Below, piece after piece: positions 1-64,000 of a stretch of DNA of 64,000 nucleotides; position 1 is the stretch's first letter, and each line of letters begins with the position of its first letter. The translations under genes were made by a program, and so were the position numbers. Under the pieces are notes generated by a model that saw nothing but the letters and a program-made list of their open reading frames with translations, had not been told where the DNA came from and did not search any database. The stretch comes from Spiroplasma gladiatoris (lineage in GTDB: Bacteria; Bacillota_I; Bacilli_A; Mycoplasmatales; Mycoplasmataceae), in contig NZ_CP038013.1 of NCBI RefSeq assembly GCF_004379335.1, forward strand, positions 620,001 through 684,000, given 5' to 3'.

Positions 1-683
1 GCAATAAAACCAAAACCATTTACTGTCCCAAAGAAATTCCCATTATTTTTTATAATTACAAAACAAGCTCCTGCTAATCCAGCTACCATACCACTTACTA
101 ATACAGCTACACAGCGATATTTAATAACATTAATTCCAGCAGCACTAACTGCATTAGGGTTTTCTCCTGATGCGATATGTCTTGATCCAGTTCTTGTAAA
201 AGAAAAATAAAGTCCTGAAATTAAGGTGATTAATATTGTTATTAATAAATAAAAAGTAAAAATGTTTTGCGAATTAAAAAATGATATTATTGAATAATTT
301 GATGTTATTAGTGTTCCATTAGATTCTGTTCAACCTCTAGTTGTTGTTAAAAACAAAGCAATACCTTGTGCAAATAAATTTATAGCTGTTCCAGAAACAA
401 TTTGGTCTGCTTTTAATTTTATTGATGCAAAAGCATGAAATAATGCAAATATACTTGCAACAATCATTGCAAAAATTATAGGAATAATTTGTAAAGCTGT
501 TGTGCTATTGATTTTATATAACTTACTTCCAACAATAGCATAAGATAATGCTCCAATCACCATCATTCCATCAATACCAACATTAATAATTCCAGAGCGT
601 TCTGAAATTAATCCTGCTAAAGATGCCAATGAGAAAATGACAAAATAAATTGATATAGTTTCTAATATTAAATTAGTTGACAT
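1..683 (-). CDS. ABC transporter permease, nucleoside/simple-sugar type (C-terminus beyond window)
   Basis: This is an integral-membrane permease of the nucleoside/lipoprotein-dependent importer type (BmpX/YufQ-like family). The visible 227 residues are strongly hydrophobic, with several membrane segments and the family-typical motif GIINVGIDGMMVIGA at residues 30-44. The gene runs off the left edge. Reading TGA as Trp joins the first 118 residues to the rest (RGWTESNG), and without that the frame breaks near position 330. The ATG at 683 overlaps the end of the upstream permease by 11 bp, so the two are translationally coupled with the ATPase further upstream. The substrate is inferred from the family only, and no substrate-binding lipoprotein gene lies in the window. 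Confidence 0.85.
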
Positions 684-2478
684 ATTTTTTTGCCACCTCT
701 TTTCTTTTGTTAAAAAACTCCACCCTGTATTCTACTTTATCTTTTTTATCACTTGTATTTTTTTTCAAATTTTTAAATTCTTTTTTTAATATATTTATTT
801 CTTGTTTTAAGTTTGTTAAATTATTTTTGTAGTTAATTTTGAAAATAATTTTTTCTTCTAAATATTTTTTGTACAATTCAAAATTATTTTTTTCAAAATC
901 TACTTTTAAATTTTTTATTTCTTTTTTTCAATTATCTAATTCAGAATATTTTTTAATATCATTAACTTTAATATTAAGTTTATTAATTGAAGAAACATAA
1001 TTATTAAATAATTCTAATCTCTTATTATTCAAAACTTTTTTATTTTTATTTTTAAATCCTTGAATTGAATATTTTTTAAAATTATTTATTTCATCATCAA
1101 AAATAATTTTAAAATTATTTTTTTCTTCTCTAATATGATATGATAAATTATTTTTTATTTCTTGTTTTGTTAAATGATAATCTTTTTTTATATCCTTTTG
1201 ATTCTTTAAATTTTTAATTTTATTTTTTATTTCTAGTAACGCTTTATTTTTTTTAATATTTATTTTTTCTTTTCTTAAAGACCATATTTTTGAAATACAA
1301 TTTGATCATTTTTGTTTCAAATTATAATTATAAAAAATAAAATAGTTTCTATAAATATATTCATAGATTTTGAGTTTGAAAAATAAGGCAGATACTCCAG
1401 CTCCATAAGTTATCGCACCAAACACAAGCATTGAAACATCTTTTGATAATAATGAGAATTCTATTGATTTTGCAATTCCCGAACCATTTTTAAGCATCGC
1501 TCATAAAAATGCCACTGGCAAGATTCCAAAAACATTACTAAAAGCTACAAGGGCAATTGGTATTGCGTCAAACCCGATTGTTGGAAGTTCTGAAATTTTT
1601 CCTGTTGTGATACTCAATTGGATAGTCATATAGTATATAAAACCACCCATACTTATAAATAAGCCTTGAAGTGCAGTTGTTAAAATTATATAAAACTTAA
1701 TGTTTATTCCAGCATATTTAGCAGCAGTTGGTTGAGAACCTGCGACTCTAAATTTATATCCATAAGTTGTCAAATTAATTAAAATATAAACTAGTGCCAC
1801 TGAAACTAATGTTAGTATAAAACCTAGCAGTCAAGTGTTTCCACCAATCGAAACTCAATTAGTATTTAATTTTTCAGTAGAGTGATTTACACTTCATTGT
1901 CAATCAACTCTGTCAAATATTCAATTTGCAAAAATTCATACAATTCAATTTAACATAACTGTTGTTACAACTTCGTGAATATTAAAAGTAACTTTTAATA
2001 TTCCAGAAATAAGTGATACAGCAATACCAGAGAAAATAAATATCAAAAATACATTTATTACAAAAATATTATCAACATCTTTAAACGATATTCCACTACT
2101 TGTTGCTTTATTTCCGATTGCAAGAACACTTAAAATCATTCCTATAACAGCTTGACCGGTTCCTCCCATATTGAACAAACCAATTTTAAATCCTAACGCC
2201 AATCCAATCCCCATTAAAGCATATGTAGAAAAATAATTTATTGTGGTTGGTAAAAAAGTTTGTGATGTATTTTTTAAAGAATAATTAATAGAAGAAAATA
2301 TAAATGCAAAACCATTTGCTCCATTTGCAAAAATAATTATTATTCCAATAATAAGTCCAAACAAAATTGAGTAAATCGAAGCCTTAGCAACACTTAATTT
2401 ATTTTTAGTTTTTTGCGAACTTAATGAGTTAATAATTTTTTGTTTTCCAACTCATAACTTAGTATTAAACTTTTTCAT
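673..2478 (-). CDS. ABC transporter permease with long C-terminal coiled-coil extension
   Basis: This is the second permease subunit of the nucleoside-type ABC importer, 601 aa. Residues ~30-395 form the membrane part, with family motifs such as NMGGTGQAVIG and NIHEVVTTVMLNW. Several TGA codons are read as Trp. After the last membrane helix (~residue 390) the protein continues for roughly 200 residues that are almost only Lys, Glu, Asn and Ile, predicting a long charged cytosolic helix or coiled coil. Family members normally end near 350-400 aa. The ATG at 2478 lies inside the 3' end of the ATPase gene (14 bp overlap), and the stop overlaps the next permease by 11 bp. The permease assignment is firm; the role of the tail is unknown. 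Confidence 0.85.
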
Positions 2479-4006
2479 TTACTTCTCCCATCATCATTAC
2501 ACCAATTTTATCAATTGATATTTCTTCTCCAATTAATTGACCGATTGTATTTCCTGAATTTAAAACAACTACTCGATCAGCTAATGCTAAAATTTCTGAT
2601 AATTCATACGATACTAATAAAATTGCTTTTTGTTTTTCTTTTGCTTTTAGGATTTCAGAATGGATAAATTCAATTGAACCAATATCTAATCCACGAGTTG
2701 GTTGAAAAATAATTATCAAATCACTTTCTCGTTCTAATTCTCTTCCAATAATTGCTTTTTGTTGATTACCTCCAGATAATTGCCTTGCAATCGCAAAACC
2801 AGATTGTGAATTTCTTACATCATATTTTTCCATAATACTTTGCCCATACTCTTGAACGGCATTAAAATTAATAAATCCATATTTACTAAACTTTTTTGTA
2901 GAAATATCTTGTAAAACCATATTATCAATTAAATTATTATTTAAAACTAATCCATATTTATGTCGATCTTCAGGAATATGACTTATTTTATGTTTATGAT
3001 ATCTTTTTGAAACAGAGCTTTTATTAATCAATTCTTGATTTACATAAATATTTCCTTTTTTTATTTTTGTAAGACCAGTTATTGAATTTACCAACTCAAC
3101 TTGACCATTTCCTTCAATACCAGAAATAGCAACAATTTCACCTCTTGAAATTTCAAGAGAAAAATTTTTCAAAGCTTCAACTTTATGATTATTTTGATTC
3201 ATAACTGTTAAGTTTTCAATTTTTAAAACTATGTCTTTACTTATCTTTTTATATTGGTTTTGTACATAATTAACTTCTCTTCCAACCATAGCTTTTGCGA
3301 ATTGATCGATACTAGTTGATTTAACATCAAACTCACCAACAACTTCACCATTTCTTAAAACTGTTGCAGAATCTGCTACTTTTTTTATCTCTGCCATTTT
3401 ATGAGTAATAAAAATGATTGTTTTTCCATTTTGTTTTAAGTTTTTTAAAACTTCTAAGAATCCATCAATTTCTTGTGGAGCTAATACAGCTGTTGGTTCA
3501 TCAAATATTAAAATATCAGACTCACGATACAAAGCTTTTAAAATTTCAGATTTTTGTTGAGAGGCCACACTTGAGTTTGAAGGTTTTTTATTTAAATCAA
3601 TAATTAAATTATATCTATTCATAATCTTAGTTATTTTTTTTATTGTTTTTTGTTTATTAATAAATAAATTAAAGTAAGTTTGTTCATTTCCTAATGAAAT
3701 ATTTTTTCAAAAAGGATAAATATCTATTAACTTAAAATGTTGATGTACCATTCCAATTCCTAAATTATTTGCTTTAACAGGATTTGTAATAATTTGTGTT
3801 TTACCATTAACAAATATTTCACCAGAAGTAGGTCTATATAATCCAAATAAAATCGACATTAATGTCGATTTACCTGCACCATTTTCACCAATTATTGCAT
3901 GTATTTCACCTTTTTTAACTTTTAGATTGATATTGTTATTTGCAATAATTGTTTTATTAAAGATCATAGAAATGTTTTTCATTTCAATGGCTAAGTTTTT
4001 GTCCAT
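2465..4006 (-). CDS. ABC transporter ATP-binding protein, two nucleotide-binding domains (nucleoside/simple-sugar importer)
   Basis: Cytosolic ATPase of 513 aa with two fused ABC domains, the architecture of YufO/RbsA-type importers. The first domain has Walker A GENGAGKST (~residues 41-49) and Walker B DILIFDEPTAVL. The second has the degenerate P-loop SGIEGNGQ typical of this family, the signature LSGGNQQKA, and a Walker B in which the usual Asp-Glu is replaced (LIIIFQPTRGLD). The first-domain signature region reads SVASQQKSEILKAL and lacks a canonical LSGGQ, which is also common in this family. It is first in an operon with the two permeases and starts with ATG at 4006 behind a GGAGGA ribosome-binding site. 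Energising nucleoside or simple-sugar import is a family inference. Confidence 0.9.
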
Positions 4007-4067
4007 AAATCCTCCAAGGCATTCTATTATTATTAAAACATAAACTATTTATTTTCTTTTATTAAAT

Positions 4068-4096
4068 AAAAAAAAATTACTATTAATAGTAATTTA
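4068..4096 (-). terminator. Rho-independent terminator after the 174-aa gene
   Basis: On the minus strand a near-perfect hairpin (AAATTACTA pairing with TAGTAATTT) is followed by a run of nine T. It starts at the stop codon at 4094 and separates the pyruvate dehydrogenase operon from the ABC transporter operon. Confidence 0.7.
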
Positions 4097-4618
4097 ATCT
4101 AATACAGTATTTGTTAATTCTTCTAAAGCATCTTTCTTAGCTTTTGTTCAAAAATCAACAGCTAAAAATTTATCAACAATTCTTGTAGAAATGTGTAGGT
4201 CTTTAAAATAAAAATTTAATTTATTAAAACGAATACAAATATGACCGATAGTTATTGCTAAAAAATCATATCCATCTTCAATTAATTCTTTTCCTGTTTT
4301 ATCTCTAAACTCAGGATACCCATAAGTTTCAAACATAGCTCTACGCATAGTTTCAACACCAGGATCATATCATTCATTAATTATATATTCTTTTAAATCT
4401 CTAATTTTTTGTTCGCCTTCTTCACCCATGGCTTTTCAAACTTTAATAACATTTTCTTCAAATATAGGAGCAAATTTTCTAATTCCTTCATCTAGTGATG
4501 GATAAAAAACTTGAAATGGTTGAGCGCCTTCAACTTCAACGTGTGCTAAAAACCATGGTTCTGAAAATGATACTACACCGATTTGTTCAGAACTAATTTG
4601 ATATATCTTTTCACTCAT
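4094..4618 (-). CDS. Conserved-looking hypothetical protein, 174 aa
   Basis: I do not recognise this family. The protein is soluble, with no membrane segment or signal peptide, and starts MSEKIYQISSEQIGVVSFSE. It has a mixed composition unlike a random AT-rich frame (for example EPWFLAHVEVEGAQPF and an acidic, tryptophan-containing middle), which argues for a real gene. Two TGA codons are read as Trp. The ATG at 4618 has AAAGGAG just upstream. It lies 74 bp downstream of the E3 gene of pyruvate dehydrogenase on the same strand and before a terminator, so it may be the last gene of that operon. A function tied to the complex cannot be shown. Confidence 0.75.
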
Positions 4619-4692
4619 AATTTAACTCCTTTTTAATGTCTTAATTATATCACAATTAAGACATAGATTTAATAATTTAGTGTATGAGCGTT

Positions 4693-7894
<3,202 letters not shown>

Positions 7895-7912
7895 ATTTAA
7901 TTCTCCTCTATT

Positions 7913-8905
7913 TTAAAATTTGAAATTTAATACTTCTTCAATTTTTGCATATATTCTTGTTGGATTAGGTTGGTGATATCCTTCACCAGAGTCAAAAGGA
8001 ATAACAATATCATAACCTGTACATCTTGAAAGTGGTGCTTTTAAGTATTCGAAGCATTCTTCATTAACTGTTGCAATAATTTCTGCAGATACTGAAAATG
8101 ATTTTATTGCTTCATGAACAACTAAAAGTCTTCCAGTTTTTTTAACAGATTCACAAATCATATTTTTATCTCAAGGTTTAATGCTTCTTAAATCAATTAA
8201 TTCAATTGTTACATCAGGATTTTTTTGTTCAAACTCTTCAATTGCTTTTTGACAATCAACAGTTTGTGCACCATAAGTTACAACAGTTAAATCATTTCCA
8301 TCTTGAATTTTAAAAGCTTCTCCAATTGGAATAGTATAAAAACCATCAGGAATTTCTTGTTTAAATGCACGATAAAGTTTTGTTGGTTCAAAAACAATAA
8401 CTGGATCTGGTGATTCAATTGCTGCTAAAATTAATCCTTTTGTATCATAAGGAGTTGAAGGACAAACAACTTTTACTCCTGGAGTATGTGCATAAATTGC
8501 TTCCATAGCTTCTGAGTGAGATTCTAATGCTCTTATCCCTCCACCCATTGGCATTCTAATTACTGCAGGACAAGGATATTTTCCTCTAGTTCTATTTCTC
8601 ATTCTTCCAAGATGACCTAAAATATTTTGTAATGAAGCTCATCCTAAACCTTCAAATTGTAATTCAACAACTGGTTTTAACCCGTTAATCGCCATTCCAA
8701 TTCCTAAACCAGCAAATAAAGCCTCGCTAATCGGCGCATCAAAACAACGTTCCTCACCATATTTTGCTTGTAATCCTTCAGTGGCACGAAAAACTCCACC
8801 TTCATATCCAGCATCTTCTCCATAAACTATAACTTCATTTCATTTTTCCATAGCAACATCAAGTGCTTCAGAAACAGCTTTTACATTATTTAAAACTTTT
8901 GGCAT
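7913..8905 (-). CDS. pdhB: Pyruvate dehydrogenase E1 component, beta subunit
   Basis: Beta subunit of the thiamine-diphosphate E1 enzyme that decarboxylates pyruvate, 330 aa, the usual length. It has the typical stretches [16 protein letters not shown], the [12 protein letters not shown] region, [17 protein letters not shown] and a transketolase C-terminal domain. TGA is read as Trp at two conserved sites. The ATG at 8905 overlaps the pdhA stop (TAATG), and its ribosome-binding site AAGGAGGT lies inside the last codons of pdhA, so translation of the two subunits is coupled. Confidence 0.96.
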
Positions 8906-10020
8906 TAGTGATGACCTCCTTTAGCTTCTGGGTGTTTTTCAAAAAACGCTTTTGCTTCATTATATTGTTTTTCTAACTCAGGAGTTTTTGTTTCATAAAT
9001 AAAATTAAACACATCTTCTAATGGATAATCTTTATTTTTTTCAGCATAATTAAACTCTCCATTAATAAATTCATCTTGAGTTTTGTCTAACTCAGCTTGT
9101 TTTTTTTCATCTCAAATTCCTTTTTCAATTAAATAGTTTTTTAATCTAATTAAAGGATCTTTTGTTAAAGCTTCTTGAAACTCATCTTCAGGGCGATAAA
9201 TTTTTGGATTATCAGAAGAAGAGTGAGCTCCTAGCCTATATGTATCAAACTCAATAAACACAGGTCCATTACCACTTCTTGCAAATTCAATTGCTTCTTT
9301 TGCAACTCCATAAACAGCAAAAAAATCATTTCCATCAACTTTAATTGAAGGCATTCCTGAAGCAATCCCTTTTACAGCAATATTTAAAGCTTTTGTTGAT
9401 TTAGCATAAGGAGTTGAAATTGCTCATTTATTATTTTCACAAATAAATATAACAGGTAATTCATGTAACTTAGCAAAGTTCATTGCTTCATAAGTTTCTC
9501 CTTCGCTCATTCCTCCATCACCAGTTGTTGTTAAAACAACTCCATTAGTTTTTTTGTATTTTTCTCCAAACGCAATTCCTGCTGCATGTGAATATTGAGA
9601 ACCAATAATAATATTTGGGGGTAATAAATTAATTCCTTCAGGAGATTTTGCTCCGTACTCATTTCCCATTCAATATAACATGATATTTCTCATAGGCATT
9701 CCAGTTGTCAATCATGCTGCATTATTTCTATAACCAGGAACTAATCAATCTTTTCCTTTTGTCATTGCATATGCATATCCCACTTCTGTTGCTTCTTGAC
9801 CAGTTGAAGATAAAAAAGATAATAATCTTCCTTGTCTTTGAACTTTATTTTGAAACTCATCTTGTCTTCTTGATAAATTCATTATTTTATAAGCTTCAAT
9901 AACTTCTTCATCTTTTAATTTTGGCATTAATTTTTCATTAATGATTTTTCCATTTTTATCCATTATTTCCAATCTTTCATTTTTTAATGGATCAAATTTA
10001 TTTAAATATATTGTTTTCAC
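8905..10020 (-). CDS. pdhA: Pyruvate dehydrogenase E1 component, alpha subunit
   Basis: Alpha subunit of E1, 371 aa. The thiamine-diphosphate motif is seen in LTTTGDGGMSEGETYEAMNF with the following NNKW, and substrate-channel residues in YRLGAHSSSDNP. Mollicute Trp codons (TGA) occur at conserved positions such as ENNKW. The start is GTG at 10020 behind AGGAGG; no ATG fits this reading frame nearby. The gene begins 11 bp after the lipoate ligase gene and overlaps pdhB by 1 bp. Operon order lplA-pdhA-pdhB-pdhC-lpdA links cofactor attachment directly with the lipoylated complex. Confidence 0.95.
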
Positions 10021-10031
10021 GATATTTCCTC

Positions 10032-11027
10032 CTATTCAATTAATAAATCTAAGATATCTTGAACTTCAAAATTACTTCCAAAAATATCTTTGTAATCAAC
10101 TGATTCAATAATTTCTTTAATAGAACTTGCTTTATAGGGGACACCAATTAGTTTTTGCTCTAATATGTTTGTTCCTGCATAACCTAAAAAGTCCCCATAA
10201 ATTTTTAAATCTTTGATTAAATTATCTTTAACATTCATATAAATTTCAAAACTACCTTTTCCTTCAAGTCTAGTTTTATTCACATAATCAAAGTTTGCAT
10301 TTTTTGTAAAAGTTCAATTTGGATCTTGATATTTTTTTTCAAATAATTGCTCTATTGATTTTAAATCATCTTGATCAAGTTTTAAATTTTGAACTTCTTG
10401 TTGTTTTTCATAAGTTTTAATTAATTCGTTTCAAAAATCTTTAATTTCAATTTTATTTTCAACTTCTGAGTTAATATTTGTAACTCTTGCTGTGATTGAA
10501 GCTATATTTTTTGAAAGAATTTTTGCACGATCAACTGTTAAATATTTTGCTAATTTGTCTAAATTAGCATTGAATAAAATTGTTCCATGTTGTAAAAAAC
10601 GATCTTTATATTTTCACATTGCGTTTCCTGAAATTTTTTTTCCATTTAAAGCAATATCATTTCTACCTGAAAATTGTGCATTTACACCCATTCTATTCAA
10701 AGTACTAATCACAGGTTCTAACATGTTAGCAAACATTGAAACCCCTTTATTTTCTTTATCAGTATAAATAATACTAAAATTCATATTTCCTAAATCTTGA
10801 AATACTGTTCCTCCTCCAGTATTTCTTCTAATAACATTAACATTATCTTTTTCTGCTGCTTGTAAGTTTATTTCTGAAGCTGCATTTTGATTTCTTCCAA
10901 CAACAATAGTATTGTCGTTTTGTCATAAAAATAAAATTGGACCAACAAACTTATCACTTGTAGTTAGATATTCTTCTGTTGCTAAATTATATTTAGGATT
11001 AAAACTATTTGATTTATAGATATACAT
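10032..11027 (-). CDS. lplA: Lipoate-protein ligase A
   Basis: Attaches scavenged lipoate to the lipoyl lysines of E2 and E3, 331 aa. Seen are the lipoyl-AMP binding motif RRNTGGGTVFQDLGN (residues ~70-85), the catalytic lysine region NGKKISGNAMW, and the C-terminal accessory domain of LplA-type ligases. It is first in the pyruvate dehydrogenase operon, which supports the substrate assignment. The ATG at 11027 follows an AAAGG site. Mollicutes cannot make lipoate, so a scavenging ligase is expected; that is family knowledge, not seen here. Confidence 0.95.
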
Positions 11028-11121
11028 TTCTTATTACCTTTCTATTATTCATAAATATTATAATCATTTATTTTAAAATATATTTTTAAAACTATGAAAA
11101 AAATATTCATAATTTCAAATT

Positions 11122-11151
11122 AAAAAAATCAGTTTTGTTAAACTGATTTTT

Positions 11152-11153
<2 letters not shown>
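11122..11153 (-). terminator. Rho-independent terminator of the aldo/keto reductase gene
   Basis: Hairpin AATCAGTTT / AAACTGATT with a T-rich tail on the minus strand and A-rich flank on the other side. It overlaps the stop codon of the reductase gene and separates it from lplA. Confidence 0.8.
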
Positions 11154-12141
<988 letters not shown>

Positions 12142-12218
12142 ATTTTATTTCCTTTCATCTTAATAATGTTATTTTAAAACATTGACCTAAGACTAAGGCA
12201 AGACTTTTTTAAGTTTTT

Positions 12219-12851
12219 TTACAAATTATCTAAGATAAATTCTGTTTGAATATTTAATCCAATTTTTGCATTATTAATTTTATTTATAAAACTTTTATGA
12301 TATTTTTTAGGTAAATAATTTAAAAATAATTTTAGGTTATGGTCTAATCAATCAAAATTGTATTGTCCATTTTTAAGTGATTCTAACAATATAAAGTTAA
12401 AATGCATAACTTTATTTCTAAAATCTTTTAATATATGTAAGTCATTTATTTTATCTTTCCTTAAAATATTATTAGACATAATGCAAAATAATAATTGTGA
12501 TCAGCCGTCTTTGTTTTCATTTTTTTTAATAATATTAAATTTTTCAAACACACTAAAATCATCTATATCATCACTTTCAATATATTTATTATTTTTGATT
12601 ATATAGTTATCAAAAATGATTGCTTTTAAATGATCTTCAATATTTGCAAAGAATCGATATAATATATTTTTTATTCTCTTGTCATAAATTATAATAGCTC
12701 TAACTTGTTTATAATTAATTATTGAATTTTTAGTTAAAATAGATAGTATGTTTGAAATATACAGATAAGTTTTTAAACCTCTTATTTTTTTGTAATCATT
12801 AAAGTCATTTAAATCTTCATCATCAATTATTAAATTTCTTATTTGCTCCAT
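12219..12851 (-). CDS. Abi-like / HEPN-type hypothetical protein
   Basis: A 210-aa soluble, all-helical protein without a close family I can name. Two things stand out. The segment NILYRFFANIEDHLKAIIFD resembles the core helix of Abi-family abortive-infection proteins, and FRNKVMHFNF near residue 158 carries an R-x4-H motif as in HEPN RNases. Both are read by eye. An RNA-targeting or phage-defence role is therefore a hypothesis. No adjacent antitoxin-like nucleotidyltransferase is visible; the upstream neighbour is a 110-aa unknown separated by a likely terminator. Confidence 0.6.
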
Positions 12852-12902
12852 AATTTATCCTCGCTATTAATAATATTTTAAATATTATTTTTGATTAATG
12901 TA

Positions 12903-12927
12903 AATAAAAAGTAGAATTGCTTCTACT
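12903..12927 (-). terminator. Likely terminator after the 110-aa gene
   Basis: Hairpin AGTAGAA-GCAA-TTCTACT on the minus strand followed by TTTTTATTT. It separates the 110-aa gene from the Abi-like gene. Confidence 0.6.
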
Positions 12928-13002
12928 AGTGGCATAAGGTAATCATATTTGTCAAATAAGAATCTAATTCACTTTTGTGAACTAGTTAAATTATAAACTA
13001 TA

Positions 13003-13335
13003 TTAGTTAAATTTCTTATTTTTAGTGTTAAATTTTATTAAAAATTTTCGATTCTTAATCGCTTCAATTTCTTCTTCATATTCTGTGATTAACATCCCAA
13101 TTCTTTCAAGTAATGAAATAGATAATAGAAAATCTTTTTTATTATTTTTTAAAAATTTTTCACTTAAGCAAAATCAATCTTTTTGTTTATCACATTTTAT
13201 TAAAACTTCTGGAAATTCTTTAATCATAAAGTTAGAAAAATGTTTCTTTTTTTGATTAATTAATTTATTAATTTCTGTATCACTTAAATACGTTTCATAA
13301 AGTTTATATTTACAATTAAACTGATTATTTGTCAT
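13003..13335 (-). CDS. Hypothetical protein, 110 aa
   Basis: Small soluble protein that is lysine- and isoleucine-rich and predicted helical, beginning MTNNQFNCKYKLYETYLSD. One TGA is read as Trp. ATG 13335 has AGGGAGGA directly upstream, a strong ribosome-binding site that supports a real gene. I do not recognise a family. It sits between a decayed GntR regulator gene and the Abi-like gene on the same strand. Confidence 0.6.
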
Positions 13336-13383
13336 AAGTCCTCCCTATTAATAAATCGAAAGATTTTTTTAAAAATTTAACAT

Positions 13384-14087
13384 TTATTTATAATACTCAA
13401 TAAAACTTCATTCAAAGTTATCATAATTGTAATAACTTTCACGATATTCAATTAATTGTTGATTAACACTGAACAACATTCCTTTGTCTAAAACTAAATT
13501 ATTATTTTCAAGTTCTAATGCTAAATCTTGTCAAAGATTTTTTTAGATATCGCAATAATTTTTTTTAAAGAAAAACCAATTGTTGTTTTTAAGTTATGAA
13601 CAAGATATTTTAATAAGCCTTCTTGATTTAAGGTTTTTTCATCAATAGAGTTTTTTAATAAAGAATCACTTATGTATGACACTTGAATAATAAAGAGTTT
13701 TTCTTTTATATATCTTTTTACATAAATTATATGAACATAGTCTTCATAATAAAACTTTGTTAAATCTCTTAAATTTGTATCAACTTTAAATTTACCTTTA
13801 TAGATTTAGCAACTTTTAGCATCAAGATATAAATTTGAAAATGAGAATAAAACATTATATTCATTTTGAAGTATTTTATAACCTTTACCTTGATAAGCTT
13901 CAACTAATTTGTTTTCAATTAATTTATAAAATGCTTTTCTAACAGATTGAATTAAAACTTTAAATTTAGTTTTTAAAGAGTTTTCGCTTGGTAAAAATCC
14001 ATTTTTATCAAATGTTTTTAATCTTATAATTTCTAATAAATATTCATAAATTTCTTCTCATTTTTTAATAATAACTACTTAATAAAA
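13384..14087 (-). pseudogene. Decayed GntR-family regulator (UTRA-type)
   Basis: Read in pieces, this region encodes a GntR/UTRA transcription factor. The winged-helix part is clear (IYEYLLEIIRLKTF, then FLPSENSLKTKFKV, SVRKAFYKLIENKLVEAYQGKGYKI), followed after an in-frame stop near 13808 by UTRA-like segments (DLTKFYYEDYVHIIYVKRYI), a further frame change near 13543 and the typical end SFIEYYK. The start codon is also missing; only non-ATG codons lie behind the preceding stop. It directly follows the sugar kinase gene, so it was probably the local regulator of sugar uptake and has been lost. Confidence 0.75.
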
Positions 14088-14118
14088 AAACTATTTATAA
14101 AATGAATTTTATAAATAG
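14084..14118 (-). terminator. Strong terminator after the PfkB-family kinase
   Basis: A 12-bp perfect stem (CTATTTATAAAA with TTTTATAAATAG, 4-nt loop) is followed by seven T on the minus strand. It overlaps the kinase stop codon and therefore lies between the kinase and the regulator pseudogene. Confidence 0.85.
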
Positions 14119-14960
14119 CATAATGCTCCTTTGCCTTCAACTACTTTTTTTGCAAACTTATTTGCAAATTCAATTGCTTTTCCCATATCTTCATAAACAT
14201 AATTTTTTGGCAATTGACTGATTAGAGCACCAATAAACGCATCTCCAGCACCAGTTGTATCAACAACGTTAGTTGATTTTATTACAGAGAAATTGTCTCC
14301 TCTACCATCATGATAAAATTCAACACCGTTTTCTCCCTTAGTCATTAAAATGTATTGTTGTTTATAATCCATAAAAAAGTTTCTTTTATATTTGTTTAAT
14401 ATTAAAAACTCTTCTTCACTAAGTTTAACAATTGAAGCATACTCAATAACTTCAAAAGTTTTTTTAGCAAATTCTTCTTCACTCGATCATAAATCATCAC
14501 GATAATTTGGATCAAAAACAACAGTTTTATTTGCTAAAAATAATTCTTTCATAATATCAATATAATTTGGATAGCAATCGTTTAACATTCCAAATGCTGA
14601 ACCAAAATGAGCTAAATCAATTTTACTAATATCAACATTAACTTTATTTCTCATATCCATTTTAATATCAAACTTAAAATTTCTTTCTCCACTTGGTTCT
14701 AAACTAACAACAGCTGTTGAAAGATTTGTATCATTGATAGTTGTTACAAAATCAGCTTTAATATCTTGTTGAGTTAAAAAATCTTTAATTATTAATGAGT
14801 TCTTATCATCTCCGACATTTGAACCAAAATAAACAGTATTATTAGAATTATATTTAATTGCAACAGCTGCATTAAGTGGTGCTCCACCAATTTTTGCACT
14901 TTCTTTGTCACCATCTTTAAAAACATCCATTAATGCTTCACCAATACATATTATATTCAT
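14109..14960 (-). CDS. PfkB-family carbohydrate kinase (fructokinase-like)
   Basis: Phosphorylates a sugar with ATP, 283 aa. It has the N-terminal substrate motif GGAPLNAAVAIKYN (residues 25-38), the phosphate-binding stretch VFDPNYRDDLW, and the C-terminal PfkB signature DTTGAGDAFIGAL with the catalytic Asp. The pattern (MDVFKDG near the start, IGGAPLN) is closest to bacterial fructokinases (ScrK). ATG 14960 has GAGGAGA upstream. The broken GntR regulator downstream suggests a former sucrose or fructoside cluster; no sucrose hydrolase or dedicated PTS remains here. Confidence 0.88.
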
Positions 14961-15035
14961 ACAATTTCTCCTCTAATCTAAAATTATTTTACACTTATTT
15001 TTGGAAAAAAATTTCAAAAAAAAAATTAAAACTTA

Positions 15036-15809
15036 TTAAATTTCCATTTCATAAGCTCTAATTCTTGATGGTTTTATTCTTTTGTTATTTCTTGCTTCTA
15101 AATATGGAACAACAATATTTTTATATTTTAAACTAACTTCGTTAGTAATTTGTTGATAAATCATATCAAATGCAAGTGAATTATAATTAAAATGATTTAA
15201 CAAAATATTTGTATAACATCTTTGAAATTCTTTATCTTTTGCTCTTTCAATAATTTTATAACTATATTTAATCGTTTTAAGTCCATAAATATTTGCAAAA
15301 ATATTTACAAAATCAAAGTATTTATTTAGCTTTTGAAGTTTTATATTCATATCCACTTTATCTTCTTTTAATTTAAGCATTTTATTCATTATTGGCATAA
15401 TAAAGTACATAATATATCTAAATCAGTCTTTAAAGTTTTTCATTTTTACAAAACCTAAAAAAAATATAATTTCAATTTTTTGATTAAATAAATTGATTTC
15501 TCTTAATTCTTCAACAGACATTTCTCTAATGTTTTGATTATCTAAATGAATTGGTTGGTTATAATTTATTACTAGAGAGGTTTCAAACTCACCTTTTCAT
15601 TTCGTTTTAGCATTAATACTTATTTCAAAAAGTGGATGACTCATTTTAAAATTATTTGATTGGATATCTTTTGCTAAACATTTTAGTTGTGAATAAACAA
15701 CTTCTTTAATTGTTTTTCTTGGTAAAAATCAATTAATTTTTATAACTACCCATGCTTCTCTTGGATCTATGGCTTCTTTGCATAGGATGCAACTTTTTTC
15801 TTCATACAT
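15036..15809 (-). CDS. Hypothetical protein with N-terminal CxxC motif, 257 aa
   Basis: Unrecognised protein beginning MYEEKSCILCKEAIDPREAW, where CILC looks like half a zinc knuckle. The rest is predicted mostly helical, with a hydrophobic stretch around residues 120-150 (WFRYIMYFIMPIMNKML) that could be a membrane-associated helix. Several TGA codons are read as Trp. ATG 15809 has AAAGGAG upstream. It lies 15 bp downstream of the 171-aa gene, so the two are probably cotranscribed. Confidence 0.65.
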
Positions 15810-15824
15810 ATTTTTTTAACTCCT

Positions 15825-16340
15825 TTATAAAAATAACGGCAAGAATTCAGATAAGAACTTTTTAAAATTATTGAAATACATATAATCTGCTATTGTTGTT
15901 GATTGTTCAACAAGATTTTCATATTTTAAAATCTCTACATAAATATTAATTTCATTTTCATCTAAAGAATCTATGAATCGAATTGGATTTGATTGCATAG
16001 AATTTTTCATCATAGTAAGACCCATATTACTTTCTTTAGTTGAATAAAAATCAATTAAATCTTCTATTTCTCTTGAGTCTTTATTTGTAACATCAATTTC
16101 TCATGATTTTGTTTTTTTATTATCTACTTTATATAAAAACTCATTTTTATTAAACACAATAAAAAAGTTTATAGTTTTGTAATTATTATTAATATAACTT
16201 ATTTTATAAACATCATTAATAATTCTTGTTTCATTTTTTGCTCTAAAAATTCCTTCTTGAGGTTCATAAAACTCAATTTGATCACATTCAGATTCTGAAA
16301 GTAATTTGTAGATTGATTTTAACATATTTTTTATATCCAC
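15825..16340 (-). CDS. Hypothetical protein, 171 aa
   Basis: Soluble, unrecognised protein of mixed alpha/beta appearance. The best start is GTG 16340 behind GGGAG; an ATG five codons further in has no such site. It starts MDIKNMLKSIYKLLSESECD. It is the first gene of a two-gene unit with the CxxC protein and sits just downstream of the Pr6Pr-like membrane protein gene and its terminator. Confidence 0.65.
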
Positions 16341-16401
16341 ATTCTCACTCCCTTAATAAAATAATTTTAACATTTTAATAGATTAAATATAACTACTAAA
16401 T

Positions 16402-16437
16402 AAAAAAACAATTTATTATTAAAAATAAATTGTTTTA
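16402..16437 (-). terminator. Terminator of the Pr6Pr-like gene
   Basis: Stem ACAATTTATT / AATAAATTGT followed by seven T on the minus strand, immediately after the stop codon at 16441. Confidence 0.8.
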
Positions 16438-16440
16438 AAA

Positions 16441-17232
16441 TTAGCGATTTAAATTTTTATAATAGTTTTTTTGAATAATAAGATTGCTAGAAAAGTTGTA
16501 TAAATAACTTAAACCAATCATTAGACCAAGAATTCCAACAAAAGTCATAAAGAAAATTGCTATACCAGGAATTCCACCCACTCCTTTTTTATCATGAACA
16601 TTTAAAAAGAAATAAGGATAGAAAAAGTTTTTCTCTTTTAATTCTCCATTAACCATCTCATAATATTTGTAAATTCCATTATTTTCAGATTGATATCTTA
16701 ATTCTCCTCTGATTAATGCAAATATACAATATATAAAAATAATTAAAAATTGAATATAAAATTTTTTTAAAAAGAATTGATTTAATTCAACTTCTTTTTT
16801 TCTAGGCATTAAGAATAATACATAAACTATAAATCCAATTGGCATAAATACGTGGTTATAAATATTCGAAAGCTGAGGAATAACTCCTGTTGGAAACCCT
16901 GAAATTGGAATTAAAACTGCATTATAAACTAACATTGTAACAGTTATACAAGTTAATAAAGTACTTGCAGTTGTATAGCTTGTTGCTTTTGTTAGTCCTT
17001 CTCTTTTGTATTGAATTGCAGCAATTATAAATCACACTTGACAAAATACATTTGAAAGTAAAGTAAAAGTTGTAAAATGTTCTATTGTTAATAATTCAAT
17101 GCTTCCATGATATTTATTGTTTAAATCAGCTTTATCAATTAATCTTCAGATTCAATATCCATAAATACTTAAAAATGAAAGAATGATAAATACCATTTTA
17201 TAACTAAATAATATTTTTTCATATTTTTTCAT
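16441..17232 (-). CDS. Pr6Pr-like six-helix membrane protein
   Basis: Integral membrane protein of 263 aa with about six hydrophobic helices. The motif HFTTFTLLSNVFCQVWFII near residue 50, the short loops, and the conserved His in NIYNHVFMPIGF and Trp positions resemble the Pr6Pr family (FAR-17a/AIG1-like), whose function in bacteria is unknown. TGA is read as Trp in the helices. The gene is monocistronic with its own terminator; ATG 17232 has AAAGGAGA upstream. Confidence 0.7.
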
Positions 17233-17321
17233 TATAAATCTCCTTTAAAAGTTATTATAAATAATTTTTAATAAAAATAACTATACTCTAAAATTTTTTT
17301 ATAATTTAAATAAAATTTTAC

Positions 17322-17350
17322 AAAAAAAATATCTATTACTAGATACTTTT
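17322..17350 (-). terminator. Terminator downstream of the S1-domain gene
   Basis: Stem TATCTA / TAGATA with a 4-nt loop followed by eight T on the minus strand, about 125 bp after the S1-domain gene. Confidence 0.55.
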
Positions 17351-17475
17351 TTACTTCCAAAATTTTTCGCTATATTGATATGATTTATAATTTAAATTTT
17401 GCTACTGGTTTTATAAAAGTAACATTCTTTTAAATTTTATTTTTTATAATATATTGAAAAGTTATTTAGTTTAAA

Positions 17476-17706
17476 CTAAGCTTTTTTCAAAGAAATTTTA
17501 GCTTGTCCTTTTTCATCATCAACTGACATTACATATCCATCAACTGATTGACCGATAGATAAGTGGTTACTTACGTTTGATACGTAACCATCAGTAATTT
17601 CTGAAATGTGAATTAACCCTTTGTATGTTTTTCCATTAAGATCAACATCACAAAAAGCGCCAAAGTTAACGATATTTGTTATTGTTACTTTTACAATTTG
17701 TCCCAT
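17476..17706 (-). CDS. Small S1-domain RNA-binding protein (YugI/GSP13-like)
   Basis: A single S1/OB-fold domain of 76 aa. Seen are VKVTITNIVNFGAFCDVDL, the HISEITDGYVSNV segment and IGQSVDGYVMSVDDEKGQAK, ending KISLKKA. These match the order of strands in S1 domains, with the aromatic RNA-contact residues kept. Proteins of this size (YugI, GSP13) associate with ribosomes in firmicutes. Codon use is less AT-extreme than the neighbours, suggesting good expression. ATG 17706 is preceded by AAAGGAG. Confidence 0.9.
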   Translation of the reverse strand: MGQIVKVTITNIVNFGAFCDVDLNGKTYKGLIHISEITDGYVSNVSNHLSIGQSVDGYVMSVDDEKGQAKISLKKA

Positions 17707-18124
17707 TTAAAATTTAAACTCCTTTACATAAATACTATATAGTAAAAAGATGAAATAATAAATAGATTTTTGATTACAATTTAAAATTTTTTTAATTCAT
17801 TTTAAGTTAATAACATAAATTGTAGTTTACATATATTATGTATAATCCTACAAAAAATAAGGTTTAACAGTTTTTGATATAAATAATTATCTAAGAGAAC
17901 AAATTTTTAGTAATTATAGTAATAGCAAATTATCGTAACATTCAACTTGATTTAAAATAATTTATTAAAAAAATAGTTATTTATATTTATTAGCAAGCAT
18001 GAATGTAAATAATTTTTATTTTAAGTATAAATTAAAAAATATTATGGCTTATTGCAATATTGTTTTAACCACTAAATGTAATAAGTAGTCCTACTAAATA
18101 TATCGATTACATAAAGATTTTAAA
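17707..18124 (-). other. Gene-free AT-rich stretch
   Basis: About 420 bp without a convincing reading frame on either strand under the UGA=Trp code, and without a recognisable RNA or long repeat. The end near 17710-17760 should contain the S1-gene promoter. The remainder may be relic sequence. Confidence 0.5.
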
Positions 18125-18577
18125 TTAGTTTTTTTTAAAATTATAAGGAAATTGATTTATTAAAAATTCTTGTCATCCAGGATTAGCACGATGATAAGGA
18201 TAGATTTTTCAAAATTGACTTTGACATTCTTCATATGTATTTCCATTTAAAAGCTTATTTCTAACCATATACATAAACACAATTGAAGGACTTCGATTTA
18301 TTCCTCAAACACAATGTACATAAATTACTTTATTATTAATATTATTTTCGATAGTTTTTAAAGCATCATCCACTAAATCAATATCAATGTCTTCATATAT
18401 TGGAAAATCCTCAAAATTATAGTATTTAATGTCATTTTTTGCATCAAAACTAACTTGTAAGTTAGAGTTTTTAATATACTTTTTAAAAATTTCTTGAGCA
18501 CAACTAATTCTTAATTGTGTTTCTTTAGGAGCACTTTTTTTATCTCCTAAAAATAAGTTATTCATTATTTTTCTCAT
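18125..18577 (-). CDS. Dual-specificity-type protein phosphatase
   Basis: Small cysteine phosphatase of 150 aa. The active-site P-loop is HCVWGINRSPS (C-x5-R; the W is a TGA codon), near residues 91-101, with the expected upstream Asp-containing region DFPIYEDIDIDLVDDAL and a downstream helix IVFMYMVRNKLL. It begins MRKIMNNLFLGDKKSAP, and LFLG before the core is typical of dual-specificity phosphatases. ATG 18577 with AAGGAGA is chosen; the longer upstream frame has no such site and runs into a terminator. Confidence 0.88.
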
Positions 18578-18604
18578 ATTTTTCTCCTTAAAAGTATTGT
18601 ATCT

Positions 18605-18632
18605 AAAAAAACCCATTATAAATGGGTTTTTT
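18605..18632 (-). terminator. Terminator after the first GH1 gene
   Basis: Stem AAACCCATT / AATGGGTTT flanked by A and T runs, four bases after the 6-phospho-beta-glucosidase stop. It can act in both directions. Confidence 0.85.
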
Positions 18633-18635
18633 AGT

Positions 18636-20033
18636 TTAAAAATCACTTCCATTGTTTTCAATTAAAGTTTTATATCAAAAGAAACTATCTTTTGGATAAC
18701 GTTTTAAATCTTTTAAATCAAATTCATCACGATTTACATAAATAAATCCGTATCGTTTTGAAATACCTTCATGAGTTGAAACCAAATCAACAGCACTTCA
18801 AGGACAATATCCAAGCATCTCAACTCCATCATCAATTGCTTTTGCCATTTCTGAAATATGCTGATTATAGTATTCAATTCGATAATCATCATGAATTTTA
18901 AAATCACTAGTTAATACATCTCTTGCTCCAATTCCGTTTTCAGAAATCAATAATGGTAAATTGTAGCGATCATATAATTCTTTTAAAGTATTTTTTAACC
19001 CTATCGGATCAATTTCTCAACCAAATTGAGTTTTTAATAAATTTGGATTTTGTACTGTTTTTCCATAACCAGGAATTTCATACCCTTTTTGTTGATCGTT
19101 TAAATTAGTATTTTTTTCATCAATTCCCATATGTTCAACAGTCGATGATGAATAATAGTTAAATGATATAAAATCTGGTTTTGCGCTTCTTAAAATAGCT
19201 AAATCTTCTTGACTTGGATTAAAGTTATATCCTTGTTTTTTTAAAAAATTTAAATAAAACGGGTTATAACTTCCACGACAAATTACATCTAAAAATGTTC
19301 AATTCCTTAACATAGAAAAGTTAAATTTGGCATTTTGATCTTCTGGTTTTGAACTTGCAGGATAAACAGCGCTGATATTAGGAGCTGGACCAATTTTACC
19401 ATTAGGAACAATATCTCTAAAAAGATTAATTACTTTTGCTTGTGCCATATTTAAATTATGTAAAACATCAAATTTAATACGATTTCATTCTTCTAAGTCA
19501 TCAACCATATTTATAACATGACCTGATAAAATCATGACATTTAATTCGTTTATAGTAATTCAATATTTAACTTTATCTTTAAAACTAGTAAAAATAGCTT
19601 TTGCAAATTTTAAAAATCCTTCTGTTGTTTCTTTTGCTTTTCAACCACCAATTTTATTTAAATTATCAGGTAAATCAAAATGATACATTGTTACAATTGG
19701 TTCTATATTGTATTTGATTAACTCATCAATTAAATTGTTATAAAATTCTATTCCTTTTTGGTTAATTTCGCCATTACCATCAGGAATTATTCTTGTTCAA
19801 GCAATTGAAAATCTATATGCTTTTAACCCCATTTTTGCCATCATTTCAACATCTTCTTTATAGCGATGATAATGATCAGAAGTTACTTTAAAATCTGTTA
19901 TGTCTTTTGGGTAGTGTTTACCAATAAAATCCTGAACACTTAACCCTTTTCCATCAACATTATATGCTCCTTCAAATTGATAGGCACTTGTTGAAGCACC
20001 TCACAAAAAATCTTTTGGAAATTTTGAAATCAT
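18636..20033 (-). CDS. 6-phospho-beta-glucosidase (GH1), copy 1
   Basis: Hydrolyses phosphorylated beta-glucosides brought in by the PTS, 465 aa, full length for GH1. The start [20 protein letters not shown] is the GH1 N-terminal signature. The acid/base Glu lies in WITINELNV and the nucleophile in LLISENGIG. The C-terminal region YPKDSFFWYK contains the Ser/Lys pattern used by phospho-glucosidases to hold the 6-phosphate. Upstream lies a possible promoter (TTGTTT, 18 bp, TATAAT). It is convergent with nothing and monocistronic. Confidence 0.95.
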
Positions 20034-20085
20034 ATTTATTCCTCTTTTCTTAACAATATTATTATCTAATATTTTTTTTAAAAAA

Positions 20086-20113
20086 TACTTTCATTATTAG
20101 AAAAAATTTTCAT
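20086..20113 (-). promoter_or_regulatory. Possible operator upstream of GH1 copy 1
   Basis: Two direct copies of ATGAAAA/ATGAAAG spaced 19 bp (20088-20094 and 20107-20113) lie between the candidate TATAAT box and the start codon. A similar ATGAAAATATTTAC occurs just upstream of the second GH1 gene at about 23788. This would suit a shared regulator such as the RpiR protein encoded nearby, but is only a visual match. Confidence 0.3.
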
Positions 20114-20199
20114 TTTTTAATGTTATTATAATCTTGTATTTATGCAAAAAACAAATAATTAGTTAAGTTACAATTGGTTATTACATTTAGCTTATTTAC

Positions 20200-20215
20200 A
20201 AAAAAAAAAAAAAAA
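20200..20215 (+). repeat. Poly-A tract of 16 in the 5' region of the DUF2130 gene
   Basis: Sixteen consecutive A between a weak promoter-like region and the ribosome-binding site GAAAGGAG. Homopolymers of this length are prone to slippage and could tune expression. Confidence 0.9.
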
Positions 20216-20236
20216 TTAAAGAAAGGAGTTTCAAAT

Positions 20237-21472
20237 ATGGAACTTAATTTTACATGTCCAAAATGTCACCAAACTATTACAGAAAAAGATTTTAACGGGA
20301 GCGAGACTAGTTTAAAAAATTTACATGATTTTTTAGAATCTAAAAAACATGAATATCTTGAAGAACTAAAAAAAGAACTAAAAAGTCATTATGATAATCA
20401 AAAAAATGCAGAAATTACAGCTGCTCTTGCTAAACAAAGTCAAGAATTTCAAACAGAAAAAAATAAATTAGAATTGTTTATCAATGATTTAAAATCAAAA
20501 AATGATATAGAAATACAAAAAGTCAGAAATGAATTAGATGTTGAAAATGCTAAATTAAAAGAACAAATTCGAAATTTTGATGAGAAATTAGCAAGTGAAA
20601 AAGAGCAAGCAAAAATAATTGCTATGCAATCATTTCAAAAAGTTAAAGATGACTTAAATACAGATATATCTTTAAAAAATGAAAGGATTACAAGTTTAGA
20701 AGCTAACTTAAAAATTATAGAAGCTAACAAAAAACAAGAAATTTTAGAAGAAAAAGAAAACTTACGATCACTTTTTGAAGTTCAAATAAGAGATTTGAAT
20801 GATCAAATTTCAACTTTAAAAGAAGCTAATTTACAATATAAAGTTATTCAAAATAAAACTAAAGGAGAAAACTTTGAACATGACGTTGAAGGAGAATTAA
20901 GAAAAGTATTTCCAGATGATGTTATTTCAAAAATTACAAGTCAATCTCAAAAAGCAGATTATCTTCAATCTGTTAAAGATAACGATGTAATTGTTGGAAA
21001 AATTGTTTATGAAGTAAAAAATGCTTCATGAAGTAAAACATGAGAAAAAAAATTAATAGAAGACACAGTTAAAGAAGGAGCGAAATACGGAATTCTAGTT
21101 GCAACCAGTTTCAATGATCAATATCGAAACATTCCTTTTAAAGTATCTGATGAAAATCCTAATATTTTTTTAACAGATGCAGATAGTTTTGCTTTTGTAG
21201 GACATATTTTAAGAATTTTAATAAAAACTGAAGCGAAGTTAAAAGAAAAATATACAAATGAAAATAACAATGAAAGAGTTGAAGCTTTTAATACTTGAAA
21301 AACAACATCTTTTGTTACAGTTTCTAAACTTTTTGAAGATCAATTTAAAAGAATTGAAGATTCAGAAAATGCAATAACTAATAAAATAAATGAAATAAGG
21401 ATAGCTAGAGAAAAATTGTTTGGTAATTGAAAAACAGTTATAAAAAGTTTTATTGAAGGTTTAAATTTATAA
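20237..21472 (+). CDS. DUF2130-family protein (coiled coil plus nuclease-like domain)
   Basis: A 411-aa protein of the DUF2130 family. Residues 1-25 hold one zinc-knuckle half (FTCPKCHQTI). Residues ~35-220 are an uninterrupted Lys/Glu-rich coiled coil. The C-terminal half (from TKGENFEHDVEGELRKVF) has the pattern of a PD-(D/E)xK-like fold: GENFE, a DV.IV...KIVYEVKNAS core and a final helical region. Family members are widespread and of unknown function. ATG 20237 with GAAAGGAG is preferred over an upstream TTG at 20174. It is one of few plus-strand genes, convergent with the SDR gene across a shared terminator. Confidence 0.88.
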
Positions 21473-21476
21473 TAAT

Positions 21477-21507
21477 AAAATCACAAGTAATATTACTTGT
21501 GATTTTA
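21477..21507. terminator. Bidirectional terminator between convergent genes
   Basis: Perfect palindrome AAAATCACAAGTAAT followed directly by its complement, with A and T runs on both sides, placed between the convergent DUF2130 and SDR genes. It overlaps the end of the SDR gene. Confidence 0.85.
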
Positions 21508-22278
21508 TTTGTCTTTTTGCATTCTATAGATATGACTTAATATTATTTTTTGAGGAATTATTTTTACTAATAATTTATTAAATTTATTAACTATACCTGT
21601 TAATAAAAAATCTTTTGAATTAGTTTTAAGAGCTTTTTTTAAAGTTTTATTGACATATTTTTCAACTCTCATCCCGTGTGATTTATTTATATTTTTATAA
21701 TCACTTCTTAACCAAAAATCAGTCTTAATAGGACCAGGACAAATTGTAACTACTCGTACTTTTGATTTTAGTTTTTTAAATTCTGTATTTATTGCTATAC
21801 CTAAATTTAAAACATAAGCTTTTGATGCAAAATAACTCGAAAACATTGGTCCCGGTTGAAAAGCAGCAACACTTGCCACATTTATAATTCTTCCTAAATT
21901 ATTTTTATAAAAATTTTTAGCAAAATGCTTTGTTATATAATGAAGTGATTTAATATTTAAATCAATCATATTTAATTCTTTTTCTAAACTTGTTTTTAAA
22001 AAACTCCCTCAAACTCCATAACCTTCATTATTAATTACTAATTGAATATCAAAATTTTTACAATTCTCAATCATATTTTTAACTTGATTTAAATCACTTA
22101 AATCATAATTTCATTTTTCAAGAATTATGTTTGTAAAATTTTTATTTAAATTATCAAGAGTTTGAGTATTTCTTGAAACTGCAATAACTTTATAGTTTTT
22201 AGCAAGCAAGTATTTTACAATTTCATACCCTATTCCCTTACTTGCTCCTGTAACTAATGCATAACCTTGTTTTTTCAT
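21505..22278 (-). CDS. Short-chain dehydrogenase/reductase
   Basis: NAD(P)-dependent oxidoreductase of 257 aa. Seen are the cofactor loop TGASKGIGYEI (residues 10-20), VINNEGYG in place of the usual NNAG, the catalytic Ser in VASVAAF, and the YxxxK pair in SSYFASKAYV. The sequence CPGPIKTDFW after the active site is typical for the DltE/YqjQ group. The C-terminal 50 residues are basic and hydrophobic (FNKLLVKIIPQKIIL) and could touch the membrane. ATG 22278 lacks a strong ribosome-binding site. Substrate unknown. Confidence 0.9.
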
Positions 22279-22293
22279 AAATTTATTTTAATA

Positions 22294-23715
22294 CTATTTT
22301 GAAATAAATTCTTTATAAATTAATTTATTTAATTCGATTTCGTTATCTTTTTCAATAGTATTTTTTATTCAATAACCAGATTTTTTAATTTTTCTTTCTA
22401 AATTATTTAAATTGATAGCAACAAAACCATAGCGATTTTTATATGCATTATTTCAACTCCAACAATCTGTAAAACTTCAAAGGTGATAACCGAAGCAATT
22501 AGAACCTTCTTCAATAGATTTGTGCAATCAATAAAGATGTTCTGAAATAAATCTTATTCTATAATCATCTTCAATATAAATTGATTTATTAGCAATACTT
22601 GATTCTTCTTGAACTCCCATACCGTTTTCAGAAACTAATCATTTAATATTATTATAATTATTCTTTAAGTTAATTGCAATATCATATAGTGCTTTTGGAT
22701 ATATTTCTCAACCTCTAGATTCATTCATAATTCTTTCTTTTCATATATAATTTTCAAAAAATTTTTCTAAACCATCACTTTCATTATTAGTTGGTTTTTT
22801 GAATCTTCTAGGTTGATAATAATTTACACCTAAGTAGTCAACCGTGTTGTTTTTAATATCCACAATTTCTTTAATTTTATAATGAGGTGATAAATTGTTA
22901 TTATTCAATAATTTTAAAAATTCTTTGTTATATTCACCTTTTACAGATGGATCTAAAAAGGATTTGTTATAAAAATAATCTGCGATTTTAGATGCTTTTA
23001 AATCTTCTTCGTTATTACTAGAACTATAACAAGGAGTCAAATTTAAAATAACACCAATTTTTTTTTCTTTCTTATCTTTGAAAATTTTTTTGAACTCTTT
23101 TATTGCTCTAGCGGATGCTACTGTAATATTAAAACCAACTTGTATAGCTCTTTTTAAATTTTTTATATGTGGATAATGATTTCCCTCATAATAACCACAC
23201 TCAGAATGAACTATAGGTTCATTGAAAGATGCTCAATAATCAACTAAATCCCCAAATTCTAAAAAACAAGCTTTTGCATATTTTCTAAATTCTTCAATTG
23301 TATCTTTATTTTCTCATCCACCTTGATCTTGTAAAGGCATTGGTAAATCGAAATGATAAAGATTTACAATTACTTTAATATTTTTTTCTTTTAAATAAGT
23401 GAAATATTTTTTATAAAAATCAACACCTTCTTGGTCTAATTTTTCAAAAGGGAATTTATTAACTAAACGTGTTCATTGTATTGAAGTTCTAAAACTATTA
23501 AGTTTTAGATAACTCATTATATCTATATCTTCTTTAAATTTAAGATACATATCATTAGCTACATCATTTCCAACTTTTTCAAAAAATTGTTCTGGTTCTT
23601 TTTTGAATCATTCATCCATTAAACTATATGATTTTTTATTTGTTCATCCTTCTGTTTGAGGTCCGCTTGTTGCTGTACCTCATCAAAAATCTTTTTTAAA
23701 TTTAAAATTAATCAT
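22294..23715 (-). CDS. 6-phospho-beta-glucosidase (GH1), copy 2
   Basis: Second GH1 enzyme, 473 aa, only distantly similar to copy 1, so not a recent duplicate. N-terminal signature DFWWGTATSGPQTEGW, acid/base Glu in ASFNEPIV and nucleophile in WLVSENGMG. Trp-rich loops are written with TGA. Substitutions in the N-terminal part suggest a different aglycone preference. ATG 23715 has GGAGGAAG upstream. It stands 88 bp from the divergently irrelevant but co-oriented RpiR gene and most likely forms a regulatory unit with it and the cellobiose EIIC. Confidence 0.93.
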
Positions 23716-23803
23716 TTTCTTCCTCCAAAAAAATATTAACATTAGAAAAAAAATAATTACTATATTAATGTTTTTAAAAAATATTTACAAGTGATGAAAA
23801 TAT

Positions 23804-24589
23804 TTACTTTTCTTTTATTAACAAATAGAGAGCATTTGTAAAAAATATTTCGGAAGCTAAAAAATTTACTCTATTTTTTATATTTATTTCAGAATTGTAA
23901 GCAAAAATAACTACATCAAATTTATCTAAATATTTTGATTCATCATTTCCTGTTAAACAAACAATTTTTTGCTTATTATCAAGTGATATTTGAATTAATT
24001 CATCTAAATAAAAAGAAGAGTTAAGTGTATAAGAAAAAACAATGTTTACTGCTTTTTTATTTTTACTTTGTTTTATAAAAAAACGATTAGTATCTAATTC
24101 CGATGAATAGACAATATGTATATTATCGTTTAATGTTGAAAATAAGTAAGCAAAATATTTTTGAGCAATTGTATTTGTACCAAATCCGATTAAATTTATC
24201 TGTTCAATATTAAAAAAAATATCCTTCAATTTTGATTTATTTTGTAATAATTGTTCCATTATATCGTTAATATTAACAGTTAATAAATTTTTTAAAATAT
24301 CAATATTTTCAGAAAAATTAAAATCATCAAGTTTTTCATTTGATGAACTATTTTTATTACACAATAATTTGCTAAACTTTTTTAGTTCAAATTGAAATTC
24401 TTTATAACCTTCAAAACCAACTGTTTTACAAAATCTATTTATAGTTGTAGGAGATACAAAAGTTTCTTTAGAAAGATTCGTAATCGACATATTAGAAACT
24501 AAAAATATATTATCTAAAATAAACTTTGCTATAAATGAATTTGTATTTTTTTGAGATCTTAATTGCTCTAACCTACTAATTAATTCCAT
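23804..24589 (-). CDS. MurR/RpiR-family transcriptional regulator
   Basis: A 261-aa DNA-binding regulator. Residues 1-75 are an RpiR helix-turn-helix (FVSPTTINRFCKTVGFEGYKEFQFEL), and residues ~110-255 are a SIS sugar-phosphate isomerase fold without catalytic residues (INLIGFGTNTIAQKYFAYLF). Such proteins sense phosphosugars. Its position between the EIIC gene and GH1 copy 2 points to control of beta-glucoside use. A 16-T tract lies just upstream of its ribosome-binding site. Confidence 0.9.
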   Translation of the reverse strand: MELISRLEQLRSQKNTNSFIAKFILDNIFLVSNMSITNLSKETFVSPTTINRFCKTVGFEGYKEFQFELKKFSKLLCNKNSSSNEKLDDFNFSENIDILKNLLTVNINDIMEQLLQNKSKLKDIFFNIEQINLIGFGTNTIAQKYFAYLFSTLNDNIHIVYSSELDTNRFFIKQSKNKKAVNIVFSYTLNSSFYLDELIQISLDNKQKIVCLTGNDESKYLDKFDVVIFAYNSEINIKNRVNFLASEIFFTNALYLLIKEK

Positions 24590-24601
24590 ACTTTTCCTTT
24601 C

Positions 24602-24617
24602 AAAAAAAAAAAAAAAA
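24602..24617 (-). repeat. Homopolymer tract of 16 upstream of the RpiR gene
   Basis: Sixteen T on the coding (minus) strand, ending a few bases before the GAAAGGAA ribosome-binding site of the regulator. It is the same length as the A tract before the DUF2130 gene. Confidence 0.9.
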
Positions 24618-24661
24618 ACACTTTTTATAATTTTAACAATTAATTAGCGTTTTTAAAATAA

Positions 24662-24853
24662 TTAATAAATTACTATAAGTGTTATGATTATTGCTATTGC
24701 AATAATATAACAAGGTATAAAAGATAAATATATTAGCTTTTTCTTACAATTAATATATTTATTATAAACTTTTTTTAAAAATTCTAAAACAAATCATATT
24801 AGAAAAGGTAAAGTGAGAAATAATCCAGAAATCATGACTAAAATGCTAAACAT
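24662..24853 (-). CDS. Small two-helix membrane protein, 63 aa
   Basis: Short protein with two hydrophobic helices (MFSILVMISGLFLTLPFLIW and IPCYIIAIAIIITLIVIY) joined by a basic linker. Its ATG overlaps the stop of the EIIC gene by 8 bp, so it would be translationally coupled to it. No family recognised. A real gene is likely because of the overlap and the clean membrane pattern, though hydrophobic frames are easy to get in AT-rich DNA. Confidence 0.55.
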
Positions 24854-26978
24854 TTTTACTTATTTTTTTGTTTTCTTTTTGTTGTTTTTTAAGATTTATT
24901 TTATTTCATTTATCTTTTTTACTTTCAATAATTTTATTTGCATAAATTTCATATTTAGCCTTTTTAATAATTAATTTATTTAAAAATTCTTTTAATTTAC
25001 TTATACTTTTTTCTTTTTTTGAAGCTTTTTTGAACTCTTTTGATTTTAATTCATCAATTTTACTTTTTGTATCATATATATAGTCTTCTAAATGATACAA
25101 TTTCTCGTTTTTATTAGTTATAAATTTATACTCTGGATTACTCCAATACTTTTTAACTTCATTATATTTATCTATATCATCTTTTTTTAATTTTTTCATA
25201 TACAAGATATTATCCAAAAATACAAATGGTAAATAAATACCAAAAGATAATCCCAAGGTTATTGTTGTAGGAATGATTTGTTTTCAATCCGTTGATGTTA
25301 TTATTGCTCCTAACATCCAAGGGGTTGTTCAAGGAACTGTTATGTAAGAATACTTAACTCAACCTAAAGTTGTAAATAGATAACCAGTAACTATTGATAG
25401 TATAGGCACCAAAAATCAAGGAGCGGCATACACAGGGTTTAAAACTATTGGAAATCCAAATACAACAGGCTCATTAATTTGAAATATACCACTAGGAGCA
25501 GCGTATTTAGCTATTTCTCTTAATTCTCTTCTTCTTGAAAACATTAACGTTCCTATAATTAAGCCTAATGTACATCCACTTCCACCAATCATATAATAAG
25601 ATTGAACAAATGAATATGTAAATATACCTAAATCACCTGTTTGTGCTGCTAAATCATAACCTAATTTTGAAATTAATGTTACATTAATTCCGGCTATCAT
25701 ATATCAAATTGGTTCAAAAATTCCAGCTAGTAAATTAGAACCATGAATTCCAAAAAATCAAAAGAAACTTACAAAAAATACATAAACAATAGCTAATGCA
25801 AGTCCCCCATTACCTTTTGCAAAGCCTTCAAATCAACTACCAAAGAATTTATATATTCCAGCTCCAACTCCAAAAAACTCAGAACCAATTGATACAATTT
25901 GATATTTTACATTCATTAATAAAACTCCATCAGTTTCAACAAACGAGATTTTACCTCCACTTGTGATTGAATAAAGTTCATTTTCAATGTTATTTAAATA
26001 AGCAATTGCATTAGCAATTACACTTTTATCACTTTCATTACTTAATTCATAAAAAGATTTAATGTTTTCAAAAAACTCTTTACTATTTTTAGAATTTTTT
26101 AAAATATCAGCAACTTTATTAACCACTTCAGAATGATCTATAAAGTTTTGATTATTCATGATTTTGGCAACTATGTCTTCTGCACTCATATCTTTATATG
26201 TGTTTAAGATTTCTTGTATTTTTTCCTCAGTAAGTGTTGAATAATCTCCTTTACCCACACTCATATTAGTTAATAAAGCTGGTGTTAAAAAACACAAATT
26301 AATTAATACAAATACACCGAAAGTTAATATTGCAGGTATTAATATAGCAAATGATTTACCAACATTAGGAGGTACTCCTGCTGGTAATTTAATTTCAAAT
26401 TTTTTAACATTTGATAACTTTATAAAAATTTCAACACCAACTATACTTGAAAAAATAGCGATAATTAGTCCTGTAGCACCCATAAAATAACTAACTTGAC
26501 CCATTATACAAACAATAAATAGAGCAACTGACATTGTTGCAGCTAATAATGGTGATTTAAAATTTCTAGATTTAGCAATGAAAAAACCATATATAAATGC
26601 GAAATATAAAGACATAGAACCTATTGTTGCTGTATTTAAAACACCAAATGCTTGACCCGCTATTTGTTGTATTTTATATCATGAAGTATAACCACTAACA
26701 TTAGTTGTTATAACTTTATGAACAAAATCTCATGATTCATTGGTTGCAAATTTACAAATTACTCCTAATAAAGATACTCTTCCACTACCAGCACCACCAA
26801 AAATAATTGCTTGAATTAGTAATCCGATTGAACCGGCTATTATTATTGCTAGCATTGTTCCAAAGGTATCTTTTAGTGCAGAGATGTGTCTTTCATTTCC
26901 CACCTTAGTTAAAGCAGGAACAAACTTGCTATTAAATCAATTTTTGAAGCTTTTTTTAACATTTTTTTCCTTATTCAT
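24846..26978 (-). CDS. PTS EIIC, lactose/cellobiose family, with loop insert and cytosolic tail
   Basis: Membrane channel subunit of a beta-glucoside PTS, 710 aa. The conserved EIIC core is clear (FFGIHGSNLLAGIFEP, the SGIFQINEPVVFGFPIVLNP motif, GGSGCTLGL). Compared with the usual ~430 aa there is an insert of about 120 residues after the fifth helix (acidic, from KGDYSTLTEEKI to GGKISFVE) and a ~130-residue Lys/Glu-rich C-terminal tail. The EIIA and EIIB partners are not in the window. It starts at ATG 26978 behind GGAGG, and is followed by the small membrane protein and, further on, the RpiR gene. Confidence 0.92.
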
Positions 26979-27168
26979 TTTTTTTCCTCCATTAAGATTT
27001 TATATGGAAATTTTTACCAACTTATTATTAAAAATAAGTTGTAAATTTTTACAAATCATAAAAATATTAACTATAGATTAATGTTAAAAGTTATATTATT
27101 TGTTATTAAATTAAAATATATTATAATAATAAAAACTATAAATTATATCTTATGAAAAGGAAGAAATT

Positions 27169-27990
27169 ATGAAAAATATTAAAGTTATTGTTAGTGATTT
27201 AGATGGAACTCTATTATTTAACAATAAATATTCAAGCGAACAACAAATTCAATATTTAAAAGAATTACAAAATAAAGGTATTATGTTAATAATATCAACT
27301 GGTAGAAGTTGAAATGAAACAGTAAAAATTGCAAAAGATTTAGAAATTGATAAACATTTAAATTATGTAGTTTGTGAAAATGGTAGTTATGTTTCAAAAG
27401 TTAGTGAATTTAATCCATTAATGGTAGAAACAATTGATAAAGATATTGTTAAAGAAATATATGAAACTTTAAACAATCAAAATTATAGTTTTTATTTTAA
27501 AAAATATACAGAGCAAAATGTTTATTATACAAACGAACTAGGAATGTCAAAAACTTTTTATACAAGGTCAAATAAATTAATTGATAAAAATAATGATCAA
27601 CATTTTGAAAATATAAGTTATGGTTTTGCTCAATTTTCTTTTCAAAATAACGCTGATAAAATATTTTCGATGTTAGATGAAAAATATAAAGATAAATTAT
27701 CAATCATTTGAGATGCAGATGATGAAAAAACTAAAATGCATTATATAGTTTCTTCAAAAAACTCAAATAAAGGAGCAAAAACTTTAGAGTTACTAAAAAA
27801 TTTAGGATATACAAATGAAGAAGCAATTTTTTTTGGAGACAGTGGAAATGATATTCCTGCATTAGAAGCTTTTAAAAATAGTGTTGTTATGAAAAACGCA
27901 ACAGAACAAGTAAAAAAAGCCGCTAAGTTTGTCACAAAACATTGCTTAGAAGATGGTGTTATGCATTTTCTAATGGAAAATAATATATAA
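27169..27990 (+). CDS. HAD-superfamily phosphatase, Cof type
   Basis: Cytosolic phosphatase of 273 aa. The four HAD motifs are seen: DLDGT near residue 10 (nucleophile Asp), STGRS (motif II), the Lys in NSNKGAKTLELL, and GDSGNDIPALE (motif IV). The cap domain is type C2B as in YidA/YbiV. It is divergent from the EIIC gene with AAAAGGAAG before ATG 27169. The substrate is probably a sugar phosphate or flavin, which is a family inference. Confidence 0.93.
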
Positions 27991-28061
27991 ATTTATAAAA
28001 AAAATTAATAATTTAAGTGATTTTAGTTTGTTAACAAACTATTGAGTTAGATATTAAGTTA

Positions 28062-28112
28062 TAAAAAGATAGAAACAATGATTAGCTTATTAACATTGTT
28101 TCTATCTTTTTT
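28062..28112. terminator. Bidirectional terminator after the HAD gene
   Basis: Long stem AAAGATAGAAACAATG / CATTGTTTCTATCTTT with T and A runs on both sides, between the convergent HAD gene and the membrane-anchored zinc-motif gene. Confidence 0.88.
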
Positions 28113-28780
28113 TATTTTGTAAATTTTTTTAAGTCACTAATTTCAGGTTCTTCTCTTGAAAAGTTTCTTGTTAAATTATTTTCTTTACAAAAAATATCAA
28201 GTTTTTCAATAGCTTTATTTAAGTCTTCAATAGAAACTGATTTTGAGTTCTTATTCTCTAAATCGTATTTTATATTTCTTATATTATTTTCTAATTTAAA
28301 TTGTTCTAAAATTAATTGATGAAATTTTATTTGTTCTTCTTGAGTAAAAAACTTGTCTTTTAATTCAGTGTCACCTGGATAATAATCAATATCTTTATGG
28401 GTACATCCTAAGTGATGATAGCCATTAGAAATAGCTTCTGCCATTGTTAAATAATTTTTATCGATAACTTCTAATGATAAAACTGTATTTTCATATTTTA
28501 TGCATAATTCACAACTATTTTCTTTTGGTTCTACATATACCAATTTTTTCATTCTTACAGATTCACTCTTACCAATTGAGTTATAAATCCCCATAAAGTT
28601 AGGAATAATACTTTCAGAATTATTTTTATTTTTTTCGTCAATTGGTTTATTTATAAGATCTGATTTTTGTTGTTTTCTATTCTTAACTTTTTGTCAAGGA
28701 AAAAATAAAGATATTGCTAAAACTATTACTAAAATAATTACTATTACTACTCAACTAACATTTGTTCCAAATCAATTCAT
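28112..28780 (-). CDS. Membrane-anchored protein with phage minor-capsid-like zinc motif
   Basis: A 222-aa protein with one N-terminal transmembrane helix (residues ~8-28) followed by a cytosolic part. The middle holds SCELCIKYENTVLSL, then an AISNGYHHLGCTHKDIDYYPG segment, and a helical region beginning TQEEQIKFHQLILEQ. This order (C-x2-C, ~25 residues, G-x-H-x2-C-x-H, Y-x-PG, then a Q-rich helix) resembles the C-terminal zinc domain of siphophage minor capsid proteins. The similarity is my reading and needs a profile search. It follows a small CxxC protein gene by 2 bp, and the two form a unit. Confidence 0.6.
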
Positions 28781-28782
28781 AT

Positions 28783-28992
28783 TTATTTATTATTATCATT
28801 TAAATGACAATAATACTCCCTTGCCTCTTCTAAATTTATATTTTGACAATTTTTACAACTTATACAAAGTGCTTTTTGTTTTTTCGCTTTAAAAAAATTA
28901 ATTGGTTTATCAAAAATGAATTTTTTATAGTCTCAACAACTTTTACAAAATGTAAAAATTCAATCAGTATCTTTATCAAAATTAAAGCTCAT
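28783..28992 (-). CDS. Small zinc-ribbon-like protein, 69 aa
   Basis: Short protein with cysteine pairs FCKSCWDYKKF and ALCISCKNCQNI plus C-x-H near the end, enough for one or two zinc sites. One TGA is read as Trp within the first pair. ATG 28992 has an AGGAGAA ribosome-binding site, and its stop is 2 bp before the next gene, indicating cotranscription. It is too short for common annotation cut-offs. No family recognised. Confidence 0.65.
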
Positions 28993-29053
28993 AGTTTTCT
29001 CCTGTTAAAAAAAATAAAATGGTTGTCCATTTTATTTTATTGTAAATTTTAAA

Positions 29054-30823
29054 TTATTTTGCAATTTTTTGTAATTCTCTTGCAACATGTTCAACATCAG
29101 GTCCAATAACTATTTGAACACTTTCTGCTCCTAATAATTTAGTTCCAAATGCTCCTGCTGCTTTTACTCTTTTTTGATCTATTAAAGAATTATCTTTAAC
29201 TTGCAATCTTAGTCTTGTTGCACAATTATCAATTAACACTAAGTTATCTTTTCCAATTGCTTCAAGAATTTCTGCTGCCATATTAATATATTTTTCACTA
29301 CCTTTTGCTGGTTTTGATTTAGCTGTTGAAGATGAGTTTGCAACTGCATTTTCATCTACAGCCTCTCTACCAGGTGTTAATACATTCATTTTTACAATTA
29401 CAAAATAGAATGTAAAGTAGTAAATAACTCCAGCAGCAACCGTTAAGACAAGTACCATTAATGGGTTACTTATAATTGACCATACCCCGCTTGATTCTCC
29501 ACTATGTTTTGCTAATCCTCATGATTGAGCAAATGATATTGCATAATCAATAAATCCAGCACTAAATCCAAATCCAATTTGAATTTTCATAGCAGTTGAT
29601 ATCCCGACAAATATTGAAGTTAACACTGAGTGAATTCCTAACAATAATGGTGAGATAAATACAAATGAGAATTCTAGAGGTTCAGTTATTCCTGAAAGGA
29701 ATGAAACTCCCGCAACTCCTCCAAGAAACCCTGCTACTTCTTTTCTTTTTTCTTTTTTAGTTGCAAAAATCATTGCAACTGCTGCAAGTGGCAATCCACC
29801 CATCATTATTGGGAAGAATCCTGATTGGAATAATCCGGAATTTGAAATTCCTGCTGTAAATGCATTAATATCTCCATTTACAATTTGGCTATTTCCTAAA
29901 ACAGCTCCTGTAAGTGGTGCGATTTTATCTCCACTTATAGGCATTTGGAATCAAAAGAATGTGTTTAAAACTTGGTGTAAACCAAATGGTAATAACAATC
30001 TATTTAATAATCCATAAACCATTGTTCCAGGTATTGCTACTGCTGGATTGTCTGGTGTAATAACTTTTCCAAATGAAATCAATCCAAACTGAATTCATGG
30101 TCAAATTATTGCAAAAATTAACGCTAATGGAATAGATGAAGCCAATGCAACCATTGGAACAAATCTTCTTCCTCCGAAGAATGATAATGCTATTGGAAGT
30201 TTAATTTCTGATAGTCGATTATATAACCATGCAGATAAACATCCAGCAACAATACCTCCTAAAACTCCTATATTCAGAACATATTCTCCACCCTCAATAA
30301 CATCGGTTGTATCCTTTGCTATTTTTGGAACATACAATAATTTTGAGAATACATTACTTTTAATATCTTCAAAAGTAAACACTTTACCATATAACATTTG
30401 TGGAATTGTTCCTTCAGATGTTAATGCAGTTAGTGATAAGTATAATACTGCACTTACAAGTGTTACTTCCCCTCTATGATCTTTTGCAAGACCAAAAGCG
30501 GTACCTAATGCAAAAAATAAAGGAAGATTATCGAATGGTACACCACCAGGTTTTTGGAATATTAAAGATATATAATATCCAATGTAGTTTGTTATAACAG
30601 TTTCGCCATTTTCAACAACACTTGTTAAAGACATTCCTAATGCACCAAAACGATTTAAAATTGCAGCGAATGGTAATATTGCAATTGGAAATTGTAATGC
30701 TTTACCTAATTCTTGAAGTTTATTCAAGAATGTATTTCACGAATTACCTTTACCACTACTTGTTTTTTGTTTTTTTTCAAGTAATTTTTCGCCTTTGCTT
30801 AATTTAATTTTAGCTTCTGACAT
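29054..30823 (-). CDS. PTS EIICB, glucose/N-acetylglucosamine family
   Basis: Sugar permease of 589 aa with EIIC (residues ~30-470) fused to EIIB at the C-terminus. Seen are LPLFFALGTAFGLAKDHRG, LPFGLHQVLNTFFWFQ, SGITEPLEFSFVF in EIIC, and the phosphorylated Cys in DNCATRLRLQV in EIIB. FFGGRRFVPM is typical of NagE/PtsG proteins. The EIIA domain is absent, so a separate EIIA is needed. The codon use is less extreme than the neighbours (GGT, CCA, GCT-rich), consistent with high expression. Specificity for glucose or GlcNAc cannot be separated by eye. Confidence 0.94.
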
Positions 30824-30929
30824 ATTTTTTCTACTTTCTATGAGTTTTTCTCATAAGTATTATAAACTAATTGGAAAAAAATTTTAAAATATTTTAAAAA
30901 ATAAAATAAAATTTTTAAAAAAAGTAAAT

Positions 30930-31217
30930 CTAAGAATTACTAATTAAAGGTGGCAATGATACAGCTAGTAAAACAATCGCTCCAACATAACCGACCAATG
31001 CAACAATAACAATTACATAGAATTGTCAAAATCTAAAAATTTTAAAAATACCTGTAACAACTTCAAAACTATCTTTTGCATTTTTTTTAGCATTTTTAAA
31101 TCTTATAAAAAACCAAGTTGCAACGATTGCCATAACTAATAATGCAATTGCAATTGCAAATAATACTCATAAAGTGTTAGTTGATAATTTATTTGTGCTT
31201 TGAGCTAAAAAAGTCAT
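30930..31217 (-). CDS. Small two-helix membrane protein, 95 aa
   Basis: Two membrane helices (LWVLFAIAIALLVMAIVATW and FYVIVIVALVGYVGAIVLLA) separated by a basic loop NAKKNAKDSFEVV. The ATG at 31217 has AAAGGAGA upstream, and it sits 9 bp after the D-lactate dehydrogenase gene, so it is probably the third gene of the AEC-dehydrogenase unit. No family recognised. Confidence 0.65.
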
Positions 31218-31226
31218 ATTTCTCCT

Positions 31227-32219
31227 TTATTTTATTTCATTTTTACAAGTGTTATTTTGAATATAACTTTTTAAATTTTCAAAACTTGTTTCTACCATAT
31301 TTTTTACAGCTTCATCTGTATAACTACCTAAATGAGGCGTAAAAAGCACTCTTGGTTTTAAATCATATAACTTTTGATAAATTTCTATTTCAAAATTACT
31401 TTCATGTTTTTTAAAAAATATTTTTGCTTCATTTTCTAAAGTATCTAATGCAACTTGTTTGATTTTATTATTCAACATATATTCGTATAAATCATTATAG
31501 TCAATTAATTCCCCTCTTGCCGCATTAACTATTATAGTTTGATTTTTTATTTTTGAAAATAATGTTTTATTGATAAATTTATCATTTTGGCCTTTAATAT
31601 AAGGACAATGTAAAGAAATTAAATCACAGTTTTTGAAAATATAATCTAAAGTTTGATATTCTAATAAATCATTTAAATCATTTCTAGGAAATACATCATA
31701 TCCAAAAACTTGAGCACCCATTCCTTTTCATGATTTTGCACACTCAATTCCTATTCTTCCTGTTCCAATAATTCCTATTTTTGAGTTTCTAACTTCTTTT
31801 GCAAAAGAATATTGATCAACTCTAAAATCATTTTGATTCATTTTATCATACATATAAATTATATTTCTAAACATTGCTAAACCAGATGCAAAAGCTAACT
31901 CACTAACTGCATTTGGAGAATAAAACGGTACATAACCCATTTTAAATCCTAATTTTTTTGCATAATCAATATCAATATGATTTGTTCCAACAGTTCTTGT
32001 TAATAAGTAATTTACTCCATAACTTTTTATTATGTCTAAATTTTTTTTATCTGCAATACAGTTGGCTCTTAAAAGCACAGCATCATGACCGTTGATTTTT
32101 TCTACATTATCATGATTTAATAATTCGTCAAGTAAAGTTAATTCAAAATTAAAGTTTTTATTTACTTCATTAAAAATATCAACTTCAACATTTCTTACTC
32201 CAAAACATATAACTTTCAT
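31227..32219 (-). CDS. D-lactate dehydrogenase (D-2-hydroxyacid dehydrogenase family)
   Basis: Reduces pyruvate to D-lactate with NADH, 330 aa. Seen are LTRTVGTNHIDIDYAKKLG, the NAD motif GIIGTGRIGIECAKSW, and the catalytic Arg (VNAARGELID), Glu (LDTLENEAKIF) and His (TPHLGSYTDEAV). The extended C-terminal region is typical of D-LDH rather than phosphoglycerate dehydrogenase. ATG 32219 has AAAGGAAAA upstream; a longer frame exists but lacks a start signal. It lies 13 bp after an AEC-family transporter gene, which suggests that the transporter handles lactate or another 2-hydroxyacid. Confidence 0.93.
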
Positions 32220-32232
32220 AAATTTTCCTTTC

Positions 32233-33366
32233 TTAAGAAAACATTGGTAATGCACCAATTGCTGTTGTAACAATTACTCATAAAGGTAATGTTATAATTG
32301 ATAAAAATGTTGATAATGTTGTTAGATTACTTGCTATCATTGGCGCTTTATTATATGAAATTGCATAAGCAACAACAACATTTGCTGGTGGAGCTGCTGT
32401 CATTATCACCATTGCTGCTAGTGAAGTTACTTTAATTGAATAACTATTTGTATAATGACCAATACTTGCAAAACCAATAACCAACAATAAAATTATTGTT
32501 GGTGCAATAATTATTTTTAAAAAAGAAGCATATCATAAAGTTTTATCTTTCATAGCTGCTTTTAAATTCCCTTTATTCATTGTCATACCAATTGCTAATC
32601 ATGCTAATGGTGTACAAATTGCTTGTAAAGTTGTTAATATTTTATCAATTGGTGGAAATAATAAATCAAATCTTAATGGTGAGAACTTTTTAGATCCATC
32701 GTAATCAACACATTGAATTCCTGGTATAAGTTGAGTTACTCAAATAATAAATCCTAAAAATGTTGCAATTAAAATTGGGTTAACAAAAATGTTTTTTAAA
32801 GTTTGTTTTTTGATTTTTTTTGCTTCAATAATTTCTTCTTCACTTAATTGTGCTTTTGTTTTTTTAACTGTTTTTGATAAAGTTTTTTTACTCATAATAA
32901 TAAAAGCAAAAGAGTATAAAAAGATTCTATAAGGAATGTTAAACATATTTGCTGTATTTTGACTATCTGAATAAATTGCTGTAACAATAGGAATACCAAA
33001 AAATGTTGTTGAAGCAAGTGCTACACACATTGCTAATGTATCTTGAATATCTTTTTCGTATTTGTAAAAAAAATATTTTGACACAAACATCATAATTGCA
33101 TAAAATAAAAATCCGATTAGTAAAACTACAAGTTCTGATTTAACTCCATCAACTGAAGCGTCAGATAAAAAGCCCTTTAACGCAAGAGTTGGCAATCCAA
33201 CAACCATAACGATTTTTATCATAACTTTTTCTCATTCTTGCTTAAATATTTTTTTATAAGCTAATAAGTAACCTAAAAAAATAACTACAATAGTTGCTAT
33301 TATTGCAGATCACATTTTTCAAGATACTAAAGTTTTTGTTAATGCATCTGTAATTGCTGTATACAT
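32233..33366 (-). CDS. AEC-family transporter (malate/lactate permease-like), copy 1
   Basis: Integral membrane carrier of the auxin-efflux-carrier family, 377 aa with about ten helices. Typical stretches are VVGLPTLALKGFLSD near residue 54, STTFFGIPIVTAIY, TPLAWLAIGMTMNKG, and TAAPPANVVVAYAISYN in the second half. Paired with D-lactate dehydrogenase (13 bp apart) it probably exports lactate or moves malate. A closely similar paralogue lies at the end of the pyrimidine operon. ATG 33366 has GGAGGGA upstream. Confidence 0.9.
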
Positions 33367-33449
33367 AGTCCCTCCATATTCTCTTTAATAATATAGTTTT
33401 TTTATTAATAAATAAATAAAAAAATAAATAATAATTTTGTAAAAAAATA

Positions 33450-34937
<1,488 letters not shown>

Positions 34938-36470
34938 CTATTCATCTCCTTTAAAGTATTTATCTAAGATTAGCTTATATTTATTTACAATAAGCATTTG
35001 ATTATCCTTTTTCTTGTTTAAATTATCTGGGTGAAATTTTCTTGCTAATAATCGATAAGATTTTTTATAGTCTTCATAATTTGAATATTTTGTTAAATTA
35101 AAATATTTTAATGCTACTTCTAACTCATCTAAGTCACCATCATAATTACGGTTAACATTTTTATTTGTTGTTTTATCATTTTTTGAATAATTATTCATAT
35201 CTAAAACAATTATTTCATCAAACAATTCTTCAAGTTTTGCTTGATAACTATAAGCAGTACTTTGATTGCATTCAATTAAATCAACATAACTATCTAAATC
35301 TTTTTCATCTTCTTCTAAAAAATCTTTAAAAGTTTCAATGATGTTATTTAAAGCTATTGAAATAAATAATTTAGCATCATTTTGTAATCGATTAGATAAC
35401 AAATTATCTTCAAATAAATTAAAATGAATAAACTTCTCAATTTTTTCAAGGTTTTTCGATAAACTTAATGAACAAATTCTTGCAAATTTATAAAAAGCAC
35501 TTAAAAGCAAAACTACTTCATTATGTTTAGTTGTATATTGACTAAACATATTTCTTAATTCGTCTTTTTGAATAATAAAAGGTTTTAAAGCAAATGAAAA
35601 ATACGAATTTTTAAAATAGTAATGATCTGTAAAAAATTCTTGATTTTTCATTAGATAATCAATATCTTCTTTTATATAATGTTGTTTATATAATTTTGTT
35701 GAGTTACCTTTTATTAAAAATTCACTATTTAAATCTTGTTTGATTCACTCAAAATATTCAAAATAATCTTTTTCAGAATAAGTTGAATAATTTAAACTAT
35801 CTTTTGGCTTTTTATAAAAATTAAAATAGTCATAATAATTATTATTTTTTAATTTTTTAAACAGCATAACTTTTTTAAACTTAATCATTTCAATTGTAAA
35901 AACTAAAATAACAAAAAATACTGATAAGTAAAAAACTAAAGTTAAATCGTTTAAATACTTATAAAAATTTATATTCATATTAAATTTAACAAAATCACTA
36001 ATATTTTGATTAGAAGAAGTTTTATTAATTTCTTCATTTAATAAGTATTTAACATCAAAACCTATTGATGAACTAAAACTTGCAAAAACTTTTAATATTT
36101 CAATTAAAAATCAAAATATTAAAATTGAAACTATAAATATTATGCTTGTGTATACTATTTTTAATATCAATGTTGATTTATTTTTAATTTTAAATTTTAT
36201 TTTGATTGAATAAATATTATAAACAACAAGTAATCAAATCATTATTATTAATGTAAATATCAATGCAATACTAATAGTAAATAAACTTTTTGTACTAAAA
36301 TTAATTATTGGTAATAATAATGAATTTTTTCCAATTCCATATAAATAATTAAAAAAATTAACTAATGAATGTGTTTCACCAAATAATGGCGATATTAAAT
36401 AAATAGAGAAGTATAAGCATAAAAATGTCACTAATAAAGATAATCCCTTATAAATTTTCATCGTATTCAT
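34938..36470 (-). CDS. Membrane-anchored protein with C-terminal J domain
   Basis: A 510-aa protein. The first ~200 residues contain four hydrophobic helices, the middle is a large helical, mostly cytosolic region, and the last ~60 residues form a J domain with the HPD motif (LARKFHPDNLNKK). A C-terminal rather than N-terminal J domain on a membrane protein is uncommon. It should recruit the downstream Hsp70 to the membrane. ATG 36470 has GAGGA upstream (another ATG is three codons in). Inference: the pair acts in membrane protein folding or translocation. Confidence 0.82.
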
Positions 36471-36544
36471 AGTGTCCTCACATATTTATTATACAAAATT
36501 AATTTTTATTTTAATAGTACTTCAGTACCTTAATAGTTGTTTTT

Positions 36545-37684
36545 TTAAACAAACATATCCATTGAACCAATTGCAGTAACAATAATAACTCAAATTGGTA
36601 TTGCAAAAATAGCAAAGAAAGTTGATAAAGTAGTTAAGTTACTTGCAATCATTGGTGCTTTATTATAAGAAATTGAATATGCAACAATTACACTTGCTGG
36701 AGGAGTTGCTATCATTATTACCATTGATGCTAATGCTACTTTTTTAACACTAAATCAACTTGAATAATAACCAATCGCTGCAAATCCAAATGTTAATATT
36801 AAAACAAGTAATGGTGCTACAAAAATTTTGATAAATGATGCGTATCATATTGTTTTATCTTTTATAGCCTCTTTTAAATTACCACGATTCATTGTCATAC
36901 CAATCGCTAATCATGCTAATGGAGTACATAAAGCTTGTAAAGTAATTAAAATTGTATTAAATGGAGGAAATAAAAGGTCAAATCTTAATGGAGAGAATTT
37001 TTTTGTTTCACCATTAATACTTAAACAATTAATTCCAGGAATTAATTGTGTTATTCATATAAAAAATCCGATTAGAGTCGCAATTACGATTGGGTTTACA
37101 AAAATATTTTTTAAGATTTGTTTTCTTAATTTTTTTGCTTCAATAATTTCTTCATTGCTATATTCTTTTTTAGCTTTCTTAATAGTTTTATCAATATTAC
37201 TTTTGCTCATAATTATAAAAGCAACACCATACAAAAAGACACGATAAGAAATATTGAACATATTAGTTGAATTAATACTATCTGAATAAATAGATATTAA
37301 AATTGGTATTCCCATAAAAGTAGTTGATGCAAGTGTTACACTCATTGTTAAAGTATCTCTTATGTCTTTATCATATTTATAAAACATATACTTTCCAACA
37401 AAGGTCATAACTGCATGGAATAAAAATCCTATTAATAATGTAACTAGTTCTGATTTTACATCTTCAACAGAGGTATTAGATAAAAATCCTTTCAATGCAA
37501 GCGCTGGAATCCCAACAACTAAGACTATTTTTATCATTACTATTTCTCATTCTTGTTTAAATATTTTTTTATATGCCAAAAAATATCCTAAAAATATTAT
37601 TATAATTGATGCAACTATTGCAGATCATAACCCTCATGATTTTAAAGTGCTAACTAATGCATCAGAAACGTTTGAAAAAATCAT
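36545..37684 (-). CDS. AEC-family transporter, copy 2, last gene of the pyrimidine operon
   Basis: Paralogue of copy 1 with nearly the same helices (VVGIPALALKGFLSN, STTFMGIPILISIY, ATPPASVIVAYSISYN), 379 aa. Here it begins 2 bp after pyrE, so it is cotranscribed with the pyrimidine genes. That suggests transport of an anionic pathway compound (orotate, dihydroorotate, aspartate or malate), but this is inference. The two paralogues differ most in the loop after helix 5 and in the N-terminus. Confidence 0.9.
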
Positions 37685-37686
37685 TA

Positions 37687-38301
37687 TTAACCTAATGAAT
37701 TAAAAAATAGATTTAAATCATCAATATTTTCTAAAGAATAATTTTGGCTTGATTTCATACTTTCAATTAAATCTTGACGATTTGCTAAAGTTTTTAGTTC
37801 AACATTTTCATTTGCAAAATTATTTGTAGCTTTTGAAAGTTGATAAGTAAATATTGCTTGAACACCTAAAACTTCAACACTTTCTTCTCTTAAAGCGTTA
37901 CATACATTTAAAACACTTTGTCCAGTTGAAATTAAATCTTCAATAACAACTACTTTTTGATTTTTACTAAATTTTCCTTCTATTTGAGAGTTTTTCCCGT
38001 GATTTTTTGATTGTGATCTGACATAAATCATTGGTAAATTCATTTTTTGACTTATCATTGCTGCAAATCCAATACCAGAAGTTGCAACTCCTGCAATTAA
38101 TTCAACATCTGGATAATTTAATTTAATATTTTCTACAAAAGCATCAATTATTACTTCTCTTTGCTTTACAAAGCTTAATAAAATTCTATTATCACAATAA
38201 ATTGGACTTATAATTCCACTTGCTCATTTAAATTTTTGATCAAAGTTTAGTGATATAGCGTTTGTTTCGATTAATAAATCTGTAATTTTAGTTTTTTGCA
38301 T
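37687..38301 (-). CDS. pyrE: Orotate phosphoribosyltransferase
   Basis: Makes orotidine 5'-phosphate from orotate and PRPP, 204 aa. The PRPP-binding motif VVVIEDLISTGQSVLNV is clear (residues ~118-134), with the orotate/PRPP loop RSQSKNHGKNSQIEG before it and ISPIYCDNR near the N-terminus. The ATG at 38301 lies within the end of pyrF (14-bp overlap in another frame), so the last two steps of UMP synthesis are translationally coupled. Confidence 0.95.
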
Positions 38302-38989
38302 TTTGTCATTCCCCTTTTATTTCTAAATATGTTTTATATGGTTCTTTTGCTGTAGTAATTTCTCTTCCTACAACAATATAATTTGATTTTGATTTTCTAG
38401 CAAGTTCAACACTTGCTACTCTTTTTTGATCACTACTTTGAACTTTATTTCTTATTCCTGGTGTTAAACAAATAAAATCTTTAGAAATATTTGTTTTTAT
38501 TTTTTCTACTTCAAATACAGAACATACAACACCATCGATTTTATTTTGATTTGCTAGTTTAGCTAAATTCAACGCTGCTTGTTCAATAGATAGTTCAATT
38601 TTTAACTCATCATTTAATATTTTTTTATCAATTGAAGTCAAACAAGTTATAGCTAATATTTTTGTATCACTATTTAATTCTTTTTTTGCTTTATAAGCGT
38701 ACTCTAACATTTCACTTCCACCAGATGCATGAACTGTAATTATTTTAGGATTTAAAGCTAAAATATTTTTTGTAGCTTTATAAACTGTATTTGGAATATC
38801 ATGAAGTTTTAAATCTATAAAAACATCATGATTTTGTTTTTGAATTTTTTTAACAATACTTGGTCCATATTTATAAAATAATTCCATTCCGATTTTTACA
38901 AATAGTTTTTCTTTTTTAAAATTTTTTAAAAAGTTTTTTACTTCTTTATAGTTTGAAAAATCTAAAGCAATTATTGGTTTTGTTTGCAT
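38288..38989 (-). CDS. pyrF: Orotidine-5'-phosphate decarboxylase
   Basis: Last step of UMP synthesis, 233 aa. The catalytic Lys-Asp array is seen in DVFIDLKLHDIPNTVYKA; VHASGG and LTPGIR follow in order, and YIVVGREIT is the phosphate-binding end. TGA is read as Trp six codons before the true stop (KGEWQNAKN), so a standard-code reading would end the protein early at 38306. It begins 21 bp after carB. Confidence 0.95.
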
Positions 38990-39010
38990 ATTTTTTTTCC
39001 TGTTCTATTT

Positions 39011-42000
39011 TTATATTGTATTTAATGAAAAGTTTCTATATTCTAAAACTTCTAAGATAGCTTCAACTGTATCAAAAGAAGTAAACAATGGAGTTTGAGA
39101 TTCAATTGCAGTTCTTCTAATAATTAAATCATCTTGACTATAAAGTTTTGATTGATCTTTATTTTTTGTATTAATTACTATGTTTATTTCTTTTGATTTT
39201 AATAAAGTTATGATATTATTTTCAACTTTTTTTTCTTCAATTTTACTAACAACACTTACTTCCAAATTATTATCTTGAAATTTTTTAGCAGTTCCTTTTG
39301 TAGCATAAAGTTTAAATCCTAAGTTTTTAAATCTTTTTGCAAGTTCAAGTGCATTATCTTTATCATCACCAATTGTAAATAAAATATTTCCGTGTTGTGA
39401 TATTGATATTCCTGTTGCTTCAATTGCTTTATATAATGCTTTAAAATAATTTTTATCTCAACCCATTACTTCACCTGTTGATTTCATTTCTGGTCCTAAG
39501 TCAACATCAACTTCTTTTAGTTTTAAAAATGAAAACACTGGAGCTTTAATATAAATATTATTTAAAGGATTTTTATTTTTAATTTTTTCTTCTAAATCTT
39601 TTAAAGTTTTTTCAAACATTACACAAGTTGCTAAATTAACTAAATTAACATTTGTAATTTTACTCATAAACGGAACTGTACGACTAGATCTAGGGTTAAC
39701 TTCGATTACAAATAAATCATTATCTTTAATAATAAATTGAATATTAATAATTCCTACAACTTTTAATTCTAAAGCAATTTTTTTTGAAGTAGTTAGTATT
39801 TTTTCTTCCATTTCTTTTGACAGATATTGAGGAGGATAAACTGCCATAGAGTCTCCAGAGTGAACTCCTGCTTTTTCAATATGTTCCATAATTCCAGGAA
39901 TATAAACTTCTTTTCCATCACTAACTAAATCAATTTCATATTCTTTTCCTTGAATATATTTATCAATTAAAACTCCATTATTATTACTTTCATAAATTGC
40001 ATTATCTATATAAGAGTAAAACTCACTTTGGTTATTTACAATATGCATAGCTTGTCCTCCAAGCACATAACTTGGTCTTAACAAAATTGGATAACCAATT
40101 TTTTCTGCAATTTTTAAAGCACTTTCTTTATCAAAAACTGTTTTTCCCATTGGTTGAAGTATATCTAATTTTTTTAATAAGTTTTCAAATTTTTCTCTAC
40201 TTTCTGCTGCATCTAAACTTGCTAATGAAGTTCCTAAAATTTTTACATTTTTTTGGTCAAGTTGTTTTGCTAAATTAATTGCTGTTTGTCCTCCAAATTG
40301 TAAAATAACTCCAACAGGTTTTTCATTATTTATTACATTCATTACATCTTCAATTGTTAAAGGTTCAAAAAATAATTTATCTGAAATTGAAAAGTCAGTA
40401 GAAACAGTTTCTGGATTTGAATTAATTACAATCGCTTTATAACCATGTTCTTGAATTGCTTTTATACATTGTACTGTTGCATAATCAAATTCAATACCTT
40501 GTCCAATTCTAATTGGACCAGATCCAATCACTACAACTGCTTTACTATCAAATGCCATACTTTCATTTTCAATTTCATAGCTACTATAAAAATAAGGTGT
40601 ACTAGATTCAAACTCTCCTGAGCAAGTATCAATCATTTTAAAAACAGGTGTTATATTATTTTTTAATCTTAAATTATATATTTCCTCTTCTGTTTTATTT
40701 CAAAGTTTTGCAATAATATAATCTGAAAAACCTTTTTTCTTGGCTTCTAACAAATTTTCTAAATTATTTTGATTATTTTTAAGTTCATTTTCTAATTCAA
40801 TGATGTTTACTAATTTTTGTAAAAAGAATAAATCAATTTTAGTTATTTCATTAATTTTTTCTATTGAAGTATTTCTTTTTATTAATTCTGCTAAAATAAA
40901 TAATCGATTGTGATTTGGAATTGCAATAAGTTTTAATAATTCATTTGTATTAAAGTTTGTAAATTCATTTGACTCTAAATGATATTTTTTTATTTCTAAA
41001 GATCTTATTGCTTTTAAAAGTGCTTCTTCAATATTTCTACCAATAGCCATTACTTCTCCAGTTGATTTCATTTGTGAAGTTAATCTAAAATCAGCTTTTA
41101 AAAATTTATCAAATGGTCATCTAGGAATTTTTGCAACAACATAATCTAAGGTTGGTTCAAAAAAAGCATAAGTAGATTTAGTTACAGGATTAATTATTTC
41201 ATCAAGATTTAATCCAACTGAAATTTTTGCAGATATTTTTGCAATGGGATAACCTGTTGCTTTACTTGCTAAAGCAGAAGATCTACTTACTCTTGGATTA
41301 ACTTCAATTACATAATATTGAAATGAATTTGGATCTAAGGCAAATTGAATATTACATCCACCCTCAATTTTTAAAGCTTTAATTATTTTTAAAGAAGAAT
41401 TTCTTAACATTTGATTATCTTGGTCACTTAATGTTTGAGTTGGTGCAAAAACAATTGAGTCACCAGTATGAACTCCAACAGGATCAAAATTTTCCATGTT
41501 ACAAACTATAATTGTATTATCACTTGCATCTCTTACAACTTCATATTCTATTTCTTTAAAACCTAATAAACTTTTTTCTAATAAAACATTTTTTAAAGGA
41601 GATTCTTGAATACCTTGAAGAACAATTTTTTTAAGCTCTTCATCGTTATTACAAATTCCACCACCTCCTCCACCAAGTGTAAATGAAGGTCTAATAATTA
41701 AAGGATAACCAATTTCGTTTGCAACTTTTAAAGCTTCTTGATAAGAGTTAACAACTTTACTTGGTGCAACTGGTTCATTTAGTTCTAACATTAATTCTTT
41801 AAATAATTCTCTATCTTCTGCTTGTTTAATCGCTTCAAGTTTTGTTCCTAATACTTCAATATTTAACTTGTTTAGTATTCCAGTTTTTTCAATTTCAACA
41901 ACCAAGTTTAATGCAGTTTGTCCTCCAAGTGTAGGAAGTATTGCATCAGGATTTTCTTTTATAATAATTTTTTCAACAAATTCAACTGTTAAAGGTTCAA

Positions 42001-42196
42001 TATAAATTTTATGTGCAATTTGTTTTTCTGTCATAATTGTTGCTGGATTAGAATTAATCAAAACAACTTCAAATCCTTCTTCTTTTAACGACATACAAGC
42101 TTGTGTTCCTGAATAATCAAACTCTGCTGCTTGTCCAATAACAATTGGTCCAGACCCTATTACTAATATTTTTTTAATATCATTTCTTTTTGCCAT
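39011..42196 (-). CDS. carB: Carbamoyl-phosphate synthase, large subunit
   Basis: Makes carbamoyl phosphate from bicarbonate, ammonia (from CarA) and two ATP. The protein is 1061 aa, full length and unbroken. The two halves each show an ATP-grasp domain: [33 protein letters not shown] in the first, [20 protein letters not shown] and [14 protein letters not shown] in the second. The C-terminal allosteric region is shorter in motifs ([10 protein letters not shown]). TGA is read as Trp at 5 or more sites. It follows carA after 1 bp. Confidence 0.97.
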
Positions 42197-42197
42197 A

Positions 42198-43274
42198 TTA
42201 ATCTTGTGTTCCTTTCTTTACTATTTTTATAAAATTATCAAATAAATAGAATGAATCACTTGTACCAGGACATGAATCAGGATGAAACTGAACTGAGAAT
42301 GCATTTAAACTTTGATATTTTAATCCTTCAATATCATTGTCGTTTAAACTTCTGTGAGTAATGATTGCTTTTTTTAGATCAACTGTATTTTCATCAACAA
42401 CATATCCATGATTTTGAGAAGTTATACAAGATTTATTGTTTATTAAATCTTTCACAGGATGATTAATACCTCTATGCCCAAATTTCATTTTTTTAGTTTT
42501 AAAATCATTTGCTAAAGCTAATAGTTGGTGACCTAAACAAATTCCAAAAATTGGAACTTTTCCCATAATTTCTTTAATGACTTGTATTTGTTCTGTTAAA
42601 ACTTCAGGATCACCAGGACCATTACTTAATAAAACTCCATCAACATTCATTTCTAAAATCTCTTTTGAAGAAATATTATAAGGAGCAACGATTATATTAC
42701 AATTTCTTTTAAGTAATTCTTTTGTTATTGAAATTTTTAAACCATAATCAATTAATAAAATATTTCACTTTCCTCCATAAATATAATATTTATTTTTTGT
42801 TGAAACTTGTTCGACACTATTTGAAGGAATATTATAATCTTTTATTTTTTGTATATAAATTTGTAAATCTTTTTTGTTACAAACAATTGCAGCTTCCATA
42901 ACTCCATGTTGTCTTATTTTTTTTGTTAACATTCTTGTATCTATATCACAAATTCCTGTGATGTTTTTTAATTTTAAAAATTCATCTAATGAAAGATTAT
43001 TTCTAAAGTTAGATCCTTGTTTTGCGAATTCTTTTACAACAACTCCGTTACACTTTGGAGTTAAAGATTCATTATCTTCTAAATTGACTCCATAATTTCC
43101 AATTAATGGATATGTAAAAGTTATTATTTGATTATTAAAACTTTGATCTGTAATTGATTCTTGATAACCTGTCATAGCTGTTGAAAATACTAATTCTGCA
43201 ATTACATCATTATTAGCACCAAGTTGTTTTCCTTCTAAAATTGTATTATCAGATAATACTAATCATCTTTTCAT
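42198..43274 (-). CDS. carA: Carbamoyl-phosphate synthase, small (glutaminase) subunit
   Basis: Class I glutamine amidotransferase supplying ammonia to CarB, 358 aa. The nucleophile Cys is in [15 protein letters not shown], the His in [12 protein letters not shown]. The N-terminal domain has [12 protein letters not shown] and GNYGVNLED as expected. The start, ATG 43274, overlaps the 3' end of pyrC by 16 bp in another frame, with GAAGGAGAA as ribosome-binding site. Confidence 0.96.
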
Positions 43275-44530
43275 TTGACTTCTCCTTCAAAAATTGTTAA
43301 TAAGTTTTTTGCAAATAATTCTTTATTTAAAAATGGTGTGTTTTTTGATTTAGATTTTATATTTTCTTTGTTTAAAACGTAACTACTTTCTAAATCTCAT
43401 ACTACTAAGTTTGCAATATGATTTTCTTTTATCTCATTTTGATTTAACTGAAATATTTTGTTTGGATTAGTGTGCATTTTTTTTATAACTTCTTTTAAAG
43501 ATAAAATATTTTTTTTAACTAACTCTGTATAAATTAAATTAAAACTAAAATCCAATCCAATCATTCCAAAATTTGCTTTTTTAAAACTTATTTTTTTTTC
43601 ATCTCAATGATGAGGTGCGTGATCTGTTGCAATACAATCAATTGTTCCATCTTGTAATCCTTTAATTAAAGCTAGTCTATCTTTTTCTTTTCTAATTGGA
43701 GGATTAATTTTATACAAACCATTATCTTCTTTAAAATCATTTGATTGTAAAAATAAATGATTAGGTGTGACTTCACAAGTTATGTTTAAGTTTTTTTTAT
43801 ACTTTCTAATTAAATCAACAGATTTTTTTGTAGTTAAATGTCCTACATGATACTTACAATTAATTTTTTTTAAAAGTTTTATATCTCTTTTTAATTGATT
43901 AACTTCTGATTTTTGACTAAATCATTTTAATTTTTTTTCTTTTGCTAACAAACATTTATCGATGTACTTATTTTTTTTTATTTTTTCTGTTTCAAGATGA
44001 ATTGAAATTAATAAATCATATTTTTTTATTTGTTCTAAAACTTTTTTCATAGTTTTTTTATTTTGAATTCCATAACCATCATTAGAAAAATATTTTGCAC
44101 CCGCTAATGAAAGTTTTTCAAAATCAACTAACTCATTTGTATTTAAATTTTTTGTAACTGCACACATTTGTTTTATGTTTAAAAAACTTTTTTCTTTTAT
44201 TAATTTTTTTATATTTTCATAACTTTGTACATTATCTGGAACAGGATTTAAATTTGCCATTGCACAAAATGTTGTTACTCCACCTTTTAAAGCACTATTT
44301 GTAACACTAATTAAATCTTCTTTGTAATCATAACCAGGTTCTCTTGTGTGAACATGCACATCAATTAATCCTGGAGTTACAAAATTATTTTTTGCATCAT
44401 ACATTTCAAAACTATTATCATGTTTAATATTATTCTCAATTTTTATAATTTTTTTATTTTTTATTAAAATATCTTTTACAACTAAATTATCATTTTCAAA
44501 AAACTTTGCATTTTTAATTAATAAGCTCAT
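43259..44530 (-). CDS. pyrC: Dihydroorotase
   Basis: Closes carbamoyl aspartate to dihydroorotate, 423 aa, type I (PyrC of gram-positives). The metal ligands are in [16 protein letters not shown] (residues ~51-66) and TDHAPHHWDEK, with [10 protein letters not shown] between. The C-terminus ends EVKWKDD with a TGA Trp. The ATG overlaps the pyrB stop by 1 bp (TAATG). Confidence 0.95.
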
Positions 44531-45426
44531 TAAAATTTTTCCTTTAAGATTTCTTTTAAAATCGCCATACGCATATATAAACCATTATTCATTTGATCTA
44601 AAATTTTTGATTTTTGAGATTCTACTAAACATGATTCAATTTCAACATCTCGATTAACAGGACAAGGATGCATAATAATTGCTTTATCATTTAGTTGTTG
44701 ATATCTTTTTTGATTTAATCCATATTTATTTAAATAATCAATTTCAATTTTATCTTCTTGTGATTGTCTTTCGTTTTGAATTCTTAATAACATTAAGACA
44801 TCAATTTGTGAAATAATTTCATCAATATTTTTATACTCTCCATAAATTTGATACTCACTTTTATATCATTTTTTTGGACCAAAAAAGTATATTTTTGCAC
44901 CCAGTGATTTTAATATTTTCATATTTGAATGTGCTACTCTAGAATATTTTAAATCTCCTAAGATTGCAATTTTTAAGTTTTTAAAATTTTTAAAATTTTC
45001 ATAAATTGTCATTAAGTCTAACAAAGATTGAGTTGGATGTTCTCCTTCTCCATCTCCTCCATTAATAATTGAACAATTAATATTTTTACTTTCAATTAAT
45101 TTTTCATAATATTTTTTTTGTTGATGTCTAATTACTAAACAATCAACTTCTAAACAACTAAAAGTTAAAACCGTATCATATAAAGTTTCTCCTTTATTAA
45201 TTGAACTAGTTTGTGAATTAAAATTTATAACATCCATATTTAATTTTTTTTGAGCTATTTCAAAACTTTTATGAGTTCTTGTACTATCTTCAAAAAATAA
45301 ATTTGCAACAATTGTTTTTTGTTTAACTCCAATTATATTTTTTGTAGCTTTTAATTCTAAAGCGGTTTTAATTAAGTTCAAGATTTGTTCTTCATTTAAA
45401 TCACCAATTTGCAATAAATGTTTCAT
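44530..45426 (-). CDS. pyrB: Aspartate carbamoyltransferase, catalytic subunit
   Basis: Joins carbamoyl phosphate and aspartate, 298 aa. The carbamoyl-phosphate motif is [13 protein letters not shown] (residues ~44-56), the [16 protein letters not shown] segment and [11 protein letters not shown] near the C-terminus are typical of the unregulated Bacillus-type trimer. No pyrI regulatory subunit is present. It follows pyrD by 12 bp. Confidence 0.96.
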
Positions 45427-45438
45427 ATCTTCTCCTTG

Positions 45439-46389
45439 TTATTTAATTTTTTGACTTTCAATATATCACTGTCTAGTTTGTTTAACTTTTAAAATTATTT
45501 CTTCTACTGAATTGTAATTATATTTTTGTAAGTCTTTTTCTAGATTAATAACCATTTTATATGCAGCTAATGGATCTCACATTATTGCACTTCCTATTCC
45601 TACAGCACTTGCTCCAGCTAAAAGCATTTCAATAACATCATCAGTATTTGAAATTCCTCCCACTCCAATTATTGGTATATCGACTGCATTTGAAACTTGA
45701 TCAACAACTTTTAAAGCAACTGGTTTTAAAATTTTTCCACTCATTCCCCCGTATTGTCTTGGCAAGTTTGATTGACCAGAATTTAGATTTAAACTCATTC
45801 CCGAAGGAGAGTTTAATAATACAACTGCATCAATATTTTGTTCTTTACAAATTTTTGCAGTAGTAACAACATCAGCATTATTATTAGATATTTTTACAAA
45901 TAAAGGTTTTTTACATACATTTCTTATTGATTTTAGTAAATCACCAAAACCTTCTACATCAGATTCAAAAATAATACTTTTATTTTGTACATTTGGACAT
46001 GAAACATTTATTTCAATTGCACTGACACATTCAATTGGATTTAGCATTTCTACCATTCGTACATATTCTTCTTTTGATTCTCCTGCAATACTTACAATTG
46101 TTGGAACATTCATTTCTTCTATAAAAGGTATTTTCATTTCAATAAATCTTTTAATACCAACATTTTTTAATCCAACTGAATTAATATATCCGTTTTCAAT
46201 TTCAACTAATCTAGGACTTTGGTTTCCTTTTCTTGGATTAAATGTTACAGTTTTTGTTGTAATTGCTCCTAAAATATCTAAATCATGAAAAGTTTCTAAA
46301 TATTCTCCATGAACAAATGGTCCAGAAGCTATTGTTATAGGGTTTTTTAAGAATAATTGTGCTACTTTTGTTTTTAATTTTGTATCCAT
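45439..46389 (-). CDS. pyrD: Dihydroorotate dehydrogenase, class 1B-like
   Basis: FMN enzyme oxidising dihydroorotate to orotate, 316 aa. It shows LKNPITIASGPFVHGEYL, TKTVTFNPRKGNQSPR, catalytic Cys in INVSCPNV and PIIGVGGISNTDDVIEMLLAGASAVGIG. The sequence pattern fits class 1B (NAD-linked), which normally needs the iron-sulfur/FAD subunit PyrK. No pyrK is in this operon, so it is either elsewhere or replaced. First biosynthetic gene of the operon; ATG 46389 has GAAGGAGAA. Confidence 0.93.
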
Positions 46390-46424
46390 TTTTTTCTCCT
46401 TCTTATAAAAAAAGAACTAATTAA

Positions 46425-46742
46425 TTAGTGAATATAAAAGTTCAAATGTAAAACATAAAAATATGTATTACTTAAACATTTATTTACTAATAAATTAGTT
46501 CTTATATTATTTAAATTGTTGTTTTGTTGCTCAGAAGTATAATCAACTAATGATCGTATTCTTTTAAGATAAGTTCTATTTTTAAAGTTAATATCAAAAA
46601 TATCATTAGATTTTGCAAATAGTAACTTATAGCACTGATAAATACTATTTAAATATGCAAATTCAAGTTGATGAGAAATTAAAAAAGAATAATTGTTTGT
46701 AATTTTATTAGGATCTAAACCTTTTTTTATTATATTTCTCAT
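46425..46742 (-). CDS. Hypothetical protein, 105 aa, first gene before pyrD
   Basis: Small helical protein, starting MRNIIKKGLDPNKITNNYSF. The ATG at 46742 has GAGGAA seven bases upstream; a longer frame starting at 46772 has no ribosome-binding site. It lies between a structured RNA with terminator and pyrD (35 bp apart), so it is probably cotranscribed with the pyr genes. No family recognised; a regulatory role would be speculation. Confidence 0.6.
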   Translation of the reverse strand: MRNIIKKGLDPNKITNNYSFLISHQLEFAYLNSIYQCYKLLFAKSNDIFDINFKNRTYLKRIRSLVDYTSEQQNNNLNNIRTNLLVNKCLSNTYFYVLHLNFYIH

Positions 46743-46893
46743 AACAAATTCCTCAAAGCGAAAATATTTCATAACAAACTAGTTGTAAGTTATTATTTTC
46801 AAATAAGATAATAACTTATTATATTATCATTGTCAAACTTATTTTAAATTTAATTAAAATAAGTGTAGTTATACTAAATATATGATTTTTAAT

Positions 46894-46972
46894 AAAAAAA
46901 GAAGGTTTTTCCTTCCCTGCATAGATATGTCCGTACTATTATTACGGTTAAGCTTTGCTACAAACTTCTATG
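46894..46972 (-). ncRNA. Structured RNA ending in a terminator, upstream of the pyr operon
   Basis: On the minus strand a stem CATAGA/TCTATG (46967-46972 with 46920-46925) encloses two hairpins: AGC-AAA-GCT (46951-46959) and CCGTA..TACGG (46931-46947). Right after comes GAAGG-AAAAA-CCTTC and seven T (46894-46915), a clear intrinsic terminator. This is the layout of a three-way-junction aptamer plus terminator or of a small standalone RNA. I could not match it to purine, TPP, THF, preQ1 or glycine riboswitches. It stands between glyA and the pyr operon. Confidence 0.55.
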
Positions 46973-46976
46973 TCTT

Positions 46977-47009
46977 ACATAAAAATATTAACATTTTTTA
47001 TGTAAGAAT
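46977..47009 (-). terminator. Hairpin downstream of glyA
   Basis: Stem CTTACATAAAAA / TTTTTATGTAAG with a 9-nt loop, 17 bases after the glyA stop. It has no long T run of its own, so it may be a weak terminator or a 3'-end stabiliser. Confidence 0.5.
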
Positions 47010-47025
47010 TAAATAAGTTTGATTT

Positions 47026-48255
47026 TTAGTATTTAATATTTTCATAAATAGGAAATTTATCACATAAATTTTTAACTTCGTTTTTTAATACTTCTAAATC
47101 TTTATTTTGATTTAAAGCATCAACAATTATACGACCTACTTCTTTAAACTCATTTTCTTTAAACCCTCTTGTAGTCATTGCTGCACTTCCAACTCTTAAC
47201 CCTGAAGTATTAACTGATGATTCAGTATCAAAAGGTAGTAATTCTTTATTACATACAATTCCAATTGACTCTAAAATTGCTTCTGCTTGTTTTCCTGTAA
47301 TATTAAATTTTGATTTAACTTCAAAATTAATTAAATGATTATCTGTACCATTAGTTAATACAAAAATGTCATTTTCTATTAAAACTTCACATAAAGCTTT
47401 AGCATTTTTAATAACTTGATTTGCATAATCTACAAAACTTTGATCGCTTGCTTCAATTAAAGCTTGAGTTTTTCCTGCAATTAAATGTTCTAAAGGTCCT
47501 CCTTGAGTTCCAGGAAATACTGCACTATCAACTTTTTTAGCATATTTTGCTTTACACAAAATCATTCCCCCTCTTGCACCTCTTAAAGTTTTATGTGTTG
47601 TTGTTGTAACAACATCTGCTACTAAACAAGGGTTTGGATGTGCTTTTGCTGCAACTAATCCTGCAATATGAGCCATATCTACCATTAAATATGCTCCTAC
47701 TTCATCTGCAATTTTTCTAAATTTAACAAAATCTATTTCTCTAGAATAAGCACTTGCTCCAGCTAAGATTAAGTTGGGTTTAAATTCTAATGCTTTTTTT
47801 CTAACTTCTTCAAAATCAATATAATAAGTATCTTTATTTACTCCATAAAATTCAAAATTATATATTTCTCCTGAAAAATTTAGTTCAAATCCATGAGTTA
47901 AATGTCCTCCAGCTTTTAAATCCATTGCTAAAACTTTATCATTAGGTTTTAAAAATGCTTTATAAGCTGCTGCATTTGCTTGACTACCAGAATGAGGTTG
48001 AATATTGACATGTTCTGCTTCAAATAGTTTTTTTGCAGTTTCAATTCCTAAAGTTTCAACTTGATCTACAAATTTACATCCTCCATAATATCTTCTGTTA
48101 GGATAACCTTCTGCGTATTTATTTGTAAAAATTGATCCATTTGCAATTAATACTGCTTCAGATACATAATTTTCACTAGCAATTAATTCAATGTGGTTTT
48201 GTTGACGATTTAATTCATCGTTTAAAGATTGTTTGATAATTTCATTTAGTTTCAT
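47026..48255 (-). CDS. glyA: Serine hydroxymethyltransferase
   Basis: PLP enzyme interconverting serine and glycine and feeding one-carbon units to folate, 409 aa, standard length. Seen are [39 protein letters not shown] and the PLP lysine in [15 protein letters not shown]. No internal TGA is needed, one of few long genes here like that. ATG 48255 has AGGAGT upstream. It lies between the CRISPR array end and the structured RNA. Confidence 0.97.
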
Positions 48256-48359
48256 CTATTACTCCTATTACTATATAAAAATATTAACATATAAATAAAA
48301 TAACTTATATTTGAAAATATTTTAAGTATATTTTGCTGTTTATTTTTTATTGAAACTTT

Positions 48360-51300
48360 GTTCTACTACTACATAATTTTACAGGGTACCATAACAGATG
48401 GAAGTTATGCAACAAGAACACTTACGTTCTACTACTACATAATTTTACAGGGTACCATAACTACCACCTCTTTTAGAAAATATGCCAAGTTGTTCTACTA
48501 CTACATAATTTTACAGGGTACCATAACTCTTCCCTTGTTTCTGATTAACAGATCTATTGTTCTACTACTACATAATTTTACAGGAAACCATAACTACGGA
48601 TTTGTTCCATTTGTCAACCATTAAGTTCTACTACTACATAATTTTATAGGGTACCATAACAAGGAGAAATATATGTTTAAAGCTTTATTAGTTCTACTAC
48701 TACATAATTTTACAGGGTACCATAACCACTTTTAATAAATTCTTCTTTTTGATTTTGTTCTACTACTACATAATTTTACAGGGTACCATAACTAGAAGAA
48801 TTAGACAAACAAGATGCTATTAGTTCTACTACTACATAATTTTACAGGGTACCATAACTTGTAAACTTGCATTTTTATATAGTCATTAGTTCTACTACTA
48901 CATAATTTTACAGGGTACCATAACAATGAGCTACGTCAAGATGGTGGACAAATGGTTCTACTACTACATAATTTTACAGGGTACCATAACAACGAATATA
49001 TTGCTAGTTTGATATTTGTTGTTCTACTACTACATAATTTTACAGGGTACCATAACTAATGAAAGATTGTGATTTATGTATAGAATGTTCTACTACTACA
49101 TAATTTTACAGGGTACCATAACCATCCTTCTTAGTTCTTTCTAGTTTTTTGAGTTCTACTACTACATAATTTTACAGGGTACCATAACATGGGTCACAAT
49201 GAAAAGTTATGAGTGTTTGTTCTACTACTACATAATTTTACAGGGTACCATAACTCTGTAAGTTACTTGCCTTACATTTATATAGTTCTACTACTACATA
49301 ATTTTACAGGGTACCATAACATGGATATGTTTAAAACCAATTCTGTTGATGTTCTACTACTACATAATTTTACAGGGTACCATAACTAGTTTGCATTTCA
49401 TTGTTGTCTCATTGTGGTTCTACTACTACATAATTTTACAGGGTACCATAACAATTTCTTTGTTAAATGCCTTTCATCTAAAGTTCTACTACTACATAAT
49501 TTTACAGGGTACCATAACAACCTTTTTCAAATTTTCGATCTAGTCAAAGTTCTACTACTACATAATTTTACAGGGTACCATAACTCTGCAAGGAGTGAGT
49601 GACAATATTTTTATGTTCTACTACTACATAATTTTACAGGGTACCATAACTCTTGTTTTCAATTAAAATTTTTATTAATAGTTCTACTACTACATAATTT
49701 TACAGGGTACCATAACAATAAGTGGTGAAACTTATATTGATTTTTTGTTCTACTACTACATAATTTTACAGGGTACCATAACATGAAGATAGATTTAGAA
49801 AAAGATTTACAAGTTCTACTACTACATAATTTTACAGGGTACCATAACGCACTTGGAATATCGTTAATGTCAATTGTTGTTCTACTACTACATAATTTTA
49901 CAGGGTACCATAACCTGTTGTGATTAAATTAAATGTATATACTTGTTCTACTACTACATAATTTTACAGGGTACCATAACTATTAAAAGAGTGAACATTC
50001 ATTTTTTTAATGTTCTACTACTACATAATTTTACAGGGTACCATAACCTGTTTCTTTATTTTCTATTGATATTAATAGTTCTACTACTACATAATTTTAC
50101 AGGGTACCATAACAATAAGTGGTGAAACTTATATTGATTTTTTGTTCTACTACTACATAATTTTACAGGGTACCATAACTAGCCTTTTGTTCTTCAAATT
50201 CTTTTCAATGTTCTACTACTACATAATTTTACAGGGTACCATAACTACACAAACTTTAAGATTAACCCATTTGTAGTTCTACTACTACATAATTTTACAG
50301 GGTACCATAACGAAGGAGCAATTTTAAGAATTGACGGAGAAGTTCTACTACTACATAATTTTACAGGGTACCATAACTATAACTTATATTAAAAACAACA
50401 TTTTTTAGTTCTACTACTACATAATTTTACAGGGTACCATAACCCTCATTCGCTTCTTCTCAACTATCTTCGTGTTCTACTACTACATAATTTTACAGGG
50501 TACCATAACTTAATTTATATCTAATTTTAAACATTTTTAGTTCTACTACTACATAATTTTACAGGGTACCATAACAACACCTTGAGTTTTAATATAAGGT
50601 ATATTGTTCTACTACTACATAATTTTACAGGGTACCATAACGTTGATTTAGCAGATAAATTAAAAGATTTTGTTCTACTACTACATAATTTTACAGGGTA
50701 CCATAACTCTGTAAAGTACTTGCCTTACATATATATAGTTCTACTACTACATAATTTTACAGGGTACCATAACGCAAACGAGTTGGACAATGAAGTAAAG
50801 ATAGTTCTACTACTACATAATTTTACAGGGTACCATAACTCACTAGAAATATTGTAATCAATTCCTTCGGTTCTACTACTACATAATTTTACAGGGTACC
50901 ATAACTATCAAATATAATTTTTCTTCCTATGAACCGTTCTACTACTACATAATTTTACAGGGTACCATAACACTACAATTATGTTGTTTTACATAAAACT
51001 TGTTCTACTACTACATAATTTTACAGGGTACCATAACTCATTAATGTTTAACCTTTTTACTCTCTTTTGTTCTACTACTACATAATTTTACAGGGTACCA
51101 TAACAAAGGCTTACTAATGTTTAAGGTATCTAACGTTCTACTACTACATAATTTTACAGGGTACCATAACTAAGAAATCAAATGGTTGCAAAGTCAATCG
51201 GTTCTACTACTACATAATTTTACAGGGTACCATAACAATAAACTCATTTGAAAACAAATTTGTCTTGTTCTACTACTACATAATTTTACAGGGTACCATA

Positions 51301-54300
51301 ACGGCAAATTTAAATATGTTGGATTAGATAGCGTTCTACTACTACATAATTTTACAGGGTACCATAACAACAATACCCTAAATTTTTTTTGCTTAATAGT
51401 TCTACTACTACATAATTTTACAGGGTACCATAACTTGTAAGTCTTGGTGGAAACCCACTTGTTTGTTCTACTACTACATAATTTTACAGGGTACCATAAC
51501 ATGACTTTGTTGATTGTCATTGTGTATAATGTTCTACTACTACATAATTTTACAGGGTACCATAACTATCTCCCATTATATTTTATAATTTGCAATGTTC
51601 TACTACTACATAATTTTACAGGGTACCATAACATAAGTAGTATTTAGGCATAGTTTCTTGTAGTTCTACTACTACATAATTTTACAGGGTACCATAACAA
51701 GTGAAGAATTTTACCTTGATTAGGTTTAGTTCTACTACTACATAATTTTACAGGGTACCATAACTAGTTAAAGTCTTAATAACAGATTGAGCATGTTCTA
51801 CTACTACATAATTTTACAGGGTACCATAACCAAACAACATATGTTTTGGCAAAAAGATAAGTTCTACTACTACATAATTTTACAGGGTACCATAACATCT
51901 AGTTGCAAAACTTTTTAAATTACAAGGTTCTACTACTACATAATTTTACAGGGTACCATAACTGAATAACAACTCATACTTTTAATTTTTTTGTTCTACT
52001 ACTACATAATTTTACAGGGTACCATAACGTTTTTGGGTCAATATAAAAATAAACTCAAGTTCTACTACTACATAATTTTACAGGGTACCATAACTTATCT
52101 GATGATCGATTAGTATTTTCACAAGTTCTACTACTACATAATTTTACAGGGTACCATAACATACTATCAATAAAAGTTTCTTTTAGTTCTGTTCTACTAC
52201 TACATAATTTTACAGGGTACCATAACGTATAAATATGTATATTTCTTTTTATATCAGTTCTACTACTACATAATTTTACAGGGTACCATAACCACTAGTT
52301 GGTGGTGAAATTGCTGCTAAAAGTTCTACTACTACATAATTTTACAGGGTACCATAACTGGTTTTGTATAAATCATAAAGCAAATATCGTTCTACTACTA
52401 CATAATTTTACAGGGTACCATAACACATAACAACATCTAATAACTCAGTTAAAAGTTCTACTACTACATAATTTTACAGGGTACCATAACATAAAAACAT
52501 ATGTAATACACTATTTTTATGTTCTACTACTACATAATTTTACAGGGTACCATAACTATGAGATGATATTAATTGATAGGAGAAAAGTTCTACTACTACA
52601 TAATTTTACAGGGTACCATAACCAAGGACATTAATTAGTTAATGTTCCTTACGTTCTACTACTACATAATTTTACAGGGTACCATAACTTTTATAATGAA
52701 TTAGATAATTTTAAAAAAGTTCTACTACTACATAATTTTACAGGGTACCATAACCATCACTGTCTTCATCTATTACAATGCAGTGTTCTACTACTACATA
52801 ATTTTACAGGGTACCATAACTATCTCATCAACCTAATTTGTAGTGATTGAGTTCTACTACTACATAATTTTACAGGGTACCATAACATAAAATGTTTTCA
52901 TAAGCATCTCTTTATCGTTCTACTACTACATAATTTTACAGGGTACCATAACTTAGAAATAGTAAACACATGCAAAGAAAATGTTCTACTACTACATAAT
53001 TTTACAGGGTACCATAACTAGTTGATATTAAAACCAATCGTGTATTAGGTTCTACTACTACATAATTTTACAGGGTACCATAACGGAAGGCCATAATATC
53101 AAGGAATAGCTTTTGTTCTACTACTACATAATTTTACAGGGTACCATAACTTAAAAAAGATGAAGATGACTTTGAATTTGGTTCTACTACTACATAATTT
53201 TACAGGGTACCATAACTCAATTTGTAGTTGGTTTGCTTTAATAAAAGTTCTACTACTACATAATTTTACAGGGTACCATAACAGAACAATTACAAAATAT
53301 ATTAGATATATTGTTCTACTACTACATAATTTTACAGGGTACCATAACTATTTTGATATTTTTTTACATTTAATTTTTGTTCTACTACTACATAATTTTA
53401 CAGGGTACCATAACAACGAGCTACGTCAAGATGGTGGACAAATGGTTCTACTACTACATAATTTTACAGGGTACCATAACGTCCTGGCGAAGGTTATGCA
53501 ATCCCAAAAAGTTCTACTACTACATAATTTTACAGGGTACCATAACTATCTCCCATTATATTTTACAATTTGCAATGTTCTACTACTACATAATTTTACA
53601 GGGTACCATAACTGTAGCAATTTTCTATACAATTGCTACATAGTTCTACTACTACATAATTTTACAGGGTACCATAACACAAAAGAGCAATTAATAGAAG
53701 CATTAACAGTTCTACTACTACATAATTTTACAGGGTACCATAACCCAACGAGCAAAGCCAAAATTTTTGAAAAAGTTCTACTACTACATAATTTTACAGG
53801 GTACCATAACTTGATATATGGTTGCTAAAAATAATAACGAGTTCTACTACTACATAATTTTACAGGGTACCATAACGATTGTATTTTTTGTTTAATGAAT
53901 AAACAAGTTCAACTACTACATAATTTTACAGGGTACCATAACGATTTATATCATTTCTAATTGCTACTAAAAGTTCTACTACTACATAATTTTACAGGGT
54001 ACCATAACAGATTGTAAAGTAACTTGATAGACTATCTCGTTCTACTACTACATAATTTTACAGGGTACCATAACAAACAAGGGATGAGTGAGTTTTAAAC
54101 TTATGTTCTACTACTACATAATTTTACAGGGTACCATAACTTGTAATATATTGTTTTGCTAAAACTCCCAGTTCTACTACTACATAATTTTACAGGGTAC
54201 CATAACAACAATGAAAAGGTAACAATCAAGGTATGGGTTCTACTACTACATAATTTTACAGGGTACCATAACACTCCACCATACAAATAAAAAGACTTGA

Positions 54301-54734
54301 TTGTTCTACTACTACATAATTTTACAGGGTACCATAACAATCAACAATTTCCAGATTTTGATATTTTTGTTCTACTACTACATAATTTTACAGGGTACCA
54401 TAACACCATTGTACTATCAATCATTAATGTTTTAGTTCTACTACTACATAATTTTACAGGGTACCATAACTAGCGAATGTACTTACAAATTAGTTATAAC
54501 GTTCTACTACTACATAATTTTACAGGGTACCATAACACATTGTTTCATAATCTTCTGTTAAATCTAGTTCTACTACTACATAATTTTACAGGGTACCATA
54601 ACGGTCAATGTATTGTAATATTTTCTTTGTTTGTTCTACTACTACATAATTTTACAGGGTACCATAACATGTTAATTCAACTGCTCATTCCATTTCATGT
54701 TCTACTACTACATAATTTTACAGGGTACCATAAC
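48360..54734 (-). CRISPR. Type II-A CRISPR array, 97 repeats and 96 spacers
   Basis: Counted along the sequence: 97 repeats of 36 bp and 96 spacers, 93 of 30 bp and three of 31 bp (before 48559, 50012 and 51069). In the transcribed (minus) direction the repeat begins GTTATGGTACCCTGT and ends GTAGTAGTAGAAC. Minus-strand transcription is supported by the tracrRNA antirepeat, by the ATTTGAG leader at the high end, and by repeat decay at the low end (repeats at 48559 and 48625 each differ from consensus). One further variant is at 53907. Newest spacers are therefore at high coordinates. Repeats are otherwise identical, which points to an active array. Spacers read as AT-rich, phage-like sequence; several encode open frames. 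Confidence 0.99.
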
Positions 54735-54770
54735 CTCAAATCAAGTGTTTTTAAAAAATAATTATAAGTT
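54735..54770 (-). promoter_or_regulatory. Minimal CRISPR leader with ATTTGAG and array promoter
   Basis: Only 27 bp separate the first repeat from csn2. On the minus strand the bases touching the repeat are ATTTGAG (54735-54741), the sequence known in type II-A leaders to position Cas1-Cas2 integration. A TATAAT box (54761-54766) overlaps the csn2 stop codon, about 27 bp before the repeat; a weak TGTTTT could be the -35 element 17 bp further up. Confidence 0.75.
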
Positions 54771-55691
54771 TAAAAGGTAATGGAAAACAGGATAATTTAT
54801 TTCTAAATTTTTACTATTATAACTACTTATTAAGTTTTTAGTATTTAAAAGTAGCTCATTATAAAAGTCATTTTCTAAAGTACAATTTGAAAAATTCATA
54901 TAAAACTTTAAATTATCAATAATAACTGATAAATCTAGAAACTTATTATCTATTCATATTTTTAAATTTTCTAGATTTAAATCATCTTCATAAATAAACT
55001 TGTCACTAACAATTGTAAATTTTTTTAATTCTTTTATTTCATCAAAAAACTCTTTTATTTCTGTATAATTTAGCCCAAAAAATGGATTTACAAATAAAAA
55101 ATGTAAATTTTTATCATCAATTATTAATAAATTTTTTAATATTTCAATATATATTATTCTTAACTTAGCTTGATTTAAATAAGTGTTGGTTTCATTATCA
55201 TCATTATTTTGTAACTTTAAAATTGTTTGATCACAAATATAGTTTATGATTTGATCTTGAATCTCTATAGTTATTTTTAAACCTAATTTAGATTCTAAAT
55301 TAGTAATTAAATTTTCAATTATTTTGAGTTCAGTTAAATCAATTGTATTAATAAACCCAAATAAAGTTGATAAACTTTGAGAAGAAAAAGCATCATAAGT
55401 TATACAAAGATTTAATAATTCTTTTAAAATAGTTTTACTTCCTCCACAAATACTTTTAGAAAAATCCATAAAGTTGGGTACCTTTATTAATTTAGTTGTT
55501 GATTTATCTATCATAATATCATTTTCTTGCATTTTAATTTCATAATCTGGACTTGAAAATTTGTTTAAAAAACTTAAATTTAAAGCTAGTTCTAAATCAT
55601 TTATAGTATCTAAATTATTTATAATAAATACATTATTGTTTGTAAAATTAAAGTTAATACTTTTATTACTATTTTTATTTAAAATTTTCAT
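54762..55691 (-). CDS. csn2: Csn2-like CRISPR adaptation protein (long form)
   Basis: A 309-aa protein in the csn2 position, directly after cas2 (last base of cas2 stop shared) and before the array. It has no motif I can name with certainty, but it is acidic/lysine-rich with a beta-rich start (INFNFTNNNVFIINNLDTI) and a helical middle like Csn2. Canonical Csn2 is ~220 aa; longer Csn2 groups exist in streptococci and mycoplasmas. TGA at 54952 is Trp, and a standard-code reading would lose the last 64 residues. It should bind DNA ends during spacer capture together with Cas1-Cas2 and Cas9. Confidence 0.8.
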
Positions 55692-56014
55692 TATATTTCT
55701 ATAAGCCTCCTATCATCATTTATTAATTCATTATTATTTTTTTTACCAACAACAATCTTAATATTTTGATATTGTTTTTCTGTAATAATTAGAAACCTTA
55801 CATTACCAAGCTTAGGTAAAAATTTATTAATTCTTTTAATAACAAAATCAACACTTTCTTTGTTGTAACAAATTTTTGAATAAATTGAATATTGCATCAT
55901 GTGAAACCCTTCTTTAAATAAGTTATTTCTAAATTTATTATAAGATCTTACATTTTCTTTAGAATCAAAAGGTAAATCGTAAAATACCATTAATCTCATA
56001 AATCTATAGCTCAT
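55691..56014 (-). CDS. cas2: CRISPR-associated endonuclease Cas2
   Basis: Small ferredoxin-fold subunit of the spacer-integration complex, 107 aa. The first strand has LMVFYDLP with the conserved Asp, followed by RSYNKFRNNLFKEGFHMMQ and YSIYSKIC as in II-A Cas2. The C-terminal strand (KIVVG) pairs with Cas1 in the complex. It overlaps the end of cas1 by 11 bp. Confidence 0.95.
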   Translation of the reverse strand: MSYRFMRLMVFYDLPFDSKENVRSYNKFRNNLFKEGFHMMQYSIYSKICYNKESVDFVIKRINKFLPKLGNVRFLIITEKQYQNIKIVVGKKNNNELINDDRRLIEI

Positions 56015-56909
56015 AATATTCTACTGATGAACTTATAGGATAAATTATATGATTATTGTATTTATCTTCAAAAAAGTTTAAAACCATATCAACATATTTA
56101 TCAATAGCATTTGTTAAATAGATTTTATTATTACCATAAATAACTTTAGAGTTTAAAATATTTATTAATTCTAATTTTGTAGATCTAGAAAAATAATCAA
56201 TTTGTGTTACATATTTATAAACATAATTATCAACAATTGGGCGAAATGGTTCCATTAAATCATCTGCAAGAGCAAAAGCATTGTACATATTATGATGAAA
56301 TAAGGCTATGCTTGGATGAAGCCCTTTTGAAGTAATTGATCTGATAAATGCATTTCTTATAATTGTATAACCAAAGTTTAAAGCTGCATTTATGTGATTT
56401 TCTTTTTCTCTTGTAAAAGTGTTTCCAAATAGTTCTTTAAAATAAACCTTAGCAGCATGTCCTTCTCTATTTGTTGAATCACTAAATTTCATTTCTTCAA
56501 TATATTTGTATAACAAGTTAACTTTTTCTAGACTTTTTAAGTTAACTTTTAATATATCAATTTGTGCTTCAATTTTTTGTTTTACAATTTGTGTTCATAA
56601 ATATAATTTATCTTCTTTTTTTCAATTTAATTGATTATTAATAATTTTTAATTGTAAGTGATTTGCTTCAATTGGTTGAATAATCGATATTGGTTTTAAC
56701 TCTACATCACAAATTAAAGTTAAAATCTTTTTTTGAGCAAGTTTATTAATAATTCTTGTAGTAACAACAGTTTTATAATTTTCAAATAATATCGCATTAA
56801 TATCATCAAGTGGGATATGATACTTAACATTTGCACTTTCAACAACTAAATTATTTAAAAATAAATTTATTCTTTCTCCGTCTTTAATAATTATTGTTTT
56901 TCAAGACAT
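56004..56909 (-). CDS. cas1: CRISPR-associated integrase Cas1
   Basis: Integrase that inserts new spacers, 301 aa. The metal ligands fall at Glu149 (TNREGHAAK), His205 (SIALFHHN) and Glu220 (ADDLMEPFRP), the usual trio, so it should be active. The N-terminal domain begins MSWKTIIIKDGERI, typical for II-A. TGA is read as Trp at residue 3 and others. No strong ribosome-binding site is visible before ATG 56909; it starts 7 bp after the tracrRNA terminator. Confidence 0.96.
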
Positions 56910-56916
56910 TTTTTAA

Positions 56917-57006
56917 TAAAAAAAGAGGAATAAATTCCTCAGTTACGGCATTAAAGCCTTATATATGATAGTCCTGTAAAATTATGTAGTAGTAGAACTC
57001 ATATAC
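56917..57006 (-). ncRNA. tracrRNA
   Basis: Minus strand, between cas9 and cas1. It begins with 26 bases identical in sense to the low-strand repeat (56973-56998), so it pairs fully with the crRNA repeat. Then ACTATCATATA can form the lower stem with crRNA GUUAUGGU, leaving an AC / ACU bulge. Next comes a short hairpin GGC-TTTAAT-GCC (nexus-like) and a terminator GAGGAA-TTTA-TTCCTC followed by seven T (56918-56940). Order antirepeat, bulge, nexus, terminator is what Cas9 tracrRNAs show. The 5' end near 57006 is inferred from the promoter. Confidence 0.9.
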
Positions 57007-57012
57007 ATAATT

Positions 57013-57042
57013 AATATATCACATAATATTTTAATTAGTCAA
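57013..57042 (-). promoter_or_regulatory. tracrRNA promoter overlapping the cas9 stop
   Basis: TTGACT (57037-57042) and TATATT (57013-57018) spaced 18 bp on the minus strand. The -35 box uses the last two codons and the first stop base of cas9. Start of transcription is expected around 57006, just before the antirepeat. Confidence 0.7.
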
Positions 57043-60000
57043 GATATTTTATTTTTGTTCTTGTTAAATTTGATGTAACAAGTCTGATTTTTTTCATTTT
57101 CTTAATAGTCTTGAAAATTCTTTTACCTTTTTCAACACTTTTATTTAAAAATTTGAACTCAAAACTTTCTGAATTCTTATTAAATCCCACAACGATATAA
57201 TTTAAAATTTCACCATCATATTCAAACATCAATTCATTATTTTTAAATAATGTGAATTTTTTCTTATATGTTTCATCAATTTTATATAATAATTTTTCTT
57301 GCTCATACTCTTTTGTTTTAAAATTAATATTTGAGTTATTTTTATTACTTACAAAATATGCTACTTTATGAGTAATTGGTAAAACTTTATACAAATTATA
57401 TTGTTGTGAATAAAATAAGTCTCAACCTAAAGTATTTGATCCTGTCATTACAATTTCTTTACCTTTTTTAATATTTTTAAATTTATGAGTAATTTTTGTA
57501 TATTGATTAACAACTCCATTATTGTATTTTAAATATCTTATGTTTGGTGGATTTTTTTCATTGGATTGTTTTAAAATCTTTTCATTTAATTCATAAACAA
57601 AATGATGAAATGGGTTTTTAACTGGTTTATTATCTTTATCAACATCATTTATATAAGTATCATATATTTTTTTTAAATGATTAAATGTTTTTGGATCTGA
57701 CTCATAAACTAATAAATCTTTATAATCTATGGTAAATAACTTATTAATTTTTTTTATTTTTTCTGAATCTTTTGATAATAAATCTATTTTTTCAATTTTA
57801 TATAGATTATTGTCAATTACTTTGCAACTATAAATAGTTTCATTAAACATCATTTTGTTTGAACTTTTTTCTATCTTTTTAGTAAATTTATAATCAAAAC
57901 TATTAATGTCATTAACGATTAAGTTTATTTCTTCTCTTTTAATAATTTCTTTTTCATCTAATTCTCCAATTATTTTATTCATAGTTCTTCCATCATAAAT
58001 ATCAATAATTGGAGCTAATGCACAAATTGTTGCATCCACTGCATGATGTTTAAAATCATCACGATCTTTTTTAGGTAAATATAAGAAGTTATTTCTTATA
58101 TAATTTGTAAATCCCCCATTAATTGTTTTAATTGAATAAGGTTTTTTTAATTCTTTTTTAAAAAAAGTTAAATAGTTTTTTACTTCTAAAGTTGCATATC
58201 TAGTATCATTTAAGTTTCTATTAATAAAACTTTTTTTAACTTCTGTGTCATTTATATCTTGTTCAAATATTAAATTTTGATACTTATTATAACCATACTT
58301 TCCAAATTTTTTACTTCCAACATAATTTATATACATTAATGATTTAAATTGTTCTCAATCACGATGTATTTCTCTAAAGTATTCATATGGTGTTTTTTTA
58401 CCCTTTTGTTGATTTTCATTTTGTAATACCAATACTTTATTGGTTCTAGAATCGTCTAATGACACTGAAAAAGGAATAATATGATCAATTTCACAATAAT
58501 TTGGATCATTAAAAAGTCTAGTTATATCTATTTTTTCACCAGAATACACACATTTACCATCTTGTTCATTTAATAAAGTTAATTTTAATCTTGTTTTAAA
58601 ATCAATTCTTTTAGTGTTTTGATTATAATTTTTTTCAATTTCAGTTCTTTCTTTTTCATTTTTCTTTTGAATTTCATTAATATATTTTTTTCTATCTTCT
58701 GAATTTGATTCTCTTGCTAATTCAATTACAATATCTTTAATTTCAATATCAGACATTTTTTCAATTTCTTTAATGATTTTTAAACTTTCAATTAAAGATC
58801 TTTTAACAACTGGAGATATATACATCTCTGAAATTTTTTGTCTTAAAACAGGCATTTTTGTAAATTTTCTATCTATTTTGATGTTGTAATCTGGTTTTAT
58901 ATTATTTTCAGAAAAAATTTGCATGTGATTTTTATTTTCATATCACATTTCTTCAATAGCAATATTCATAGTTTTTGCACTTAGACTATGAGTACCTGTT
59001 AAACTTATTAAACTAATTGCTTCAATTTGTTTATCATCTAATAAATTGCTATTTATTTTTAAAAGTTGTTCTTTTCTAGAATCTGAACTTTGAAAAACAG
59101 TTAGTATTTCTACAATTTTATCTAATAAATCAATATTTTTTAAACTTATAAAATCATACTTTAAATTTGAACTTATTAAAATACTTCTAATTTTATTAAT
59201 AGATTCAAATTTTGTGAAATTTGGTTTTTCATCTTTATCGATTCGATAACCAGTAATATCACTTTCTTTTACTTTTAATAACTTTGCAATAATTTTTAAA
59301 GTAATATTTTTACTTTTAGTACCATCATGGTTTATTACAGATTCAATTACTTCATACTTTTGATCATAAGTTAAACCGTTTTCAACACCATTAATCTTTA
59401 AATTACATAAATCATTTAAAATATTAAATAAGTATGAAGTCATTGAATGTTTTGGTGCTCTTTTTTCTTTACTATTATATGTATCATAACCAGAAAGACG
59501 TTCAAAAAATTCTGATTCATCTTTTCAGCCATACTCACTTTTAGTTGTTTTTGAACTAGTAGTTCATCCAGGACCATCAAAATATTGTCTTTTTCTTTCG
59601 TATAATTTTATAAAACTTTCTTTAAATTCTTCATTTATTAAACCATTAGCTATTTGTGTATCTAATATTTTTTCGACTTCTTTTTTATATCAATCATGAG
59701 CAATTAATGCATCTTCTGCTTTTAATCCTCGATACTTACCAAATGTTTTAAAATTGTTTGCTTGAATATCAACAGGAAGTTTATCTTGTTTTGCATTAAT
59801 TTCATCTAAACTAACATCTTCTTTTTTTTCTTTTTTTAATTCCATTAAATCGTCTTTATAATTAAAACTTCCTCTTTTTTTAGTGTAATTATAAAGTATT
59901 AACATTAATTCTTGTAAACTTATATTATTTTCAAGTGATTTTTTTCTAACTTCTAAATAGTCAATATTAAAATCAAGTTTATAAAAATCTTCATAACTAT

Positions 60001-60244
60001 TTAAAAAATCAAACTTTACAAATAAATTTAGTAAATCTCTTTTTCTTAAAACTTTTCTTCTTAGATTTCTTCTTCTTCCTCTTTGCATTCTTCTATCAGA
60101 AGTAGTAGAAGTTTTTTGACCTCCAGCATTTGCTTCACTAAATAAACGTGATCCTGCATTTATGATTTTTTTATTTTCTATATCATAAATTGATCATCCA
60201 ACTGAAGCTATACCTATATCTAATCCTACATTTACTTTTTTCAT
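57035..60244 (-). CDS. cas9: Cas9 endonuclease, compact (1069 aa), type II
   Basis: RNA-guided DNA nuclease. RuvC-I is [12 protein letters not shown] with Asp9; an arginine-rich bridge helix [16 protein letters not shown] follows at ~54-70. RuvC-II is IVIELARES with Glu508; HNH has [10 protein letters not shown] with Asp587/His588 and Asn611; RuvC-III is FKHHAVDAT with His734 and Asp737. All catalytic residues are kept. The length is near that of small Cas9s such as S. aureus, despite a csn2 next door. Fully open only if TGA is Trp (at least five sites). ATG 60244 has AAAGGAG. A PAM cannot be deduced from this window. Confidence 0.97.
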
Positions 60245-60274
60245 ACCATTACTCCTTTTATTCTTAAATATTTA

Positions 60275-60303
60275 ACTATAAACTTATCTTATATTCAAGT
60301 TAA
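60275..60303 (-). promoter_or_regulatory. Promoter of cas9
   Basis: TTAACT (60298-60303) and TATAGT (60275-60280), spaced 17 bp on the minus strand, about 30 bp before the cas9 start and directly after a terminator. cas9 is thus likely transcribed on its own signal. Confidence 0.55.
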
Positions 60304-60307
60304 AAAC

Positions 60308-60440
60308 AAAAAAACAACTCTTAAGAGTTGTTTTTTAAACGAGTTATTAATAATATAACAAGGTTCAAATAAATCGCTTTTACAGAATAAAATTCTGTCT
60401 CAACAATTATTTGTGTTTTTTTGCTGTATGAACCTTTAAT
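60308..60440 (-). ncRNA. Structured RNA candidate between DUF2828 gene and cas9
   Basis: On the minus strand 5' AAGGTTCA (60429-60436) pairs with TGAACCTT (60360-60367), closing a ~77-nt domain that contains ACAGAAT/ATTCTGT (60382-60398). Then follow GTTAT..ATAAC (60342-60358) and a strong terminator with a 12-bp stem (60311-60334). An extended -10 box TGGTATATA lies about 10 bp upstream of the 5' stem. Either a separate small RNA of ~130 nt or the structured 3' end of the DUF2828 transcript. No SRP, 6S, tRNA or tmRNA features. Confidence 0.5.
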
Positions 60441-60524
60441 GTAATTAATATATACCAAATAAACTCAAATAGTTTTCATAATTTTTAAAAGTTTCAATCA
60501 TAAATATTTCTGGTGTAAATTCAT

Positions 60525-61898
60525 TTAACTTTCTATGTTAAATAAATCTTTTAAAATATGTGTTGAAAATCCACTAATTAAAACTACATTTTTTTCATTT
60601 TTAACCACTGGAAAACTTTGATCAATATCAAAGTCAACATTTCAAAAAATAATTTTTGGCAACTCAAGATTATAACTTTTAAATTCGTTTTTTCAATGTT
60701 CAAAGTTACTATCTTGATTATTTGATGTAGCTTGGTTAAACTCCATATCACTAATAATTAAAATATATTTTGGATTATCAGAGAAATTATTATTATTTTT
60801 CATAGATAATATTATTTTTTTAAATACTAGATCGATATTAGTCGTGCCAATTGCATCATGCGTTTTTAAAATATTAAAATCATCAATAAAATTACCTTTT
60901 AATTTAATAAATTTAGGTTGACTTTCAAATTCAATCAAAACATTTTTAAATACGCCTTGATTTTGATGTGCTAAAAACATTCCTAAACCCATTGAATTGT
61001 ATAAAGGCAACCCTTCCATAGAACCACTAAAATCACACACTGGTAAAATATTTGTGTTTTCTGAACTACAATTTTTTTCATATTAATTCAATATGCAGCA
61101 GCTTCATTTATATCATAAAAAGCATGTTCGATAATTTCGTATGCAAAAAAGTTATTAGCATTTAAATTATTTGAATCACTAATTGATTTATTTATAAAAT
61201 CATTGTATTTATCAAAATCATTTCTACTAAAAGCATTTGCATATTTTTTCAAAGATTTACCTGATAAGTTACTATAATTTATACTTTGATAATCTTTGAT
61301 TCTTAAGTTATTTTCAAAAAGGTTTAATTTAACTCTTAAACTTGTAAGTAATTTACGATATGCTTTGTAATCAAAGTTTTTATCAAAATTTAGTTTAACT
61401 AAGTTAACAAATTTTTTAGCTAAAGTTATTTGTTTATAACTTGAAGCGTTGATTGAAGGCATTCATTTTGAAATTAATGAAATACTTTTATCACTTCGAT
61501 TAACTTCGCTAATTAAAGTTGAATAAATTAATTCAATTAAACGCAAATCTGTTGAATTAATTGCAAGATTAATTGCATAATCATATCTACCTATTTTAAA
61601 ATAACATCAAATAAAACTTGACGATCAACTTTATTACTTAAAAAATTAATCATCTTTTTGATACTCTTCTTTCTCCTTTTCCTCCTCTTATATCTAAGTA
61701 GTTTAAAAAGTTAAGAATAAATAGTTTGTTATTTTCTTCTCAAGCTTCATCAAAAACTTCTTTTAATAATTCGACAGGATAAAATTGTAAATTTTTAGAA
61801 AAAAGATCTAAGTTTTTATTTAAAGTAGATAAATAAGCAATAGCATTTTTGGTATTTTTTATTTGGTTAAGTTGATTTTGTAATTCAGTTAAAACCAT
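60525..61898 (-). pseudogene. DUF2828 (TROVE/vWA-like) gene with three frameshifts
   Basis: Read through three frame changes the region encodes a full DUF2828 protein of ~458 aa: YLDIRGGKGERR, KIGRYDYAINL, ISKWMPSINASSYKQITL, YRKLLTSLRVKLNLFE, the metal-binding VCDFSGSMEG, IISDMEFN and the final KIIFWNVDF..VLISGFSTH. All three shifts are single missing bases in homopolymers (T6 at 61640-61645, A4/T4 at 61594-61601, A7 at 61072-61078); adding one base to each restores the frame exactly. So it is either a recent pseudogene or carries sequencing errors. Start ATG 61898 behind GGGGG. Function of the family is unknown; the architecture recalls Ro60. Confidence 0.85.
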
Positions 61899-62029
61899 AT
61901 AAATACCCCCTAAAAGACACAAAAAAATAATTTTTAAAAAATTAAATATTTTTAAGTTTTTATTATTTTTTACAAAGATTTTTAATACTATTTATAACTC
62001 GTTAATTTTTATTATACACTTATTTATGT

Positions 62030-62077
62030 ATAAACATAAAAATAATATTTTTTTTATACATAAATAAAGTTAAAAAA
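62030..62077. promoter_or_regulatory. 15-bp perfect inverted repeat between divergent genes
   Basis: TTATTTATGTATAAA (62030-62044) and its exact complement TTTATACATAAATAA (62063-62077), 18 bp apart, lie between the divergent DUF2828 and TSUP genes. Possible operator for a dimeric regulator; the spacing also allows a long hairpin, but there is no T run. Confidence 0.45.
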
Positions 62078-62124
62078 TTTTTACTCTTGTAAAGTTGTAA
62101 AATATTTATAGGAGGAAAATATAA

Positions 62125-63564
62125 TTGATTAAAAATATTGATGAGTATTTGATTAAAATTGAAAAAGACATTGAAAAAGTCTATGAAATTTCAAATAATT
62201 TAATGAGTTTTAAAAAAACAACTAAAGAAATTAAAAAAAGCATAATTAAAGATTGAAAAGATAAAAATATTGATAATAATCAAAAAGTTAATTGCTTAAG
62301 TACTTTAAAAAAAAGTTATAAAGAATATTTAAAGATTTTTGATAAAAAGAGTAAAGATAACTTTATAAATTTAAATCAACAATATAATCAATACATTGAT
62401 ACTTACAACAAAGATAAAAAACCTTTAAAAAAGAAAATATCTGTTAAAGCAATGAAAATTTTAGGAATAAGTTTAGTTCCATTAATGATGTTATTAGCTT
62501 TATGTATTAGTTATTTATGTGTAAACAAAATTAATTTAACTAATCAAAATTCTATAATTGCATTTAGTTTATCAATGATTATTTTAGTAGTTTGTTTAAT
62601 ATTTTTAGTTTTTATAATCATATTTTCAACTAAAAAATCAGTATTAGATTACAAGAATAAATCTTATATTTGTGCAAGCATTGGATTTACAGCAAGTTTT
62701 TTTGATACATTAGGAATTGGTTCATTTGCAACTAACACTGGTCTTTTAAAAGCAACAAAAAGTTTAAAAGATGATAAAAAATTACCAGGAACATTGAATA
62801 TTGGTATGGCAATTCCAAACTTATTTTCTGGTGTATTATTTATGACAAGTGTTAGTGTTGATTTAACAACTTTAATTACATTTGTATTATCTGCAATTAT
62901 TGGTTCTTTAATTGGAAGTAGTATTGTTAATAAAATTAATAAAAAACTAATCGCTATTATAATGGGAGTAGTTCTTGCAATTACTTCAATTCTAATGCTT
63001 TTAACAGTCAAAGGAATTGAAATATTTCCATCAGGAAGTGCTATGGGAGTTTCAGATGTTTGATGAAAATTATTCTTAGGATGTCTTGCTTTTGTATTTT
63101 TAGGAATGATGATGAGTTTTGGAGTTGGTCTATATGCTCCAGCAATGGCAGTTATTTCATTTTTAGGAATTAACTTCTTAGTAGTATTTCCAATAATGAC
63201 TTGTAGTGCGGGGTTAACAATGCATATAAATGGTTATAAATTTTATTTTAAAAATAACTATATGCCAAAAACAAGCTTTTTTATGACAATGGGAGGTATA
63301 ATTGGAGTTTTAACTTCTTATACGATTGTATTTTTAGGTTTAATTACTTTATTAAAAGTTGATCAAACTTTAATAACAGATATTTTTAAATGATTAAGTG
63401 TTTTTGTTATTGCCTATTCTTCTTATACTTTATTTAGAAGTTATTTTAAACAAAGAAAAGTTGTAATAAGTGCTATACCAAAAATAAGTTATACTATTGA
63501 TTATTTGGATTTTAACAACTATATTAATAGTTTTTATACAAATACTTTTGTAAAAAATATCTAA
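62125..63564 (+). CDS. TSUP (TauE/SafE) family permease with N-terminal cytosolic domain
   Basis: Membrane carrier of 479 aa. Residues ~110-450 contain two TSUP repeats, seen in ASIGFTASFFDTLGIGSF and the second-half FLGMMMSFGVGLYAPAMAV, with about nine helices. The first ~105 residues are a hydrophilic Lys/Asp-rich helical domain (KIEKDIEKVYEISNNL..) that plain TSUP proteins lack. The best start is TTG 62125, 9 bases after AGGAGG; the first in-frame ATG is 26 codons later without such a site. TSUP proteins move sulfonates, sulfite or small organic anions; the substrate is not predictable. Confidence 0.87.
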
Positions 63565-63567
63565 AAA

Positions 63568-63605
63568 AAATGTTTCTTAAATAATTTTTAAGAAACATTT
63601 TTTTA
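63568..63605. terminator. Terminator between convergent TSUP and PTS genes
   Basis: Stem AATGTTTCTTA / TAAGAAACATT with seven T after it on the plus strand and an A run before it. Confidence 0.85.
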
Positions 63606-63614
63606 TTTGGTTTG

Positions 63615-64000
63615 TTATACTCTATTAGTTTTTATTTTTTTATTTTCTTTATAAGTTTTTTTTAATTCAAATATATCTTCATTAAAATCTTCTAAAAGTA
63701 AATTTCTTGTTCTTTGAGAAAAATATTTAACTTTGCCTAAAATTATTGTCATTAAAAACGTTACACAACAACTTACTAAAATTGATATTGCTCCTCATAA
63801 AAATCCTCCACCAAATCAAGTTGATACTCCAGTAGCATCTGGTGCTTTATGTTGGAACATTAAATAACCAAATATAGAACTTGCTCCTTGTAAAGCATAA
63901 GTGTTAGAAGCAACTAATACAAGACTTCCACAAAATACACCAATCGAACAAGCAATTAAAGGATATAAATGTTTTAAATTAACAGTAAATAATGAAGGTT
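63615..64000 (-). CDS. PTS EIIC domain, C-terminal part (gene continues beyond window)
   Basis: The last ~127 residues of a membrane PTS permease. They show a hydrophobic repeat YPLIACSIGVFCGSLVLVAS, a TYALQGASSIFGYLMF loop, WFGGGFLWGAISILVSCCVT and a basic tail. The pattern suits EIIC of the sucrose/trehalose/beta-glucoside type, but without the N-terminal half the subfamily is not certain. It is convergent with the TSUP gene across a shared terminator. Confidence 0.6.

What the first reader, a model, noticed from the sequence alone, without database searches (positions are those of the whole stretch)
48360..60244. Complete, apparently active type II-A CRISPR-Cas locus in a minimal genome
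cas9, tracrRNA, cas1, cas2, csn2 and a 97-repeat array occupy about 12 kb. All Cas9 and Cas1 catalytic residues are present, 94 of the 97 repeats match the consensus, and repeat decay is mostly at the old end. Most mollicutes have lost CRISPR, and an array of 96 spacers is very large for an organism of this kind. A ~1070-aa Cas9 beside a 309-aa Csn2 is also an uncommon pairing.
Basis: partly seen in the sequence, partly recalled or inferred. Interest (0 to 1): 0.85.

Follow-up and report, generated by a model that had tools for sequence, protein, structure and literature searches.

The report
Ordinary CRISPR-Cas9 immunity locus in Spiroplasma
This is a complete bacterial immune system of the CRISPR-Cas9 kind, with 96 stored records of past invaders, in an insect-associated Spiroplasma; it looks intact and recently used, but the same kind of system has already been reported from several close relatives.

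Summary
A type II-A CRISPR-Cas locus (cas9, tracrRNA, cas1, cas2, csn2, 97 repeats, 96 spacers) lies at 48360-60244, all read on the minus strand. Catalytic residues are present and 94 repeats are identical. The csn2-proximal leader ends in the canonical ATTTGAG anchor. The tracrRNA pairs with the repeat, with double-sided compensatory changes at 13 pairs across relatives. The 309-aa protein matches no Csn2 sequence model, but its predicted fold's best PDB match is Stu0660, the long Csn2 of S. thermophilus.

The claims of rarity do not hold. Ipoutcha et al. 2019 (PMC6882279) report type II-A systems in six Spiroplasma species. Four relatives here carry the identical repeat; another has 97 spacers, and M. 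gallisepticum reaches 105. Long Csn2 with a short Cas9 is the known CRISPR1/Csn2b arrangement.

Past activity is supported by purifying selection, no identical spacer shared with a relative whose Cas9 is 98% identical, and variants of the same protospacers in one array. No self-targeting was found. New here: some spacers of this species group resemble genes of an unclassified Spiroplasma prophage, and a weak hint that the PAM has G at position 3. Verdict: new member of a known kind; present activity untested.

The parts
57035..60244 (-). cas9 (1069 aa; closest solved structures are SaCas9)
   Evidence: NCBIfam TIGR01865 603 bits; phmmer best PDB hits SaCas9, E 7e-125; dN/dS 0.17 against G008
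56918..56998 (-). tracrRNA: anti-repeat (56964-56998), nexus GGC...GCC, terminator hairpin followed by a U-run
   Evidence: anti-repeat; fold, z -13.1; 13 pairs with double-sided compensatory change across relatives; ends are approximate
56004..56909 (-). cas1 (301 aa)
   Evidence: TIGR03639 type II Cas1, 286 bits; E. faecalis Cas1 5xvn, E 4e-50
55691..56014 (-). cas2 (107 aa)
   Evidence: TIGR01573; type II-A Cas2 6qxf, E 2e-21
54762..55691 (-). csn2, long (Csn2b-like) form, 309 aa
   Evidence: no sequence-family match; AlphaFold model pLDDT 79; best fold match Stu0660 3zth, Foldseek E 1.2e-6 and VIA Z 11.8
54735..54761 (-). leader, 27 nt, ending CTTGATTTGAG against the first repeat
   Evidence: ATTTGAG in 7 of 9 loci compared here, one-base variants in the other two; identical to the Group 1 type II-A leader end of PMC5382924
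48360..54734 (-). CRISPR array, 97 repeats and 96 spacers; crRNA repeat GTTATGGTACCCTGTAAAATTATGTAGTAGTAGAAC; newest spacers at 54734, oldest at 48360
   Evidence: orientation from tracrRNA and leader

Best explanation
A complete type II-A CRISPR-Cas adaptive immune locus of the long-Csn2 group. Cas1-Cas2-Csn2 (with Cas9) insert 30-nt spacers at the ATTTGAG|repeat junction beside csn2. The array is transcribed on the minus strand, in the same direction as the cas genes. tracrRNA anneals to each repeat and RNase III cuts the duplex. Cas9 loaded with crRNA:tracrRNA cuts matching phage or plasmid DNA. Shown by sequence here: all parts, orientation, leader anchor, RNA pairing with covariation, purifying selection, spacer turnover, and similarity of some spacers to a Spiroplasma prophage. 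Inferred from the family: acquisition, RNase III processing, DNA cleavage, present-day activity.
For: Gene content and catalytic residues. Csn2 fold. Leader motif. tracrRNA fold and 13 double-compensated pairs. dN/dS 0.04-0.17 for the four cas genes against G008. 97 near-perfect repeats; no identical spacer shared with G008 although its Cas9 is 97.8% identical. In-register variant spacer pairs 18/48, 20/88, 61/83, with dissimilar neighbouring spacers. No self-target outside the array in the own genome. Spacers 20 and 88 encode NELRQDGGQM, matching the head protein of prophage L040 (NELKQDGGQM).
Against: No RNA or interference data. No exact protospacer was found in phages, plasmids or relatives. 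Csn2 is not recognised by any sequence model, so its identification rests on synteny and a moderate-confidence model. No array promoter was examined; the leader is only 27 nt.
Confidence: 0.93

Rival explanations
1. The locus is structurally intact but no longer immunises: expression is off, or acquisition has stopped, and the array is a relic.
For: No exact protospacers found. Related loci are degraded: the G005 cas9 and cas1 frames are broken, and PMC6882279 reports degraded loci in other Spiroplasma.
Against: Low dN/dS in all four genes, identical leader-proximal repeats, complete spacer turnover against G008, and a tracrRNA that still covaries with the repeat.
Confidence: 0.06
2. The 309-aa gene next to the array is not Csn2 but an unrelated protein.
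For: No Pfam or NCBIfam match for any of nine homologues and no sequence match in the PDB.
Against: Best fold match is Stu0660, and 19 of 20 Foldseek hits below E 0.001 are Csn2-type chains; Stu0660 also ranks first by VIA, Z 11.8, though tied within 1 with Gabija GajA. Same position, strand and length as csn2 in nine loci.
Confidence: 0.02

Closest known systems
Type II-A CRISPR-Cas of Spiroplasma litorale TN-1, S. helicoides TABS-2, S. turonicum Tab4c (PMC6882279, PMC5073277, PMC5034139)
   Same: Same gene order, identical 36-bp repeat, near-identical tracrRNA, Csn2 of 308-309 aa, same leader end. Genomes matched by exact or near-exact length; the S. helicoides array also by published coordinates.
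   Different: Cas9 65-69% identical, no shared spacers, 36-44 spacers rather than 96.
Streptococcus thermophilus CRISPR1 (St1Cas9 with long Csn2, Csn2b group; PMC3936727)
   Same: Short Cas9 with long Csn2, ATTTGAG leader end, array in the same direction as cas genes; Stu0660 is the best fold match to this Csn2.
   Different: Cas9 sequence is nearer SaCas9 (421 against 288 bits); repeat sequence and host differ.
Staphylococcus aureus Cas9 (SaCas9)
   Same: Closest solved Cas9, aligned over nearly the full length.
   Different: PAM-contacting residues not conserved among mollicute Cas9, as PMC6882279 reports; not re-tested here.

Membership tests
Type II CRISPR-Cas | Cas9 with RuvC and HNH nuclease motifs intact | tested here: met
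Type II CRISPR-Cas | tracrRNA with anti-repeat complementary to the array repeat | tested here: met
Type II-A | cas9-cas1-cas2-csn2 operon | tested here: met
   Csn2 by synteny and fold only
Type II-A | Csn2 recognised by a curated sequence model | tested here: inconclusive
   none of nine homologues matches Pfam or NCBIfam; divergence can explain this
Type II-A | 36-nt repeats and array in the same direction as the cas genes | tested here: met
Type II-A (Group 1 / long Csn2) | leader end ATTTGAG next to the first repeat | tested here: met
   against PMC5382924
Functional CRISPR-Cas system | spacer acquisition, crRNA processing and target cleavage | not testable with these tools
   needs RNA-seq and interference assays

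The most novel reading that the evidence does not exclude
The Spiroplasma type II-A group (this species and G008, S. litorale, S. helicoides) defends largely against a so far unclassified Spiroplasma prophage lineage (L040 type), with a Cas9 that needs a PAM with G at position 3, and the last ~60 residues of Cas9 are being diversified between two close species, perhaps shifting the PAM.
Probability: 0.2. Interest if true: 0.4.

Novelty: new member of a known kind. Interest (0 to 1): 0.2.

Why it matters
It adds a very complete, apparently recently used Cas9 locus to a group already known to hold such systems. Its large spacer set, and those of four relatives with the same repeat, could help work out which viruses attack these spiroplasmas and what PAM their small Cas9 needs; PMC6882279 could not define a PAM for mollicute Cas9.

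Tried and rejected
Array against phages and plasmids: only weak, chance-level matches. Prophage terminase against viral contigs and phages: no relatives. Naming relatives through genome contigs: two scans found nothing, so species names come from published genome lengths. Rfam: no hit. Csn2 against Pfam, NCBIfam and PDB sequences: none. Spacers of relatives against genomes gave few strong targets. Considered and rejected: transcription of the array on the plus strand, because nexus and terminator follow the anti-repeat only on the minus strand and the ATTTGAG anchor is at the csn2 end.

Full report
Observation. The window lies in a single 1,164,642-bp contig, 99.6% complete. The array at 48360-54734 has 97 repeats of 36 bp, 94 of them identical, with 96 spacers of 30-31 nt. 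It is the only array of this repeat in the genome. cas9, cas1, cas2 and csn2 occupy the rest up to 60244, on the minus strand. All Cas9 and Cas1 catalytic residues are present. The mutated repeats are numbers 13, 93 and 94 from the leader, so decay is mostly but not only near the old end, and the last repeat is exact.

Orientation and RNA. A 35-nt anti-repeat lies between cas9 and cas1. Only on the minus strand is it followed by a nexus (AAGGCUUUAAUGCC) and a terminator hairpin with a U-run. The repeat therefore reads GTTATGGTACCCTGTAAAATTATGTAGTAGTAGAAC, and the array runs in the same direction as the cas genes. Repeat joined to tracrRNA folds at -56.8 kcal/mol, z -13.1. Across seven repeat/tracrRNA pairs from this group, 13 paired positions show double-sided changes that keep pairing, and where repeats differ the cognate pair is the most stable. 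The first two repeat bases are unpaired, as PMC6882279 noted for S. helicoides and S. litorale.

Leader. The 27 nt between the csn2 stop and the first repeat end in CTTGATTTGAG. Of nine loci in this group, seven end in ATTTGAG and two in a one-base variant. ATTTGAG is the Group 1 type II-A leader end, which PMC5382924 finds in 87 of 167 loci and considers ancestral, together with a long Csn2 of about 320 aa.

Csn2. The 309-aa protein and eight homologues match no sequence family. An AlphaFold model from nine sequences (pLDDT 79) has Stu0660 of S. thermophilus as best match by Foldseek (E 1.2e-6) and by VIA-align (Z 11.8). The VIA margin is narrow (Gabija GajA scores 11.5), so the Foldseek list and synteny carry the call. 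Stu0660 is, to my knowledge, the long Csn2 of CRISPR1; PMC3936727 describes S. thermophilus CRISPR1 Cas9 as representing type II-A with ~350-aa Csn2b. St1Cas9 is 1121 aa.

Relatives. G008, G012, G014 and G016 carry the identical repeat. Cas9 relatives at E 1e-20 occur in 22 of 119 genomes, own included; in a tree of 21 of them the window's Cas9 sits with G008, then with the other spiroplasmas of identical repeat. PMC6882279 lists type II-A in S. litorale, helicoides, turonicum, gladiatoris, taiwanense and alleghenense. The window's own species was not identified; S. gladiatoris is a guess from that list.

Signs of activity. Against G008 the four cas genes have dN/dS of 0.04-0.17, while none of the 96 spacers is identical to any of the 37 of G008. 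G008 spacer 36 is a homologue of own spacer 92 with the same 3' end, and G008 spacer 4 resembles own spacer 82. Own spacers 18/48, 20/88 and 61/83 are 1-3-mismatch versions of the same 30 nt in the same register, with dissimilar neighbours. Independent re-acquisition from variant phages explains this best; duplication followed by mutation is not excluded. No self-targeting was found.

Targets. G006 holds a prophage (L040: terminase, major head protein) that G008 spacers 18, 22, 25 and 36 match with 1-4 mismatches, against none for reversed spacers of G008. S. helicoides spacers 10 and 17 and S. litorale spacer 24 match this family. At peptide level, own spacers 20 and 88 encode NELRQDGGQM, against NELKQDGGQM in the L040 head protein; six spacers score 45 or more, against none of the reversed controls. 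Most of the 96 spacers remain without a known target. Bases 3' of the homologous sites: TGGAAA (own 20/88), TCGAAT (G008 36), GAGATG (G008 22), CCGTTA and AGGTAA (G014), AAGTTT (G012), but AAAAGA (G008 18) and TCTAGC (G008 25). G at position 3 in six of eight is a hint only: the sites are diverged homologues and the position was picked after looking.

Noted on cas9. Own and G008 differ by about 1% over most of cas9 but by 12.5% in 57000-57199, the end of the predicted PAM-interacting region, and by about 5% in the flanks. Recombination is the simplest reading, not tested further.

Verdict. A real, complete, probably functional type II-A system; ordinary for its group and already described in kind.

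Noticed in passing
60525-61922: A DUF2828/DUF7788 gene on the minus strand is broken into three frames; the copy beside cas9 in G008 is broken too.
   Followed up: partly
37687-46389: A complete de novo pyrimidine gene set (pyrE, pyrF, carB, carA, pyrC, pyrB, pyrD) on the minus strand, near glyA; from memory, unusual among mollicutes.
   Followed up: partly
57000-57199: The end of cas9 differs 12.5% from G008 while the rest of cas9 differs about 1% and the flanks about 5%, suggesting exchange of the cas9 body or of its C-terminal tail.
   Followed up: partly
L040:1249-14666: A Spiroplasma prophage with terminase and head protein; terminase relatives in G013, G017, G018 and G026, none in the own genome or in the relatives with the identical repeat, and none in phages or viral contigs.
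   Followed up: partly
L027:6685-13124: G004 holds a 98-repeat array in which most of a block of spacers (29-34) recurs further on (36-41, 60), suggesting array recombination.
   Followed up: no

Follow-up and report, generated by a model that had tools for sequence, protein, structure and literature searches.

The Type II-A Locus and Its Array

The DNA analyzed in this work (hereafter the window) is a stretch of 64,000 nucleotides of the chromosome of Spiroplasma gladiatoris (NZ_CP038013.1, positions 620,001 to 684,000), and all the coordinates given below are positions within it. The chromosome of this mollicute is 1.16 Mb long and its genes read through TGA as Trp; cas9 (57035-60244, minus strand), which encodes a protein of 1069 aa, is open under code 4 and matches TIGR01865 with an E value of 1.1e-180. 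According to the NCBIfam matches, cas9 shares one operon with a type II cas1 (56004-56909; TIGR03639, E 3.7e-85) and cas2 (55691-56014; TIGR01573, E 3.6e-21), all three lying on the minus strand. On the same strand, csn2 (54762-55691) was recognized by the PADLOC Csn2 model (E 3.8e-116 over 309 aa), and the search of its product against Pfam and NCBIfam gave no match. A tracrRNA (56915-57003, minus strand), located between cas9 and cas1, comprises an anti-repeat (GTTCTACTACTACATAATTTTACAGG), a nexus-like hairpin and a terminator hairpin with a U run. Lastly, a short leader (54735-54761, minus strand) separates csn2 from the array and ends with ATTTGAG beside the first repeat, an end similar to the sequence that anchors the leader in the type II-A systems of streptococci. 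The CRISPR array itself (48360-54734, minus strand) is composed of 97 repeats of 36 nt, whose sequence in the crRNA sense is GTTATGGTACCCTGTAAAATTATGTAGTAGTAGAAC, and of 96 spacers of 30-31 nt. Upstream of cas9, on the minus strand (60525-61922), three adjacent short open frames resemble the pieces of one broken gene.

The nearest solved structures to this Cas9 are those of SaCas9 (PDB 7eni/5axw, E about 1e-124), and the system as a whole is an ordinary type II-A one with a SaCas9-like Cas9. It is like the type II-A systems of Spiroplasma and Mycoplasma described by Ipoutcha et al. (2019, PMC6882279), both in the presence of cas9, cas1, cas2, csn2 and a tracrRNA and in the 36-nt repeat, the 30-nt spacers and the SaCas9-like Cas9. 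That survey of mollicute CRISPR systems found few protospacers and reported no PAM, whereas the present analysis puts forward a family of capsid-type protospacers together with a candidate PAM of the NNGA type.

A Pair of Spacers Differing by One Base

Counting from the leader, the 20th spacer of the array, s20 (53415-53444, minus strand; plus-strand sequence AACGAGCTACGTCAAGATGGTGGACAAATG, crRNA CATTTGTCCACCATCTTGACGTAGCTCGTT), and the 88th one, s88 (48925-48954, minus strand; plus-strand sequence AATGAGCTACGTCAAGATGGTGGACAAATG, crRNA CATTTGTCCACCATCTTGACGTAGCTCATT), share 29 of their 30 bases. The sole difference falls at base 3 of the plus strand, where s88 carries the AAT allele and s20 the AAC one, exactly as a first-pass annotation of the window had claimed. 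The separation and the relative age that it had assigned to the two spacers are borne out as well: 67 spacers intervene, s88 is the leader-distal, older member of the pair and s20 is the leader-proximal, newer one. Since unrelated pairs of spacers of the array show a similarity nowhere near that of s20 and s88, their likeness is not due to chance; moreover, the spacers flanking s20 are all different from those flanking s88, and therefore the pair did not arise through the duplication of a block.

The same annotation had assumed that the array is transcribed from the minus strand and that the differing base thus lies in the PAM-proximal seed, and both assumptions hold. The minus-strand repeat pairs exactly with the anti-repeat of the tracrRNA over 26 nt, forming a duplex of -46.7 kcal/mol, versus -6.5 kcal/mol for the plus-strand repeat; the minus strand also carries every cas gene and the tracrRNA; and at 54735 the array meets a leader that ends in ...ATTTGAG. 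These three features indicate minus-strand transcription, and the similarity of Cas9 to SaCas9 supports the same orientation. In the crRNA, the differing base is therefore number 28 of the 30 spacer bases, separated from the repeat by the last 3 nt on the PAM/seed side.

The pair is not the sole near-repeat of the array. Two other spacers, s70 (50114-50143) and s76 (49717-49746), are identical to each other; s18 (53547-53576) and s48 (51567-51596) differ by one base, 20 nt from the PAM side; and s61 (50708-50737) and s83 (49255-49284) differ by three, placed 8, 9 and 24 nt from it, all of them being on the minus strand. The identity of s70 and s76, and the distance of the change in s18 and s48, imply that recapture without any change in the seed also happens.

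The Putative Target Gene and the PAM

The search of phage and prophage genomes that the first-pass annotation had proposed returned homologous prophage genes and neither of the two alleles. Exact and degenerate searches with the s88 and s20 protospacers found none in IMG/VR, in the phage collection and in the S. gladiatoris genome itself, and an exact protospacer of either allele was found neither in 320 genomes of the order nor in the viral contigs; the whole array, used as one contiguous query, gave only matches at chance level. At the peptide level, homologues of the encoded NELRQDGGQM occur in three genomes of the genus, that is NELKQDGGQM in the genome G182 and NELRQEGAQM in G190 and G192, with translated scores of 50 and 43 (shuffled spacers reach at most 35). 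These prophage homologues fix the reading frame, and the change between the two spacers is indeed from Asn to Asn, as had been read from the letters alone.

The homologous gene encodes about 280 aa and lies within a prophage with a terminase nearby. Five of eight homologues weakly match the major head proteins of PHROG 422 (best E 0.00048), so that the target is putatively the gene for the major capsid protein of a tailed phage; comparing its sequence with those of solved structures gave no identification of the protein, and no relatives of the gene were found in the genome-contig and viral-contig collections. Homologous capsid genes are present in several mollicute genera. The Asn of interest is encoded by AAT in all seven close homologues and in a distant one. 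Judging by this consistent use of AAT, the AAC allele of the newer spacer is probably the derived one, with the caveat that AAT is also the preferred Asn codon (316 versus 66 in the host genes).

As for the PAM, the PAM-side flank is TGGAA in five of the seven close capsid homologues. Sister arrays with the same repeat match the same G182 prophage at 1-4 mismatches, and G occupies the third position of the 3' flank in six of nine likely protospacers of the S. gladiatoris array and its sisters, which are few sites whose cognate Cas9s may differ. The sister-array flanks, together with the capsid site, are suggestive of an NNG PAM. The Cas9 of M. gallisepticum CA06, another mollicute enzyme with a 3' PAM, recognizes the five-letter NNGAD (PMC11893278); the TGGAA and TCGAA flanks observed here fit this motif, whereas some other flanks do not, and for the Cas9 of S. 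gladiatoris we infer the PAM from such flanks.

One-Base Pairs in Mollicute Arrays

About a quarter of the positions of a spacer lie no farther than 8 nt from the PAM side, and thus the seed position of a single pair is hardly evidence. The comparison was therefore extended to the arrays that mollicutes carry close to a type II cas1 gene (64 arrays, 2,207 spacers); 63 of them had repeats long enough to be used, and one edge was counted per spacer cluster. Within arrays, 44 near-identical and 77 identical pairs of spacers were found; between arrays there were four near-identical pairs, none of which with one or two differences. Nine of the 12 one-base pairs differ at no more than 8 nt from the PAM side, versus 3.2 expected, and a permutation of the mean distance gave p=0.0011; the 8-nt cut was picked after the data had been seen, the permutation test requires no cut, and the statistic is based on 12 events. 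The bias persists after removal of the three arrays from which the idea had come, i.e., that of S. gladiatoris, L052 and L057 (seven of nine within 8 nt, p=0.0033), and after removal of the arrays that had been re-oriented by the strand of cas1 (six of eight, p=0.010). Pairs with three to five differences show no seed bias (p=0.26). The pattern of the one-base pairs fits the expectation that a second capture is kept mainly where the first spacer works poorly.

A replication set beforehand on other Firmicutes (90 arrays in two sets, 2,069 spacers) yielded too few pairs to have any power: one one-base pair, differing at 12 nt, and one two-base pair, with differences at distances 1 and 2. One-base pairs are commoner in the mollicute arrays (12 among 2,207 spacers) than in these arrays of other Firmicutes (1 among 2,069).

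Origin of the Spacer Pair

The reading that we favor, with a probability of about 0.6, is that s20 represents the recapture of a phage variant that s88 handled poorly. The type II-A system would have captured a protospacer in the putative capsid gene, carrying the AAT allele of the conserved Asn, as s88; much later, the exact same protospacer, with the same PAM, would have been captured as s20 from a variant bearing AAC. On the new target strand the s88 crRNA would form an A:C mismatch 3 nt from the PAM, in the region where Cas9 tolerates mismatches least, and would probably be weak against the AAC variant, and hence a second capture might have been worth keeping. The leader-proximal position of the AAC spacer and its single change, placed in the seed of the same protospacer as s88, are in agreement with this idea. 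Studies on SpyCas9 report that escaper phages bear mutations in the seed or in the PAM (eLife 2020, PMC7105378) and that the hosts answer with further spacers. As far as the part of that work considered here goes, it concerns laboratory populations and describes no recapture of the same protospacer, whereas in this case the array is a natural one, the recapture is read from it and the escape is a putative one.

The first-pass annotation had gone further, interpreting the pair as a silent escape in the seed followed by recapture. This account fits the seed bias of the mollicute arrays; on the other hand, neither allele was found in the phages, viral contigs and genomes searched, and the array would look the same whether the phage had escaped under the pressure of s88 or a variant already in circulation had been captured. 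The variant may have arisen under s88 pressure rather than from standing diversity, and the loss of immunity is likewise putative. At least one further spacer, s92 (48661-48690, minus strand), is directed at the same phage family as s88 and s20, and therefore a single change in the seed would still have left the phage exposed to it.

The alternative that survives best, which we regard as unlikely although still deserving attention, is a neutral divergence of the phages: two related phages would differ by many silent substitutions, a favored protospacer would have been captured twice, and the position of the change in the seed would be incidental. Recapture with or without change is indeed documented by s61 and s83, which differ by three bases, and by s70 and s76, which differ by none; wobble positions are evenly spaced along the protospacer, about a third of them being in the seed, and the pairs of other arrays with three to five differences lack the bias. 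However, neutral divergence does not predict that nine of 12 one-base pairs should have their difference so close to the PAM side (8 nt or less).

A change within the array, i.e., the duplication of one spacer by recombination followed by mutation of one copy in the chromosome, appears improbable. The internal repeats differ from their consensus at 0.0016 positions per base, a value from which about 0.1 differences would be expected per pair of spacers, and block duplications are present in some arrays. Nevertheless, s20 and s88 share no neighboring spacer, and such a process predicts no seed bias, unlike what is seen in the mollicute arrays. The silence of the change is also relevant here, provided that it is evaluated in the proper frame. 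Being synonymous in some open frame was dropped as evidence, since a random change in this spacer has a probability of 0.82 of being so (10 of the 12 one-base pairs pass this test, versus 7.1 expected, p=0.06); silence became evidence only with the frame fixed by the homologous prophage genes, in which case, according to our own count, a change would be synonymous by chance with a probability of about 0.23. On this basis, the silent change would make an origin in phage DNA under protein constraint about four times better supported than a mutation in the array.

Finally, that two different elements (a phage and a plasmid, or two phage genera) share this capsid stretch and were each captured once is very improbable, because, even though homologous capsid genes are known in several mollicute genera, every homologue recovered departs from the spacers at six or more of 30 bases, so that elements sharing 29 of 30 must be close relatives.

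If one-base pairs mark changes in the seed, the arrays would keep a history of phage counter-adaptation that can be read without phage isolation, and both natural escape and the variation allowed in a capsid gene would become testable in a group whose phages are almost unknown. Whether escape in the seed and recapture have occurred repeatedly and can be read from the type II arrays of mollicutes in general, including the three-allele series of the array L125, so that single natural genomes would show the phage bases that had changed under the pressure of Cas9, is in our opinion evenly balanced.

Other Observations on Mollicute Arrays

In L125 (G227:C3:52000-71999), oriented by the strand of cas1, the spacers 3, 7 and 34 (in crRNA order) are alike but for a single base, T, A or G respectively or in some other order, located 5 nt from the PAM side; in the open frame AKEAFIKLI, each of the three alleles gives an Ala codon. 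In four other arrays, L052 (from the genome G191), L131, L132 and L136, blocks of several consecutive spacers are duplicated, probably via recombination between repeats.

The site of s92 is also that of spacer 36 in the array of the genome G194 (L055), which has one mismatch with the G182 prophage; it extends from just upstream of a 137-aa gene of the G182-type prophage into the start of that gene. Two host species thus target one site, with the same PAM-side end.

Another spacer, s58 (50906-50935), had no match at up to three mismatches in the S. gladiatoris genome outside the array, and it resembles a chromosomal stretch, possibly metK, that is conserved in many mollicutes. In G182, the sequence following the s58-like stretch starts with GTTATGGT and is repeat-like.
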